Source: Arhodomonas aquaeolei DSM 8974
GTDB lineage: Bacteria > Pseudomonadota > Gammaproteobacteria > Nitrococcales > Nitrococcaceae
Assembly (NCBI RefSeq): GCF_000374645.1
Contig: NZ_KB894806.1
Span: 62,001-126,000 of the forward strand
Direction of reading: 5' to 3'
Length of the DNA stretch: 64,000 nucleotides
Position 1 is the stretch's first letter, and every line of letters starts with the position of its first letter. Under the pieces are notes generated by a model, which did not search any database, was not told the DNA's origin, and saw only the letters and a list, made by a program, of their open reading frames with translations. A program made the position numbers and the translations under genes. Shown here piece by piece: positions 1 to 64,000 of the stretch.

Positions 1-2
1 TT

Positions 3-68
3 GCCCGCCCCGGTCTGCGCCTCACCAGCGTGGACCGGGCGCCGGTAACACCGCCCCCGACCACCTGA
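3..68 (+). CDS. Possible 3' end of an upstream gene cut by the window edge
   Basis: The third forward frame is open from the window edge to a TGA at 66-68 and encodes about 21 residues ending in a Pro/Thr-rich tail (...VTPPPTT). It may be the C-terminus of a gene lying left of the window. It is too short to assign. The two other forward frames are also open for part of this stretch, so this is only a suggestion. Confidence 0.2.
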   Translation, partial: ARPGLRLTSVDRAPVTPPPTT

Positions 69-232
69 GTCCAGCTCCCCGCCGTCCGGCCGGTTTTCCC
101 CGGAGGACGGGCGTTGTGCCGACCACGGCGGCCGCCGTTCACGCGCCGGCGGACCGTGCGCGGCAACCCCCTGTTTACCACCGCTTCCGAAGCCCTGTGC
201 CTGGTGTTCGGGGGCGGCCGAGGAGTCACACC

Positions 233-1555
233 ATGCAGCTGCGAAACCGTTTCCTGCTGACCGCCGCGGTGCTCGCCGCGGGGGCGGCGGTCCTGCCCTT
301 TCCGCAGGCCACACACGCGAGTGCCGGCGGGGATGCTTCCGACGTGACACCCGCACCGGCGGCGCGTGCCGGTGCCGACCCGGAGGCGGTGCCGCCCGGT
401 TCACCACCCGGGCGGCTGACCGTGCGCGCCGGCGACACCCTGCTCGGGCTGTTGGGCAACGAGCTGGACCTGGACGCCGCCGAGGCGATGCGGGTCGTGC
501 AAGCGCTCTCCGGGGTGATGGACGCCGGCGCGCTACGCCCGGGCCAGACACTGGTTCACGTCCTCGACGAAGACGGTGGGGGACCGCGCCTACGCCGGCT
601 GAGTATCCGCACCGACGCGGACACGCGCGTGCTCGTCTCGCGGACGGACGGTGGCGGGCTCGAGGCCCGGGAGCGACGGGTGGCGCACCGGCGGACCACG
701 CGCACCGTGCGCATGCGGGTCGACGGCGGGCTGTACCCGGCGGCGATGCGCGCGGGGATACCGGAGGCGGTCCTGATCGCCGCCTACCGCCGTCTCAGTG
801 GCCGTATCGACTTCCAGCGGGACCTGCGTCGGGGCGACGAGTTCGCCGTCGTCTACGAGCGCTTTGTCCACGAGGACAGTGCGGCAAGCCATGACGGACG
901 CCTTCTGGCCGCACGCATCGGCCAGGCTGGCGGAGAGCTCGCCGTGTTCCGGCCCGGTGGCGGGACCGACGGCGGGCGGGACGGTTTCTACACCGCCGAC
1001 GGTGCCAGCGTCGCGACGTCGCTGCTGCGCACGCCGGTGAAGGGCGCGCGCCTGTCCTCGCTGTTCGGCCGGCGGGATCACCCGGTCCTCGGCTACACCC
1101 GCATGCACGAGGGCCTGGACTTCGCCGCGCCACGGGGCACCGCGGTCCGTGCGGCGGGCGATGGGCGTGTCGTCCGCGCCGGGCCGTTCAGCAGCTACGG
1201 CAACTACGTGCGTATCCGCCACGACAACCGCCTGCAGACGGCCTATGCCCACCTGTCCGCCTTCGCCGACGGGATCGGTGACGGCGATCGGGTCCGCCAG
1301 GGCGAGGTCATCGGCTACGTCGGGGCCACCGGCACCGCCACCGGTCCGAACCTGCACTACGAGGTCCTGCGCGGCGGCGAGCCGGTGGACCCGCGGGCGC
1401 TGGACCTGCCGCCCCGTCGCCGGCTCACAGGGGAGCGGTTGCGGACGTTCCGCGAGCGTATCCGTCCGCTGCGCGTGGCCATGCACGGCGGCGCCCGCAA
1501 CGCCGCCGCGGCGCATCCCGCGCTGATGCTGGCCGACTACGCGGTGCGGCGATGA
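233..1555 (+). CDS. M23-family (LytM/OapA-type) murein endopeptidase homologue
   Basis: A 440-residue envelope protein with a hydrophobic N-terminus (about residues 6-28), an OapA/LysM-like region (about 60-115) and a C-terminal M23 domain (about 280-385). Family members cut peptidoglycan peptide cross-links or act as amidase activators. The zinc-ligand motif HxxxD is present (H292, D296), as are the catalytic-type H340 (YAHL) and the ligand H375. The first His of the usual HLH motif is Asn (N373, in GPNLHYE), so activity may be altered. The start at 233 is preferred over the upstream GTG at 116 because GAGG lies just upstream (221-224) and a signal sequence follows. The stop overlaps the next ATG (ATGA). 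Confidence 0.85.
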   Translation: MQLRNRFLLTAAVLAAGAAVLPFPQATHASAGGDASDVTPAPAARAGADPEAVPPGSPPGRLTVRAGDTLLGLLGNELDLDAAEAMRVVQALSGVMDAGALRPGQTLVHVLDEDGGGPRLRRLSIRTDADTRVLVSRTDGGGLEARERRVAHRRTTRTVRMRVDGGLYPAAMRAGIPEAVLIAAYRRLSGRIDFQRDLRRGDEFAVVYERFVHEDSAASHDGRLLAARIGQAGGELAVFRPGGGTDGGRDGFYTADGASVATSLLRTPVKGARLSSLFGRRDHPVLGYTRMHEGLDFAAPRGTAVRAAGDGRVVRAGPFSSYGNYVRIRHDNRLQTAYAHLSAFADGIGDGDRVRQGEVIGYVGATGTATGPNLHYEVLRGGEPVDPRALDLPPRRRLTGERLRTFRERIRPLRVAMHGGARNAAAAHPALMLADYAVRR

Positions 1556-2403
1556 CAGGCGACGGGTTAAGCGTGCTGGCCGGGGTGGCGGGGTTTCTCC
1601 GGCCCTACGAGTGGCAGCCGATGGTGAGCCTCGCGGTGGCCGTCGCCCTGCTCCTCTATCTCCGCGGCATTGCATGCGGGGCACGGCCGGGGGTCGTCCG
1701 GGCGGCGGCCTTCCTGGTCGGCCTGGGGGCCATGTACGCCGTCACCCAGACCCGCTTCGACTACTTTGCCCAGTACGTGTTCTTCATCCACCGCCTCCAG
1801 CACCTGGTGCTCCACCATATCGCCGCGATCCTCATCGTGCTCGCCAACCCGTTGCCGGTGCTGGCGGCGGGGATGCCGGCACCGGTCCGTGACCGCGTGA
1901 TCGCACCGGCGTGGCGCAGTGCCCCGGTGCAGGGCGTCTACCGCTTCGTCCAGCATCCGCTGGTGGCCTCGCTGCTGTTCGTCGGGCTGATCTATCTCTG
2001 GCTGACCCCGGCAGTGCACTACAACGCCATGCTCAGCCGCGAGCTCTACACGGTCATGAACTGGAGCATGGCCATCGACGGGCTGCTGTTCTGGTGGCTC
2101 GCCCTCGACCCGCGCCCGCCCGGGCCGGGGCATTACGCCATCGGCTTCGGCAAGCGCTGCCTGATGCTCGCGGCGGTCGCCTTCCCCCAGATCTGGTTGG
2201 GCGCATACATCGTCATCGAGGGTGGCGGCATCTACGACTACTACGAGGTCTGCGGTTCGCCCTGGCCGATCGACGCCACCACGGACCGGGTGCTGGGCGG
2301 CATTTTCACCTGGATACCGGCGGCCATGATGAGCGTGCTCGGCACGGTCATCGTGCTGGCCTACTGGTATCGCAGCGAGCGCGGCCCGACCTCCACGCAC
2401 TGA
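1552..2403 (+). CDS. ctaG: Cytochrome c oxidase assembly membrane protein, caa3 CtaG family
   Basis: A 283-residue polytopic membrane protein with about seven hydrophobic segments. The His-rich helix around residues 80-95 (HRLQHLVLHH) is typical of the caa3-type CtaG family. This family is implicated in assembly of the copper centre of heme-copper oxidases and is distinct from the Cox11 proteins also called CtaG. It starts inside the stop codon of the peptidase gene, so the two are probably cotranscribed. The SCO1 gene 45 bases downstream supports a role in oxidase maturation. No oxidase subunit gene is visible in the window. Confidence 0.85.
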   Translation: MTGDGLSVLAGVAGFLRPYEWQPMVSLAVAVALLLYLRGIACGARPGVVRAAAFLVGLGAMYAVTQTRFDYFAQYVFFIHRLQHLVLHHIAAILIVLANPLPVLAAGMPAPVRDRVIAPAWRSAPVQGVYRFVQHPLVASLLFVGLIYLWLTPAVHYNAMLSRELYTVMNWSMAIDGLLFWWLALDPRPPGPGHYAIGFGKRCLMLAAVAFPQIWLGAYIVIEGGGIYDYYEVCGSPWPIDATTDRVLGGIFTWIPAAMMSVLGTVIVLAYWYRSERGPTSTH

Positions 2404-2448
2404 CAAGGCCGGGCGTCGTATCCAGCGGGCCCTCTGGAACAGGAGACC

Positions 2449-3138
2449 ATGGACATGAGGATTCGCCGCTTAATCCGTCCCCGCCGCCGTCATGCACGCC
2501 GCACCGGCGAGAGGGCAGTGACGACGTGGGGGGCGCGGCTGCACGTACTCACCGCCATCATCGCCCTGGCCGTCGTTCTGGCGGCCTGCAGCGAGCCGGA
2601 ATGGCGGACCAGCGATATCCGCGGCCAGTTCCCGGCGTTGCAGTTCCGTCTCACCGGCGAGTCGGGCAGCGTGATCACGGAAGACGACATGGCCGGCAGG
2701 ATCGTCCTGCTCTTCTTTGGCTATACCTCGTGCCCGGACGTCTGTCCGGGCACACTGGCGCGCCTGAGCCGCGTGATGCAGCGGCTGACGCCGGCGCAGC
2801 GCGAGGACACGCGCGTCCTGTTCGTCAGCGTCGACCCGAGGCGGGATTCGCCGCAGCGCCTGGCGCGCTACACGTCCGCCTTCGGCGAGGGCTTCATCGG
2901 CCTGACCGCCGGGACGGGCCGGCTCCGCGAGCTGGCGGCGCGCTACTACACCACGTTCTCCTACGGCGAGCCGGACGCGGAGGGCAACTACCCGGTCAGC
3001 CACAACGGCTCGGTGTTCGTCTTCGACCGTGACGGTACGGCGCGGCTGCGGATCACGGCGAACGACGCCGGCGGTGTGCCCAGCGACTCCGTCGAGGCGA
3101 TCACCGCCGACCTGCAGCGGCTGCTGGCCTCCGGCTGA
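2449..3138 (+). CDS. SCO1/SenC/PrrC family copper chaperone lipoprotein
   Basis: 229 residues. A Lys/Arg-rich N-terminus is followed by a hydrophobic stretch ending in a lipobox (LAAC, Cys47), so it is probably a membrane-anchored lipoprotein facing the periplasm. The thioredoxin-like SCO domain has the copper-binding CPDVC motif (Cys95, Cys99) and the distal ligand His185 (SHNGSVFVFD). SCO proteins deliver copper or reducing equivalents to the CuA site of cytochrome oxidase. AGGAGA lies just before ATG 2449. A GTG at 2518 is a possible alternative start that gives a shorter n-region. It converges with argH, 8 bases away. Confidence 0.9.
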   Translation: MDMRIRRLIRPRRRHARRTGERAVTTWGARLHVLTAIIALAVVLAACSEPEWRTSDIRGQFPALQFRLTGESGSVITEDDMAGRIVLLFFGYTSCPDVCPGTLARLSRVMQRLTPAQREDTRVLFVSVDPRRDSPQRLARYTSAFGEGFIGLTAGTGRLRELAARYYTTFSYGEPDAEGNYPVSHNGSVFVFDRDGTARLRITANDAGGVPSDSVEAITADLQRLLASG

Positions 3139-3146
3139 GGCGGTGC

Positions 3147-4547
3147 TCAGCCGGCCTTTTCCCCGAGCCGCTGCCGGGCCGCGGCCACCTGGGCGTGGAC
3201 CTGCGCGGGGGCGGTGCCGCCGGTGTGGTCCCGCGCGGCCACCGATCCCTCCAGGGTGAGGACCTCGAAGACGTCCTCGCCGATGGCATCGGAGAAGCCC
3301 TGCAGCTCCCCCAGGGACATCTCCGCGAGGTCCCGCCCGCTCTCGACGCCGTGGCGCACGGCGCGCCCGACGATCTCGTGGGCGTCGCGGAAGGGCACGC
3401 CGCGGCGCACCAGGTAGTCGGCGAGGTCGGTGGCGGTGGCGAAGCCCCGGCGGGCCGCCTCGCGGGTGTTGTCGCGCTTGACCGCGAGGTTCGGGACCAT
3501 GTCCGCGAAGGCCCGGAGGCTGGCGATCACCGTGTCGGCGGCGTCGAACAGCGGCTCCTTGTCCTCCTGGTTGTCACGGTTGTAGGCGAGCGGCTGGCCC
3601 TTCATGAGGGTGAGCATCGCCTGCAGCGCGCCGTGGACCCGGGCGGTCTTGCCGCGGACCAGCTCGGCGACGTCCGGGTTCTTCTTCTGGGGCATGATCG
3701 AGCTGCCGGTGCAGTAGCGGTCGGGCAGGTCGATGAAGTCGAACATCGGCGAGGTCCACAGCACCAGCTCCTCGGCCATGCGCGAGAGGTGGGTCATGAT
3801 CGTGGCGCCAGCGGAGAGGAACTCGATGGCGAAGTCGCGATCGGAGACCGCGTCCAGGGAGTTGCGGCTGGGCGTATCGAAGCCGAGCTCCGCGCAGGTC
3901 ATGGCGCGGTCCACGGGAAAGGTGGTCCCGGCGAGCGCGGCCGAGCCCAGGGGCATGACGTTGGCGCGCTCACGGCAGTCCCGCAGCCGGCCCTCGTCGC
4001 GCACCAGCATCTCGTACCAGGCGAGCATGTGGTGGCCGAAGGTGATCGGCTGGGCCACCTGCAGGTGGGTGAAGCCCGGCATGATGGTCTCCGCCTCCTG
4101 CTCGGCGAGGGACACCAGCCCGGACTGGAAGCGGCGCAGCAGCGCGACCGCCTCGTCAATCGCCTCGCGCAGCCACAACCGCACGTCCGTGGCGATCTGG
4201 TCGTTGCGCGAGCGCCCGGTGTGCAGACGCTTGCCGGCGTCGCCGATGCGCTCGGTCAGTCGCGCCTCGATGTTCATGTGCACGTCCTCGAGGGACGGCG
4301 ACCAGGGGAACTCGCCGCGCTCGATCTCCTCGCCGATGGCGTCCAGGCCCTCGACGATGGCGCGGGTGTCCCCGTCGGAGAGCACGCCGACGCGGTTGAG
4401 CATGCGCGCGTGCGCCTTGGAGCCACGGATGTCCTGGCGGTAGAGACGGCGGTCGTAGTGCTCGGAGGCGGTGAACGCCTCGACGAAGGCATCGGTGGCC
4501 TCGGTGAAGCGCCCGGTCCAGAGCTGGCTGGCGGTCTTGTCGGTCAT
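3147..4547 (-). CDS. argH: Argininosuccinate lyase
   Basis: 466 residues, the usual ArgH length. It cleaves argininosuccinate to arginine and fumarate, the last step of arginine synthesis, in the cytoplasm. The superfamily signature [12 protein letters not shown], which carries the catalytic serine loop, is intact, and the N-terminal WTGRF motif is present. No other arg genes are adjacent. It is divergent from algZ, with a 165-base gap carrying a shared palindromic -10-like element. Confidence 0.97.
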
Positions 4548-4589
4548 GGTGGCCCCTGGCCTCTGCTGCGTGGGTTAAGGCGTTGGCGG

Positions 4590-4597
4590 AGTATACT
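4590..4597. promoter_or_regulatory. Palindromic -10-like element in the argH/algZ divergent region
   Basis: AGTATACT is self-complementary, so it offers a TATACT hexamer on both strands, upstream of argH (start 4547) and of algZ (start 4713). No convincing -35 is visible at 16-18 bases in either direction. It is therefore only a candidate. Confidence 0.3.
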
Positions 4598-4712
4598 AGA
4601 CAGACAGGTGCGATACGCGCCGCGGCGCTTGCGCCCGGCGCCGTTCCATGGCCATGCTGGAGCCGCCACGTGCACGGCACGGAGGGCGTGCCGCGGGCAA
4701 CTGGGGGAGACT

Positions 4713-5738
4713 GTGGCGGCGAGGGAAAGCTTTCTCCCGGACTTCTGTGCCAGAACGAGCGTGCTCACGGTGGTGATGACCGCCGAGCTGCTCGCCTTCG
4801 TGCTGGTGCTGGTCCAGCCCGACGGCGGCTGGCAATCCCTGGGGCTGATCTCGTTGCTGGTGCAGTGGATCGCGCTGGGGAGCTCGGCGCTGCTGTGCTA
4901 TCTGCGTCCCCGCCTCGCGCGGTTGTCGGGCCCGCAGGCCGCGATTGCGAGCTATATGCTGGTGCTCGCGGTGACCGCCGCGGTCGCCGAGGGGGCCTGG
5001 TGGCTGGCGGCGCCGGTGACGGCGGGACATCCCCTGTTCCTGGCACGGGTGCTGGCCGTGGCCGCCATCGTCGCGGCGGTGGTGCTGCGCTATCTCTACG
5101 TCCAGCACGAGTGGCGCCGGCGCATGCGCGCTGCCGCCGAGGCGCGCAACGAGGCGCTCCAGGCCCGCATCCGCCCGCACTTCCTGTTCAACAGCCTGAA
5201 TACCATCGCCTCCATGATCCCGGTGGCGCCGTCCCGGGCCGAGCGCCTGGTCGAGGATCTCGCCGACCTGTTCCGCGCGAGCCTCGCCGGCGGCGACCGG
5301 CTGGTGCCGCTGGCCGACGAGCTGACCCTCGCCCAGGGCTATCTGCGCATGGAGCGCGAGCGCCTCGGCGAGCGGCTGTCCGTGGCCTGGGACGTGGACG
5401 CGCTGCCCCGCCACGCGCTGATCCCGCCGCTCACGTTGCAGCCGCTGTTCGAGAATGCGGTCTACTATGGGATTGAGCCCCGGCGTAACGGAGGGACCCT
5501 GACAGTGAGCGGACGGCGTGATGCGGACATGCTGGAGATCGCGCTGATCAACCCGGCCCCGGAGCGTCCGGGGCGCAGCACGGGCTTCGGCATGGCGCAG
5601 GAGAACGTGCGCGAGCGCCTGGCGCTCGCTTTCGGCCATGAGGGACGCCTGGAGGCCAACGGCCACGATGGCGTCTATCATGTCACAGTGCGGTTTCCCT
5701 ACTGGCGAGGGGTGGCCGATGAAGATACTCATCGTTGA
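4713..5738 (+). CDS. algZ: LytS/AlgZ(FimS)-type membrane sensor histidine kinase
   Basis: 341 residues from a GTG start preceded by GGGGAGA (4704-4710). Four hydrophobic segments occupy about residues 15-130. A His_kinase domain follows, with the phosphoacceptor motif RPHFLFNSLN (His156), and then a short HATPase domain (N-box FENAVYYG). Because the length and architecture match AlgZ and the partner is an AlgR-like LytTR regulator, I infer an AlgZ/AlgR system. In pseudomonads AlgR controls alginate, type IV pili and virulence; the regulon here is unknown. It overlaps algR by 20 bases. Confidence 0.88.
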   Translation: MAARESFLPDFCARTSVLTVVMTAELLAFVLVLVQPDGGWQSLGLISLLVQWIALGSSALLCYLRPRLARLSGPQAAIASYMLVLAVTAAVAEGAWWLAAPVTAGHPLFLARVLAVAAIVAAVVLRYLYVQHEWRRRMRAAAEARNEALQARIRPHFLFNSLNTIASMIPVAPSRAERLVEDLADLFRASLAGGDRLVPLADELTLAQGYLRMERERLGERLSVAWDVDALPRHALIPPLTLQPLFENAVYYGIEPRRNGGTLTVSGRRDADMLEIALINPAPERPGRSTGFGMAQENVRERLALAFGHEGRLEANGHDGVYHVTVRFPYWRGVADEDTHR

Positions 5739-6456
5739 TGACGAGGCCCCGGCCCGCCAGCGGCTGGCGGGGATGATCGCGGAGCTCGGCGACTGCGAGG
5801 TGGTCGGCGAGGCCGCGGACGGCGAGGAGGCGCTGGTGCTCACCGAACGCGTCCGTCCCGACGTCGTGCTCCTGGACATACGCATGCCGGGACCCAACGG
5901 ACTGGAGGTGGCGGCCCGCCTGAGCCAGTCGTCCCAGCCGCCGGCGATCATCTTCACCACCGCCCACGGGGATCACGCCCTGCAGGCGTTCGAGACGGCG
6001 GCCATCGACTACCTGTTGAAGCCCCTGCGCTCCGAGCGGCTCGCCGCCGCGCTGGCCAAGGCCCGCCGGCTCAACCGAGCGCAGCTCGAGGCGTTGCAGG
6101 TGCCCGAGACCGACGGCCGTGAGCACATCCTCTGTCGCCGGCGCTCCGGTATCGAGCTCGTGCCGGTGGACAGCGTGCGCTACTTCATGGCCGACCAGAA
6201 GTACGTCACCGTCAAGCATGCCCGCGGCGAGGACCTCATCGAGGACTCGCTGCGCAAGCTCGAGGACGAGTTCGGCAACCGGTTCGTACGCATCCACCGC
6301 AAGGCGCTGGTGGCCCGGGACCGTCTCGTCGGCCTGGAGCGGGGCGGCGACGGGCGGACCTACGCCGTGCTCGAAGGCACCGACGACCGTCTCGAGGTCA
6401 GCCGGCGGCATCTGCCCCACGTCCGCAGCCTGCTGAGGTCGGCGCGCGTGAGTTGA
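5719..6456 (+). CDS. algR: AlgR-like LytTR response regulator
   Basis: 245 residues. The N-terminal receiver has the acidic pair D7/D8, phosphoacceptor D53 (LLDIRMP) and the conserved Thr/Lys (FTTAH, LLKPL). The C-terminal LytTR DNA-binding domain (about 135-245) carries [12 protein letters not shown] and the [10 protein letters not shown] core. ATG 5719 is chosen because GGCGAGGGG lies upstream and the receiver fold begins directly (MKILIVDDE). As in Pseudomonas, hemC follows immediately, so algZ-algR-hemC order is conserved. Confidence 0.9.
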
Positions 6457-6482
6457 CCCCGCGGGTCGTGGCATCCTGTACG
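6453..6482 (+). promoter_or_regulatory. Weak candidate promoter for the hemC operon
   Basis: TTGACC (6453-6458) and TGTACG (6477-6482) are separated by 18 bases, just before hemC. The -35 is good and the -10 is poor. Read-through from algR is equally possible. Confidence 0.3.
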
Positions 6483-6511
6483 GCCACGCAGGCTACCCGA
6501 GAGGCCGTACC

Positions 6512-7441
6512 ATGCCCCGCGACCGGGTCCGTATCGCCACCCGTCGCAGTGCCCTGGCGCTGTGGCAGGCGGAACACGTTGCCGACGCCCTCCGCCGTCT
6601 CCATCCCGGGCTCGAGGTCGAGCTCGTGGGCATGAGCACCCGGGGCGACGAGATCCAGGACAGGACGCTGGCCGCCATCGGCGGCAAGGCGCTGTTCGTC
6701 AAGGAGCTCGAACGGGGCATGTTCGAGGGGCGCGCCGATATCGCCGTGCATTCCATGAAGGATGTCCCCGCGGAACTGCCCGAGGGTATGCACCTGCCGG
6801 TGATCCTCGAGCGCGACGACCCCTTCGATGCCTTCGTCTCCAACCACCACGCCGGGGTCGACGAGCTCCCCCGGGGCGCCCACGTCGGCACCGCAAGCCT
6901 GCGCCGGGAGTGCCAGCTGCGCTGGCGGCGCCCGGACCTGCGGGTCTCGCCGCTGCGCGGCAACGTCCAGACCCGGCTCGGCAAGCTCGATGCCGGTGAG
7001 TTCGACGCCATCGTCCTCGCGGCCTCCGGGCTGCGCCGCCTCGGGCTCACCGAACGCATCCGCCGGCCACTCAGCGCGGACGAGAGCCTGCCGGCGGTGG
7101 GCCAGGGGGCGCTGGGCATCGAGTGCCGCAGCGACGACGACGCGCTCAACGAGCTGATCGCCCCGCTGCGCCATACGGACACCTTCGACCGCGTCAGCGC
7201 CGAGCGCGCGGTCAACCAGCGCCTGGAAGGCAGCTGCCACGTCCCCATCGCCGCCTACGCGGTGCTCGAGGGTGACCGGCTGTGGTTGCGCGCCCGGGTG
7301 GGCAGCCCGGACGGCGGGCGGCTGCTGCGCGCCGAGGGGCGTGCGCCCCGCGGCGAGGCGGCGGCGCTCGGCCAGCGCGTGGCCGACGACCTGCTGGCCC
7401 AGGGGGCCGGGGCACTGCTGGCGGAGGCGGAGGGCCGATGA
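6512..7441 (+). CDS. hemC: Hydroxymethylbilane synthase (porphobilinogen deaminase)
   Basis: 309 residues. It polymerises four porphobilinogen units into hydroxymethylbilane in tetrapyrrole synthesis. The dipyrromethane cofactor attachment cysteine is present at the canonical position, Cys242 (EGSCHVPI). The N-terminal [13 protein letters not shown] and the HSMKDVP loop are also conserved. GAGAGG precedes the ATG. It is the first gene of hemC-hemD-hemX-hemY, and its stop overlaps the hemD start (ATGA). Confidence 0.97.
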
Positions 7442-8232
7442 GCCGGACGCTGGCCGGCATCGGGGTCGTGGTCACGCGCCCCCGGTCGCAGGCCGACGCG
7501 CTTATCGATCGGCTACGGGCGCTGGGGGCCACGGTGGCCCCGCTGCCCACCATCGAGATCGAGCCCGTGGACGACCCCGACAGCGCCCGGGCCCTCGCGG
7601 CGGCCCTGGAGGCCGCCGACTGGCTGGTGTTCGTCAGTCCCGGCGGGGTCGAGGTGCTGCTGGAGCGTTTCGGTGGTGACGGTGTCGTATGCCCGCCGAA
7701 CGCCCGTGTCGCCGCCGTGGGGCCCGGCACTGCGCGGGCCCTGCGGGGGCGCGGCTGGCCCGTCGACGCCAGCCCGGCGCAGGGCGGCGGGGCCGCCGCG
7801 CTGCTCGATAGCCCGGCGTTCGACCCGGCGGCGGGCTCCAACTGTGTCATCCTTGCCGGCGAGCACGGTCGCGCGCTGCTCGCCGATACCCTCGCTGCCC
7901 GCGGGGTCCGCGTGACCCGCCTCGGTGTCTACCGCGCCGTGGTGCCCGACGTGGACCCGGCGCCGGTGGTGGCGGGCTGGCGCGCGGGCTGGCTGCAGTA
8001 CACTATCGTTACCAGCGTCACCGGGCTGTCGCATCTGCGCGAGCTCGTCGGCCCGGAAGGCTGGGAAGCCGCCTGCGGCAGCCGGCTGATCACCGTCTCC
8101 GAGCGCGTGGCCGAACGGGCGCGGGCGCTTGGTGTGCACGAGGTGCCGGTGATCGCCGCCCGGCCCGGGGACGAGGGCCTGATCGAGGCCCTCGGGCAGG
8201 CGGCCGAAGCATCCACAGGGAGTCATCCATGA
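7438..8232 (+). CDS. hemD: Uroporphyrinogen-III synthase
   Basis: 264 residues. It closes and inverts hydroxymethylbilane to uroporphyrinogen III. The family is weakly conserved. Recognition rests on the start [11 protein letters not shown], the VFVSPGGVE segment, the TSVTGLSHL segment and above all the position between hemC and hemX. The start overlaps the hemC stop by 4 bases, and the end overlaps the hemX start in the same way, indicating translational coupling. Confidence 0.92.
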
Positions 8233-9368
8233 CGGAAGAGAACGAGCAGGAACGGCCCGTGCAGGGGGAGGAGCGACAGGACAGCGGGGCGGAGGCCACC
8301 GGGGCGCCCCGGCAGGCCGCGAGCGGGGGCAGCGCCGGTGGCGGCGGTCTGCGCGGACTGGCCGTCGCGGCGCTGGTGCTCGCCATCGTCTCGGTCCTCG
8401 CGGTCGCCCTCGGTGGCTGGTGGGGCTGGCAGCGTTACCAGGCGTTCGCGGCGAGGCAGGCGTCGCTGGTGGACCAGCAGGCGCTGAAGCAACGCAGCGA
8501 CGGCCTGGACGAGCGCATCTCCGAGCTGCGGGGCCGTCTGTCGAGCCTGGACGAGCGCACCGCCGGGCGCGACCAGCGCCTCGCCGAGCTCAAGGCCTCG
8601 CTGGACGCCGTGACCGAGACCCAGTCCCAGCTCAAGGCGCAGATGGACCGCGTCGCCGAGCTCGCCCAGGTCAACCGGGACGACTGGCGGCGCTCCGAGG
8701 CCGCCTATCTCGCACGTGTCGCCGTCCATCGCCTGCGCTACTACCGTGACGTCGACGCCGCCCTCGGTGCGCTCAAGGCGGCGGACGGCATGCTCTCTGC
8801 CCTGGGCGGCGAGGTGATCGCGGAACGTAAGGCGATCCGCCAGGCCATCGACCGGCTCCTCGCCGTGACGGAACCGAAGACCGACCGGATCGCATCCACC
8901 CTGGCCGGCATCGCCGACGGTGTCGATGGTCTCCGCCTGCGTGCCGGCGCCGAGCCCCTGCCTGCCGCGAAGGCGGCGGACCATGGCGGGGAGGCCGGTG
9001 GCGAGGGTGCCCGCGGTCCCCTCGGCCGCGCCTGGAGCGAGTTCCGCGGGGCCATGGGCGAGCTCGTGGTGGTCTCCGGGCCGGAGCGCGAGGTGGTGCC
9101 CCTGCGCCCGATCCGGGAGCGGTTTTTCCTGCGCGAGAACCTCCGGCTGCAGCTGGAGAGCGCTCGGCTCGCAGCCATCCGGGGCGATGGCGCCCTCTAC
9201 CGCGACTCCCTGAAACGCGCCCGTGACTGGCTGAGCCGCTACTACGATGACGGCGACGCGGCCGTGGCCGACGCCCTCGACCGCCTGGACGCGCTCGCCG
9301 ACCGGCCGGTGCGCGTGACCCTGCCGGACATCCAGTCGGTCCTCGCGCCGGTGCGCGAGTTCGACTGA
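8229..9368 (+). CDS. hemX: HemX family inner-membrane protein
   Basis: 379 residues. An acidic, low-complexity cytoplasmic N-terminus (1-40) is followed by one membrane segment (about 43-65), a heptad-rich coiled-coil region (about 75-140) and a periplasmic alpha-helical domain. The family was once annotated as a uroporphyrinogen methyltransferase, but no SAM-binding motif is visible here. The true function is unsettled. It sits in the hemCDXY operon, coupled to hemD by a 4-base overlap. Confidence 0.88.
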   Translation: MTEENEQERPVQGEERQDSGAEATGAPRQAASGGSAGGGGLRGLAVAALVLAIVSVLAVALGGWWGWQRYQAFAARQASLVDQQALKQRSDGLDERISELRGRLSSLDERTAGRDQRLAELKASLDAVTETQSQLKAQMDRVAELAQVNRDDWRRSEAAYLARVAVHRLRYYRDVDAALGALKAADGMLSALGGEVIAERKAIRQAIDRLLAVTEPKTDRIASTLAGIADGVDGLRLRAGAEPLPAAKAADHGGEAGGEGARGPLGRAWSEFRGAMGELVVVSGPEREVVPLRPIRERFFLRENLRLQLESARLAAIRGDGALYRDSLKRARDWLSRYYDDGDAAVADALDRLDALADRPVRVTLPDIQSVLAPVREFD

Positions 9369-9378
9369 GGGAGGCCGT

Positions 9379-10650
9379 ATGCGCAAGCTCTTCGTTGCCC
9401 TGCTGCTGCTGCTCGCGAGCATCGCCGCCGCGCTGTGGCTGCGCGACCACCAGGGGTTCGTGATCATCAAGGTCGGGGCCTGGTCGGTGCAGACCAGCCT
9501 CGTGCTCTTCGCCGGCATCCTGCTGGTGGGCTGGGCCGTCCTGGGGCTGGTCTGGACGCTGCTGGCGCGGCTGTTCGCCACGCCCCGCGGCATGCGCCGG
9601 TGGGTGCAGGGGCGGCGGCGCAACCGCAGCCGCGAGCGTCTGGTCAACGGCCTCATCCAGCTCGCCGAGGGCCACTACGAGCAGGCCGAGCGCATGCTCA
9701 CCCGCCAGGCCGAGGCGGACGGGCTGGGGTTGTTCCACTACCTGCTCGCGGCCATCTCCGCCCATCGCCGGGGTGACAACGAGTCCCGCGACCGCTTCCT
9801 CAGCCTGGCCGACGAGAGCGAGTCCGGCGCCGAGGTCGCGGTCGGCCTGGTTCAGGCCCGGTTCCAGCTAGACGCCCGCCAGCGCGAACAGGCCCTGGCG
9901 ACGCTGTCCTGGCTCCACGAGCGCGCGCCGGGCAACCGCCAGGTCCTGGCACTGCTCTACCGCTGCGTCACCGAGCTGGAGGACTGGGAGCGCGCCCGCG
10001 AGCTGCTGCCCCAGCTGCGTCGCCACCAGGCCCTGCCCGCCGACGAGCTGGACGCGCTGGAGACGCGCCTGGCCACGGAACGGCTGGATGACGCGGTGGC
10101 CCCGGGGGCGGAACAGAGCCTGGCGTCCATCTGGCAGGGCCTCACCCGGGCCGAGCGTCGTGACCCGGCGCTGCGTGCCCACTACGCGCGTTGCCTGATC
10201 CGCTCCGGGGAGTCGGCCGCCGCTGCCGAGCTGCTCAAGGGCTGGCTGCGTCACGACTGGGACGACCGCCTGGTCACGGCCTGGGGGGAGCTCGAGGAGG
10301 TGCCCGGCGACCAGGGCTTCGCCCAGGCGGAGCGCTGGCTGAACCATCGCCCGGACGATCCCGTCCTGCTGCGTACCGCCGGGCTGCAGGCATTGCGCGG
10401 CGGTCTGTGGGGCCGGGCGCGGAGCTGTCTGGAGGCGGCCGCCGCCCGTGACGACGACGCGCTCACGCACCGCCTTCTCGGTGACCTCTACCAGCAGCTC
10501 GGCGAGCCGGAGCTTGCCCGGCGTGCCTGGCACCGGGCCATGGATGCGGGCCTCGGCCGGCCCGCGGTTACCGTGCCGGCACTGCCGCCGCGTCAGGCCG
10601 CGGACGGTTCCGACGTCGCAGAAGAGGCGGGGGCGTCCTCGTCCGCCTAG
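9379..10650 (+). CDS. hemY: HemY N-terminal domain, TPR-containing membrane protein
   Basis: 423 residues. Two N-terminal membrane helices (about 3-20 and 38-62) are followed by tetratricopeptide-like helical repeats, as in proteobacterial HemY. It is unrelated to the Bacillus protoporphyrinogen oxidase of the same name. A role in late heme synthesis is suspected from its operon position but not established. GAGGGAGG lies just before the start, 10 bases after hemX. The stop overlaps the stop region of the convergent gene. Confidence 0.88.
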   Translation: MRKLFVALLLLLASIAAALWLRDHQGFVIIKVGAWSVQTSLVLFAGILLVGWAVLGLVWTLLARLFATPRGMRRWVQGRRRNRSRERLVNGLIQLAEGHYEQAERMLTRQAEADGLGLFHYLLAAISAHRRGDNESRDRFLSLADESESGAEVAVGLVQARFQLDARQREQALATLSWLHERAPGNRQVLALLYRCVTELEDWERARELLPQLRRHQALPADELDALETRLATERLDDAVAPGAEQSLASIWQGLTRAERRDPALRAHYARCLIRSGESAAAAELLKGWLRHDWDDRLVTAWGELEEVPGDQGFAQAERWLNHRPDDPVLLRTAGLQALRGGLWGRARSCLEAAAARDDDALTHRLLGDLYQQLGEPELARRAWHRAMDAGLGRPAVTVPALPPRQAADGSDVAEEAGASSSA

Positions 10651-11144
10651 TGCAGGCGTTCTCCGGCGGCGGTGCGGGTGCGCTGCCGCCGGCTGCGGCA
10701 CCGGTGTTTCGCGGTCGTCCGCCCCCGCTCCGGCCTCGCCTGGGCGCAGTACAGGGCAATCACCGAGGCGTGCTGCAGCAGCGTCGGTACCGCCTCGGCC
10801 TCGACGAGGTGGTGGGCGATGGCGTTCGCCTCACTGCCGGAGGACATCCGTCCGTGCAGGCGCAGGAACGCCGCCTCGTCCGCGCCCAGACACGGGCAGG
10901 GCGTTGCGTGGAAGCGGATGGTGCGCCGGCCGTAACGGGCGATGGTCGCCATCAGTGCACGGAAGTGCCGGCGCATGATGTCGCCGTCGGCCGGGGCCGG
11001 CGCGTTGCCGAGTTCCGCGTCCACCGCCCGGGCCAGCGCGTCCGGCTCGTACTGCAGGGCGCAGGCCGCGCTGCGGAACGCGCGCAGCAGGTATTGCTCG
11101 AGCGGTTCCAGGTCCGCTGTCCGTCCCACCGTATCGCTGGACAT
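10647..11144 (-). CDS. Unknown protein, divergent from the heme-uptake operon
   Basis: 165 residues, predicted soluble, with no signal peptide or membrane helix. I do not recognise the family. Visible features are a His/Arg-rich core, a CPCLGADE segment (two Cys that could bind metal or heme) and a strongly basic C-terminal tail (from about residue 140) that may be disordered. It is transcribed away from hemP, with both starts flanking Fur-like sites, so iron regulation and a role in heme or iron use are plausible. The 3' end overlaps the hemY stop by 4 bases. Function is not assigned. Confidence 0.65.
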   Translation of the reverse strand: MSSDTVGRTADLEPLEQYLLRAFRSAACALQYEPDALARAVDAELGNAPAPADGDIMRRHFRALMATIARYGRRTIRFHATPCPCLGADEAAFLRLHGRMSSGSEANAIAHHLVEAEAVPTLLQHASVIALYCAQARPERGRTTAKHRCRSRRQRTRTAAGERLH

Positions 11145-11183
11145 CGCTCATCTCCGTTGGTGCGAGTGCCCTGACTTTAATCG

Positions 11184-11206
11184 CGAATGAGAAGCGAGTG
11201 CAATAA
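11184..11206. promoter_or_regulatory. Candidate Fur operator 1 (half-site quality)
   Basis: GCGAATGAGAAGCGAGTGC (11183-11201) has a good left half, AATGAgAA, against the Fur consensus GATAATGATAATCATTATC, but a poor right half: about 10 of 19 positions by eye. It lies in an unusually A+T-rich spacer between two divergent genes. Confidence 0.35.
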
Positions 11207-11220
11207 TAACACCGGTATAC

Positions 11221-11239
11221 GCTAACAATTCTCGTTTGC
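11221..11239 (-). promoter_or_regulatory. Candidate Fur operator 2 upstream of hemP
   Basis: Read on the minus strand, GCAAACGAGAATTGTTAGC matches the 19-base Fur consensus at about 12 positions, including the central GA.AAT and the TTA.C right end. Position (65 bases before hemP) and the heme-uptake function downstream support Fur control of both divergent units. Confidence 0.5.
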
Positions 11240-11303
11240 GTTTTTGCCGATCGCGCTATAGCCTTGTGCCATTCGATCGAGGCCTTCACGGGGAGGGAGG
11301 AGG

Positions 11304-11489
11304 ATGTCGGGTACGGGCGACGACGAGGCCCTGCCGCGGACGCCACCGCGCGGCGACCGGGGCGGCGGCCCGCGCCGGATCGACGCACGCTGCCTGCTCG
11401 GCAGCGCCGGCGAGGCCATCATCGTGCACGGGCGGCAGGAATACCGCCTGCGGCGCACCAACAGCGACAAGCTGATCCTGACGAAATGA
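11304..11489 (+). CDS. hemP: Hemin uptake protein HemP
   Basis: 61 residues. The C-terminal half carries the HemP signature: RIDARCLLG, then EAIIVHGRQEYRLR, ending in the conserved K-LILTK. HemP is a small protein regularly encoded next to heme receptors. In some bacteria it activates heme-uptake gene expression; its biochemical role is otherwise unclear. GGGAGGGAGG precedes the ATG. It is the first gene of the hemP-receptor-hmuTUV-hmoA unit. Confidence 0.9.
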   Translation: MSGTGDDEALPRTPPRGDRGGGPRRIDARCLLGSAGEAIIVHGRQEYRLRRTNSDKLILTK

Positions 11490-11594
11490 CCCCGCACCCC
11501 GCGGGGGAGGACAACCCACTCGAGTCCGAGCCAGCCAGTGCCGCGTCCCCGTGGCCGCCAGCCAGGACCGCGGAACCTGATCGGGAGACAGGTT

Positions 11595-13703
11595 ATGCAC
11601 GGCTGGACGAAAACGGGAACCGGTGCGGCGGTCATGCTCGCGCTCACGGCGGCCGCAGCGGCGGCGGATAGTGACGATGTGGCGCCCCCGCTGGAGCTGG
11701 ATTACATCTCGGTGACCGCGATGCGTACGCCCATCGAGGCCTTTGACTATCCGGGGATGGTGAGCGTGGTGGATTCCGGGACGATCCGTGAGCGCCAGCC
11801 GTCGACGCCGGACGACATCCTCGGCGATCTGCCGGGGGTCGAGTTCACCGGCGGGCCCCGGCGTACCGGCGAGGTGCCCAGCATCCGTGGGCTCGCCGGG
11901 GCGGACGTGGTGGTGACCCTGGATGGCGCCCGCCAGAATTTCCTCTCCGGCCACGACGGCCGGTTCTTCGTCGACCCCTCGCTGCTGCGCGAGGTCGAGG
12001 TCGTTCGCGGCCCGGCCTCCTCGCTGTACGGCAGCGGCGCGACCGGGGGTGTCATCGCCCTGCGGACCCTGCGCGCCGAGGACCTGCTCGCCCCGGACGA
12101 GCATGCCGGGATATGGCTGCGCGGCGGCTACCAGGGCGTGAATCACGAGCGCCACGCCGGGGTTACCGCCTACGGCCGGCCGCGGGACGATCTCGGCGTG
12201 CTCGCCAGCATCACCCGCCGTGATTCCGGCACCATCGAGCTGGGTGACGGCAACGAGCTGACCAACAGCGACGACGACATCGTCTCCGGCCTCGCCAAGG
12301 GGCGCTGGCAGCCCGACGAGGACAGCGAGGTCGAGCTCTCGTTCCAGCGCTTCGACAACGACGCCCGCGAGCCTAACAACGGCCAGGGTGCCGGCGACGA
12401 GAACTCGGTCGCCAAGGATATCCGCGCGGATACCGCGCGGCTGCGCTACGCCCACGACGACCCGTCCGATCCCTGGGTCGATCTCGCCGTCAGCCTCTAC
12501 CGCAACGAGACCCGGGTGGACGAGCGCCGCCTGGACGACGACGGCCTCGGTCCCGAGGGCGAGCGCCTGCGCCGCCACCTGGATACCACCGGTCTGCGCC
12601 TGGACAACAGCTCGCAGACCGCGTTCGCCGGGGCGGAGACGACCGTCACCTACGGCGTGGAGGGCTACCGCGACGTCCAGGATGGGGGCGATGCCAGCGG
12701 CGAGCGCGCCGGCGTGCCGGACGCCGAGTACGACTTTGCCGCGGTGTTTGCCCAGGCGGAGTTGCGCTGGAGTGCGCCCGGCGGCATGCCCGGCGAGCTG
12801 CTGCTGATACCGGGCGTGCGCTACGACCGCTTCAAGGCGAGCGCCGACGACGTGGACGAGGACCTCAGCGACGACGCGGTCTCGCCGCGGCTGGGCCTGA
12901 CCTGGAAGCCCACCCGCGGGACCATGCTGTTCGTCAACCGTGCCGAGGCCTTCCGCGCGCCCACCCTCGGTGAGGCCTATCCCAGCGGTACCCATTTCCA
13001 GATCCCCCTCGGGGCGCCCTTCGGCACGATCACCAACCGCTTCGAGAGCAACCCGGACCTCGAGCCCCAGCGCACGCAGACCTGGGAGTTCGGTGGCGGA
13101 CTGCGGTTCCCGGACGTCCTCGTCGACGGCGACCGCTTCGGGATCAAGCTCTCCCACTACGAGATCCACGGCGACGACTTCATCGACACCCAGGTCCGCC
13201 AGCCATCGCCGTTCGCGGACTGCAACCCCGCGGTCCCCGGCGCCTGCGACGGCACCACCCGCTCGGTGAACGTCGCCGAGGCGCGGTTGTGGGGCGACGA
13301 GATCGAGGCCCACTACCGTGTCGGCCGGCTGCGTACGAGCCTCGGCTTCTCGCGCATCGACGGCGAGGACGAGCGCACCGGCGAGAAGCTCGGCGTGCTC
13401 ACGCCGCCGCAGGTGAGCCTGTCCGCGCGCTACGAGCTGCCGGCGACGGATACCACCGTCGGTGCCCGGCTGCTCCATGCCGCGGAATTCGACGAGGTGG
13501 ACGACCCGTCCGAGGAGCGGGCCAGCTACACCGTGGTGGACCTCTCCGCTACCTGGCGGCCGCGACGGCCGGCCCTGCGCGGGCTGACGGTCCGTCTGGG
13601 CGTCGAAAACGCCTTCGACGAGGCCTACTCGCGAACCTACACCGGTGCCGCCGAGCCCGGGCGCAACGTCAGGATCGCGCTGGGGTACCGGCTGTCATGG
13701 TGA
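11595..13703 (+). CDS. TonB-dependent heme/hemoglobin outer-membrane receptor
   Basis: 702 residues. A signal peptide (about 1-24) is followed by a TonB-box-like ISVTA, a plug domain (about 45-150, with SIRGL and RGPASSLYGSGATGG) and a 22-strand-type barrel. The heme-receptor signature is complete: FRAP at 453-456, GTHF with the putative axial His467, and NPDL at 486-489. The last residue is aromatic (SW), as expected for barrel insertion. It imports heme across the outer membrane using TonB energy; tonB/exbBD are not in the window. ATG 11595 is chosen because GGGAG lies upstream and a signal peptide begins there. It overlaps hmuT by 7 bases. Confidence 0.92.
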   Translation: MHGWTKTGTGAAVMLALTAAAAAADSDDVAPPLELDYISVTAMRTPIEAFDYPGMVSVVDSGTIRERQPSTPDDILGDLPGVEFTGGPRRTGEVPSIRGLAGADVVVTLDGARQNFLSGHDGRFFVDPSLLREVEVVRGPASSLYGSGATGGVIALRTLRAEDLLAPDEHAGIWLRGGYQGVNHERHAGVTAYGRPRDDLGVLASITRRDSGTIELGDGNELTNSDDDIVSGLAKGRWQPDEDSEVELSFQRFDNDAREPNNGQGAGDENSVAKDIRADTARLRYAHDDPSDPWVDLAVSLYRNETRVDERRLDDDGLGPEGERLRRHLDTTGLRLDNSSQTAFAGAETTVTYGVEGYRDVQDGGDASGERAGVPDAEYDFAAVFAQAELRWSAPGGMPGELLLIPGVRYDRFKASADDVDEDLSDDAVSPRLGLTWKPTRGTMLFVNRAEAFRAPTLGEAYPSGTHFQIPLGAPFGTITNRFESNPDLEPQRTQTWEFGGGLRFPDVLVDGDRFGIKLSHYEIHGDDFIDTQVRQPSPFADCNPAVPGACDGTTRSVNVAEARLWGDEIEAHYRVGRLRTSLGFSRIDGEDERTGEKLGVLTPPQVSLSARYELPATDTTVGARLLHAAEFDEVDDPSEERASYTVVDLSATWRPRRPALRGLTVRLGVENAFDEAYSRTYTGAAEPGRNVRIALGYRLSW

Positions 13704-14608
13704 AGCGACCGCAGCACCCACGCCCCGGGCGTCCCGGACGCACCGTGCTGGTGGCCGCGGGCGTCCTCGCCGTGCTTGCCGTGCTCGCGGCCAGCGGCGT
13801 GCGCGCCGCCGATCGGCCCGAACGCGTGGTCGCCATCGGCGGGGCGGTCACCGAGATCGTCCACGCCCTCGATCGCATGGACGCGCTGGTCGCGGTGGAC
13901 AGCACCAGCACCTATCCGCCCGAGGCGACGACGCTGCCGGACGTCGGCTACATGCGGCGGCTCTCCGCCGAGCCCATCATCGCCCTGGCGCCGGACCGGG
14001 TGATCGCGATGGCCGATGCCGGGCCGCCGGTGGTCTTCGAACAGCTGCGGGAGGCGGGCATCGCCGTCACCCGGGTGCCCGACCGGTCGAGTCCCGGCGG
14101 GGTGCTGGAGAAGGTGCGTGTTGTAGCCGGTGCCCTCGGTGTCGAAGGCCGCGGGCGGCGGCTGGTTGCGCGGCTGTCCGCGGACTTCGCGGCCCTGCGC
14201 CGCCGTGTCGCCGATACGAGGACGCGCCCGACGGTGCTCACCCTGATCGCCGCCGGCCCGGGTAACCTGATGGCCGCCGGGAGGGGGACGTCCGCCGAGG
14301 GCATCGTCCGACTGGCCGGCGGCAGGGGCGCCGTTACCGCCTACAGCGGTTTCCGGCCGCTGTCCGCGGAGGCGGTGATCGCCGCCTCGCCGGACTGGCT
14401 GCTGCTCACGCGCCGTGCGCTGGACGCGCTGGAGGGGCGCGAGGGGGTGCGCGCGCATCCGGTGCTGGGCGCGACACCGGCGGCCCGGCAGGGGCGCGTC
14501 GTGTCCATGGACGCGCTGTTGCTACTGGGCTTCGGGCCGCGCACGCCGGCCGCCGCGGGACGGCTGGCGGAGCGGCTGCATCCGGCGTCCTCCGGCGGAG
14601 ACCGCTGA
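13697..14608 (+). CDS. hmuT: Periplasmic hemin-binding protein of the heme ABC importer
   Basis: 303 residues. A twin-basic n-region and hydrophobic segment end near VRAAD (about residue 38). A class III (PF01497-type) binding protein fold follows, starting RVVAIGGAVTEIV, with the GYMRRLSAE segment that in HmuT/ShuT relatives precedes the heme pocket. It passes heme from the receptor to the permease. It overlaps the end of the receptor gene and is followed 2 bases later by the permease. Confidence 0.92.
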   Translation: MVKRPQHPRPGRPGRTVLVAAGVLAVLAVLAASGVRAADRPERVVAIGGAVTEIVHALDRMDALVAVDSTSTYPPEATTLPDVGYMRRLSAEPIIALAPDRVIAMADAGPPVVFEQLREAGIAVTRVPDRSSPGGVLEKVRVVAGALGVEGRGRRLVARLSADFAALRRRVADTRTRPTVLTLIAAGPGNLMAAGRGTSAEGIVRLAGGRGAVTAYSGFRPLSAEAVIAASPDWLLLTRRALDALEGREGVRAHPVLGATPAARQGRVVSMDALLLLGFGPRTPAAAGRLAERLHPASSGGDR

Positions 14609-14610
14609 CG

Positions 14611-15699
14611 GTGGCGGCGGTGGTCACGGCCGCGGACACCGGTGGGGATGCCCGGGAGCGGCGCCGGGTCATCGCGATCGCTGCCGTGTTTGCCGCGTTG
14701 TGGGGCGCGACCATCCTGGCCGGCCTGTCCGTGGGTGCGGTGGCCGTTCCGGCGGACGAGGTCGTGACCATCCTCGCCCGGAGCGCCGGCCTGCCGGTGG
14801 CGCCGGCGGTGCCGGCGCACGAGACCGTGGTGACCGTGATCCGTCTGCCCCGGGTGGTGCTGGGCACGGCCGTGGGCGCGGCGCTGGCGCTGGCCGGGGC
14901 GGCCCTGCAGGGGCTGTTCCGCAATCCGCTGGCGGACCCGGGGCTGATCGGTGTATCCACCGGCGCCGGGCTGGCGGCGGCCACCGCCATCGTCTTCTCC
15001 GCTGCGCTCACCGCGGTACTCCCCTTCCTGACGCCGGTGCTCGCGGTGCCGGCGGCCGCCTTCGCCGGTGGACTGGCGGTGACCTTCGCGGTCTACCGCA
15101 TCGCCAGCACCGAGGGGCGCACGGACATCCCCACCCTGCTCCTCGCCGGCGTGGCGGTGAACGCCATCGCCGGCGCCGCGATCGGGCTGTTGGTGTTCGT
15201 CAGCGACGACCAGGCCCTGCGGGACCTCAACTTCTGGATGCTCGGCAGCCTTGGCGGGGTCACCTGGGCGCGGTTGGCACCGGTACTGGCGTTCATCGTG
15301 GTGCCGGCGCTGGCGCTGATGCGCTTCGCCGGGGAGCTCGACGCCCTGCTGCTGGGCGAGACCGAGGCGTTGCACCTGGGCTTCGACGTGGAGCGCAGCA
15401 AACGCCGGATCGTCGCCCTGTGTGCCCTGGCGGTGGGGGCCGCGGTGGCGCTGACCGGGGTGATCGGCTTCGTCGGCCTGGTCGTGCCCCACCTCGTGCG
15501 CCTGAGCGTGGGGGCGCGCCACCGTCTGGTGCTGCCGCTCTCCGCCGTGCTCGGCTCGGCGCTGCTGCTTGCCGCCGACCTGATCGCCCGGACCGTGGTG
15601 CTGCCCGCGGAGCTGCCCATCGGTGTGGTGACCAGCTGCATCGGCGGCCCGTTCTTCCTCTGGCTGCTGATACGCCGCCGCGGCGGCGAGGGCGGCTGA
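14611..15699 (+). CDS. hmuU: Heme ABC transporter permease, FecCD family
   Basis: 362 residues with about nine to ten hydrophobic helices. FecCD family hallmarks include RLPRVVLGTAVGAALALAG, GLFRNPLADPGLIGVS and the cytoplasmic coupling region VGLVVPHLVR. The start is GTG, with GGAG 10 bases upstream; no better ATG exists before the first helix. It moves heme across the inner membrane together with HmuV. The stop TGA overlaps the hmuV ATG by one base. Confidence 0.92.
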   Translation: MAAVVTAADTGGDARERRRVIAIAAVFAALWGATILAGLSVGAVAVPADEVVTILARSAGLPVAPAVPAHETVVTVIRLPRVVLGTAVGAALALAGAALQGLFRNPLADPGLIGVSTGAGLAAATAIVFSAALTAVLPFLTPVLAVPAAAFAGGLAVTFAVYRIASTEGRTDIPTLLLAGVAVNAIAGAAIGLLVFVSDDQALRDLNFWMLGSLGGVTWARLAPVLAFIVVPALALMRFAGELDALLLGETEALHLGFDVERSKRRIVALCALAVGAAVALTGVIGFVGLVVPHLVRLSVGARHRLVLPLSAVLGSALLLAADLIARTVVLPAELPIGVVTSCIGGPFFLWLLIRRRGGEGG

Positions 15700-16487
15700 T
15701 GCTGAGCGCGCAGGGGGTCGGGGTCGCCCGGGGCGGGCGCGTGCTGCTCGCGGGGGTGGACATCGCCGTGCCCCCCGGGGAGACGGTGGCGCTGATCGGC
15801 CCCAACGGGGCGGGCAAGTCGACCCTCCTGCACGTGCTCTCCGGGGCGCTGTCGCCGGACCGGGGGGCCGTGACCCTGGACGACGCACCGCTGGCGGACT
15901 GGCACCGCACGGCCCTGGCCCGACGGCGCGCGGTGCTGCCGCAGGCGCCGGCGCTCGGCTTTGCGCTGACCGTGCGCGAGGTGGTCGCCCTCGGGCGCAG
16001 CCCCCACGCGGGCATGAGCACGCCGGCGGCCGACGCCCGGATTATCGACGCCGCGCTGCGTCAGGCCGGCGTGGCGCACCTGGCGGGACGTGCCTACCCG
16101 GGACTGTCCGGCGGCGAGCGCCAGCGGGTGCAGATCGCCCGGGTGCTCGCCCAGATCGTGTCGGCGCCCGGCCGTGGCGAGGCCGGCGGGCGCTACCTGC
16201 TGCTGGACGAGCCCACGAACAACCTCGACATCGGTCACCAGCAGCGCATCGTGACCCTGGCGCGGCGGCTCGCGCGCCGGGGCGGCGGTGTCCTCGCGGT
16301 GCTCCACGACCCGAACCTGGCCGCCGCCTGCGCCGACCGGGTGGTGGTGCTCGCCGGTGGCACCGTGATCACCGCCGGGGCGCCGGCGGCGGTGCTGGAC
16401 GCGGCGCTGATGCGCGAGGTCTTCGGCGTGCGGGTACGCGTGTACGTCGACGCCGACAGCGGCCGGCCGTTCGTGCGGCCGGTGTGA
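15699..16487 (+). CDS. hmuV: Heme ABC transporter ATP-binding protein
   Basis: 262 residues. All ABC ATPase motifs are present: Walker A GPNGAGKST, Q-loop LPQAPAL, signature LSGGERQRVQIARVLAQ, Walker B YLLLDEPTNNLD and the switch His in VLHDPN. It energises heme import by HmuU. Length and the short linker before Walker B fit HmuV/HemV. It starts within the hmuU stop codon. Confidence 0.94.
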   Translation: MLSAQGVGVARGGRVLLAGVDIAVPPGETVALIGPNGAGKSTLLHVLSGALSPDRGAVTLDDAPLADWHRTALARRRAVLPQAPALGFALTVREVVALGRSPHAGMSTPAADARIIDAALRQAGVAHLAGRAYPGLSGGERQRVQIARVLAQIVSAPGRGEAGGRYLLLDEPTNNLDIGHQQRIVTLARRLARRGGGVLAVLHDPNLAAACADRVVVLAGGTVITAGAPAAVLDAALMREVFGVRVRVYVDADSGRPFVRPV

Positions 16488-16537
16488 GCGGTTACGCTAT
16501 CCCCCGACAACACCCGTTGCTGACCATGGAGGTCGTC

Positions 16538-16876
16538 ATGTTCATCGCCATGAACCGATTCAAGGTACGCCACGGCCACGAGGAGGAGTTCGAGCGCATC
16601 TGGCGCGAGCGCGACTCCCACCTCCAGGAGGTGCCGGGGTTCATCGAGTTCCACCTGCTGCGCGGCCCGGAGGCGGAGGACCACACCCTCTACGCCTCCC
16701 ACGCCCTGTGGACCTCCCGCGAGGCGTTTGAGGCGTGGACGCATTCGGAGGCCTTCCGCGCCGCCCACCGCAATGCGGGCAGGAATGCCCACGTGTACCT
16801 GGAGGGGCCGCGGTTCGAGGGCTTCGAGGTGGTCCAGCGGATGGGCCCCGCCGACGCCGGCACGGAGTCGGCGTAG
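16538..16876 (+). CDS. Heme-degrading monooxygenase, HmoA/IsdG-like (ABM domain)
   Basis: 112 residues forming one antibiotic-biosynthesis-monooxygenase-type domain. The residues that in IsdG/IsdI make the heme site are at nearly identical positions: Asn6, Trp67 and the proximal His77 (EAFRAAH). VPGFIEFHLLRG and YASHALW match HmoA relatives. I infer oxidative opening of imported heme to release iron. GGAGGT at 16528-16533 supports the start at 16538 rather than upstream ATGs. It lies about 50 bases after hmuV and is probably the last gene of the uptake unit. Confidence 0.85.
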   Translation: MFIAMNRFKVRHGHEEEFERIWRERDSHLQEVPGFIEFHLLRGPEAEDHTLYASHALWTSREAFEAWTHSEAFRAAHRNAGRNAHVYLEGPRFEGFEVVQRMGPADAGTESA

Positions 16877-16891
16877 GCGGGGCGGGCGCGC

Positions 16892-17869
16892 TCAGGGCAG
16901 CAGGATGGTGGAGCCGGTGGTGCGCCGGCCCTCGAGGTCGCGGTGCGCGCCGGCGGCGTCGCCCAGCGCGAAGCGCTGGTTGACCTCGATGCGCACAGCG
17001 CCCCGGGCGACCACGTCGAAGAGCTCGGCCGTGCTCGCGAGGAGGTCCTCGCGCCGGGCCATGTAGGTGAACAGCGTCGGCCGGGTGAGGAACAGTGAGC
17101 CCTTCTGCGCGAGGATGCCGGGGTCCAGCGGCGGCACGGAGCCCGAGGACTGGCCGAAGCTCGCCATCGTGCCCATGGGCCGGAGGCAGTCCAGAGACCC
17201 CATGAAGGTGTCCTGGCCCACGGAGTCGTAGACCGCGGCGACGCCGGCGCCCCCGGTGATCTCGCGTACCCGCTCGACGAAGTCCTCCTCGCGGTAGTTC
17301 ACCGGGTAATGGCAGCCGTGGGCCTGCGCCAGGGCCGCCTTGTCGGCACTGCCGACAGTGCCGACCACGGTGGCGCCGAGGTGGTGGGCCCACTGGCACG
17401 CGATCAGGCCGACGCCGCCGGCGGCGGCGTGCACCAGCACGGTGTCCCCCGGTTGCACCCGGTAGGTGCGGCGCAGCAGGTACTGCGCCGTGAGGCCCTT
17501 GAGCATCATTCCGGCCGCCTGCTCGTCGCTGATGGATTCCGGCAGCGCTACGAGCCGGTCGGCGGCGATCACCCGGGCCTCGGCATAGGCCCCCGGTGGG
17601 CCGGCGGCGTAGGCGACGCGGTCGCCGACGGCGACGTCGGTGACACCATCGCCCACGGCCTCGACGACGCCGGCGGCCTCCATGCCCGGGGTGAACGGCA
17701 GGCCGGGGGGCGTGTACAGACCGGTGCGGAAGTAGACGTCGATGTAGTTGACGCCGATGGCGGTGTGGCGCACCCGCGCCTCGCCCGGTCCGGGAGGCGG
17801 CACGTCGACCGTCTCCCAGCGCATGACGTCCGGGCCGCCGTGCTCGTGAACGCGGATCGCGTGGGTCAT
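16892..17869 (-). CDS. qor: NADPH:quinone oxidoreductase (zeta-crystallin type)
   Basis: 325 residues of the zinc-free medium-chain dehydrogenase family. The N-terminal GroES-like half has GVNYIDVYFRTGLY. The Rossmann half has the nucleotide motif VHAAAGGVG. The length equals that of typical Qor (325-327). It reduces quinones with NADPH, probably protecting against semiquinones. It converges with the HmoA-like gene and lies 61 bases downstream of hemH, so it could be cotranscribed with it. Confidence 0.9.
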   Translation of the reverse strand: MTHAIRVHEHGGPDVMRWETVDVPPPGPGEARVRHTAIGVNYIDVYFRTGLYTPPGLPFTPGMEAAGVVEAVGDGVTDVAVGDRVAYAAGPPGAYAEARVIAADRLVALPESISDEQAAGMMLKGLTAQYLLRRTYRVQPGDTVLVHAAAGGVGLIACQWAHHLGATVVGTVGSADKAALAQAHGCHYPVNYREEDFVERVREITGGAGVAAVYDSVGQDTFMGSLDCLRPMGTMASFGQSSGSVPPLDPGILAQKGSLFLTRPTLFTYMARREDLLASTAELFDVVARGAVRIEVNQRFALGDAAGAHRDLEGRRTTGSTILLP

Positions 17870-17930
17870 CGCGGTTCCTCCCGTTGTGGCGTGGTGGCGG
17901 GCCGCGGGGCCGCCGGGAAACGACGGCGCG

Positions 17931-18974
17931 TCAGTGCCCGCCCGCCGAGAAGACGTCGTCGTTGGCCGCCGGTTCCGGGGCGGCGAGCCAGCCCTGGAGC
18001 TCGCGCAGGACGATGTCGCCGAGCGCGCGGATGTGGTCGTCGCGTACGTTCAGGCAGGGGATGTAGTGGAACGACTCGCCCCCTGACTCGATGAACAGCT
18101 CGCGGTTACCGATGTCGTTCTCCTCCAGCGTCTCCAGGCAGTCCGCGGCGAAGCCGGGGCAGATCATGTCCACGCGCCGGGTGCCCTCGCCGGCCAGGCG
18201 CTGGAGGGTGGCGTCGGTGTAGGGCTGCAGCCACTCCTTGGGGCCGAAGCGGGACTGGAACGTGGTCAGCCATTCCTCCGGGCCCAGTCCCAGGCGCCCG
18301 GCCACCGCCGCGGCGGTGCGCGCGCACTGTTCCGGATAGGGATCCCCTCTGTCGGCGTACTCCCTGGGGATGCCGTGGAAGGAGAACAACAGGATGTCGC
18401 CGCGATCGTAGTGCTGCCAGTACTCGCTGATCGAGGCGGCCAGCGCGTCCAGGTAGCCCGGGTGGTCGTGGTAGTCACGGACCAGACGCAGGCCGGGCAC
18501 TCTGCGGCGGCGGGCCATCGCCCTGGCCACGGCATCGTAGGTGGACGCGGTGGTGGAGGCGGAGTACTGGGGATAGAGCGGCAGCACCGCGATGCGCTCG
18601 GCGCCGGCGCGCTCGAGCTCGGCAATGCCGTCCTCGATGGAGGGGCGGCCGTAGCGCATGCCCACCGCCACCGGGATGGGGCGGCCCGTGCGCTCGGCGA
18701 TGAAACGGCGCACCGCCTCGGCCTGGCGGCGGGTGGTGGTCAGCAGCGGCGAGCCGTCTTCCTCCCAGATCCGCTGGTAGGCCTGTGCGGACTTGCGCGG
18801 GCGGGTGCGCAGGATGACGCCGTGGAGCACCAGCCACCACGGCAGCCGCGGCGCCTCGACCACCCGCGGATCCCAGAGGAACTCGGCGAGGTAACGCCGC
18901 AGCCCCTTTGTGTCCGGGGTGTCGGGGGTCCCCAGATTGGTCAGCAGAATGCCGATCGGTGTCTCGCTCGTCAT
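17931..18974 (-). CDS. hemH: Ferrochelatase
   Basis: 347 residues. It inserts Fe2+ into protoporphyrin IX, the final step of protoheme synthesis. The start GILLTNLGTPD, the FSFHGIP motif with the metal-site His, and the IESGGESFHY region with the catalytic Glu are present. The chosen ATG at 18974 starts close to the conserved domain; a GTG at 18983 is a possible alternative, and the ribosome site is weak for both. It is downstream of maeB on the same strand. Its siblings hemC/D and hemF are elsewhere in this window. Confidence 0.94.
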   Translation of the reverse strand: MTSETPIGILLTNLGTPDTPDTKGLRRYLAEFLWDPRVVEAPRLPWWLVLHGVILRTRPRKSAQAYQRIWEEDGSPLLTTTRRQAEAVRRFIAERTGRPIPVAVGMRYGRPSIEDGIAELERAGAERIAVLPLYPQYSASTTASTYDAVARAMARRRRVPGLRLVRDYHDHPGYLDALAASISEYWQHYDRGDILLFSFHGIPREYADRGDPYPEQCARTAAAVAGRLGLGPEEWLTTFQSRFGPKEWLQPYTDATLQRLAGEGTRRVDMICPGFAADCLETLEENDIGNRELFIESGGESFHYIPCLNVRDDHIRALGDIVLRELQGWLAAPEPAANDDVFSAGGH

Positions 18975-19043
18975 GCCTGTCACCCGTCGCGTCCCGCGAT
19001 ACGCCCACCTCGGCCGGCGGGGGCTGCGCCCCCGCCGTGGCAC

Positions 19044-21329
<2,286 letters not shown>

Positions 21330-21381
21330 TGTGTGGTTACCTTGATTCCCCAGTGACGTCGAGCGATGGGCGAGGCGGGCG

Positions 21382-21412
21382 ATTATACGGCCGGGGGCCG
21401 TTCGACAACCAC
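21382..21412 (-). promoter_or_regulatory. Candidate maeB promoter
   Basis: On the minus strand, a perfect TATAAT (plus-strand 21382-21387) is preceded by TTGTCG at a short 15-base spacing, or by TGGTTG at 18 bases. It is about 55 bases before the maeB start. The adjacent stretch 21415-21450 is strikingly A+T-rich for this chromosome. Confidence 0.45.
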
Positions 21413-21445
21413 CTCCTCCAATTTATAGAAATATTTTCCATTTTT

Positions 21446-22231
21446 TCAAAGTCGATCGGCCAGGTAGCCCTCCACGGCCCCGGTAAACGCCTCCGGCGCC
21501 TCGACATGAAGCCAATGGCCTGCTTCGGGTAGCGTTTCCACTTCGTGGTTCGGGAAGTATCCGGCGATGGCCCGGCGACCGTCGTCATCCACGTACGGCG
21601 AGCGTCCGCCGTGGACGAACAGTGCCGGGCCGTCCCAGCGGCCGTCGAGCGCCGGCCAGCCGAGGATGTCGGGCAGTGCCCGGCGCAGGATCGCCAGCGG
21701 CAGCCGCCAGTCCCAGCCGCCGTCGGCGCGTTCCAGGTTGGTGAGCAGGAACTGCCGGATGGCCTGGCTGTCGATACGCGCCGCGAGCTGGCGGTCGGCG
21801 TCGCTGCGGCTGCCCACGTCCGCCAGCTCCACCGCCTGCATGGCGGCGATGATGGCGTCGTGGTCGTTGTCGGCGTAGGCCACCGGCGCGATGTCGGCGA
21901 CGATCAGCCCGCGGACGAGCGCCGGGCGGGTCAGGGCCAGCGCCATCGCGACCTTGCCCCCCATGCTGTGACCGAGCACCACCGCCGGGCCCTCCGTTTC
22001 GGCCTCGAGCATGCGGGCCACGTCCGCGGCCATGGCCGGGTAGTCCATGCGCCCGCTGTGCGGCGAACGGCCGTGGTTGCGCAGGTCGGGCACGATCACC
22101 CGGTGGTCCCGGGACCAGCGCCGGGCATAGCGGCGCCAGTTGGCCCCGGAGCCGTAGAGGCCGTGGAGCAGGACCAGCGGCGCGCCCTCGCCGCTGACCT
22201 CACGGTGGAGCTCGATGATGTCGTCGTTCAT
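21446..22231 (-). CDS. Alpha/beta-hydrolase (YbfF-like esterase family)
   Basis: 261 residues. The alpha/beta-hydrolase fold has the oxyanion HGLYGSG motif, the nucleophile elbow GHSMGGK and the catalytic His in EAGHWLHVEAPE. The closest recognisable group is the YbfF-type acyl-CoA/ester hydrolases. The substrate cannot be read from sequence. It is 10 bases downstream of gdhB and thus probably in the same transcript. Confidence 0.85.
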   Translation of the reverse strand: MNDDIIELHREVSGEGAPLVLLHGLYGSGANWRRYARRWSRDHRVIVPDLRNHGRSPHSGRMDYPAMAADVARMLEAETEGPAVVLGHSMGGKVAMALALTRPALVRGLIVADIAPVAYADNDHDAIIAAMQAVELADVGSRSDADRQLAARIDSQAIRQFLLTNLERADGGWDWRLPLAILRRALPDILGWPALDGRWDGPALFVHGGRSPYVDDDGRRAIAGYFPNHEVETLPEAGHWLHVEAPEAFTGAVEGYLADRL

Positions 22232-22241
22232 GGTCCCTCGT

Positions 22242-25200
22242 TCATGCGGGTTCGCCGGTGACGAGCTGCTGGGCGGCGCCGGCCTGGCCGAGGTTGCGCA
22301 GCTCCTGGAGCGCGACCCCGAGCATGGGCAGGTCGACCTGCGCGGCCTTGCGCAGCTCGGTGATGGTCTGGGCGAGGCGCTCGACCATGGCCTTGTTGTC
22401 CCTTATCCAGTGCTCCAGGCGCTCGGCCGGTGGGGTACCCTCGTCGCCGCTGCGTAGCACGCGCACCGCCATGCGCCGGAGCTGGACGAAGAACTCCTCC
22501 TCCATGCCCGCGCGGTAGCGCTCCTGCCAGGGATCGTCCACCGGGTGCTCGGTGATCGCCTCGCGCAGCCATCCCAGCTCCAGGCGGGTGCCGGCGGTGT
22601 AGTAGACCTCCGCGGCCTCGCGCAGGCGCGCGCCGGTGTCGCTGGCCACCTTGACCAGGTCGAGGGCGGCGTAGAGTGCGTCCAGCCGGGCGACCCGGCG
22701 GCCGAGCTCCTCGGGCACGCCCTCGTTGGCGTGATCCTCGACCTCGGTCTCCAGCAGGCGGCGGTCCTCTTCGGGCACCAGCTCGTCCAGGGTCTCGCCG
22801 AGGTGGCGCACCGCCGGCGAGATGCGGGCGACGGTCTCCTCGATGTCCAGTGGCGAGGGGAGGTTGCGCAGCAGCCACAGGGTGGCCCGCTCCTGGAGAT
22901 TGCACAGCGCGTCCAGCACTCGGAGCTGGGTGGTCGCGGAGACACGGTTGTCCAGGGCGTCCACCTCGTGCCAGAGCTCGCGCAACCGGAAGATGTCCCG
23001 GGCGGCGAAGTACGCGCGGGCGGCGTCCGCTGCGTCCACGCCGGTGCGCGCACGGATGCGGAAGAGGAAGGTCGCCCCCATGCGGTTGAGTATGTGGTTG
23101 GTCACCACCGTGGCGGTGATCTCGGCGCGCAGCGGGTGGCCCTCGATCCGCTCGCGGTAGCGCTCGCGCAGCGGCTGAGGGAAGTAGCGCATGAGCTCGG
23201 CGCTGAGATAGTCGCTGGCGACCAGCTCGGAGCCGAGCAACTCCGGATAGGCTTCGATCTTGGCGTAGGCGAGCAGCACCGCGAGCTCCGGGCGGGTGAG
23301 CCCGCCGCCGACCTTGCCCCGCTCCATCAGTCCCTCGTCGTCGGGCAGGTGCTCCACCGCGCGGTCCAGTCGGCCGCCGCGCTCGAGATCGCGCATGAAC
23401 CGGCCGTGCTCGTCGATCAGCTCCGCGCTATGGTGCTGGAGCAGCGACAGACCCTGGGTCTGGCGGTAGTTGTTGGCCAGCACCAGGCGGGCGACCTCGT
23501 CGGTCATGTCCGCGAGCAGGTGGTTGCGCTGCTTGGTGGTGAGGTCGCCGTCGTCGACGGTGCGATTGAGCAGGATCTTGATGTTGACCTCGTGGTCCGA
23601 GCAGTCCACGCCGCCGGAGTTGTCGATGGCGTCGGAGTTTACCCGGCCGCCGTGCATCGCGAACTCCACCCGCGCGAGCTGGGTGAGGCCGAGGTTGCCG
23701 CCCTCTCCGATAACCCGGCAGCGAAGCTCGCCGGCGTCCACGCGCAGGGCGTCGTTGGCCTTGTCGCCCACATCGGCGTGGCTCTCCTCCGAGGACTTGA
23801 TGTAGGTGCCGATCCCCCCGTTCCAGAGCAGGTCCACGGGGGCGCGCAGGATCGCCGAGATCACCTCCAGCGGGGTGAGCCGCTCGCCGCCGCTGATGCC
23901 GAGTGCCTGCCGGGCGGCCGCCGAGAGCTGGATGGACTTGGCCGAGCGGGGCCATACGCCGCCGCCGGTGGAGATCCGGCTGCGGTCGTAGTCCTCCCAG
24001 CTCGAGCGGGCCAAGCCGAACAGCCGCTGGCGCTCGGCGTAGCCCGTCTCCGGGTCCGGGTCCGGGTCGATGAAGATGTGACGGTGATCGAAGGCGGCAA
24101 TCAGCCGTGTCTGTTCGGAGAGCAGCATGCCGTTGCCGAATACGTCGCCGGACATGTCGCCGATGCCCACGGCGGTGAACGGCTCGCTCTGGATGTCGCG
24201 GCCGAGCTCGCGGAAGTGGCGCTGCACGGCGACCCAGGCGCCGCGGGCGGTGATCGCCATCTTCTTGTGGTCGTAGCCGCTGGAGCCGCCGGAGGCGAAG
24301 GCGTCGCCGAGCCAGAAGCCGTATTCGTCGGAGAGCTCGTTGGCGTAGTCCGAGAACGTGGCCGTGCCCTTGTCCGCGGCGACTACCAGGTACGGGTCGT
24401 CGTCGTCGTGGCGCAGCACCTGCGGCGGCGGGCTGACCTCGCCGGCGGCGATGTTGTCGGTGACGTCGAGCAGGGCGCGAATGAAGATGCGGTAGCCGGC
24501 GAGGACCTCGTCCGCGGCGGCCTGCCGGTCCTCGGGCAGCTGCTTGCAGACGAACCCGCCCTTCGCGCCCATGGGCACGATGACGGCGTTCTTGACCATC
24601 TGTGCCTTCATCAGCCCGAGGATCTCGGTGCGGTAGTCCTCGCGGCGGTCGGACCAGCGGATGCCGCCGCGGGCGACCTTGCCGCCGCGCAGGTGCACGC
24701 CCTCGACCCGCGGCGAGTACACGAAGATCTCGTAGGCCGGCACCGGCTTGGGCACGCCGGGGATGGCCCGGGGGTCGAGCTTGAGGGAGACGAACTCCCG
24801 CCGCCGGCCCTCGCTGTCACGGCGGTAGAAATTGGTGCGCAGAGTGGCCTGCACCGCGGCGAGCATGCGGCGCAGGATGCGGTCCTCGTCGAGGCTGGTG
24901 ACCTCCTCGAGCAGGCCCTCGATCTCCTCGCCCAGGGCCGCTGCCGCGGATTCGTCGGCGCTGTCCGGATCGAGGCGGGCGGCGAACAGCCGGGCAAGCC
25001 GCCGGGTGATGGTGGCGTTGTTGGCGAAGGTCTCCTCCAGGTACTGCTGGCTGAACGGCAGGCCGGCCTGGCGGAGGTAGCGCGCATAGGCGCGCAGGAT
25101 CACGATCTGCTCCCAGGTCAGCCCGGCGGCGAGGACCAGGCGGTTGAAGCCGTCGTCCTCGGCGCGGCGGTGCCAGACCGCGGAGAAGGCGTCCTGGAAG

Positions 25201-27101
25201 TGCGTGCGGATGTTCTCCGGCTCGCGCTGGCCGGCGCTCGCGTAGCGCAGGCCGAAGTCGTGGATGTAGGCGATGCCGCCGCGCTGCAGGTGTACCTCGT
25301 AGGGGCGCTCGTCGACGACCTCCACGCCCATGTGCTCGAGCACCGGCAGGGCATCGGAGAGCACGATCGGGCGCTCGTACTGGAACAGCCGCAGGCGCAG
25401 GATCTCCGGCGGTGCCTCCAGCGGGCGGTAGAGCACGATCCCCAGGTCGTCCGGCCCGCTGATGTGCTCCAGGCGCTCGACGTCGTGGATCGCCGCGCGG
25501 GGCACGGTGTCCTCGCGGTAGGCGGCGCTGAATCCGTCGCCGTAGCGCTGCAGCAGGCGGTTGCCGCGGGCCTCGCCGAAGTACTCCAGCATCGCCTCGC
25601 TGAGGTCGTCGCGCCAGCTGTGCATGGTGTGCGCCAGGCGCCGTTCGAGGTCGTCGTGGTCGTAGCTCGGCTTGCCGGGTTTGGCCAGGCGCACGATGAA
25701 GTGGATGCGCGCGAGCACGGACTCGGAGAGCTGGACCGAGAACTCGGCGTTCTCGGCGGAGAAGGTGTCGACCAGGATCGACTGCATGCGCTCGCGCACG
25801 TCCGTGTTGTAGCGCTCCCGGGGGGCGTAGACGAGGCAGGAGACGAAGCGGCGGAAGGTGTCGTAGCGCACGAACAGCCGCACGCGCTGGCGCTCCTGCA
25901 GGTGCAGGATGCCCTTGGCGGTCTCGTAGAGCTCGTCGGTGGAGGCCTGGAAGAGCTCGTCCCGCGGATGGGTCTCGAGGATGTTGATCAGCGCCTTGCC
26001 CGCGTGGCTGTTGGGCCGGAGGTTGGCCTGCTCGAGGATCTGCTCGATCTTGCGGCGCAGCAGCGGGATGGTGCGCGGGCTGCGGTGATAGGCCGCGGAG
26101 GTGAACAGCCCGAGGAAGCGGTGCTCGCCGATCACCTCGCCGTTCGCGTCGAAGCGCTTGATGCCGATGTAGTCCATGTAGCCCGGGCGGTGGACGGTGG
26201 CGCGGCTGTTGGACTTGGTCAGCACCAGCGGTTCGGGGTCGCGGGCCAGCGCCTTAACCGAGGCGGGCAGGGCCGCGAAGCTCTCCGAGCGTTCGTCGCC
26301 GCTGTGCGCGCGCAGGATGCCCAGGCCGGAGTCGGCGACCGCGCGCAGCTCGTCGCGGCGGCCCTTGCGGGACAGCTCGTAGCGCCGGTAGCCAAGCAGG
26401 GTGAAGTGATCGTCGTGGATCCAGCGCAGGAACGCCGAGACCTCCTCCAGCCGGTCCGCGTCGATGGGCGGCGGGCGGCTTTCGAGCTCGCGCATCGCCT
26501 CCTCGAGGCGGCCCAGGATGGAGCGCCAGTCACCCACGGCAAGGCGCACGTCCTCGATCACGGAGGCGATGTCGCCGCGGATGCGTTCGAGGTCGTCCTG
26601 GTCGCTCTGGCGGTCCACCTCGAAGTGCATCCATGCCTCGGGGCCGGCGCCCTCGGCCTGCTGCACGTCGGGGATCTCGGCGACCCGGTGGTCCTCGCCG
26701 CGGCGCACCGTGAGCACCGGGTGGATGATCAGGTGGATGGTCAGCCCCAGGCGGTTCAGCGCCATGGACACCGAATCCACCAGGAACGGCATGTCCGGGG
26801 CGACGACCTCGCAGACCGTGTGGGTCGACTGCCAGCCGTTCTGCTCCGCGTCCGGATTGTAGACGCGGATATGGACCTGCTCGGGGGCGCGGACCTCGCC
26901 CAGGTTCCAGTGGCACAGCGCGGCGCCGTAGAGGTCGTCCGGGCGGCGGTCGATCACGTCCTCCGGTGCCGCCCCCTCGAAGTACTGGCGCACGAACGTC
27001 TCCACCAGCGGCGCGTCCTCGCCGCTCCAGCGCTCGCCGACGCGCCCGGCGATGGTGTCGATGACTTCTTCCCGGGCTTTTTCTTCGCTCGCCTGTCGCA
27101 T
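22242..27101 (-). CDS. gdhB: NAD-specific glutamate dehydrogenase, large 180-kDa type
   Basis: 1,619 residues, matching the about 1,620-residue GDH family of Pseudomonas and Streptomyces. A long N-terminal ACT/regulatory region (about 1-700) precedes the catalytic dehydrogenase core (about 720-1,250), with a KGGFVCK substrate-lysine segment, and a helical C-terminal region. It oxidises glutamate to 2-oxoglutarate and ammonia with NAD, feeding the TCA cycle, and is usually catabolic and activated by amino acids such as arginine. It is the largest gene of the window. Codon 2 onward is preceded by GGGGGT only, a weak ribosome site. Confidence 0.96.
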   Translation of the reverse strand: MRQASEEKAREEVIDTIAGRVGERWSGEDAPLVETFVRQYFEGAAPEDVIDRRPDDLYGAALCHWNLGEVRAPEQVHIRVYNPDAEQNGWQSTHTVCEVVAPDMPFLVDSVSMALNRLGLTIHLIIHPVLTVRRGEDHRVAEIPDVQQAEGAGPEAWMHFEVDRQSDQDDLERIRGDIASVIEDVRLAVGDWRSILGRLEEAMRELESRPPPIDADRLEEVSAFLRWIHDDHFTLLGYRRYELSRKGRRDELRAVADSGLGILRAHSGDERSESFAALPASVKALARDPEPLVLTKSNSRATVHRPGYMDYIGIKRFDANGEVIGEHRFLGLFTSAAYHRSPRTIPLLRRKIEQILEQANLRPNSHAGKALINILETHPRDELFQASTDELYETAKGILHLQERQRVRLFVRYDTFRRFVSCLVYAPRERYNTDVRERMQSILVDTFSAENAEFSVQLSESVLARIHFIVRLAKPGKPSYDHDDLERRLAHTMHSWRDDLSEAMLEYFGEARGNRLLQRYGDGFSAAYREDTVPRAAIHDVERLEHISGPDDLGIVLYRPLEAPPEILRLRLFQYERPIVLSDALPVLEHMGVEVVDERPYEVHLQRGGIAYIHDFGLRYASAGQREPENIRTHFQDAFSAVWHRRAEDDGFNRLVLAAGLTWEQIVILRAYARYLRQAGLPFSQQYLEETFANNATITRRLARLFAARLDPDSADESAAAALGEEIEGLLEEVTSLDEDRILRRMLAAVQATLRTNFYRRDSEGRRREFVSLKLDPRAIPGVPKPVPAYEIFVYSPRVEGVHLRGGKVARGGIRWSDRREDYRTEILGLMKAQMVKNAVIVPMGAKGGFVCKQLPEDRQAAADEVLAGYRIFIRALLDVTDNIAAGEVSPPPQVLRHDDDDPYLVVAADKGTATFSDYANELSDEYGFWLGDAFASGGSSGYDHKKMAITARGAWVAVQRHFRELGRDIQSEPFTAVGIGDMSGDVFGNGMLLSEQTRLIAAFDHRHIFIDPDPDPETGYAERQRLFGLARSSWEDYDRSRISTGGGVWPRSAKSIQLSAAARQALGISGGERLTPLEVISAILRAPVDLLWNGGIGTYIKSSEESHADVGDKANDALRVDAGELRCRVIGEGGNLGLTQLARVEFAMHGGRVNSDAIDNSGGVDCSDHEVNIKILLNRTVDDGDLTTKQRNHLLADMTDEVARLVLANNYRQTQGLSLLQHHSAELIDEHGRFMRDLERGGRLDRAVEHLPDDEGLMERGKVGGGLTRPELAVLLAYAKIEAYPELLGSELVASDYLSAELMRYFPQPLRERYRERIEGHPLRAEITATVVTNHILNRMGATFLFRIRARTGVDAADAARAYFAARDIFRLRELWHEVDALDNRVSATTQLRVLDALCNLQERATLWLLRNLPSPLDIEETVARISPAVRHLGETLDELVPEEDRRLLETEVEDHANEGVPEELGRRVARLDALYAALDLVKVASDTGARLREAAEVYYTAGTRLELGWLREAITEHPVDDPWQERYRAGMEEEFFVQLRRMAVRVLRSGDEGTPPAERLEHWIRDNKAMVERLAQTITELRKAAQVDLPMLGVALQELRNLGQAGAAQQLVTGEPA

Positions 27102-27189
27102 CGTACCCCCTGCTTTCCACGGGAACCGCCTTTATCCGGTGGCGGCCTGCTGCCAGTGTAGCGCCGTGACGCGCCTGCGTGTCCCGCCG

Positions 27190-28218
27190 TCACCCCGGAT
27201 TGGCGCGCAGGGCGTCGCTGCCGATCTCCAGGGCCACGGCGGCCATGTTGTAGCCCACGCCGGAGCCGAGCAGCACGACCCGGTCCCCGGCGGCGGCGCG
27301 GCCGCTGCCAAGGAGGTGGTCGAGCGCCATGGGCACGCACGCGGAGCCGGTGTAGCCCCACTCGCCCATGATCATCACCGCGCGCTCGGGTGTCAGCCCC
27401 AGCGCCGCACACGCGTGCTCGATGGTGCAGCGGTTGATCTGGGTGAAGATCACGTGGTCGATGTCCGCCACCGCCAGGCCGCAGCGGGCGACCAGGCGCC
27501 GCACGAGGCGCGGCCAGCCGGTCTCGTTGACCTCCGGCGGGTAGCGGTGCTTGACCCGGACGCGGTGTCGCCCGGCGGCAACGGCCGCCGCGGAGGCGGG
27601 CTCGACGGTGCCCCCGGCGTCGATGCCCCAGTAGTCGGCGTAGCGCCCGTCCGCCTCGAAGGCCGCGCCGAGCACGCCGGGCCGGTCGCCGGCGGTGACT
27701 ACCGCCGCCCCGGCGCCGTCGCCGTAGAAGAAGCCCATGGGGTCGTCGTCGGCGGTGTGCCGGCTCATGAGATAGGCCCCCGCCACCAGTACCGTGTCGA
27801 CGCCGGTGTTGGTCGCGATCAGCCCCTGGGCGGTGGCGAGCGCGGTGGGGAAGGAGGCGCAGGCGCAGCCGATGTCGAAGGAGCCGGCCTGATGGGCGCC
27901 GAGCCTGGCCTGGAGCACGGTGCTGGTCGCCGGTGTGGGGTAGTCCGGGGTGTCCGTGCCCACGAGGATCATGTCGATATCCGCAGGGGCGATGCCCGCG
28001 CGTGCCAGCGCCTGCCGTGCGGCGGCGGCGGCGAGGTCGGAGGTGGCCTCGCCGGGGGCGGCGCGGTAGCGTGCGTGGATGCCGGATCCGGCCTCGAAGC
28101 GGGCGAGGCGCTCGCCATGCGCCTCGCCCAGGCGGGCGAGCAGGTCGTCGTTGCTGATGCGCTCGGTGGGGAGGTGGCGGCCGGTGGCGACAACCCGGGC
28201 GAAACGGCTCATCGGCAT
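27190..28218 (-). CDS. KASIII (FabH-like) thiolase-fold protein with altered catalytic triad
   Basis: 342 residues with the FabH fold: GTDTPDYPTPATS, an active-site cysteine at Cys120 (GCACASF) and the C-terminal GSGVGYN. Canonical FabH condenses acetyl-CoA with malonyl-ACP using Cys-His-Asn. Here the His of PHQAN is Thr259 (FTQIN) and the Asn of GNTSAAS is Tyr289 (GYTGSAC). Decarboxylative condensation is therefore doubtful; acyl transfer or another Claisen-type reaction is possible. It is upstream of gdhB on the same strand, with an 88-base gap, and divergent from the phosphomannomutase. M1 at 28218 and M3 at 28212 are both possible starts. Confidence 0.82.
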   Translation of the reverse strand: MPMSRFARVVATGRHLPTERISNDDLLARLGEAHGERLARFEAGSGIHARYRAAPGEATSDLAAAAARQALARAGIAPADIDMILVGTDTPDYPTPATSTVLQARLGAHQAGSFDIGCACASFPTALATAQGLIATNTGVDTVLVAGAYLMSRHTADDDPMGFFYGDGAGAAVVTAGDRPGVLGAAFEADGRYADYWGIDAGGTVEPASAAAVAAGRHRVRVKHRYPPEVNETGWPRLVRRLVARCGLAVADIDHVIFTQINRCTIEHACAALGLTPERAVMIMGEWGYTGSACVPMALDHLLGSGRAAAGDRVVLLGSGVGYNMAAVALEIGSDALRANPG

Positions 28219-28258
28219 GCCTCCCCGCCCGTGGCGTCCGCTGCCTTTGCCGTGCGCG

Positions 28259-28289
28259 TTGCAGGCGGGGCACCACTGGCGGGTAAACT
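28259..28289 (+). promoter_or_regulatory. Weak candidate promoter for the phosphomannomutase gene
   Basis: TTGCAG (28259-28264) and TAAACT (28284-28289), separated by 19 bases, lie 40 bases before the start. The spacing is long, so confidence is low. Confidence 0.3.
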
Positions 28290-28328
28290 GCCCGCCTTAA
28301 TACCGCCCTTCAACCGAGCGAGGACGTC

Positions 28329-29693
28329 ATGAGCGAACTGCTGGGATGCTTCAAGGCCTACGATATCCGCGGCCGGGTGCCGGACGACCTGGATGCCGGG
28401 CTCGCACGGCGCATCGGCCGCGCCTACGCCGAGGCCCTCAGTCCCGGCCGGGTGGCGCTCGGGCGCGATATCCGGCTGTCCAGCCCGGAGATCGCCGCGG
28501 CGGTCGCGGACGGCCTCCGCGACGGCGGCGTGGACGTCCTCGACATCGGCGTCGTCGGCACCGAGGAGGTCTACTTCGCCACGTTCCACTACGGTCTCGA
28601 TGGCGGGATCATGGTTACCGCGAGCCACAACCCGCGGGACCACAACGGCATGAAGCTGGTGCGCGAGGGCGCACGGCCGATCAGCGGCGACAGCGGCCTC
28701 GGCGACATCGAGCGCCTTGCCGCCGGCCCGGAGCTCGTGGTGCGTCCGCGCCGCGGCGGCCTGGAGGCCTTCGATCACCGGTCGGACTACGTCGAGCACC
28801 TGCTCGGCAGCATCGATACGGCGACGCTGGCGCCGCTGAAGGTTGTGGTCAATGCCGGCAACGGCGGCGCCGGCGTGGTGGTGGATGCCCTCGCGCCGCG
28901 GTTGCCCTTCGAGCTCGTGCGTGTTCATCACGAGCCGGACGGGCACTTCCCCAACGGCGTACCCAACCCGCTGGTCGAGGCGAGCCGCGCGGTCACCGCC
29001 ACCGCGGTGACGCACAGCGGCGCCGACCTGGGCGTGGCCTGGGACGGCGACTTCGATCGCTGCTTCTTCTTCGACGAGCAGGGCCGGTTCATCGAGGGCT
29101 ACTACATCGTCGGCCTGCTCGCGGAGCTGTTCCTGCGCCGCAGCCCCGGGGAGCGGGTCATCCATGACCCGCGCCTGACCTGGAACACCATCGACCTGTG
29201 TCGGGCCTTTGGCGGCGAGGCGGTGCAGTGCAAGACCGGGCACGCCTTTATCAAGGAGCGCATGCGCGCCGAGGACGCCATCTACGGCGGCGAGATGAGC
29301 GCCCATCACTACTTCCGTGACTTCGCCTACTGCGACAGCGGCATGCTGCCGTGGCTGCTGGTCGCCGAGCTCATCGGCCGCACCGGCAAGCCGCTCTCCC
29401 AGCTCGTCGACGAGCGCATCGAGCGCTTTCCGGCGAGCGGCGAGATCAACCGCGAGATCGACGACCCGGCGGCGGCGATCGCAGCGGTGGAGGCGGAGTA
29501 CGGGGCGGACGCCGTCGCCGTCGACCACACTGACGGGGTGAGCATCGAGCTCGCCGACTGGCGGTTCAATCTGCGCATGTCCAACACCGAGCCGGTGGTG
29601 CGGTTGAACGTGGAGACGCGCGGGGACCGGGCGCTGATGCACGCGAAGACCGACGAGCTCATCGCCCGCCTGGACGCCTTCGCGCATGGGTGA
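28329..29693 (+). CDS. manB: Phosphomannomutase (ManB/CpsG type)
   Basis: 454 residues, the length of enterobacterial CpsG (about 456). The alpha-D-phosphohexomutase domains carry the phosphoserine loop TASHNP (Ser99), the metal loop DGDFDRC, the sugar loop [10 protein letters not shown] and a C-terminal phosphate-binding [10 protein letters not shown]. It interconverts mannose-6-P and mannose-1-P for GDP-mannose and surface polysaccharides. Phosphoglucomutase activity, as in AlgC, cannot be excluded. It stands alone. CGAGGA precedes the ATG. Confidence 0.92.
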
Positions 29694-29710
29694 CGCCCGG
29701 CCCCGCGCGA

Positions 29711-31504
<1,794 letters not shown>

Positions 31505-31581
31505 GGCGTGTCTTTCCTCCTGGCGGGGGCGCGCCTGCAAGCGCGCCCGCGGAATTCCCCGTGCCCGTCGCCGGGCGGGTG

Positions 31582-33327
31582 TTACAGCACCAGTCGCCGC
31601 AGGTCGGCGAGCAGCTGCGCGAGGTAACTGGTGAACCGCGCGGCGGCGGCGCCGTCGATCACCCGGTGATCGTAGGACAGCGACAGCGGCAGCATCAGCC
31701 GCGGAGCGAACTCGCTGCCGTTCCACACCGGCTTGGTGCTCGACTTGGACACGCCGAGGATCGCCACCTCGGGGGCGTTGACGATGGGCGTGAAGGCCGT
31801 GCCGCCGATCCCGCCGAGGCTGGAGATGCTGAAGGTGCCACCCTGCATGTCGCCCGCGCCGAGCTTGCCGTCCCGGGCCTTGGTCGAGAGCTCGGCGAGG
31901 TCGCCGGCGATCTCGTAGATGCCCTTGCGGTCGGCGTCCTTGACCACCGGTACCACCAGCCCGTTGGGCGTGTCCACGGCGACGCCGACGTTGATGTAGT
32001 GCTTGACGATGAGGGCGTCGCCGGAGGGCTTGAGCGAGCTGTTGAACTCCGGGAAGCGCTGCAGCGCGGCCGCCGAGGCCTTCACCAGGAAGGCCAGCGG
32101 CGTGAGCTTGACGCCGCGCTCCTCGGCGGCGGCCTTCTCGGCCTTGCGGAAGGCCTCCATCTCGGTGATGTCCGCCTCGTCGAACTGGGTGACGTGGGGC
32201 ACGTTGAGCCAGCTGCGGTGCAGGTGCGGGCCGCTCTTCTGCTTGATCCGCGACAGCGGCTGCTCCTCGACCTCGCCGAACTTCGAGAAGTCCACCTCCG
32301 GGATGGGCGGGATGCCCATGCCACCCTGGGCCGGGGCCTGGGCCGACGGCGCGGCGGCCCCGGTGCCGGCGCCCTGCAGCGCGCGTTTGACGAAGCCGCG
32401 GACGTCGTCGTGGGTGATCCGGCCCTTGCGTCCGCTGCCCTGCACCGTGCCGAGGTCGACGCCCAGCTCGCGGGCGAAGCGCCGCACCGACGGGCTCGCG
32501 TGGGCGAGGCGCTGGCGCTCGGGCTCGATCGGCCGCTCGATGGGCTCGTGATCGGCCTCCAGCGAGCGTCCGGCGCTGGGGCCTGGGAGGACTTCGCTTT
32601 CGCCCTCATCGGATTCCTCGGGCCCCCCGGTCTCTGGTTCCGAGCCGGTCGCCTGTGCGGCGGTCTCCGGCTCGTCACCCGCGGGTTTGGATTCCGCCCT
32701 GTCCGCGGCCTTCGCCGGCGCGCCGCCCTCCAGGGTGACGATGGCGGTGCCCTCGGAGACCTTGTCGCCGGCGGCGACGAGGACCTCGGCGATCCGCCCG
32801 CCCCGCGGCGCCGGGACCTCCATGGTGGCCTTGTCGGACTCCAGGGTGATGAGCGAGTCCTCGGCCTCGACGGTATCGCCGGGCTTGACCAGGACCTCGA
32901 TGACGTCGACCTCGTCGAAGTCACCGATGTCCGGCACGGTGACGGTCTCGGTGCCGCCGTCACTACCGGCGCTGCTGCCGCCGGCGTCCTCACTGCCGGA
33001 GGCGGCGGGTGCGGAGTCGGTGCCCCCTTCCGGGGCCGCCGTGGTATCCGTCGTCCCGGTGTCGTCGCCGGAGCCGCCGGCGGCCTCCGCCACCTCCAGG
33101 GTGATGACGGCAGTGCCCTCGGCGACCTTGTCGCCGGCGGAGACCAGGACCTCCGCGACCCGGCCGGCCTCGGGGCAGGGCACCTCCATGGTGGCCTTGT
33201 CGGACTCCAGGGTGATCAGCGAGTCTTCCGCCTCGACGGTGTCGCCGGGTTTGACCAGGACCTCGATGACGTCGACCTCGTCGAAGTCACCGATGTCGGG
33301 GACCTTGATTTCCTTCGTGTCAGCCAC
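31582..33327 (-). CDS. aceF: Dihydrolipoamide acetyltransferase (E2) of pyruvate dehydrogenase
   Basis: 581 residues. Two N-terminal lipoyl domains (about 1-78 and 128-205) are joined by Ala/Gly/Ser-rich swinging-arm linkers. A peripheral-subunit-binding domain follows (about 265-305, [16 protein letters not shown]), then the catalytic acetyltransferase core (about 350-581) with the active-site SYDHRVIDG. It transfers acetyl groups from lipoate to CoA. It has two lipoyl domains, where E. coli AceF has three. It lies between aceE (75 bases) and lpd. Confidence 0.96.
32810..32911. repeat. 102-base perfect direct repeat, copy in aceF lipoyl domain 2
   Basis: Identical over all 102 bases to 31353-31454 in lpd; the match breaks on both sides. 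The aceF domain 1 copy (about 33182-33290) differs at several synonymous positions, so domain 2 and the lpd domain are the closest pair. Confidence 0.9.
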
Positions 33328-33402
33328 GGGTGTTCCTCCAGATCGGCTGCGGGCGCGCGGACGGCCCCGGCGGCCGCGGTCGCCGGGGGAATCGGCACGG
33401 GG

Positions 33403-36078
33403 TCAGACCGTGACCGGGTTGGGCGCGTCCGGGTCGATGTCGTAGTGCGCGATGGCCTGCTGCACGGTATCGGCGTTCAGCCGGCCCTCGTCGGCGAGGG
33501 CCTTGAGCGCGGCCACCGTGACGTAGTAGCGATCGACCTCGAAGAAGTGGCGCAGCCGCTCGCGGGTGTCCGAGCGGCCGAAGCCGTCGGTGCCGAGTAC
33601 GGTGTAGCGCCGGTCGACGTAGGGCCGGATCTGGTCGGCGAAGGCGCGCAAGTAGTCGGTGGCGGCGACCGCCGGGCCGTCATGCCCCTCGAGCTGCCGT
33701 GCCACCCAGCTCTGACGCGGGGTCTCGCCCGGGTGGAGCATGTTCCAGCGCTCGCAGTCGATGCCGTCGCGGCGCAGCTCCGTGAACGACGGGCAGCTCC
33801 AGACGTCCGCGGCCACGCCCCAGTCGTCGCGCAGCATGTCCGCCGCGGCGATGACCTCCCGCAGGATCGGCCCGGAGCCCATGAGCTGGACCCGGTTGTC
33901 CGCGTCCCCGCCACGCTGGAAGAGATACATGCCCCGCCGGATGCCTTCCTCGGCGCCCTCGGGCATCGCCGGCTGGTGGTAGTTCTCGTTGAGCATGGTG
34001 ATGTAGTAGAAGACCTTCTCCTGGTCCCGGTACATCCGCCGCAGCCCGTCCTGGATGATCACCGCCATCTCGTAGGCGAACGTGGGGTCGTAGGAGATGC
34101 AGTTCGGGATTACCGAGGTCAGCAGGTGGCTGTGGCCGTCCTCGTGCTGCAGGCCCTCACCGTTGAGCGTGGTCCGTCCGGCGGTGCCGCCCATGAGGAA
34201 GCCCTTCGCCTGCATGTCGCCGGCCGCCCACCAGAGGTCGCCGGTGCGCTGGTAGCCGAACATGGAGTAGTAGGCGAAGAACGGGATCATCTCGATGCCG
34301 TTGTTGGCGTACGAGGTGGCCGCGGCGATCCACGAGGACATGGCGCCGGCCTCGTTGATCCCCTCCTGGAGGATCTGGCCCTTCTTGTCCTCGCGGTAGT
34401 ACATCAGCTGGTCGGCATCCTGGGGCTCGTAGAGCTGGCCCTTGGGCGAGTAGATGCCGAGCTGGCGGAACAGCCCCTCCATGCCGAAGGTCCGGGCCTC
34501 GTCGGGGACGATGGGCACCAGGTGCCGTGCCAGGGTCTTGTTGCGGCCGATGACCGCCAGTGCCCGCACGAACGCCATGGTGGTGGACATCTCGCGATCG
34601 CCGCTGTCCTTGAGCAGCACCTCGAAGGCGTCCAGGTCCGGGATGGTCAGCGCCGGGGCGTCCTCGTGGCGCTCGGGCAGATAACCGCCCAGGGCCTGGC
34701 GGCGCTCGTGGAGGTAGCGCATCTCCGGGCTGTCGTCCGCGGGCTTGTAGAATGGCGCCTCGGCGACCTTGTCGTCCGGCACCGGGATCTGGAAGCGGTC
34801 GCGGAAGGCCTTCAGGGCGTCCTCGGCCATCTTCTTCTGCTGGTGGGTGATGTTCTGGCCCTCGCCGGCCTCGCCCATGCCGTAGCCCTTGACCGTCTTG
34901 GCGAGGATGACGGTCGGCTCGCCCTTGTGCTTGGTGGCGGCGGCGTAGGCGGCGTAGATCTTGTGCGGGTCGTGGCCGCCGCGGTTGAGCCGCCAGACGT
35001 CCTCGTCGGTCATGTTGGCGACCATCTCCTTGAGCTCGGGATACTTCCCGAAGAAGTGCTCACGGGTGTAGGCGCCGCCCTTGGCCTTGAAGTTCTGGTA
35101 CTCGCCGTCGACGCATTCCTCCATGCGCCGGCGCAGCAGCCCCTTGGTGTCGCGGGCGAGCAGCGGGTCCCAGTAGGAGCCCCAGATCACCTTGAGCACG
35201 TTCCAGCCCGCGCCGCGGAACTCGCCCTCGAGCTCCTGGATGATCTTGCCGTTGCCGCGCACCGGGCCGTCCAGGCGCTGGAGGTTGCAATTGACCACGA
35301 AGATGAGGTTGTCGAGCCCCTCGCGGGCCGCCACGCCGATGGCGCCGAGCGATTCCGGCTCGTCCATCTCGCCGTCACCGCAGAAGACCCAGACCTTGCG
35401 GTCCTCGGTGTTGGCGATGCCGCGGTTGTGGAGATACTTGAGGAAACGTGCCTGGTAGACGCCCATGATCGGGCCGAGGCCCATGGACACGGTGGGCAGC
35501 TGCCAGAAGTCGGGCATCAGCCACGGGTGCGGATAGGACGACAGCCCGCCCTCCGAGAGATCGGAGCGGAACTTGTGCAGCCGGTCCTCGCTGAGCCGCC
35601 CCTCGAGGTAGGCACGGGCATAGATGCCCGGCGCGGAGTGGCCCTGGATGAAGATCAGGTCACCGCCGTGGTCCTTGGAGGGGGCGCGCCAGAAGTGGTT
35701 GAAGCCGACCTCGTAGAGCGTGGCCGAGGAGGCGTAGCTGGCGATGTGGCCGCCGATGCCCTCGCGGTCCTTGTTGGCCTGCACGACCATCGCCATGGCG
35801 TTCCAGCGCAGCAGCGAGCGGATGCGCCACTCCAGGGCGGCGTCGCCCGGGGACTTCTCCTCGTGCTGCGGTGGAATCGTGTTCTGGTAGGCGGTGGTCG
35901 CCTTGAACGGGAGCTGACCGCCCCGGCGGCGGGTCTTGTCCACGAGGGCCTCGAGCAGGAAGTGGGCGCGATCGGTGCCCTCGTACTCGAGCACCGCCTC
36001 GAGCGCCTCCATCCACTCCTGGGTCTCCTGGGGATCGTCATCGCCGGGGATGGGCGTGTGTTGCCTGAGTGCAGCCAT
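33403..36078 (-). CDS. aceE: Pyruvate dehydrogenase E1 component, homodimeric
   Basis: 891 residues, the length of gammaproteobacterial AceE (about 887). The thiamine diphosphate motif GDGEMDEPES, the FIQGHSAPG segment and a transketolase central domain are present. It decarboxylates pyruvate and acetylates the E2 lipoyl groups. ATG 36078 is chosen because AGAGGTGAG lies directly upstream and the family begins near here. It is the first gene of aceEF-lpd. A 401-base spacer separates it from hemF and holds an A+T-rich promoter-like zone. Confidence 0.96.
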   Translation of the reverse strand: MAALRQHTPIPGDDDPQETQEWMEALEAVLEYEGTDRAHFLLEALVDKTRRRGGQLPFKATTAYQNTIPPQHEEKSPGDAALEWRIRSLLRWNAMAMVVQANKDREGIGGHIASYASSATLYEVGFNHFWRAPSKDHGGDLIFIQGHSAPGIYARAYLEGRLSEDRLHKFRSDLSEGGLSSYPHPWLMPDFWQLPTVSMGLGPIMGVYQARFLKYLHNRGIANTEDRKVWVFCGDGEMDEPESLGAIGVAAREGLDNLIFVVNCNLQRLDGPVRGNGKIIQELEGEFRGAGWNVLKVIWGSYWDPLLARDTKGLLRRRMEECVDGEYQNFKAKGGAYTREHFFGKYPELKEMVANMTDEDVWRLNRGGHDPHKIYAAYAAATKHKGEPTVILAKTVKGYGMGEAGEGQNITHQQKKMAEDALKAFRDRFQIPVPDDKVAEAPFYKPADDSPEMRYLHERRQALGGYLPERHEDAPALTIPDLDAFEVLLKDSGDREMSTTMAFVRALAVIGRNKTLARHLVPIVPDEARTFGMEGLFRQLGIYSPKGQLYEPQDADQLMYYREDKKGQILQEGINEAGAMSSWIAAATSYANNGIEMIPFFAYYSMFGYQRTGDLWWAAGDMQAKGFLMGGTAGRTTLNGEGLQHEDGHSHLLTSVIPNCISYDPTFAYEMAVIIQDGLRRMYRDQEKVFYYITMLNENYHQPAMPEGAEEGIRRGMYLFQRGGDADNRVQLMGSGPILREVIAAADMLRDDWGVAADVWSCPSFTELRRDGIDCERWNMLHPGETPRQSWVARQLEGHDGPAVAATDYLRAFADQIRPYVDRRYTVLGTDGFGRSDTRERLRHFFEVDRYYVTVAALKALADEGRLNADTVQQAIAHYDIDPDAPNPVTV

Positions 36079-36479
36079 TGTCTCACCTCTGGTATCGCCG
36101 CGTGCGGCCGCGTTCCGTGGCACGTTTATCATTGTGCGGCAGCGGTCGTCGCGGGATCGCCGCGCGCCGCGATGGCTTTCGCCCCCCGGTCTGCGGGGGC
36201 CTTTGCTGACGTCGAGTATAGACACTGGGTCGCGGCTGCGGACCGGCCGCAATGTTGCGCTGCGGAAATCGATTCCGGAGCCGTACGACGTGTGCGCGTC
36301 CAAAGCTACCGTAACGGCGAGGGCGGTGTCGTCAGTTTATTAATTCTTTTATGTCACAAATCATGTGACGTCAGCGCCAGCCATCCTACGGGCACTCATG
36401 AAAAACAATGGGTTACAGGTTGACGTCGGGTTAACAGGCGTTATGCTGCGCCGCAGCGGAAAAAGTCCGCCCTTTGCCG
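36079..36479. other. 401-base spacer between hemF and aceE
   Basis: I see no gene here. The region contains the most A+T-rich patch of the neighbourhood (about 36330-36365), probably the aceE promoter zone, and an inverted repeat described separately. A compact GCTGC/GCAGC hairpin lies near 36445-36457, next to hemF. No classical T-tailed terminator for hemF is evident. Confidence 0.5.
36353..36369. promoter_or_regulatory. Inverted repeat GTCAC-N7-GTGAC upstream of aceE
   Basis: GTCAC (36353-36357) and GTGAC (36365-36369) form a 5-base dyad 7 bases apart inside the A+T-rich part of the aceE upstream region, overlapping a second palindrome TGACGTCA (36366-36373). It could be an operator. It does not match the PdhR or CRP consensus, so the regulator is unknown. 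Confidence 0.35.
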
Positions 36480-37418
<939 letters not shown>

Positions 37419-38006
37419 CTATCGGGTCTGTGGCGGCGGGTCGCCGAGGAAGCGTGCGAGCTCCGCCGCGGTGTTGATATTGGAGAACGCCTCGCGCTGA
37501 TCGGAGAAGTCCACCGTGACCGCCCCGGCCCGTTCCAGCCAGGCGTGTAGGGCGCGGGTGCCCTCCTCTATGGCCGTCTCCAGCTCCGGGGCGATGCCGG
37601 TGGCGAGCAGCGAGAACGTCGGCTGCATCCGCCGGCCGTCGTGGGCCACCGTTGCGGGGGCGCCCGGTTCGCGCAGCCGCCGTACCAGGTCCAGGGGCAG
37701 AGCCGGGGCGTCGCAGGGCACGAACAGGGCGTGTCCCGGGGCCGCCGCGGCCAGCCCGGCCTGTACGCCGGCCAGGGGCCCGGCGAAGTCCGGCAGACGG
37801 TCGCTGACGACAGTGTCCGCGTAGCGGGCGTACTCGCCGGTGTTGCGGTTGGCGACGATCACCAGCGCGTCCGCCTGGCCGGTCAGGCGGGCGGCGACGT
37901 GGGCGATCATGGGGCGGCCGTCGAGATCGATGAGGCCCTTGTCGGCGCCGCCCATGCGCTGTCCGCGCCCGCCCGCGAGGATGACCGCCGTGATCCGTTC
38001 AGCCAT
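37419..38006 (-). CDS. mobA: Molybdenum cofactor guanylyltransferase
   Basis: 195 residues, as in E. coli MobA (194). The nucleotidyltransferase signature LAGGRGQRMGGADKGL, the VPCDAPAL metal motif and the FSNINTAAEL C-terminal motif are clear. It attaches GMP to molybdopterin to form the MGD cofactor, implying DMSO-reductase-family molybdoenzymes elsewhere in the genome. The start at 38006 overlaps the tsaC stop by 8 bases. It occupies the place where aroE often sits in this cluster. Confidence 0.93.
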   Translation of the reverse strand: MAERITAVILAGGRGQRMGGADKGLIDLDGRPMIAHVAARLTGQADALVIVANRNTGEYARYADTVVSDRLPDFAGPLAGVQAGLAAAAPGHALFVPCDAPALPLDLVRRLREPGAPATVAHDGRRMQPTFSLLATGIAPELETAIEEGTRALHAWLERAGAVTVDFSDQREAFSNINTAAELARFLGDPPPQTR

Positions 38007-38556
38007 GGCGTACGACCCCGCCGTCGGGCCAGCGGAGCATGGTCGTGGGCCGCGCCCGGCCGCCCGTGGGGCCGCCGAGTACGAGGTCGACGTCGCCGTC
38101 GAAGTAGGTGCGCACCCGCAGCGCGTTCCGCGCCGGACCGGCGCCCCCGGGGTTGGCGCTGGTGGAGACCAGCGGTCCGCCGAAGGCCCGGCACAGCGCG
38201 GCCGCATCGGCGTGGTCGGTGATGCGGACCGCGATCCGCGGCCGTCCCCCGGTGATCCAGGGCGCTGCCTCGCCGGTGGCGGGCAGGATCCAGGTCACCG
38301 GTCCCGGCCAGGTGGCGTTCACCTGTGGATCCCCCAGGGCCTCGGGGGTCACCCAGTCGCGGAGCTGGCCGGTGTCGGCGGCGATGAGGATCAGCCCCTT
38401 CTCGACGGGGCGGTCCTTGAGCTCGAGCAGCCGGGCCACGGCGGGCGCCTGCCATGGGTCGCAGCCGAGGCCGTAGACCGCCTCGGTGGGATAGGCGATC
38501 ACGCCGCCCCCGTCGAGCACGGCCGCCGCGAGGCGGTGACGGAAGCGTACGTCCAT
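37999..38556 (-). CDS. tsaC: Threonylcarbamoyl-AMP synthase
   Basis: 185 residues of the YrdC/Sua5 family, short TsaC form. It makes threonylcarbamoyl-AMP for t6A37 modification of ANN-decoding tRNAs. VIAYPTEAVYGLGCDP, the KGLILIA nucleotide site and STSANPGG are intact. It lies 7 bases after topA on the same strand and overlaps mobA, consistent with the smg-topA-tsaC order of gammaproteobacteria. Confidence 0.95.
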   Translation of the reverse strand: MDVRFRHRLAAAVLDGGGVIAYPTEAVYGLGCDPWQAPAVARLLELKDRPVEKGLILIAADTGQLRDWVTPEALGDPQVNATWPGPVTWILPATGEAAPWITGGRPRIAVRITDHADAAALCRAFGGPLVSTSANPGGAGPARNALRVRTYFDGDVDLVLGGPTGGRARPTTMLRWPDGGVVRHG

Positions 38557-38563
38557 GCCGGCC

Positions 38564-40897
38564 TCAGCGCCCCTTGCGCTTGTTGCCGGCGGCGGCCCGG
38601 CGCCGGCCGCCCTTCTTTTCCGGGGCGTTGGCGATGAGTTCGCGGCATTCTTCCAGGGTGAGGGCCTCCGGCTCGCGCTCCTTGGGTACCTTGGCGTTCT
38701 TGCGTCCGTCGGTGACGTAGGGCCCGAACCGTCCGCGCAGCACGCGGATGCCGTCGTCCGTGAACTCCTGAATGGTCCGCCGCGCCTCGTTCTCCTTCTT
38801 CTCGGCGACCAGCTCCAGGGCGCGCTCGCGGGTGACGGTGTAGGGGTCGTCGTCCTTCTTCAGCGAGGCGAACTTGTCGCCGAAACGCACGTACGGTCCG
38901 AACCGTCCGATATTCACCTGCAGCGACTCGCCCTCCGGGGTCTCGCCGAGGTCCCGGGGCAGCTGGAAAAGCGCCAGCGCCTCGTCCAGGGTGATGGTGT
39001 CGATGCTCTGGCCCTGGCGCAGGCTGGCGAAGCGGGGCTTCTCCTCGTCTTCCCGGGTCCCGATCTGCGCGAACGGTCCGTAGCGCCCGAGCCGTACCTG
39101 TACCGGGCGGCCGCTCTTGGGGTCGGTGCCGAGCTCGCGGGCCTGCATGACCTCTGCGCGGGAGACGTTGGCCTTGTCCTCGACGCGTTCGTGGAAGGGG
39201 GTCCAGAACTCGTGGAGCACCGGCACCCAGTCGCGCTCGCCGCGGGAGATGGCGTCGAGGTCATCCTCCAGCCGTGCGGTGAAGTCGTAGTCCACGTAGC
39301 GGTCGAAGTGCTCGGTGAGGAACTTCGCCACCACCCGGCCGGTGTCCGTGGGATGGAAGCGACGGTTGTCCATCTCCACGTAGCCGCGCTGCTGGAGCGT
39401 CGAGATGATCGAGGCGTAGGTCGACGGCCGGCCGATGCCGCGCTCCTCGAGTGCGCGCACCAGCGAGGCCTCGCTGAAGCGCGGCGGCGGCTCGGTGAAG
39501 TGCTGCTCCGGGCGAATGGCCTTGAGCGTGACCCAGTCGCCCTCGGCGAGGGGCGGGAGGATGCGCTCCTTGTTGTCGGCCGGCGCCTTGGGGTCGTCCG
39601 TGTCTTCCATGTAGACGGTCATGAAGCCCGGATCGCGGATGGTCGAGCCAGTGGCGCGGAACACGCCCACGTCGCCGGCGGCGAGGTCCACGGAGACGGT
39701 GTCGATGGTCGCATGGATCATCTGGCAGGCCACGGACCGCTTCCAGATGAGGTCGTAGAGCTTGTACTGGTCCTCGGAGAGGTGGCCCTTGAGGTCCTCC
39801 GGGCTCCGTTGCGCATCGGTGGGCCGGATGCCCTCGTGCGCCTCCTGGGCGTTCTTGGCCCGGGTGCGGTACTGGTTCGGTGACTTAGGCAGCATCTTCT
39901 CGCCGTAGCGCTCGGCGATCACGCCGCGGAGATTGCCGATGGCCTCCTGAGAGAGATTCACCGAGTCCGTCCGCATGTAGGTGATCAGGCCGATGGCGCC
40001 GCTGCCGGTGTCCACGCCCTCGTAGAGCTGCTGGGCGACGCGCATGGTGCGCTGGGCGGAGAAGCGCAGTTTGCGCGAGGCCTCCTGCTGCAGCGTCGAG
40101 GTGATGAAGGGCGCGGCCGGGTTGCGCCGGCGCTGTTTCTTCTCGACGCTGCTGACGTGCAGCCGGCCGTCCGCCGCGGCCTCCAGGCGCTTCGTGGCGT
40201 CGGTGGCCTGGCCTTCGTTGGTGAGGGTGAACTGCTCGACCTTCTCGCCGTCGAGGCGCGCGAGCTTGCCGGTGAACGCCTGGCCCTCGTGGTCGAGGTC
40301 GGACTCGACGCTCCAGTACTCCTGGGGCTCGAATGCCTCGATTTCCTGCTCGCGCTCGACGATCATGCGCAGCGCCGGACTCTGCACCCGGCCCGCGGAC
40401 AGGCCCGGTGTGATCTTGCGCCAGAGCAGCGGCGAGAGGTTGAAGCCGACCAGGTAGTCCAGCGCCCGGCGTGCCTGCTGTGCGTTCACCAGGTCTTCCG
40501 ACAGGCCCCGCGGATGCTCGATGGCCTCCTGTATGGCCGGCTTGGTGACCTCGTAGAACACCACCCGCTGCACGGGCTTGTCGTCGACGACGCCTTTCTC
40601 CCGGAGCAGCTCGTAGAGGTGCCAGGAGATCGCCTCGCCCTCGCGGTCGGGGTCGGTGGCGAGATAGATGGCCTCGGCCTTGCGGCTTGCCTTGGCGATG
40701 GCGTCGACGTGCTTGGCGTTGCGCTCGATGGTCTGGTAGCGCATCGCGAAGTCGTGCTTCGGATCCACCGCCCCCTCCTTGGGGACGAGGTCGCGGACAT
40801 GGCCGTAGGAGGCCAGGACCTCGAAGTCCTTGCCCAGGTACTTGTTGATGGTGCGCGCCTTCGCCGGCGACTCGACGATGACCAGTTTTTTGCCCAT
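38564..40897 (-). CDS. topA: DNA topoisomerase I (type IA)
   Basis: 777 residues. The Toprim domain (KKLVIVESPAKA, TDPDREGEAISWHL) and the catalytic tyrosine motif (LITYMRTDSVNLS) are present. The C-terminus has three GRFGPYV-type repeats (Toprim_Crpt type) and a Lys/Arg-rich tail. I see none of the four-cysteine zinc ribbons of E. coli TopA. It relaxes negative supercoils. It lies 117 bases downstream of smg. Confidence 0.95.
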   Translation of the reverse strand: MGKKLVIVESPAKARTINKYLGKDFEVLASYGHVRDLVPKEGAVDPKHDFAMRYQTIERNAKHVDAIAKASRKAEAIYLATDPDREGEAISWHLYELLREKGVVDDKPVQRVVFYEVTKPAIQEAIEHPRGLSEDLVNAQQARRALDYLVGFNLSPLLWRKITPGLSAGRVQSPALRMIVEREQEIEAFEPQEYWSVESDLDHEGQAFTGKLARLDGEKVEQFTLTNEGQATDATKRLEAAADGRLHVSSVEKKQRRRNPAAPFITSTLQQEASRKLRFSAQRTMRVAQQLYEGVDTGSGAIGLITYMRTDSVNLSQEAIGNLRGVIAERYGEKMLPKSPNQYRTRAKNAQEAHEGIRPTDAQRSPEDLKGHLSEDQYKLYDLIWKRSVACQMIHATIDTVSVDLAAGDVGVFRATGSTIRDPGFMTVYMEDTDDPKAPADNKERILPPLAEGDWVTLKAIRPEQHFTEPPPRFSEASLVRALEERGIGRPSTYASIISTLQQRGYVEMDNRRFHPTDTGRVVAKFLTEHFDRYVDYDFTARLEDDLDAISRGERDWVPVLHEFWTPFHERVEDKANVSRAEVMQARELGTDPKSGRPVQVRLGRYGPFAQIGTREDEEKPRFASLRQGQSIDTITLDEALALFQLPRDLGETPEGESLQVNIGRFGPYVRFGDKFASLKKDDDPYTVTRERALELVAEKKENEARRTIQEFTDDGIRVLRGRFGPYVTDGRKNAKVPKEREPEALTLEECRELIANAPEKKGGRRRAAAGNKRKGR

Positions 40898-41014
40898 AAG
40901 AAGAATGTTCGGTCTCCGGAGCGCCCGGCGACGTCCGAGATGGAGTTGGTCGGGACGGACCCGCGATCTACCGGGAAACTAACGTGGCGGCTCGGCGTGT
41001 CAACCTCAAGCCGA

Positions 41015-41491
41015 TCAGTGAACGAGCTGGTTGGGTCCGTCGAAGACCAGGTTTTCCATGCTCGCGAATGCCTCTTCCTGTCCCGGCTGGCTGAACAGCA
41101 CCATGAGCACGACCCACTTTACCGTGTCCAGGTCGATGTCCTCGTCGCCGAGGGCCATCAACCGGTCGATGACGAGTTCGCGGCTGTGCGCGGTGAGGAT
41201 GCCCACCTGCTCCAGGTAGAGCATGAAGCCGCGCATCTCCGTGTCGAGGCGCTCCTGCTCGCTGGCGGTGAACACGCGCACGCAACGCTGGGTGCTCGTG
41301 CTGACGGCGGGGAGTTCGCGGCTGTGTGCCAGTGCGTCCAGCCACTCGAAGGCCTTGCGGATCTCCGTACGGCTGAAGCCGATATCGAAGAGCTCGGATT
41401 CGAGTGAGTCCCTGTCCGGCTGAGGTTCTTCCTCGTTATAGAAATAGTTCTCGAACAGGTACATGAGCAGGTCGAAGACGTTCTCTTTCAT
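41015..41491 (-). CDS. smg: Smg family protein (DUF494)
   Basis: 158 residues, matching Smg of E. coli (157). It begins with the family hallmark MKENVFDLLMYLFENYF and is predicted cytoplasmic and helical. The molecular function is not established. It is consistently linked to dprA and def in gammaproteobacteria, as here: it lies 32 bases downstream of dprA. Confidence 0.92.
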   Translation of the reverse strand: MKENVFDLLMYLFENYFYNEEEPQPDRDSLESELFDIGFSRTEIRKAFEWLDALAHSRELPAVSTSTQRCVRVFTASEQERLDTEMRGFMLYLEQVGILTAHSRELVIDRLMALGDEDIDLDTVKWVVLMVLFSQPGQEEAFASMENLVFDGPNQLVH

Positions 41492-41523
41492 CCGCGCGCC
41501 CAGAGAGACCAGGGGAAGGGTGC

Positions 41524-42636
41524 TCAGTGGGAGCGAGCGTAGCGCCCGCCGGAGCAGGCAGTTACATGCCCCTTGAGCTCGAGTATCAGCAGCATGGAGG
41601 AAAGCGTATCGGCCGTCAATCCAGTGCGCCCGGCCAGCACGTCGAAGGCCACGGGGTCGTGTCCGAGGGCCTCCAGCACCTGCTCGTAGTCCTCGCCGAG
41701 CCCCGCCTGGGGCGCGCCGGCGCCGGTATCGGCGGGGATGTCGCCGTCCCCGGGGAGGGCGATCGGGGGCAGCTCGTCGAACACGTCCCGGGCCGATTCC
41801 ACCAGCTTCGCGCCCTGGCGGATCAGCGCGTGACAGCCGCGGGCCATGGGGTTGTGGATGGAGCCCGGGATGGCGAACACCTCGCGGCCCTGCTCCAGGG
41901 CGTGCTGGGCGGTGAGCAGCGAGCCGCTGTGCACCCCGGCCTCGACCACCAGCACGCCCATGGCGAGCCCGCTGATCAGGCGGTTGCGGCGGGGAAACTG
42001 CTCACGGCGCACGCCGGTCCCCGTGGGCAGCTCGGTGACGATGGCGCCGCCGCCGGCGATCCGCCGGGCGAGGTCGCGGTGTCGTGCGGGGTAGACCCGG
42101 TCCGGGCCGGTGGCCGTGACCGCTACCGTCGTGCCGCCGCCGGCGAGGGCGCCGGCGTGGGCGGCACCGTCGATGCCCAGGGCGAGACCGCTGGTGATGG
42201 TCAGCCCGCTTCCGGCGAGGTAGCGCGCGAACTCGTGGGCGTTGTCCTCGCCGCCGCGGCTCGGCTTGCGGCTGCCCACCACCGCGAGCTGGGGGCGGGC
42301 GAGCACGGCGGGGTCGCCGTTGACGAACAGCAGCGGCGGCGGATCGGCGATGGCGTGCAGGCCGTCGGGGTAGCGGGGGTCGCTGCGGGTGATCAGGTGG
42401 TGGTCCGGGCCTGCCAGCCAGTCCAGGTTCGCGGTCACGCCGGTGTCGTCGGCGCCGGGCGTGCCGTCACGCAGGGCCGGGTTCAGGCCGGCGGCCCGGA
42501 CCGTGGCGGCGTCCGCGTCCAGGAAGGCCTCCGGCGTCGCGAACGCCTCGAGTATGGCGGTGAACGTGGCGGTGCCGACCCCGGGGGTGCGCAGCAGCCG
42601 CAGCCAGGCCGTCCGCGGCTCGCGCGGCGGGCTCAT
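41524..42636 (-). CDS. dprA: DNA processing protein DprA (Smf)
   Basis: 370 residues. An N-terminal SAM-like helical region (about 1-80) is followed by the Rossmann-type DprA domain, with VGSRKPSRGG, SGLALGIDGAAHAGAL and RNRLISGLAMGVLVVEA, and by a short winged-helix C-terminal domain (about 310-370). It loads RecA on incoming single-stranded DNA during transformation. Its presence alone does not show competence. The start overlaps the end of the LysM protein gene by 4 bases. Confidence 0.95.
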   Translation of the reverse strand: MSPPREPRTAWLRLLRTPGVGTATFTAILEAFATPEAFLDADAATVRAAGLNPALRDGTPGADDTGVTANLDWLAGPDHHLITRSDPRYPDGLHAIADPPPLLFVNGDPAVLARPQLAVVGSRKPSRGGEDNAHEFARYLAGSGLTITSGLALGIDGAAHAGALAGGGTTVAVTATGPDRVYPARHRDLARRIAGGGAIVTELPTGTGVRREQFPRRNRLISGLAMGVLVVEAGVHSGSLLTAQHALEQGREVFAIPGSIHNPMARGCHALIRQGAKLVESARDVFDELPPIALPGDGDIPADTGAGAPQAGLGEDYEQVLEALGHDPVAFDVLAGRTGLTADTLSSMLLILELKGHVTACSGGRYARSH

Positions 42637-43667
42637 CGTTCGGGGGTGCGCACCGTGTCGCCGACGGCCATGGCGCGGTTCGCCTCCATGACGAGACCGA
42701 GGCTCATGCGCTCGAAGACCTGGAAGACGATCAGCACGCCCTCGCGCTCCGCCGGCAGGGTGACCACCTCGTCGTCCTTGCTGTAAGGGTCTTCCACGCT
42801 GCGCGGTTTCTCGAGCACGGTGAGCACGTGGCCGGTCTTCATGCCCTCACGCCTGCCGAGATTGAGTGCGACCACATCGTACTGGCCGATCTGGTTGACG
42901 CCGTCCATGACCGCCATGATCACGCCGTCGACGTCCTGGGACGGGGCGGCCGGCACGAGCTGGCTGTCGAAGGGCTCGTCGCTCGCCTCCAGCAGACGAT
43001 CGCCGGCGAGGATCTCGCGGGTGCTGTCGGTGAGCACCAGCGTCGCCGGGTCGCCGTGCTCGCGCACCCGTGCGCTGCCCGCATACTGGGCGAGGACGCC
43101 GAGGACCTCGCCGCTGGCGGGGTCGCGGAAGGTCTGCTCCTTGCGCACCACGTCCCAGCTGTTGGCGTCGCTGCCGTCGAGTCCGCGGACGTAGATGGGG
43201 TCGCCGGTGGCGCTCATCACGCGCTCGTCGCCGCCGGCCACGACGTAAGGGGCGTCGCTCAGCGTGCCGGCCTCGACAACGCGGTCACCGCTGAGGAAGG
43301 GCCGGATCGCCTCCATGGGGATGCCCGGGATGGCGTCGTCGAGCTGCTCGACGCGGACCTCGGGGGAGAGCTTGATGGTGCCGCCGCCGCGCTCGACGCT
43401 GAGCTGCGGCTCCCCGTTGACGAGGGTCAGGCGCACCACGTCGCCCGGGTAGATCAGGTGGGGGTTCTCGATGTCCGGGTTCTCGTGCCAGATCTCCGGC
43501 CAGTACCACGGCTCGGTAAGGAAACGCCCGGAGATGTCCCAGAGGGTGTCGCCCGGCTGCACCGTATACGTGGTGGGATGATCGGCCCTGATGCGGGGGT
43601 CCTGCGCCGAAACCACGGTGCTCAGCAGAAGGGCGCCGAGCGCCCACGCGAGAGTCTTCTTAAGCAT
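42633..43667 (-). CDS. Secreted LysM-domain protein
   Basis: 344 residues. A signal peptide (about 1-20, ending VVSAQD) is followed by a LysM peptidoglycan-binding domain with [18 protein letters not shown] and the family extension [25 protein letters not shown]. The remaining 250 residues are beta-rich and unassigned. The same protein is usually encoded between def and dprA in gammaproteobacteria, and is probably a cell-wall-associated factor. ATG 43667 gives a proper signal peptide. It is divergent from def, with a 128-base spacer. Confidence 0.9.
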
Positions 43668-43795
43668 GGACAATCCCTGTGTCGGCGCCGCTTTCGAGCT
43701 GGCCGCCAGTGCCCCGGATCCGTTATGATCGTTCATTTGAGGATATCGTAACATTAGCAGCGTTGCTGCGCGCCCCGCAACGGATTCCCAACGCC

Positions 43796-44332
43796 ATGGC
43801 CAAGCTCGACATTCTGCACTATCCCGATCCCCGTCTGCGCACGGTGGCGAGCCCCGTCGAGGCCGTCGACGAGCGCGTCGTCCGGCTCATCGACGACATG
43901 TTCGAGACGATGTACGCCGCCCCCGGTATCGGCCTGGCGGCGACCCAGGTGGATGTCCACGAGCGGATCATCGTCATGGATGTCTCCGAGGATCGCAGCC
44001 GCCCGCTGGCGTTCGTCAATCCACGGATCACCACCCGCGACGGCGAGACGGTCAGCGACGAGGGCTGCCTGTCGGTGCCGGAGTACTTTGAGGCGGTGCG
44101 CCGTGCTGAGCACGTCACCGTGGAGGCGACCGGGCGCGACGGTGAGCCCTTCACCCTCGAGGCCGAGGGGTTGCTCGCGGTGTGCATCCAGCACGAGATG
44201 GATCACCTCGAGGGCCGGCTGTTCGTCGACTACCTCTCCGATCTCAAGCGCAAGCGCCTGCGTCGTCGCCTGGAGAAGCAGGCGCGGCAGCGCGGCGAGC
44301 CCGCGGGACAGGCGGCACGCGAGGCCGGCTGA
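43796..44332 (+). CDS. def: Peptide deformylase
   Basis: 178 residues. It removes the formyl group from nascent proteins. All three metal-site motifs are present: [18 protein letters not shown] (Cys ligand) and HEMDHLEG (two His ligands and the catalytic Glu). A basic C-terminal tail ([12 protein letters not shown]) follows, as in other gammaproteobacteria. It heads the def-fmt-rsmB unit. The start is placed at [11 protein letters not shown] by family alignment. Confidence 0.97.
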
Positions 44333-44421
44333 GCGCGCCGGCCCGTCCCGCCCGGACCGGCGCCCGCCGATCCGGACCCGCCTACTCCACGGCCATACGC
44401 CCACTGCGAACGGGAGCAGCA

Positions 44422-45351
44422 TTGCGAGTCGTCTTCGCCGGTACCCCCGATTTCTCCGTTCCCGCGCTGACCGCCCTGGTCGAGGCGGGGTTCAACGTGG
44501 TCGCCGCCTATACCCAGCCGGACCGCCCGGCCGGGCGGGGCCGGCGCCTGCGGCCGTCGCCGGTGAAGCAGGCGGCACAGGCGCACGGCATCCCGGTGTA
44601 CCAGCCGGAGAGCCTGCGTGACGCCGATGCCCGCGCCACCCTCGCCGCGCTCGAGCCGGACGTCATGGTGGTGGTGGCCTACGGGCTGATCCTGCCCCGG
44701 ACAGTGCTCGACGTCCCCGTCCATGGCTGCCTCAACATCCATGCCTCGCTGTTGCCGCGCTGGCGCGGTGCCGCCCCCATTCAGCGCGCCCTGCTCGCCG
44801 GCGATACGCATACCGGCGTGTGCATCATGCGCATGGCCGCCGGGCTCGACACCGGGCCGGTGATCGAGTGCGAGGCGACCCCCATCGGCGCGGAGGATAC
44901 CGGCGGCAGCCTGCACGACCGCCTCGCCGCCATGGGCGCATCCCTGATCGCACGGGTGCTGCCGGACTGGGTCGCCGGGCGCCTGCCGGAGCGGCCACAG
45001 CCGGAGGACGGCGTCACCTATGCGGACAAGCTGGAGACTGCCGAGACCCGGATCGACTGGCACGAGCCCGCGGCGGCGATCGAGCGGCGTATCCGCGCCT
45101 TCGACCCGTGGCCGGTGGCGCGGACCCGCCGGGGCGACGGCGAGCTGCGGCTCTGGCGTGCAGAGGTGCGGCCGGACCGGGCGGACGTGCCGCCGGGGAC
45201 CGTGATCGCCGTTGCCCCCGGGGGCGTCGATGTCGCCACCGGTGACGGCGTGCTCCGCCTGCTGGAGGTTCAGGCCCCGGGGCGCCGGCGCCAGCCGGTG
45301 GCCAGCTTCCTCAACGGTGTCGGGATCGAGGCCGGTGAGCGGCTCGGCTGA
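44422..45351 (+). CDS. fmt: Methionyl-tRNA formyltransferase
   Basis: 309 residues from a TTG start. CGGGAG lies five bases upstream, and the protein then begins at the family start [16 protein letters not shown]. No in-frame ATG or GTG exists close by. The formyl-THF hydrolase signature [18 protein letters not shown] and the C-terminal OB-like domain are present. It formylates initiator Met-tRNA, pairing with def. It overlaps rsmB by 17 bases if the GTG start of rsmB is right. Confidence 0.95.
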
Positions 45352-46666
45352 GACCGGCGTCGCCCCCCGCCGCGCCGCTGTGGAGGCGGTGGCCGGGGTG
45401 GTGCTCCACGGCCGGTCACTGGCCCGCGAGCTGCCGGCCCTGGAGGCGGGGCTCGGTGCCGCCGATGCCGCCCTTGCCCACGAGCTCGCCTACGGCAGCC
45501 TGCGCTGGTATCGCCGCCTGCAGGCGGTGGTGAACGCCCTGCTGAGCCGGCCCCTGAGACCCCGGGACCGGGTCCTGGAGCCGCTGCTGGTGGTCGGGCT
45601 CTACCAGCTCGAGCACACCCGGGTACCGCCCCATGCCGCGGTCTCCGCCACCGTCGCGGTCACCAGCGCCCTGGGCCGCCGGCGCGCGGCGGGGCTGGTC
45701 AACGGCTGCCTGCGGCGTTTCCAGCGCGAACGCGAGCGGCTGCTGGCACGGGCCGACCGGGACCCGGCGGTCGCCGCGGCGCTGCCGGAGTGGCTGGACG
45801 CGGCGATCCGCTCGGACTGGCCCGAGGCCCGGGACGCGGTCGCCGCCGCCTGCCTGGCGCGCCCGCCCATGACCCTGCGGGTGAACCGCCGTCGCACCAC
45901 CCGCGAGGCCTACGCCGCCCGGCTGGTCGCCGCCGGTATCACGGCGCGGCCCCTGCCGGGGCTGCCGGAGGCACTGGTGCTGGACGCACCGGTGGCGGTC
46001 ACCGCCCTGCCGGGGTTCGCCGCGGGCGAGGTTTCGGTGCAGGACGGTGCCGCGCAGTTCGCCGCCGGGCTGCTCGCCCCCGCCGCCGGGGATCGCGTGC
46101 TCGATGCCTGCGCCGCCCCCGGGGGCAAGACCGCGCACCTGCTCGAGCGCGGTGACGACCTCTCCGTGCTGGCGCTGGACAGTGACGCCACGCGCCTGGA
46201 GCGCGTCGGCGCGACCGTGGCGCGCCTGGGGCTGTCCGCCCATCTGTGCGCCGGGGATGCAAGCCACCCCGAGACGTGGTGGGATGGTGATCGGTTCCAG
46301 CGCGTTCTGCTGGACGCGCCGTGCTCGGGGACCGGGGTGATCCGCCGTCACCCGGACATCAAGTGGCTGCGGCGGGCCGCGGACATACCGCGTCTCGCCG
46401 AGACCCAGGCGGCGCTGCTGCGTGCGCTCTGGCCACTGCTCGCGCCGGGCGGGCGGCTGGTGTATGCCACCTGCTCGCTGCTGCACGCCGAGAACGAGGC
46501 GGTGGCCTCGGCGTTTGCCGCCGGCACCGCGGATGCGCGGGTCGTCGCGCCGGGGCTGCCGGCGGGGCGTGCCACCGGCGTCGGTCATCAGCTCCTGCCG
46601 GGGGAGGGCGGGATGGACGGCTTCTACTACGCCTGCTTCGACAAGTCGCCATGTGCCGGTGGCTGA
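45335..46666 (+). CDS. rsmB: 16S rRNA (cytosine-967-C5)-methyltransferase
   Basis: 443 residues from a GTG with GAGG just upstream. An N-terminal NusB-like domain (about 15-140) is followed by the Rossmann methyltransferase domain, with [28 protein letters not shown] (first Cys) and LVYATCSLL (catalytic Cys). It methylates C967 of 16S rRNA. It overlaps the fmt end and runs 16 bases into the next gene. Confidence 0.94.
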
Positions 46667-47226
46667 GCGCCACCGTGCTGGCACTCGCACTGGTGTGCGC
46701 GGCGCTGCCTGCGGCAGCCCCTGCCGCCGACGGCCACGTGCGCATTCGTGCCGGTGAGCTCAACGAGCGTGACGGCGTCTGGTACCTCGACGCGCGCATC
46801 GACTACCGGCTGAGCGATGCCGCCCGCGAGGCGCTGCGTAACGGCGTCCCCTTGCAGGTGCGGCTGGACGTCGAGGTGCTTCGCTCCACGTGGTGGGGGC
46901 TGTGGGAGGCCACACTCGTGAGCCGTTCGCACCGTTACCGCCTGCAGTATCACGCGCTGAGCGAGCGCTACGTCCTCCTGCCCCTGGACGAGGGCGAGCC
47001 ACGCAGTTTCCGCACGCTGGATCGGCTGCTGGAGACGGCGGGTGACATTCGGGACGTCACGGTGGTGCGTGTCGCGCGGCTGGAGTCGGGGGTGCGCTAT
47101 ACCGTCGCCGCCCGCGCGGCCCTGGACACGGACGCGCTGCCCCGGCCGCTGCGTTCCATGGCCTACCTCTCCCCCGAGTGGCAGCTCGAGAGTGACTGGC
47201 GGCGATGGCCATTGCAGGGTTCCTGA
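46651..47226 (+). CDS. DUF4390 secreted protein
   Basis: 191 residues. A signal peptide (about 1-27, ALPAAAPAAD) is followed by a beta-rich domain with DGVWYLDARIDYRLSDAAREAL and a conserved YHALSERY block. It is regularly found between rsmB and ntrY in gammaproteobacteria. The function is unknown; a role in the periplasm with the NtrY sensor is conjecture. It overlaps both neighbours (16 and 22 bases), so the whole series is tightly coupled. Confidence 0.85.
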   Translation: MCRWLSATVLALALVCAALPAAAPAADGHVRIRAGELNERDGVWYLDARIDYRLSDAAREALRNGVPLQVRLDVEVLRSTWWGLWEATLVSRSHRYRLQYHALSERYVLLPLDEGEPRSFRTLDRLLETAGDIRDVTVVRVARLESGVRYTVAARAALDTDALPRPLRSMAYLSPEWQLESDWRRWPLQGS

Positions 47227-49424
47227 AACGGCTCAAAAGCGAGGGCGCCGTGCGGCTCGCGCTGTGCGTGGCGCTGCTCGTCTCGCTGTACCTGCTCAAC
47301 GCCGCGACCGAGAACTCGGCAATGTTCGGGCAGCTCTACAGCTGGCTGCTGCTGTTCAACGCCGCCGCGCTGGTGGCGCTGGTCACGGTCATCGGCGTCA
47401 ATGTCTGGCGGCTGGTGCGCTCGCTGCGCGAGGCGCGCCCGGGCAGCCGTCTTACCGGGCGGATCATGGCGCTGTTCGCGCTGCTCGCCGTGGTCCCCGG
47501 GCTCGTCGTCTACGCGTTCTCCATGCAGTTCCTGCGCAGTGGCATCGACAGCTGGTTCGACGTGCGCGTGGAGCAGGCCCTGGACGACGCCCTGAGCCTG
47601 TCCCAGGCGTCGCTGGACCTGCGCATGCGCGACCTGCTCAAGCGCGTGCAGTCGGCGGCCGACGAGCTCACCACCGTGCCCGAGGGCGCCATGACCTTCA
47701 CCATCGGTGACCTGCGCGAGCGCATGAACGCCGCCGAGCTCACCCTGTTCGGCAGCAACGGCCGGATCATCGCCTCCAGCACGCGGGATACCGAGAGCAT
47801 CCTGCCCAACCGGCCGGAGGACGAGGTCCTGCTCCAGCTCCGCCAGGGCCGGCCGTACGTCAGTCTCGATCCCATCGAGGGCAGCGGCCTGAATATCCGT
47901 GCCGCGGTGCCCGCGCCCAACCCGGCGCAGCCCCAGAACCCGCGCTTCCTGCTCGCGCTCTTCCCGATCTCGCCGCGGCTCAACGAGCTCGCCGGGGACG
48001 TGCAGCAGGCATTCGCGCAGTACCGCGAACTCGCCTACCTGCGCGGCCCGCTCAAGGACAGTTTCATACTCACCCTATCGCTGGTGCTGCTGATGTCGCT
48101 GCTGTTCGCCGTGTGGTCGGCGTTCTACCTGGCGCGGCGGCTGGTTGCGCCGATCAGCGGCCTCGCCGAGGGCACGCGGGCCCTCGCCGAGGGCGATTAC
48201 GGCACCCAGCTCCCGGACGGCGGCCGCGACGAGCTCGGCTTTCTGGTGCGCTCGTTCAACGAGATGAGCCGCCGGGTGGCGCAGTCGCGGGACGAGGCCC
48301 GCCGCGGCCAGGTGCTGGCGGAGGCCCAGCGCGCCTATCTGGAGACGGTGCTCGGGCGGCTGTCCTCGGGGGTGCTGGCGCTGGACCAGTACGGTCGGCT
48401 GCGGACCTACAACCAGGCCGCGGTCGACATCCTCTCGGTGCCGCTGGCCCAGGCGGCGGGCGGGCGGCTGCGGGTGCTGGTCTCCAATCATCCGGCGTTC
48501 GAGCCGTTCGTGGAGCTGGTGGAGGCCCGCTCCGCCGCCGGCGGCGGCGAGTGGCGCGAGGAGTTCACCCTGGATACGGACGAAGGCCGGCGCATGCTCA
48601 TCTGCAGCGGCGCCGCCCTCCCCGGGGGGCGCACCGCCGGCGGCCACGTCATCGTCTTCGACGACGTCACCACCCTCATCCAGGCCCAGCGCGACGCCGC
48701 CTGGGGCGAGGTCGCCCGGCGTCTCGCCCACGAGATCCGCAATCCGCTCACGCCCATCCAGCTCTCCGCGGAGCGGCTCCAGCACAAGCTCAGCGACCGC
48801 CTGGAGGCGGAGGACGCCGAGCGCCTGGAGCGTGCCACGCGCACGATCATCCAGCAGGTGGACGCGATGAAGGCGATGGTCAATGCCTTCTCCGAGTATG
48901 CCCGTCCGCCGCGGCTGAGCCTCGTGGACGTCGACCTCAACGCCCTGGTCCAGGACGTGGTCGAGCTCCACCGCGGCGACGATACCACCGCGGTGGCGTT
49001 CACCCTGGACCTGGCCGGGGACCTGCCGACGCTGCGCGCGGACCCGGGCCGGCTGCGCCAGCTGCTCAACAACCTCATCCGCAACGCCCAGGAGGCGGCG
49101 GACGGCGAGGGCCGGCCGTGCCGGCTCACGGTGACCACGCGGACCGGCACCGGCCGCTACGCCGGGCAGGTGGAGCTGTGCCTGACCGACAACGGCCCGG
49201 GCTTTGCCGAGGAGGTCCTTGATCAGCTCTTCGAGCCCTACGTCACCACCAAGCCCCGGGGCAGCGGACTGGGGCTCGCCATCGTCAAGAAGATCGTTGA
49301 GGAACATAATGGGCGCATATCCGCCCGTAACCTGCGCGACGGGGCCCGGATCACCGTGCGCCTGCCGGTGGCCGGCGAGCCGCACCGGGCGCTGGTGCGC
49401 AGCACTGTCGAGGAGAGGGGATGA
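47205..49424 (+). CDS. ntrY: NtrY-type membrane sensor histidine kinase
   Basis: 739 residues. Membrane helices lie at about 15-110, followed by a periplasmic sensor region, a further helix (about 285-310), HAMP (about 310-365), PAS (about 375-480), HisKA with phosphoacceptor His509 (RRLAHEIRNPLTPIQLSAERL) and HATPase_c (NNLIRNAQEA, DNGPGF, GSGLGLAIV). In other bacteria NtrY/NtrX respond to nitrogen status or redox and respiratory signals. The stop overlaps the ntrX ATG (ATGA). Confidence 0.92.
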   Translation: MAIAGFLKRLKSEGAVRLALCVALLVSLYLLNAATENSAMFGQLYSWLLLFNAAALVALVTVIGVNVWRLVRSLREARPGSRLTGRIMALFALLAVVPGLVVYAFSMQFLRSGIDSWFDVRVEQALDDALSLSQASLDLRMRDLLKRVQSAADELTTVPEGAMTFTIGDLRERMNAAELTLFGSNGRIIASSTRDTESILPNRPEDEVLLQLRQGRPYVSLDPIEGSGLNIRAAVPAPNPAQPQNPRFLLALFPISPRLNELAGDVQQAFAQYRELAYLRGPLKDSFILTLSLVLLMSLLFAVWSAFYLARRLVAPISGLAEGTRALAEGDYGTQLPDGGRDELGFLVRSFNEMSRRVAQSRDEARRGQVLAEAQRAYLETVLGRLSSGVLALDQYGRLRTYNQAAVDILSVPLAQAAGGRLRVLVSNHPAFEPFVELVEARSAAGGGEWREEFTLDTDEGRRMLICSGAALPGGRTAGGHVIVFDDVTTLIQAQRDAAWGEVARRLAHEIRNPLTPIQLSAERLQHKLSDRLEAEDAERLERATRTIIQQVDAMKAMVNAFSEYARPPRLSLVDVDLNALVQDVVELHRGDDTTAVAFTLDLAGDLPTLRADPGRLRQLLNNLIRNAQEAADGEGRPCRLTVTTRTGTGRYAGQVELCLTDNGPGFAEEVLDQLFEPYVTTKPRGSGLGLAIVKKIVEEHNGRISARNLRDGARITVRLPVAGEPHRALVRSTVEERG

Positions 49425-50761
49425 CGCACGCCAGAGTCCTGGTAGTGGACGACGAGCCGGATATCCGTGAGCTGGTCGAGGAGATCCTCGCGGACGAGGG
49501 CTACGCGGTGGCCACCGCGCAGAGCGCCGCCCAGGCCCGCGAGCGCCTCGCCGAGGCCCCCCCGGACCTGGTCCTGCTCGACATCTGGATGCCCGAGGAG
49601 GATGGGATCTCGCTGCTCAAGGAATGGGTCCGCGCCGGCGGGCCGGCCTTCCCGGTGGTGATGATCTCCGGGCACGGCACCGTGGAGACCGCCGTCGAGG
49701 CCACCCGCCTGGGCGCGGTCGACTTCATCGAGAAGCCCCTGTCTCTGGGTAAGCTGCTCGCTACCGTGGAGCAGGCCCTGGCCGAGCATCCCGGTGCCAA
49801 CGCAACCGCCGAGCCCCCGCAGGTCCTTGCCCCGGTAGGGCGCAGCCAACTCATGGTGCGGCTGCGCGAGCAGGCCAGTCGCCTGGCCCAGGCGCGCTCG
49901 CCGGTGCTGGTCACCGGCGAGGCCGGCAGCGGGCGCAAGACGCTGGCGCGCTACATCCACGGCCTGCGCGCCCAGCCGGGCCCGCTGGTGGAGTTCGTGC
50001 CGGCGAACGCCGCCGGCGAGTCGATGTCCGAGGCGCTGTTCGGACGCCACGGCGGCCGGCCCGGGCGGCTGGAGGCCGCCGCCGGCGGGACGCTGGTCAT
50101 CGATGAGCTCGACGACCTGGACGAGGCCGCTCAGACCCGCCTCACCGCGGTGCTCGACGCCGGGCACTTCCAGCGCATGGGCGGCGGCGAGTCCGTGTCG
50201 CTGAGCTGCCGCGTCGTCGCCGTGGCCAGCCTGGAGCTGGAGGCGGCGGTGCGGGCCGGACGTTTCCGCGAGGAGCTGTTCTACCAGCTCAATGTCGTGC
50301 CCGTGGTGGTGCCGCCGCTGCGCGACCACGTCGAGGACATCCCGGAGCTGGTGGCCTTTTTCGTCGACGACCTCGTCGAGCGCGAGGGGCTGGTCTACCG
50401 GCGGTTTACCGTGGCCGCCCAGAACCGCCTGCGCAACCACCTCTGGCCGGGGAACGTGCGCGAGCTGCGCAACCTCGTCCAGCGGCTGCTCCTGCTCGGC
50501 GACGGGCTGGATATCGACGTCGACGAGGTCGACCGCGTGCTCGCCGAGCGCGCGCACAATGGCGAGTCGACGGGCACGGAGCTGTGGTTGGACCTGCCCC
50601 TGCGCGAGGCCCGCGAGGCCTTCGAGCGGGCCTATCTCCAGCGCCAGCTTCGGCGCGCCGAGGGTAGCGTCGCCCAGCTCGCGCGGCTGAGTGGCATGGA
50701 GCGTACCCACCTCTATCGCAAACTGCGCGCGCTCGGTATCGACCCGAAGGAAGGGGGCTAG
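49421..50761 (+). CDS. ntrX: NtrX-like response regulator with degenerate AAA+ domain
   Basis: 446 residues. A receiver (D9-D11, phosphoacceptor D54) is followed by an AAA+ region (about 140-375) and a Fis-type HTH (about 400-440, [21 protein letters not shown]). The AAA+ domain is abnormal: Walker A reads GEAGSGRKT with Arg172 at the lysine position, and the sigma-54 contact loop GAFTGA is missing ([13 protein letters not shown], 207-218). Walker B (IDEL, D228/E229) and WPGNVREL remain. It probably binds DNA without acting as a sigma-54 activator. It follows ntrY directly. Confidence 0.9.
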
Positions 50762-50768
50762 TCAGGCG

Positions 50769-52145
50769 ATGAAGATCATCATCCTCGGTGCCGGCCAGGT
50801 GGGCAGCACCGTCGCACAGAACCTCGCGCACGAGGACAACGAGATCACCGTCGTGGACGTCGATCCGGCCGTGCTCCAGGAGCTCCAGGACCGGCTGGAT
50901 CTGCGCACGGTCACCGGCAGCGCCACCTACCCGGACGTGCTCGCCCGCGCCGGCGTGGACGACGCGGACATGATCATCGCGGTGACCGACTCCGACGAGG
51001 CGAACATGGTCGCCTGCCAGGTCGCGGACACGCTGTTCAACACGCCCACCAAGATCGCCCGGGTGCGCGCGGTGGAGTACCTCTCCTGCCCGCAGCTGTT
51101 CTCCCCGGATGCCCTGCCCATCGACGTCATCATCAGCCCGGAACAGCTGGTCACGCAGTACGTCAAGCGCCTCATCGAGCACCCGGGGGCGCTGCAGGTG
51201 CTCGACTTCGCCGGCGGCAAGGTCCGCCTGGTGGCGGTGCGCGCCTACTACGGCGGGCCGCTCGTGGGCCAGGAGCTGCGCACCCTGCGCGAGCACATGC
51301 CCGGCGTCGAGGCCCGGGTGGCGGCGATCTTCCGGCGGGGCCGGGCGATCATCCCGGAGGGCGACACGGTCATCGAGGCCGGCGACGAGGTCTTCTTCGT
51401 CGCCGCGCGCAAGAACATCCGCGCGATCATGAGCGAACTGCGCCGCCTGGAGAAGCCGGTCAAGCGGCTGATGCTCGCCGGCGGTGGTAACATCGGCACA
51501 CGCCTCGCGCAGTCCCTGGAGGGGCGCTACCAGACCAAGATCATCGAGCGTAACCCCCAACGCTGCCGGCTGGTCTCGGAGCTGCTGCAGAAGACCATCA
51601 TCCTCCGCGGTGACGCCGCTGACGAGGACCTCCTCCTCGAGGAGAACATCGAGAACACGGATGTCTTCTGCGCGCTGACCAACGACGACGAGGCCAACAT
51701 CCTCTCGGCCATGCTCGCCAAGCGCCTTGGCGCGCGCACCGTCATGGCGCTGATCAACCGCCCGGCCTACGTGGATCTCATCCAGTCCAGCGAGGACATC
51801 GACGTCGCGATCTCCCCGCAGCACGCCACTATTGGGAGCCTGCTCGCGCACATCCGCCGCGGTGACGTGGTCAACGTCTACAGCCTGCGCCGGGGTGCGG
51901 CGGAGGCCATCGAGGCGGTGGCCCACGGCGACGCCAACAGTTCCTCGGTGGTGGGTCGGCGCATCGACGAGATTCGCCTGCCCCGGGGGACGACCATCGG
52001 TGCGATCGTGCGTAGCGAGTCGGTCATCATGGCCCATCACGACACTGTCATCGAGTCCGAGGACCACGTGATTCTCTTCCTCGTGGACAAGAGCCGCCTC
52101 GGTGACGTCGAGAAGCTCTTCCAGGTGGCCGTGACCTTCCTTTAG
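50769..52145 (+). CDS. trkA: Trk potassium uptake NAD-binding protein TrkA
   Basis: 458 residues, identical in length to E. coli TrkA. Two tandem RCK units each have a Rossmann domain ([16 protein letters not shown] at the start, [14 protein letters not shown] at about 237) and a TrkA-C domain. It is the cytoplasmic gating ring of the TrkH K+ channel, binding NAD(H)/ATP. K+ uptake is central to osmoadaptation. It starts 8 bases after ntrX; trkH follows after 158 bases. Confidence 0.97.
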
Positions 52146-52303
52146 CCAGGGGTGATCAGAGACGTAGCCATGGGTGATGCGAGACAAGGCCTGCCGGCGG
52201 CGTGCCGCAGGGCGGATAAGGCAGTGGTCGCGAACGGCCATGGACGATGGGCGCGCGTGTGCTGGCATGAGGCCTCCTTCCGGGCGGGCGCCAAGGGGGG
52301 GTT

Positions 52304-53746
52304 ATGGCGGTGATTCTCCGCGTCATGGGCGTCCTGATGATGCTCTTCAGCCTGACGCTGGTGCCCCCGGTCATCGTTTCGCTGATCGTCGGGGACGGGG
52401 AGGTCCTGACCTTCCTGTACGCCATGCTCGTCATCGCCGGAGGTGGCCTGCTGTTGTGGCTGCCCTTCCGTGACCAGAAGCGCGATCTGCGGGCGAGGGA
52501 TGGATTCGTCGTGGTCACGATGTTCTGGCTGGTGCTTGCTGGCAGCGGTGCCGTGCCACTCGTATTCGGCCTGTCGCCGCACATGTCGGTGGCGGACGCG
52601 TTCTTCGAGTCCATGTCCGGATTGACCACCACCGGCGCGACCGTGCTGTCCGCCATAGACGCGCTGCCACCGTCGGTCCTTTACTACCGCCAGCAACTGA
52701 ACTGGCTGGGCGGAATGGGGATCGTCGTGCTCGCCGTGGCGGTCCTGCCGATGCTGGGCATCGGCGGGATGCAGCTCTACCGTGCGGAGACCCCCGGGCC
52801 GGAGAAGGACGCCAAGCTGACACCGCGTATCGGTGAGACGGCCAAGGCACTGTGGGCCATCTATGCGGCACTCACCCTCGCTTGTGCGCTGGCCTTCTGG
52901 GCCGGCGGGATGAGCCTGTTCGATGCCATCGGGCACAGCTTTTCCGTGCTGGCCACCGGCGGCTTCTCGCCCCATTCGGCGAGTATGGGGTACTACGATC
53001 GCCCGCTGTTGGACTGGATTGGCACCGTGTTCATGTATCTGGCTGCCGTGAACTTCGCCCTGCATTTCGCCGTGTGGCGGGGCCGTGACCTGTCCGCGTT
53101 CCGCCGGGACCCGGAGTTCCGCTTCTACACGGGGCTCGTGCTGGTAGCGACGGCGGGTGTGTCGGCGTTGCTCTATTTCGGTGGACGCTACGGCCTAGCC
53201 GATGCATTCCGTCACGGCGCCTTCCAGGTCATGACGTTCTCCAGCAATACGGGTCTCGTCACCACCGATTACTATGACTGGTCCGGCATGCTGCCGGCGC
53301 TGCTGATGTTCATCAGCATTATCGGCGGCAGCGCGGGCTCGACGGCGGGCGGTATCAAGGCGATCCGGTTCCTGATGCTGCTCAAGCAGGGGTATCGGGA
53401 GCTGCTACGCCTGGTTCATCCGCGCGGGCATTTCGACGTGAAGCTCGGCGAGCGTGTGGTCGACGAACGGATCACCTCGGCGGTATGGGGGTTCTTCGCC
53501 ACCTACATGGCGGTGTTCGGCATAGCCATGCTGCTGCTCATGCAGGACGGGGTCGACCAGGTTACGGCCTTCAGCGCGGTTGTCGCCTGTATCAACAACC
53601 TCGGCATCGCATTCGGGGACGTCGCCTCGGGGTTCGCCGACCTCAGTACCTGGGCAAAGTGGCTGCTGTCGCTAGTAATGCTCATGGGGCGCCTGGAGAT
53701 CTTCACGGTGCTTGTCCTCCTGACGCCTGCGTTCTGGAAGGTCTGA
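52304..53746 (+). CDS. trkH: Trk potassium uptake channel subunit TrkH
   Basis: 480 residues with about ten membrane helices and four pore-loop repeats carrying the single-glycine filters (SGLTTTGATV, FSVLATGGFSPHS, TFSSNTGLVTTDYYD, CINNLGIAFGDV). It forms the K+ path gated by TrkA. GGGGGGG precedes the ATG. Codon use looks slightly less G+C-extreme than in its neighbours. A homopolymer G tract begins 4 bases after the stop; the C-terminal LLTPAFWKV is complete. Confidence 0.95.
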   Translation: MAVILRVMGVLMMLFSLTLVPPVIVSLIVGDGEVLTFLYAMLVIAGGGLLLWLPFRDQKRDLRARDGFVVVTMFWLVLAGSGAVPLVFGLSPHMSVADAFFESMSGLTTTGATVLSAIDALPPSVLYYRQQLNWLGGMGIVVLAVAVLPMLGIGGMQLYRAETPGPEKDAKLTPRIGETAKALWAIYAALTLACALAFWAGGMSLFDAIGHSFSVLATGGFSPHSASMGYYDRPLLDWIGTVFMYLAAVNFALHFAVWRGRDLSAFRRDPEFRFYTGLVLVATAGVSALLYFGGRYGLADAFRHGAFQVMTFSSNTGLVTTDYYDWSGMLPALLMFISIIGGSAGSTAGGIKAIRFLMLLKQGYRELLRLVHPRGHFDVKLGERVVDERITSAVWGFFATYMAVFGIAMLLLMQDGVDQVTAFSAVVACINNLGIAFGDVASGFADLSTWAKWLLSLVMLMGRLEIFTVLVLLTPAFWKV

Positions 53747-53851
53747 GCCCGGGGGGGGGGGGGGGGGGGGCCGGGGGGGGGGGGGGGCGAGGGCCCGGGG
53801 CCACCAACACGGGCCTTGAATTCGCGACCGTTCGGATCCATTAGTTAAATC
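53747..53851. repeat. G20-CC-G15 homopolymer tracts followed by EcoRI and BamHI hexamers
   Basis: A run of 20 G (53751-53770), CC and 15 G (53773-53787) lies directly after trkH. GAATTC (53818-53823) and GGATCC (53834-53839) follow 11 bases apart, in an A+T-richer stretch just before the next gene. Such a combination is unlike the rest of the window. It suggests a low-quality join or leftover adaptor sequence rather than native DNA; a genuine slippage-prone tract is the alternative. Confidence 0.75.
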
Positions 53852-54166
53852 ATGGACATAGAAGCCCTTGAGCGCATGATCCACAGCGGGCGGGACAGCG
53901 CGATGCTGCGCCTGACCTTGGGCAATGCCTACGCCCGCGAGGCCGACCGCGAGACTGCCGAGCGGCACCTGCGCGAGGCGGTAACCATCGACCCGCAGTA
54001 CTCCGCCGCCTGGCGCGCGCTCGGCCGGCTGCAGGAGCGCGGTGGCGACCGCGACGCGGCGCTGGCGAGCTACCGCGAGGGCCTCGCCGCGGCGCGGGCC
54101 AACGGCGACATGCAGGTGGTCCGCGAGCTCGAGGTGCGCGTGCGCCGCCTCGGGGAAGCCGAATGA
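53852..54166 (+). CDS. Small tetratricopeptide-repeat protein
   Basis: 104 residues made of about two and a half TPR units (GNAYAREADRETAERHLREAVTID, then AWRALGRLQERGGDRDAALASYREGL). It has no signal peptide or membrane helix, so it is cytoplasmic. TPRs mediate protein-protein contacts; the partner is unknown. A preceding GTTAAATC gives no good ribosome site, possibly because the upstream sequence is corrupted at the G tracts. The protein could be longer in the true genome. Confidence 0.7.
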   Translation: MDIEALERMIHSGRDSAMLRLTLGNAYAREADRETAERHLREAVTIDPQYSAAWRALGRLQERGGDRDAALASYREGLAAARANGDMQVVRELEVRVRRLGEAE

Positions 54167-54246
54167 ACCGTGGGCCCCGTCGTGTTGACTACACTGGTTG
54201 AGAACGGACGATCCGCGTAACACATCGACGCAAAGGGAGCGAGAGC

Positions 54247-54723
54247 ATGGACTGGCAGAAGCAGATGGAAGAGGCGATGAGCGGCTGGACGGAGACCCAG
54301 CGCCGGCTCTGGGACCAGTGGTTCGAGGGGATGCGCAGCGCCGGGCTCGGCGGGCCCGCGGCGGATGCCCAGAAACAGCAGGTCGAGGCATGGCAGAAGG
54401 CCGTCGAGGAGGCCCTGGAGCGCCAGCAACAGTGGATCCGCAGCCTCTCCGGCGGCGCTGGCAGCGCCGACCCGAGCGACTGGGGCGCCCAGATGCAGCA
54501 GATGATGCGGGCCTGGACGGAGACCCAGAGCGAACTGTGGCGCAGCTGGCTGGCCCGCATGGAGGAGATGCAGCCGGCGGTGCGTGACATGCCGTGGTAC
54601 CGCAACGCGCGGGACGTGCTCGATGCCTGGGAGCAGGCCGGTCAGCAGGCGAGCAAGGCGGCCGGGACATCGAAGTCCGGACGGTCATCCGGCAAGTCTG
54701 GCGGCAGCAGCAGCGGCAGCTAG
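54247..54723 (+). CDS. Trp-rich protein with an internal 30-residue repeat (phasin/PhaE-like?)
   Basis: 158 residues, with twelve tryptophans. Residues 1-29 and 78-107 are copies of one unit: DW-x3-M-x3-M-x2-WTETQ-x2-LW-x2-W. The middle and end are amphipathic helix with a Gln/Glu-rich bias, closing in a Ser/Gly/Lys tail (140-158). There is no signal peptide. Repeated W-x2-QW helices recall PHA-granule proteins such as PhaE or phasins, but no PHA synthase is nearby, so function is not assigned. GGGAGCGAGAG precedes the ATG. A strong hairpin and then a divergently oriented sRNA locus follow it. Confidence 0.75.
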   Translation: MDWQKQMEEAMSGWTETQRRLWDQWFEGMRSAGLGGPAADAQKQQVEAWQKAVEEALERQQQWIRSLSGGAGSADPSDWGAQMQQMMRAWTETQSELWRSWLARMEEMQPAVRDMPWYRNARDVLDAWEQAGQQASKAAGTSKSGRSSGKSGGSSSGS

Positions 54724-54748
54724 CCAGAAAGGTCGGCGCTGGCCTTTT

Positions 54749-54788
54749 CGCCGGGTGTTGGCTGCCCGAAGGCAGCGGACACCCGGCG
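54749..54788 (+). other. Strong two-tier hairpin downstream of the Trp-rich repeat gene
   Basis: CGCCGGGTGT (54749-54758) pairs perfectly with ACACCCGGCG (54779-54788). Inside it, GCTGCC (54761-54766) pairs with GGCAGC (54771-54776) around a CGAA loop. A T4 run precedes the hairpin and none follows it, so it is not a classic terminator on the plus strand. It may protect the mRNA 3' end or act as a weak terminator. Confidence 0.6.
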
Positions 54789-54999
54789 GGGTCTGTTGGC
54801 CGTCGGTCGGAACCAACCTACGGGAAACCGGCAAGCGGCGTGACGGCGCGTGAGTTTCAGCGTTCACTGGGCGAAGCCCACCGTCGAGGTCCATCCGGAC
54901 GGTGAGGCGCTGTCTCGCGGGCAGGCAGGGCCGTGCTGATCCACCGAACGGAAGGGGCGGTCCGTTTCCGGGGCCTTCCACTATCGCCTTGCGATGGAC
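54789..54999. other. Gene-free stretch between the hairpin and the sRNA terminator
   Basis: No coding potential is recognised and no second hairpin stands out as clearly as the flanking ones. It is read-through space between the Trp-rich repeat gene and the minus-strand terminator at 55000-55030. Confidence 0.4.
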
Positions 55000-55030
55000 A
55001 AAAAAACGCCGGCGCGATCCCTGCGCCGGC
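55000..55030 (-). terminator. Rho-independent terminator of the candidate sRNA
   Basis: An 8-base-pair GCCGGCGC/GCGCCGGC stem (55008-55030) is followed on the minus strand by G and then T7. On the plus strand the same stem is followed by TTTCT, so it may also weakly stop transcripts arriving from the Trp-rich repeat gene. The loop contains AGGGA, a possible CsrA site. Confidence 0.85.
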
Positions 55031-55180
55031 TTTCTAGGTTCACTGTGCTGGAGGTGAAACGCGCACGCGACCCCCTCCGTGGGGTCGACCGGCTCCTGCC
55101 GGCGTGCGCCACTTCCCTGTGGTTTTTGTTATGGCCGCGGCTTCCTGCTGCGGCCCGCCCGCCCTCAATGGCAGGCACGG
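55000..55180 (-). ncRNA. Candidate CsrB/RsmY/RsmZ-like sRNA with five GGA-loop hairpins
   Basis: Read on the minus strand, five hairpins follow one another. Their plus-strand positions and apical loops are: 55133-55155, 9-base-pair stem, loop AGGAA; 55109-55122, 4 bp, AGGGAA; 55089-55102, 5 bp, AGGA; 55068-55087, 7 bp, ACGGAG; and 55008-55030, 8 bp, AGGGATC. The last is followed by T7 (plus-strand A7 at 55000-55006), a rho-independent terminator. CsrA/RsmA binds GGA in hairpin loops, and sRNAs of the CsrB/RsmZ class are built of such units. A GacA-box-like palindrome and weak -35/-10 hexamers lie upstream. The 5' end near 55180 is inferred from the promoter. Confidence 0.72.
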
Positions 55181-55187
55181 GGACAGG

Positions 55188-55217
55188 ATGCCACCATCGC
55201 CGGGGGGTGACTGTCAG
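55188..55217 (-). promoter_or_regulatory. Candidate promoter of the sRNA
   Basis: On the minus strand, CTGACA (plus 55212-55217) and TGGCAT (plus 55188-55193) are 18 bases apart, placing a start near 55180. The -10 is weak, as expected for an activator-dependent promoter. Confidence 0.45.
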
Positions 55218-55234
55218 CCGCCGGTGACAGACCA

Positions 55235-55252
55235 TGTAGGAATTGGCCTACA
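55235..55252. promoter_or_regulatory. GacA/UvrY-box-like palindrome upstream of the sRNA
   Basis: The 18-base element reads TGTAGG-N6-CCTACA on the minus strand, with perfect 6-base arms. This is the architecture of the GacA upstream activating sequence TGTAAG-N6-CTTACA known before rsmX/Y/Z. Its centre is about 63 bases from the predicted sRNA start. It is only 28 bases from the dtd start codon, a poor distance for dtd activation. Confidence 0.6.
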
Positions 55253-55279
55253 CGGCCGCTACCCCATCCGGAGGAAGAC

Positions 55280-55729
55280 ATGATCGCGCTGCTTCAGCGC
55301 GTCAGCCGCGCGGCGGTGGACGTCGACGGCAGGACCGTCGCCGCGATCGGCGGAGGGCTGCTCGTGCTCGTCGGCGTTCAGCGCGAGGACGGGCCGGCGG
55401 ACGCCGCCCGGCTCGCCGGGCGGCTGCTCGCCTACCGCGTGTTCGAGGACGCCGATGGCCGGATGAACCGTTCCCTGACGGATACCGGCGGCGGGCTGCT
55501 GCTGGTGCCGCAGTTCACCCTCGCGGCCGACACCCGCAAGGGCAACCGCCCGGGGTTCTCCACCGCGGCGGCGCCGGATGCCGGCCGGCGGCTGTTCGAT
55601 GCCCTCGTCGGCCACTGCCGGGAGCGGCATGCGGACGTGGCGACCGGCGTGTTCGGTGCGGACATGGCCGTGAGCCTGGTCAACGACGGTCCGGTGACCT
55701 TCCGTCTGGCGACCCGGGAGCCCCGCTGA
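55280..55729 (+). CDS. dtd: D-aminoacyl-tRNA deacylase
   Basis: 149 residues, compared with 145 in E. coli. It hydrolyses D-aminoacyl- and Gly-tRNA(Ala) esters as a proofreading step. The start [17 protein letters not shown], the catalytic-site [16 protein letters not shown] block and the C-terminal NDGPVTF (Gly-cisPro-type region) are conserved. CGGAGGA precedes the ATG. It is divergent from the candidate sRNA. Confidence 0.95.
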
Positions 55730-55809
55730 GCCGGGTCTCAGCGGTCACCACAATGCACTGGGAGGCGTGGTATGCTCCGCGCGTCACCCAGCCCAGTTGA
55801 TGCGAGACC

Positions 55810-56403
55810 ATGGCCGAGCGAACCGCGAGCGTAGAGCGCAACACCCTGGAAACCCGGATCCGTACCACCGTCAATCTCGACGGCACGGGGGCATCCAACA
55901 TCGACATCGGTGTGCCGTTCCTCGAGCACATGCTCGACCAGGTGGCGCGCCACGGGCTGATCGACATCGATATCCAGGCCGAGGGCGATCACCACATCGA
56001 CGATCACCACACCGTCGAGGACGTCGGCATTACCCTGGGCCAGGCGCTCGCGAAGGCACTCGGCGACAAGAAGGGCATCCGCCGCTTCGGCCACGCCTAC
56101 TGCCCGCTGGACGAGGCGCTCTCGCGGGTGGTGGTGGACTTCTCCGGCCGCCCGGGGCTGGAGTTCCACGTTGAGTTCCCGCGCGCGCGGATCGGCAGCT
56201 TCGACGTCGACCTGTTCAGCGAGTTCTTCCAGGGCCTGGTCAATCACGCCTGGATCACCCTGCACGTGGACAACCTGCGCGGGCGCAACGCGCACCACGT
56301 GGCGGAGACGGTGTTCAAGGCCACCGGCCGCGCCCTGCGCATGGCCGTGGAGCTCGACGAGCGCCAGGCGGGGGTGACGCCCTCCACCAAGGGCGCACTG
56401 TAA
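55810..56403 (+). CDS. hisB: Imidazoleglycerol-phosphate dehydratase (monofunctional)
   Basis: 197 residues, i.e. the dehydratase only, without the phosphatase domain fused in E. coli HisB. The metal-binding His clusters [12 protein letters not shown] and RNAHHVAE are present. It performs step 6 of histidine synthesis. It is the first gene of hisBHAFIE-tatABC; hisG, hisD and hisC are not in the window. TATGCT at 55771-55776 could be its -10. Confidence 0.97.
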
Positions 56404-56413
56404 GGGGGCGTCC

Positions 56414-57052
56414 ATGGCAAGCACCGTCGTTGTCGACTACGGCATGGGCAACCTGCGCTCCATGGCCAAGGCGCTGGAGCACGCCGGCGCCGGGGACGTG
56501 CGGGTGACCGATGACGCCGAGACCATCGCCGCCGCGGACCGGGTCGTCTTTCCCGGCCAGGGCGCGGCGCGGGACTGCATGAGTGCGCTGCACGCCCACG
56601 AGCTCGTCGACGTGCTCGGCGAGAGCATGGTCCGCAAGCCCTTTCTCGGCGCGTGCATGGGCATGCAGGTCCTGCTCGCCTGGAGCGAGGAGAACGGCGG
56701 CATCGATCTGCTCGGGCGCTTTCCCGGGCGGATCCGCCACTTCCGCCACCACTTCACGGCGAAGGACACCGGATTGAAGGTCCCGCACATGGGATGGAAC
56801 CGCGTGCGCCAGACGACGTCCCACCCATTGTGGGCGGGCATCGACGACGGCGAGTGGTTCTACTTCGTGCATAGCTACTATGCCGAGCCGGACGAGGATG
56901 CCCTGGTGCTGGGGCGCACCGACTACGGCGGGCCATTCGCGAGCGTGCTCGGGCGCGGCAATATCTTCGCGACCCAGTTCCATCCGGAGAAGAGCCATGA
57001 CGCCGGTGTGCGTCTGCTTGCGAACTTCGTCCGCTGGGACGGCGCCGCCTGA
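56414..57052 (+). CDS. hisH: Imidazole glycerol phosphate synthase glutaminase subunit
   Basis: 212 residues. A class I glutamine amidotransferase with the nucleophile Cys in FLGACMGMQVL and the catalytic His/Glu in FHPEKSHDAG. It delivers ammonia to HisF. The normal start VVDYGMGNLRS is present. It is 10 bases downstream of hisB. Confidence 0.97.
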   Translation: MASTVVVDYGMGNLRSMAKALEHAGAGDVRVTDDAETIAAADRVVFPGQGAARDCMSALHAHELVDVLGESMVRKPFLGACMGMQVLLAWSEENGGIDLLGRFPGRIRHFRHHFTAKDTGLKVPHMGWNRVRQTTSHPLWAGIDDGEWFYFVHSYYAEPDEDALVLGRTDYGGPFASVLGRGNIFATQFHPEKSHDAGVRLLANFVRWDGAA

Positions 57053-57106
57053 GGCGCCGACCGACGAGCGCGCGGCCCGCTGCGGTCGCGATCGAGAACA
57101 GGTGAA

Positions 57107-57861
57107 ATGGATTCGGACATGCTGCTGATTCCCGCGATTGACCTCAAAGAGGGCAAGTGCGTGCGTCTGCGCCAGGGGCGCATGGACGACGAGACGATCT
57201 TCTCCGACGATCCGGTTGCCATTGCCGGGCGCTGGATCGAGGCCGGTGCGCGGCGCATCCATATCGTCGATCTCAACGGCGCGGTGGCCGGCTTCCCGGT
57301 CAACGCGGACATCATCGGGCGCATCGCCGAGGAGTATCCGGACGTGGAGATCCAGGTCGGCGGCGGTATCCGCAGCTTCGATGTCATCCAGACGTATCTG
57401 GACGTGGGCGTCGACTACGTGATCATCGGCACCCAGGCGGTGCGCCGCCCGGCATTCGTCGACGACGCCTGCGACGAGTTCCCCGGCCACATCATCGTCG
57501 GCCTGGACGCCAAGGACGGGATGGTCGCCACCGACGGCTGGGAGCAGGTCAGCCAGGCCAGCGCCGAGGACATGGCGCGGCGTTTCGAGGCCGCCGGCGT
57601 GGAGGCGCTGGTGTTCACCGACATCGGCCGCGACGGCATGATGCGCGGCGTCAACGTCGAGGCGACGGCGCGGCTGGCCCGGGCGGTGGAGATCCCGGTC
57701 ATCGCCTCCGGTGGCGTCTCCTCCATGGACGACGTGCGCGCGCTGTGCGCCGCGGCGGACAGCGGCATCAGCGGGGCCATCGTCGGCCGCGCCCTCTACG
57801 AGGGCGGTCTCGACCTCGCCGAGGCCCAGCGCACCGCCAACGAGCTCACGGGGGCCGCGTA

Positions 57862-57862
<1 letters not shown>
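57107..57862 (+). CDS. hisA: ProFAR isomerase
   Basis: 251 residues. A (beta-alpha)8 enzyme that isomerises phosphoribosylformimino-AICAR phosphate. It starts [16 protein letters not shown], with catalytic Asp in both halves ([14 protein letters not shown]) and GGGIRS/SGGVSS phosphate loops. The first ATG is at 57107 with AGGTGA very close; 57119 would give the more usual MLLIPAIDL start, so the start is uncertain. The stop TAA overlaps the hisF ATG by one base. Confidence 0.96.
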
Positions 57863-58631
<769 letters not shown>

Positions 58632-58635
<4 letters not shown>

Positions 58636-59027
58636 GCTGGCTCGACGAGGTTTGCTGGAACGACGACGGCCTGGTGGCGGCGATCGCCCAGGACGCCGGC
58701 GACGGCGAGGTCCTGATGATGGCCTGGATGAACCGCGAGGCCCTGGAGCGGACCGCCGAGCTGGGCGAGGCGGTGTACTACTCGCGCTCCCGCGGGCGGC
58801 TGTGGCACAAGGGCGAGAGCTCGGGCCACACCCAGCGGGTGCACGAGCTGCGCATCGACTGCGACGGCGATGTCGTGCTGCTGCGGGTGACCCAGGCCGG
58901 CGGGATCGCCTGCCACACCGGGCGGCGCAGCTGCTTCTACCGGCGCCTGGCGGACGGGGACTGGGCCGAGACGGCCCCGGTCCTGCGCGACCCGGCGTCG
59001 ATCTACGGGGGGAACGGCAATGGATGA
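58632..59027 (+). CDS. hisI: Phosphoribosyl-AMP cyclohydrolase
   Basis: 131 residues, a stand-alone HisI separate from HisE. The metal site DCDGDVVLL and the Cys/His motif [15 protein letters not shown] are conserved, as is the [14 protein letters not shown] block. It opens the purine ring of PR-AMP in step 3 of histidine synthesis. It overlaps hisF (4 bases) and hisE (8 bases). Confidence 0.97.
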
Positions 59028-59343
59028 GCGTATCCTCGAGCGCCTCGCCGAGGTGCTGGAGACGCGCAAGGGCGAGGACCCGGGGCGCTCCTACGTGGCG
59101 GGGCTGTATGCCCGGGGCGAGGACCAGATCCTCAAGAAGGTCGGCGAAGAGGCCACCGAGACCGTGATCGCCGCGAAGTCCGGCGACACGGACCATCTGG
59201 TTTATGAGACCGCGGATCTGTGGTTCCATACATTGGTCATGTTGGCGCATTATGGTCGGGGTCCCGCCGACGTGCTCGAAGAGCTCGGACGCCGCTTCGG
59301 CCTGTCCGGCCTGGACGAAAAGGCCGCGCGCGACGGCGACTAG
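59020..59343 (+). CDS. hisE: Phosphoribosyl-ATP pyrophosphohydrolase
   Basis: 107 residues, MazG-like helical fold. It hydrolyses PR-ATP to PR-AMP in step 2 of histidine synthesis. [15 protein letters not shown] supplies the metal-binding Glu residues, and the second acidic cluster is [14 protein letters not shown]. It overlaps the end of hisI. Confidence 0.96.
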
Positions 59344-59395
59344 ATCACAAGGCCACCGCCTGCCGGCGGCGGCTGCAGCTGTCAGGAGAGGTTAA

Positions 59396-59656
59396 ATGGG
59401 TTTCGGTGGTATCAGCGTCTGGTCGCTTCTGCTCATTCTGGTCATCGTGCTGCTGCTGTTCGGCACCAAGAAGCTGCGCAACATCGGTTCGGATCTTGGT
59501 GGTGCGGTGCGCGGCTTCAAGCACGCCATGGATGACGGCGAGAAGGAGAAATCCTCCGATGCCTCCGGCGAGCGGCTCGAGGCCTCCGAGGAGAAGCCCG
59601 GCGAGTCCACTTCGGAGACCGAAGAGACCGGCCGCGACCGGCACCACACCAGCTGA
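59396..59656 (+). CDS. tatA: Sec-independent protein translocase subunit TatA
   Basis: 86 residues. One short N-terminal membrane helix (about 4-22) ends in the conserved FG ([12 protein letters not shown]). An amphipathic helix and an acidic, disordered tail follow. It forms the size-variable pore for folded twin-arginine substrates. A strong AGGAGAGG ribosome site precedes the ATG. It follows hisE, a linkage common in gammaproteobacteria. Confidence 0.95.
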
Positions 59657-59674
59657 TCCCGGCATCCGACACCG

Positions 59675-60070
59675 ATGTTTGATGTCGGCTTCTGGGAACT
59701 GCTGATCATCGGGGTGATCGCGCTCATCGTGGTCGGCCCCGAGCGGCTGCCGGGGCTTGCCCGGACGGTCGGGCTGTGGGTCGGACGGGCCCGCGCCACC
59801 TTCTACTCCCTGCGCGACGAAATCGAACGCGAGTCCGACCTCCAGGGGCTGCGTGACACCGAGCGCGCCCTGCGCGAGCGCGGTCAGGAGTTCCGCGAGA
59901 GCGTGGAGCGCACCGCGAGCGAGGTGCGCGATACCGCCGAGCGCACGCGCTCGGAAGTGGAGGAGGCCGCCTCCGCGTCCGCCGAGAGCACCACCGGCGG
60001 CGGTGACAGTGACAGCGACGCCGGCGAGCAGAATGCCGGCACAGAGACACGGGACCGTAACGGACAATGA
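59675..60070 (+). CDS. tatB: Sec-independent protein translocase subunit TatB
   Basis: 131 residues. It begins MFDVGFWELLIIGVIALIVVGPERLP, a canonical TatB helix with GPERLP. A long amphipathic helix and a Ser/Thr/Glu-rich tail follow. With TatC it forms the receptor for twin-arginine signal peptides. It is 18 bases after tatA and overlaps tatC by 4 bases. Confidence 0.96.
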   Translation: MFDVGFWELLIIGVIALIVVGPERLPGLARTVGLWVGRARATFYSLRDEIERESDLQGLRDTERALRERGQEFRESVERTASEVRDTAERTRSEVEEAASASAESTTGGGDSDSDAGEQNAGTETRDRNGQ

Positions 60071-60825
60071 GCGTGGAGCCCCACGACCAGTCGGTGGACG
60101 ACGACGACCGCCCGCTGCTCAGTCACCTGCTCGAGCTGCGCAGCCGGCTGATGCGCTCGCTGCTCGTCACCCTCGCCGTCTTCCTGGTGCTCTACCCGTT
60201 CCGGGAGCCGCTCTACCACTGGCTCGCCGGGCCGCTGCAGGCCGTGCTGCCGGAGGGCGCCCAGATGATCGCCACCCAGGTGGCGACGCCCTTCCTGATC
60301 CCGCTCAAGCTCGCGCTGGTCTGCGCGTTCTTCGTGTGCATCCCCTACATCCTCTACCAGGTGTGGGCGTTCGTCGCCCCCGGGCTGTACCGCCACGAGC
60401 GCCGGCTGATCTGGCCGCTGGTGGCCTCCAGCGTGGCGCTGTTCTACCTGGGCATGGCGTTCGCCTATTTCGTGGTCTTCCCGCTGGTGTTCCGGTTCTT
60501 CGCCGGCGTCACCCCCGAGGGGGTGTCGATGATGACCGACATCGGCGAGTATCTCTCCTTCGTGCTCACGCTGTTCTTCGCCTTCGGTGCCTCGTTCGAG
60601 GTGCCGATCGCCACCATTCTGCTGATCCGAAGCGGCGTGATCTCCCGTCGCGAGCTGGGCGCGAAGCGGCCCTACGTGATCGTGGTCGCGTTCACCGTGG
60701 GGATGCTGCTCACCCCGCCCGACGTCATCTCCCAGGTGCTGCTCGCGGTGCCGATCTGGCTGCTCTTCGAGCTCGGGCTGATCTTCTCGCGTTTTCTCCC
60801 CGGCTCGGCCGATGAGGACGAGTGA
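60067..60825 (+). CDS. tatC: Sec-independent protein translocase subunit TatC
   Basis: 252 residues with six membrane helices. The cytoplasmic N-terminus carries LLSHLLELRSRL, the twin-arginine binding region, including the conserved Glu. The first periplasmic loop is followed by CIPYILYQVWAFVAPGLYRHER. It is the last gene of hisBHAFIE-tatABC. A small hairpin follows 4 bases after the stop. Confidence 0.97.
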   Translation: MSVEPHDQSVDDDDRPLLSHLLELRSRLMRSLLVTLAVFLVLYPFREPLYHWLAGPLQAVLPEGAQMIATQVATPFLIPLKLALVCAFFVCIPYILYQVWAFVAPGLYRHERRLIWPLVASSVALFYLGMAFAYFVVFPLVFRFFAGVTPEGVSMMTDIGEYLSFVLTLFFAFGASFEVPIATILLIRSGVISRRELGAKRPYVIVVAFTVGMLLTPPDVISQVLLAVPIWLLFELGLIFSRFLPGSADEDE

Positions 60826-61348
60826 GACGCTTACCTTTTGGTAAGAAAACTCACTGGTTTGAGCTCTGCCGGTTTCGCAAGGGGCTGTTTCGGGGTGTAA
60901 ACCCTTGCCACTGTTGCGCTTGTGACCGGCGGCGCGTATGGTATTAAGCCCGTTTCGCGAAGGCCTTTGGTGTCAGAGATTGAATGAGTGCCGCACGCGA
61001 AACCTTCATTTGCGGCAAGGACAGTCGGGCACAGCGTGAGATGAACGCTTCCGGAGCCAGTGCATCCGGCCCTGCAGCACAACGCCCCGGCGGACCCCGG
61101 GGCAGGTCCCCGGGGCCGTGCCGCGAGCACCGCGCGGGAGCCCGTCCCGACGGGCGCGCCGGCCGTGTTCCATGCCTGCCGTCCCGCCATCCCGAAGCCG
61201 CTCCCCGGCATCCGGTCTCAGCCCATCCCGTGCTCCATCCAACCCCCCTGTCTCCGGCCGCCGGTCGCTGGCGGAGGTGGTGTGGTGGGCTACCTTTTGC
61301 CGTAAGTCCGTCCCTGCACACGCGCGTCAATCACCGGGTGATCTTTCC
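60826..61348. other. 523-base spacer between tatC and sucA
   Basis: There is a perfect 6-base hairpin CTTACC-TTTT-GGTAAG at 60830-60845 just after tatC, but no T-run after it. A promoter-like pair lies at 60920-60947. The remaining 400 bases up to sucA are G+C-rich and have no convincing gene. Near 61291-61306 the string TACCTTTTG followed by GTAAG recurs, echoing the first hairpin. Confidence 0.5.
60920..60947 (+). promoter_or_regulatory. Candidate sucA promoter
   Basis: TTGTGA (60920-60925) and TATTAA (60942-60947) are 16 bases apart. If used, sucA mRNA would have a leader of nearly 400 bases. A nearer promoter was not recognised. Confidence 0.4.
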
Positions 61349-64000
61349 ATGAATGGTGCTTTTGAACGGTTACTGCGTAACTCCTATCTCAGCGGCAGCA
61401 ATGCCAGCTACATGGAGGCCCTCTACGAGGCCTACCTGAACGATCCCGACTCCGTGAACACCGAGTGGAAGCGCTACTTCCAGGGCCTCGAGGCCGGTGA
61501 CGGCGCCGCCGTGCGGGACGTCCCCCACGGTCCGATCCGCGAGGAGTTCGCCGAGATCGGCCGCCGCCGCGGCCACAACGGCGCGGCCACCGGCGAGATC
61601 GCCCCGGAGGTCGCCCAGAAGCAGGCGGCGGTGCTGCGGCTGATCAACGCCTACCGCTTCCGCGGCCACCAGCGCGCCGACATCGATCCGCTCAATCTCC
61701 GCGCCAAGCCCGAGGTGCCGGATCTCGATCCGGCGTACCACGGCCTGACCGGGGAGGACATGGACCGGCGGTTCAATACCGGTTCGCTGTTCACCTCGGA
61801 GCAGCTCACGCTGCGCGAGATCATCGCCCTGTGTGAGGACGTGTACGCGGGCAAGATCGGCTCGGAGTACATGCACATCACCGACACCGCGCAGAAGCGC
61901 TGGATCCAGGAGCGCCTGGAGCGCCCGCGCGCGCGGCCCGAGCTCGACACCGAGCGCCGGCGCCGGCTGCTGGAGAGCATCACTGCCGCGGAGGGCATCG
62001 AGAAGTACCTCAACAGCAAGTACGTCGGCCAGAAGCGCTTCTCCCTGGAGGGCGGCGAGGTCATCATCCCGCTGCTCGACGAGGTGGTGCAGCGCGGGGG
62101 CAGCCAGGGCGTGCGCGAGATGGTGCTCGGCATGGCCCACCGCGGCCGGCTGAACGTGCTGGTTAACCTGCTCGGCAAGTCGCCGGCGGAGCTGTTCGCC
62201 GAGTTCGAGGGCGACTACGAGCTGGACAACGCCACCGCCGGCGACGTGAAGTACCACATGGGCTATTCGTCGGACATCCAGACGTCCGGCGGGGCGCTCC
62301 ATCTGGCGCTGGCGTTCAACCCCTCGCACCTGGAGATCGTCAACCCGGTGGTCGTCGGCTCGACCCGGGCGCGCATGCAGCGTCGACACGACGCCACCGG
62401 CGACGAGGTCCTGCCGGTGCTCATCCACGGTGACGCCGCCTTCGCCGGCCAGGGCGTGATCATGGAGACCTTCCAGCTCTCCCAGGCCCGCGGTTTCTAT
62501 ACCGGCGGCACCATGCACGTGATCATCAACAACCAGATCGGCTTCACCACCTCGAATCCGCTCGACTCGCGCTCGACGTTCTACTGCACCGAGGTCGCGA
62601 AGATGGTTCAGGCGCCGATCTTCCACGTCAACGGCGATGACCCGGAGGCGGTGCTGTTCGTCACCCAGCTGGCGATGGACTACCGCAAGCGTTTCCGCCG
62701 CGATGTGGTCATCGACGTCATCTGCTATCGCCGGCACGGGCACAACGAGGCGGACGAGCCCTCGGCGACCCAGCCGATGATGTACCAGAAGATCAAGAAG
62801 CACACGCCGCTGCGCAAGCTCTACGCCGAGCGCCTGGTCGGGGACGACGTCATCGCCGGCGACGACGCCAAGCGCATGGAGCGCAGCTACCGTGACCGCC
62901 TCGACGAGGGTGAGGTCGTCGCACCCAACATGGTCGAGGACGTCCAGAATGAGTTCCTGGTCGACTGGTCGCCCTTCTTCTCCGGCGGCGAGGACCAGGA
63001 GGTCGAGACGGCCGTCTCGCTGGAGCGCATCCGCGGCCTGCAGGAGCACCTCCAGCGCCTGCCCGAGGGCTTCGAACTCAACCCCCGGGTGGCGAGCATG
63101 ATGGAGAGCCGGCGCAAGATGGCCGCCGGCGCGCTGGCCATGGACTGGGGCTTTGCCGAGACCATGGCCTACGCGAGCCTCCTCGAGGAGGGCTGGCAGG
63201 TGCGCCTCACCGGCCAGGATTCCGGCCGCGGCACCTTCTTCCATCGCAACGCCGTGCTCCACAACGCGAAGGACGGCACCACCCACGTGCCGCTCAAGGA
63301 CGTCGGCGAGGATCCGGCGAGCTTCACGGTCATCGACTCGCTGCTCTCCGAGGAAGCGGTGCTCGGTTTCGAGTACGGCTACTCCACCTCGGATCCGCAG
63401 ACGCTGACGATCTGGGAGGCGCAGTTCGGTGACTTCGTCAACGGCGCGCAGGTGGTCATCGACCAGTTCATCAGCTCCGGGCAGGCCAAGTGGGGCCGGC
63501 TCTGCGGGCTGACCATGTTCCTGCCCCACGGCTACGAAGGCCAGGGGCCGGAGCACTCCTCGGCGCGACTGGAGCGCTTCCTGCAGCTGTGCGCGGAGCA
63601 GAACATCCAGGTCTGCGTGCCTTCCACCCCGGCGCAGTTCTTCCACATGCTGCGCCGGCAGATGCTGCAGACCACGCGCAAGCCCCTGATCGTGATGACG
63701 CCGAAGTCGCTGCTCCGCCACAAGCTCTCGACCTCGGTGCTGGACGAGCTCTCCCGCGGGCGCTTCCACCGCGTCATCGACGAGATCGACGAGATGAAGG
63801 TCAAGTCGATCAACCGCGTGGTGGTGTGCAGCGGCAAGGTCTACTACGACCTGCTCCAGGAGCGGCGCAAGCGCGAGCAGGACGACGTCGCCATCGTGCG
63901 CGTCGAGCAGCTCTACCCCTTCCCGGAGAAGGAGCTCTCCGCGCTGCTCAAGCGCCGCTACAAGGGGGCCAAGGAGGTGGTCTGGTGCCAGGAGGAGCCC
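61349..64000 (+). CDS. sucA: 2-oxoglutarate dehydrogenase E1 component (3' truncated by window)
   Basis: 884 codons are visible and the frame is open at the window end; the family is about 940 residues, so roughly 55 are missing. It starts NGAFERLLRNSYLSGSNASYMEALYEAYL, the usual SucA N-terminus. The TPP-binding HGDAAFAGQGV and the CYRRHGHNEADEPS motif are present. It decarboxylates 2-oxoglutarate and succinylates the E2 lipoyl group in the TCA cycle. The ribosome site is weak (GGGTGA, 10 bases upstream). sucB and an lpd would be expected to the right. Confidence 0.97.
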   Translation, partial: MNGAFERLLRNSYLSGSNASYMEALYEAYLNDPDSVNTEWKRYFQGLEAGDGAAVRDVPHGPIREEFAEIGRRRGHNGAATGEIAPEVAQKQAAVLRLINAYRFRGHQRADIDPLNLRAKPEVPDLDPAYHGLTGEDMDRRFNTGSLFTSEQLTLREIIALCEDVYAGKIGSEYMHITDTAQKRWIQERLERPRARPELDTERRRRLLESITAAEGIEKYLNSKYVGQKRFSLEGGEVIIPLLDEVVQRGGSQGVREMVLGMAHRGRLNVLVNLLGKSPAELFAEFEGDYELDNATAGDVKYHMGYSSDIQTSGGALHLALAFNPSHLEIVNPVVVGSTRARMQRRHDATGDEVLPVLIHGDAAFAGQGVIMETFQLSQARGFYTGGTMHVIINNQIGFTTSNPLDSRSTFYCTEVAKMVQAPIFHVNGDDPEAVLFVTQLAMDYRKRFRRDVVIDVICYRRHGHNEADEPSATQPMMYQKIKKHTPLRKLYAERLVGDDVIAGDDAKRMERSYRDRLDEGEVVAPNMVEDVQNEFLVDWSPFFSGGEDQEVETAVSLERIRGLQEHLQRLPEGFELNPRVASMMESRRKMAAGALAMDWGFAETMAYASLLEEGWQVRLTGQDSGRGTFFHRNAVLHNAKDGTTHVPLKDVGEDPASFTVIDSLLSEEAVLGFEYGYSTSDPQTLTIWEAQFGDFVNGAQVVIDQFISSGQAKWGRLCGLTMFLPHGYEGQGPEHSSARLERFLQLCAEQNIQVCVPSTPAQFFHMLRRQMLQTTRKPLIVMTPKSLLRHKLSTSVLDELSRGRFHRVIDEIDEMKVKSINRVVVCSGKVYYDLLQERRKREQDDVAIVRVEQLYPFPEKELSALLKRRYKGAKEVVWCQEEP

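Follow-up and report, generated by a model that had tools for sequence, protein, structure and literature searches.

Organization of the locus and its gene product

The window, which is the entire 64,000-nucleotide stretch of the Arhodomonas aquaeolei DSM 8974 genome that was analyzed, carries an uninterrupted minus-strand frame (28218..27190) that translates into a 342-aa protein, hereafter referred to as KAS, while the plus strand across 27190-28218 contains only a shadow frame. Both ACP_syn_III (PF08545) and ACP_syn_III_C (PF08541) exceed their Pfam cut-offs in this protein. Structure prediction, which the earlier note had proposed as a check, returned a confident KASIII fold, as the AlphaFold2 model (20-row alignment) has a mean pLDDT of 91.3 and a pTM of 0.91. 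Its closest solved fold is the 3-oxoacyl-ACP synthase III 4dfe_A (Z 46.1, rmsd 1.7 over 320 residues, 34% identity), and the E. coli structure 6x7r follows with Z 45.3 and 27% identity. The model confidence, the match to 4dfe and the Pfam domains together place the protein within the KASIII fold of the thiolase superfamily. By sequence, its PDB matches are 4dfe (173 bits), the PqsD-named 3h76 (113), 3row (68.4), which we take to be OleA, and PqsC 6esz (63.1).

Assignment to a named family is a different matter, as 21 NCBIfam models match the protein at E ≤ 0.001, including those for FabH, other KASIII types, HMG-CoA synthase and DarB/StlD, and none of the 21 reaches its cut-off. For the two FabH/KASIII models, the protein scores 172 bits against a cut-off of 292.1 (TIGR00747) and 199.2 bits against a cut-off of 249 (NF006829). 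The genome encodes exactly two PF08541 proteins, and the second one is a canonical FabH (427.7 bits to TIGR00747 and 450.1 bits to NF006829) located on another contig in a run with plsX, fabD, fabG and fabF. Such co-location is usual for FabH, though not strictly defining, and is absent around KAS, which has a pyruvate dehydrogenase (PDH)/glutamate dehydrogenase (GDH) context. The protein is accordingly distinct from the housekeeping FabH, as the earlier note had supposed.

The next gene downstream, on the same strand and after a gap of 88 nt, encodes a large-type NAD-glutamate dehydrogenase (22242..27101, minus strand), in agreement with the earlier note, which placed KAS upstream of NAD-glutamate dehydrogenase. 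This gene was recognized from its Pfam Bac_GDH_CD match (G000:C7:85442-86923, corresponding to window positions 23442-24923) and has no NCBIfam match at E ≤ 1e-100. On the other side of KAS, also on the minus strand, is the PDH cluster, consisting of lpd (dihydrolipoyl dehydrogenase, 29711..31510; TIGR01350, 540.8 bits, cut-off 408.8), aceF (dihydrolipoyllysine acetyltransferase, E2, 31582..33327; TIGR01348, 707.2 bits, cut-off 552.1) and aceE (pyruvate dehydrogenase E1, 33403..36120; TIGR00759, 1496.6 bits, cut-off 859.9). A divergent phosphomannomutase-like gene (28329..29693, plus strand; best NCBIfam model NF011943, 660.7 bits, below its cut-off of 801) lies between lpd and KAS, an arrangement found in the window and at locus L023.

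A rebuilt active site

Active-site residues were mapped by aligning the window protein to the 3il9 chain, which is presumably E. coli FabH and in which Cys112, His244 and Asn274 occur at their expected numbers. In this alignment Cys120 corresponds to Cys112, Thr259 to His244 and Tyr289 to Asn274, and the residue numbering given in the earlier note was therefore right. The protein retains the Cys of the Cys-His-Asn triad, with Thr259 in place of His and Tyr289 in place of Asn. Residue counts were obtained from 125 rows, made up of 38 loci of the window's order (L038-L040, <50% identical and of the FabH type, were excluded), 81 from a genome-collection scan (query included), five from a class-wide profile search and a single copy from a Chloroflexota plasmid. 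Over residues 21-300, 102 of the 125 rows are distinct. The scan patterns were CACASFPT and [IVG]FFYGDGA; Thr259 and Tyr289 are absent from both, while the class-wide search profile includes the two residues.

The predicted acyl-accepting nucleophile Cys120 (codon 27859..27861, minus strand) is Cys in 102/102 distinct sequences, a count that is partly the result of selection because the CACASFPT pattern found part of the set. Thr259 (27442..27444) and Tyr289 (27352..27354), encoded like all of these residues on the minus strand, are likewise invariant in all 102, as are Gln260, Thr290, Gly291, Ser292, Cys294 (27337..27339) and Ser319 (27262..27264). Several of these represent further departures from the E. 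coli FabH pocket, with Ser276 replaced by Gly291, Ser279 by Cys294 and Phe304 by Ser319, each in 102/102. The suggestion that the motifs FTQIN and GYTGSAC might be invariant was borne out for FTQ and GYTGS.C, but not in full: the last position of FTQIN is Arg in 67, Asn in 34 and Ser in 1 of the 102 sequences, and the Ala of GYTGSAC is conserved in 100/102. We also considered whether the catalytic His might simply have been relocated. This was rejected, as the most frequent His columns are positions 281 (75/102) and 152 (62/102), no other column reaches half of the sequences and none is universal. The absence of both a catalytic His and a catalytic Asn, as first noticed in the window, thus holds throughout the set.

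FabH binds CoA and ACP through Trp32, Arg36, Arg151, Lys214, Arg249, Lys256 and Lys257. Among the 102 sequences, the Trp32 position is Lys or Arg in 89, the Arg36 position is Arg in just 7, the Arg151 position is a gap in 99, and the Arg249, Lys256 and Lys257 positions are mostly non-basic. The Lys214 position stays basic (Arg or Lys) in 91/102, and the FabH surface is therefore retained in part.

A conserved subfamily of KASIII proteins

The Thr/Tyr KASIII proteins are a real and conserved subfamily with a rebuilt catalytic pocket, previously uncharacterized. Since the site is invariant in 102/102 sequences and dN/dS is 0.09-0.18 in five close pairs, indicating purifying selection, decay and chance are both unlikely explanations, in agreement with the earlier view of a specialized subfamily. 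A more distant pair (window/L041) has a dN/dS of 0.33, with dS near 1. When 22 other KASIII proteins were aligned with the clade, 21 had both His and Asn, the exception being a Geothrix neighbor that is over the PRK06840 cut-off. A single branch separates the Thr/Tyr clade from the sampled Cys-His-Asn KASIII, with an SH-aLRT of 77 in a tree of 43 rows and a support of 100/100 in a tree of 39 rows from which the long rows L072_KAS2, L163, L166 and L167 were excluded; neither tree contains PqsC, PqsD, OleA, CerJ or DarB sequences. Three distant members from two other gammaproteobacterial families (L141-L143) share 38-40% identity with the window protein. Trp32 is retained in them and position 118 is Ser, yet FTQ and GYTGS are present. 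They carry SACAGW in place of CACASF, and they form the first split within the clade in the 39-row tree.

Since two of the three catalytic residues are lost, we considered whether these proteins might be pseudoenzymes, or structural or regulatory KASIII proteins such as PqsB in PqsBC. PqsB is without all three catalytic residues and acts as a partner, according to the excerpted text of PMC4807248. A second KAS-like frame does occur at some loci, with the PRK06840 type present at 2/48 Acidobacteriota loci and others at L089, L105 and L106 (among the matches listed). Against such a role, neither the Cys nor the rebuilt pocket varies among the 102 sequences, and the only other PF08541 protein in the window genome is the FabH encoded on another contig. 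We consider it quite improbable that KAS lacks an enzymatic activity of its own. Directly upstream of the Thr/Tyr KAS of Geothrix fermentans is a second KASIII-like gene (L072:8917-9954), which is over the PRK06840 cut-off and has different active-site residues.

KAS is present in 38/54 sampled genomes of the window's order and was found in 0/12 genomes of one of its families (f5). The gene was retrieved from 37 of these 38 genomes, the remaining one (G022) being represented by a fragment. A genus g2 MAG labelled uncultured Spiribacter (G021) carries the locus twice, on separate contigs (L059 and L060), and may represent mixed strains. At E ≤ 1e-80, matches were detected in 8/369 genomes of a class-wide sample (three in the order, two in family f108 and three of the distant type), while the phylum-wide sample yielded 2/398, both within the order. 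From the genome-collection scan, the best 80 of 268 confirmed relatives were retained, of which 48 are from Acidobacteriota, 26 from Pseudomonadota, 4 from Myxococcota, 1 from a genome labelled Bacillota and 1 unassigned. The Chloroflexota plasmid copy is 50% identical to the window protein and is annotated as ketoacyl-ACP synthase III.

Gene context in the order of the window

Gene order was compared at 37 orthologous loci on other contigs, the window's own being excluded. In 27 of the 37, lpd is located upstream of KAS on the same strand, and in 14 of those the gap is only 6 nt; these cases belong to genus g2, whose matched MAGs include some labelled Spiribacter. Among the ten loci that lack an upstream lpd, the sequence available on that side is shorter than 1.4 kb in four and 5-8 kb long in six. 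GDH follows KAS in 31/37 loci, with six overlapping it by 4 nt (ORF ends used), and a GDH frame is also present at L056, although it was removed by the filter applied for this count. Many loci also have aceE and aceF upstream of lpd, with genes for an alpha/beta-hydrolase and malic enzyme downstream of GDH. A strict coupling of KAS with GDH is not supported, as Bac_GDH_CD occurs in 8/12 of the f5 genomes that are without KAS.

An alpha/beta-hydrolase adjoins KAS in 7/37 loci together with a protein of 212-280 aa, five copies of which are 45-72% identical to each other; the copy at L119 has no Pfam match. A match at E ≤ 1e-60 was obtained in 12/59 related genomes, 11 of which carry KAS, the other being G047 (86% complete), and the window genome has no match. 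Thus, the pair is not an obligatory partner of KAS. The uncharacterized protein and the hydrolase form such a pair at L116:1344-3223 and L119:8133-9851; it occurs at loci of the Ectothiorhodospiraceae type and of Burkholderiales, between which the hydrolases are 60-67% identical.

Gene context in Acidobacteriota and other lineages

For the 48 Acidobacteriota loci among the best 80 of 268, neighbors were defined as same-strand genes within 6 kb that match single references at BLAST E ≤ 1e-15, with some loci shortened by contig ends. The most frequent neighbors are FabG-like SDR (37), TetR (32), alpha/beta-hydrolase (28) and AMP-ligase (25) genes, followed by those for a TonB-type outer-membrane protein (23), thiolase (20) and a periplasmic binding protein (15). 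The statement in the earlier note that KAS is not in a fatty-acid operon is true of the window, but the Acidobacteriota copies have genes for FabG-like reductases, acyl-CoA ligases and thiolases in their vicinity. L107 contains a tight run of SDR, KAS, hydrolase, ligase, thiolase and two more hydrolases, while the Holophaga-type locus L133 has the order KAS, thiolase, a 105-aa protein without a Pfam match, SDR, porin, binding protein and ABC ATPase. The Chloroflexota plasmid carries KAS together with FabG, CoA-transferase, thiolase, DUF35, hydrolase and ABC transporter genes. In Paucimonas lemoignei (L119), 3-hydroxybutyrate dehydrogenase and hydrolases are near KAS, and 3-oxoacid CoA-transferase B is encoded on the opposite strand. 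About 2.3 kb downstream of the Geothrix fermentans KAS is a gene of the MbnB/TglH/ChrH family (L072:13258-14127), which is associated with RiPP precursor modification.

The recurring neighbor set points to 3-oxo/3-hydroxyacyl-CoA metabolism. However, SDR, TetR, ligase and transporter genes belong to large families and could neighbor KAS by chance, and single co-occurrences therefore prove little. The combination of KAS, hydrolase, AMP-ligase and SDR genes presumably resembles an Ole-type cluster, from which it differs in the adh_short/FabG type of its SDR and in its ligase, which is matched best by models of other CoA ligases. Two further explanations were examined and were not supported. A role as substitute for a missing thiolase does not fit with Thiolase_C being present in 58/59 related genomes and a thiolase being located beside KAS at 20/48 Acidobacteriota loci. 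Similarly, a PHA link within the order was not upheld by co-occurrence, as PHA synthase is found in 51/59 genomes, including those of family f5, in which 12/12 genomes are without KAS.

The thiolase and DUF35 neighbors raise the question of whether KAS could be an HMG-CoA-synthase-like aldol enzyme operating in a complex with these proteins, comparable to the archaeal thiolase/HMGCS complex. The Chloroflexota operon combines KAS with DUF35 and a thiolase that has 6esq, the thiolase of the archaeal complex, among its close PDB relatives, and 6esq is also the best PDB match of the thiolase adjoining KAS in Holophaga-type operons. With the archaeal HMG-CoA synthase models, however, the protein itself scores just 88.4 bits against a cut-off of 244 (NF003274) and 51.2 against 353.35 (TIGR00748). 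Among the best 80 of 268 scan loci, the DUF35 reference was matched near KAS in 0/80 and a thiolase in 0/26 of those from Pseudomonadota. We regard such an aldol enzyme as improbable.

Gene context likewise bears upon the proposal in the earlier note that KAS might synthesize a signaling molecule, which is not supported. KASIII-like enzymes do participate in the PQS and dialkylresorcinol pathways (PMC4807248, in excerpt, and NCBIfam model names). Nevertheless, the DarB/StlD models score far below their cut-offs (NF053539, 26.2 bits against 550; NF005293, 30.9 against 450), and the neighbors that could be classified are PDH, GDH or acyl-CoA genes, i.e., primary carbon metabolism or acyl-CoA functions rather than a quorum-sensing set. 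In addition, the protein encoded beside a ScbA/BarX gene in Streptomyces (one locus examined of three hits) retains both His and Asn. A signaling role thus seems very unlikely.

Proposed function

The excerpted text of PMC4807248 reports that Cys112 of E. coli FabH becomes loaded and that His244 and Asn274 act afterwards, in the decarboxylation of malonyl-ACP; a His269Ala variant of PqsBC, according to this text, still acylates. Because KAS keeps the Cys and has both helpers replaced, an acyl-enzyme is still expected, while the standard decarboxylative step is unlikely. As the same double swap occurs in every family member examined, a different acyl-transfer reaction is probable. We therefore favor, with about even confidence, a KASIII-fold enzyme separate from FabH that would form an acyl thioester on Cys120 and pass the acyl group on without malonyl decarboxylation, acting as an acyl-CoA (or acyl-lipoyl) acyltransferase or as a (retro-)Claisen enzyme for short 3-oxo/3-hydroxyacyl thioesters. 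The acyltransferase role put forward in the earlier note would fit such a site, which has an acylatable Cys and is without the residues for malonyl decarboxylation (PMC4807248, excerpt). After acylation of Cys120, Thr259 and Tyr289 would take over from His and Asn in providing hydrogen bonds and a proton, with Tyr289 as a putative general acid/base and CoA or a 3-oxoacyl substrate as the likely acceptor. Tyr289 would be the obvious new proton donor or acceptor, given that thiolase-fold aldolases such as Ltp2 and Sal employ a Tyr as acid/base (PMC12329534, excerpt). The identity of the acyl group, the substrate and the reaction are what we infer from these comparisons. In favor of this assignment, we count the KASIII fold, the loss of most of FabH Trp32/Arg36/Arg151/Arg249/Lys256/Lys257 and the placement beside acetyl-CoA-forming (PDH) or acyl-CoA-handling genes; the basic Lys214 position in 91/102 counts against it. 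The contexts vary among lineages, and no one pathway is therefore established.

The main competing explanation is that KAS is still a decarboxylating 3-oxoacyl synthase in which Thr259 and Tyr289 stand in for His and Asn and whose product passes to the adjacent FabG-like reductase. The closest solved folds and the best family model are all FabH/KASIII, an SDR of this type is near KAS at 37/48 Acidobacteriota loci, and the Lys214 position is mostly basic. Furthermore, PqsC functions without the Asn, and replacement of the His in FabH reduces activity only 10-fold (PMC4807248, excerpt), such that a missing His alone does not forbid decarboxylation. In KAS, however, both helpers are gone together, along with Phe304, Ser276 and Ser279; Arg249, Lys256 and Lys257 are mostly absent; and a canonical FabH exists in the same genome. 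We consider decarboxylation by KAS unlikely on balance, and favor acyl transfer without it.

A family with Thr and Tyr at these positions was not described in the titles and abstract openings of the open-licence literature that were searched. It is conceivable, though speculative, that this Cys-Thr-Tyr catalytic center defines a clade several phyla wide, which would use acyl-Cys120 and Tyr289 as acid/base (possibly with Cys294/Ser319) for non-decarboxylative making or breaking of C-C bonds on 3-oxoacyl thioesters. Such enzymes would operate in acidobacterial acyl-CoA operons and, in gammaproteobacteria such as Spiribacter, be integrated into the pyruvate dehydrogenase operon, with acetyl-lipoyl or acetyl-CoA as a potential donor there. 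Given that both decarboxylation residues have undergone a clean, coordinated swap under strong conservation, the family offers a defined test of Cys alone in a KASIII fold. Family members are currently annotated plainly as KASIII, the Chloroflexota copy among them, and recognition of the clade will probably eliminate false FabH assignments when metabolism is reconstructed for Acidobacteriota and for the window's order.

Comparison with known systems

The window protein has in common with FabH the fold and the nucleophilic Cys. It differs by having Thr/Tyr for His/Asn and a changed Phe304, by the absence of Trp32, Arg36, Arg151 and most of Arg249/Lys256/Lys257, by scores under the FabH cut-offs and by a gene located outside of a fab cluster. 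PqsC of PqsBC likewise has a KASIII fold, is active in the absence of the canonical Asn and forms an acyl-enzyme on Cys, but it keeps His269 and is a heterodimer with PqsB (PMC4807248, excerpt), whereas the window protein is without that His and has no second KASIII nearby in the window. The archaeal HMG-CoA synthase/thiolase/DUF35 complex is resembled by the Chloroflexota operon, with its KASIII-fold protein, related thiolase and DUF35; in contrast, the window protein is far under the HMGCS cut-offs, and the 80 scan loci (best 80 of 268) have no DUF35 match near KAS. Finally, the steroid aldolases Ltp2 and Sal place a Tyr acid/base in a thiolase-fold pocket, as is proposed here for Tyr289, and differ in their retroaldol chemistry and, for CtSal, in forming a complex with a DUF35 domain (PMC12329534, excerpt). 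Judging from motif spacing, Tyr344 of Ltp2 would occupy the same position as Tyr289.
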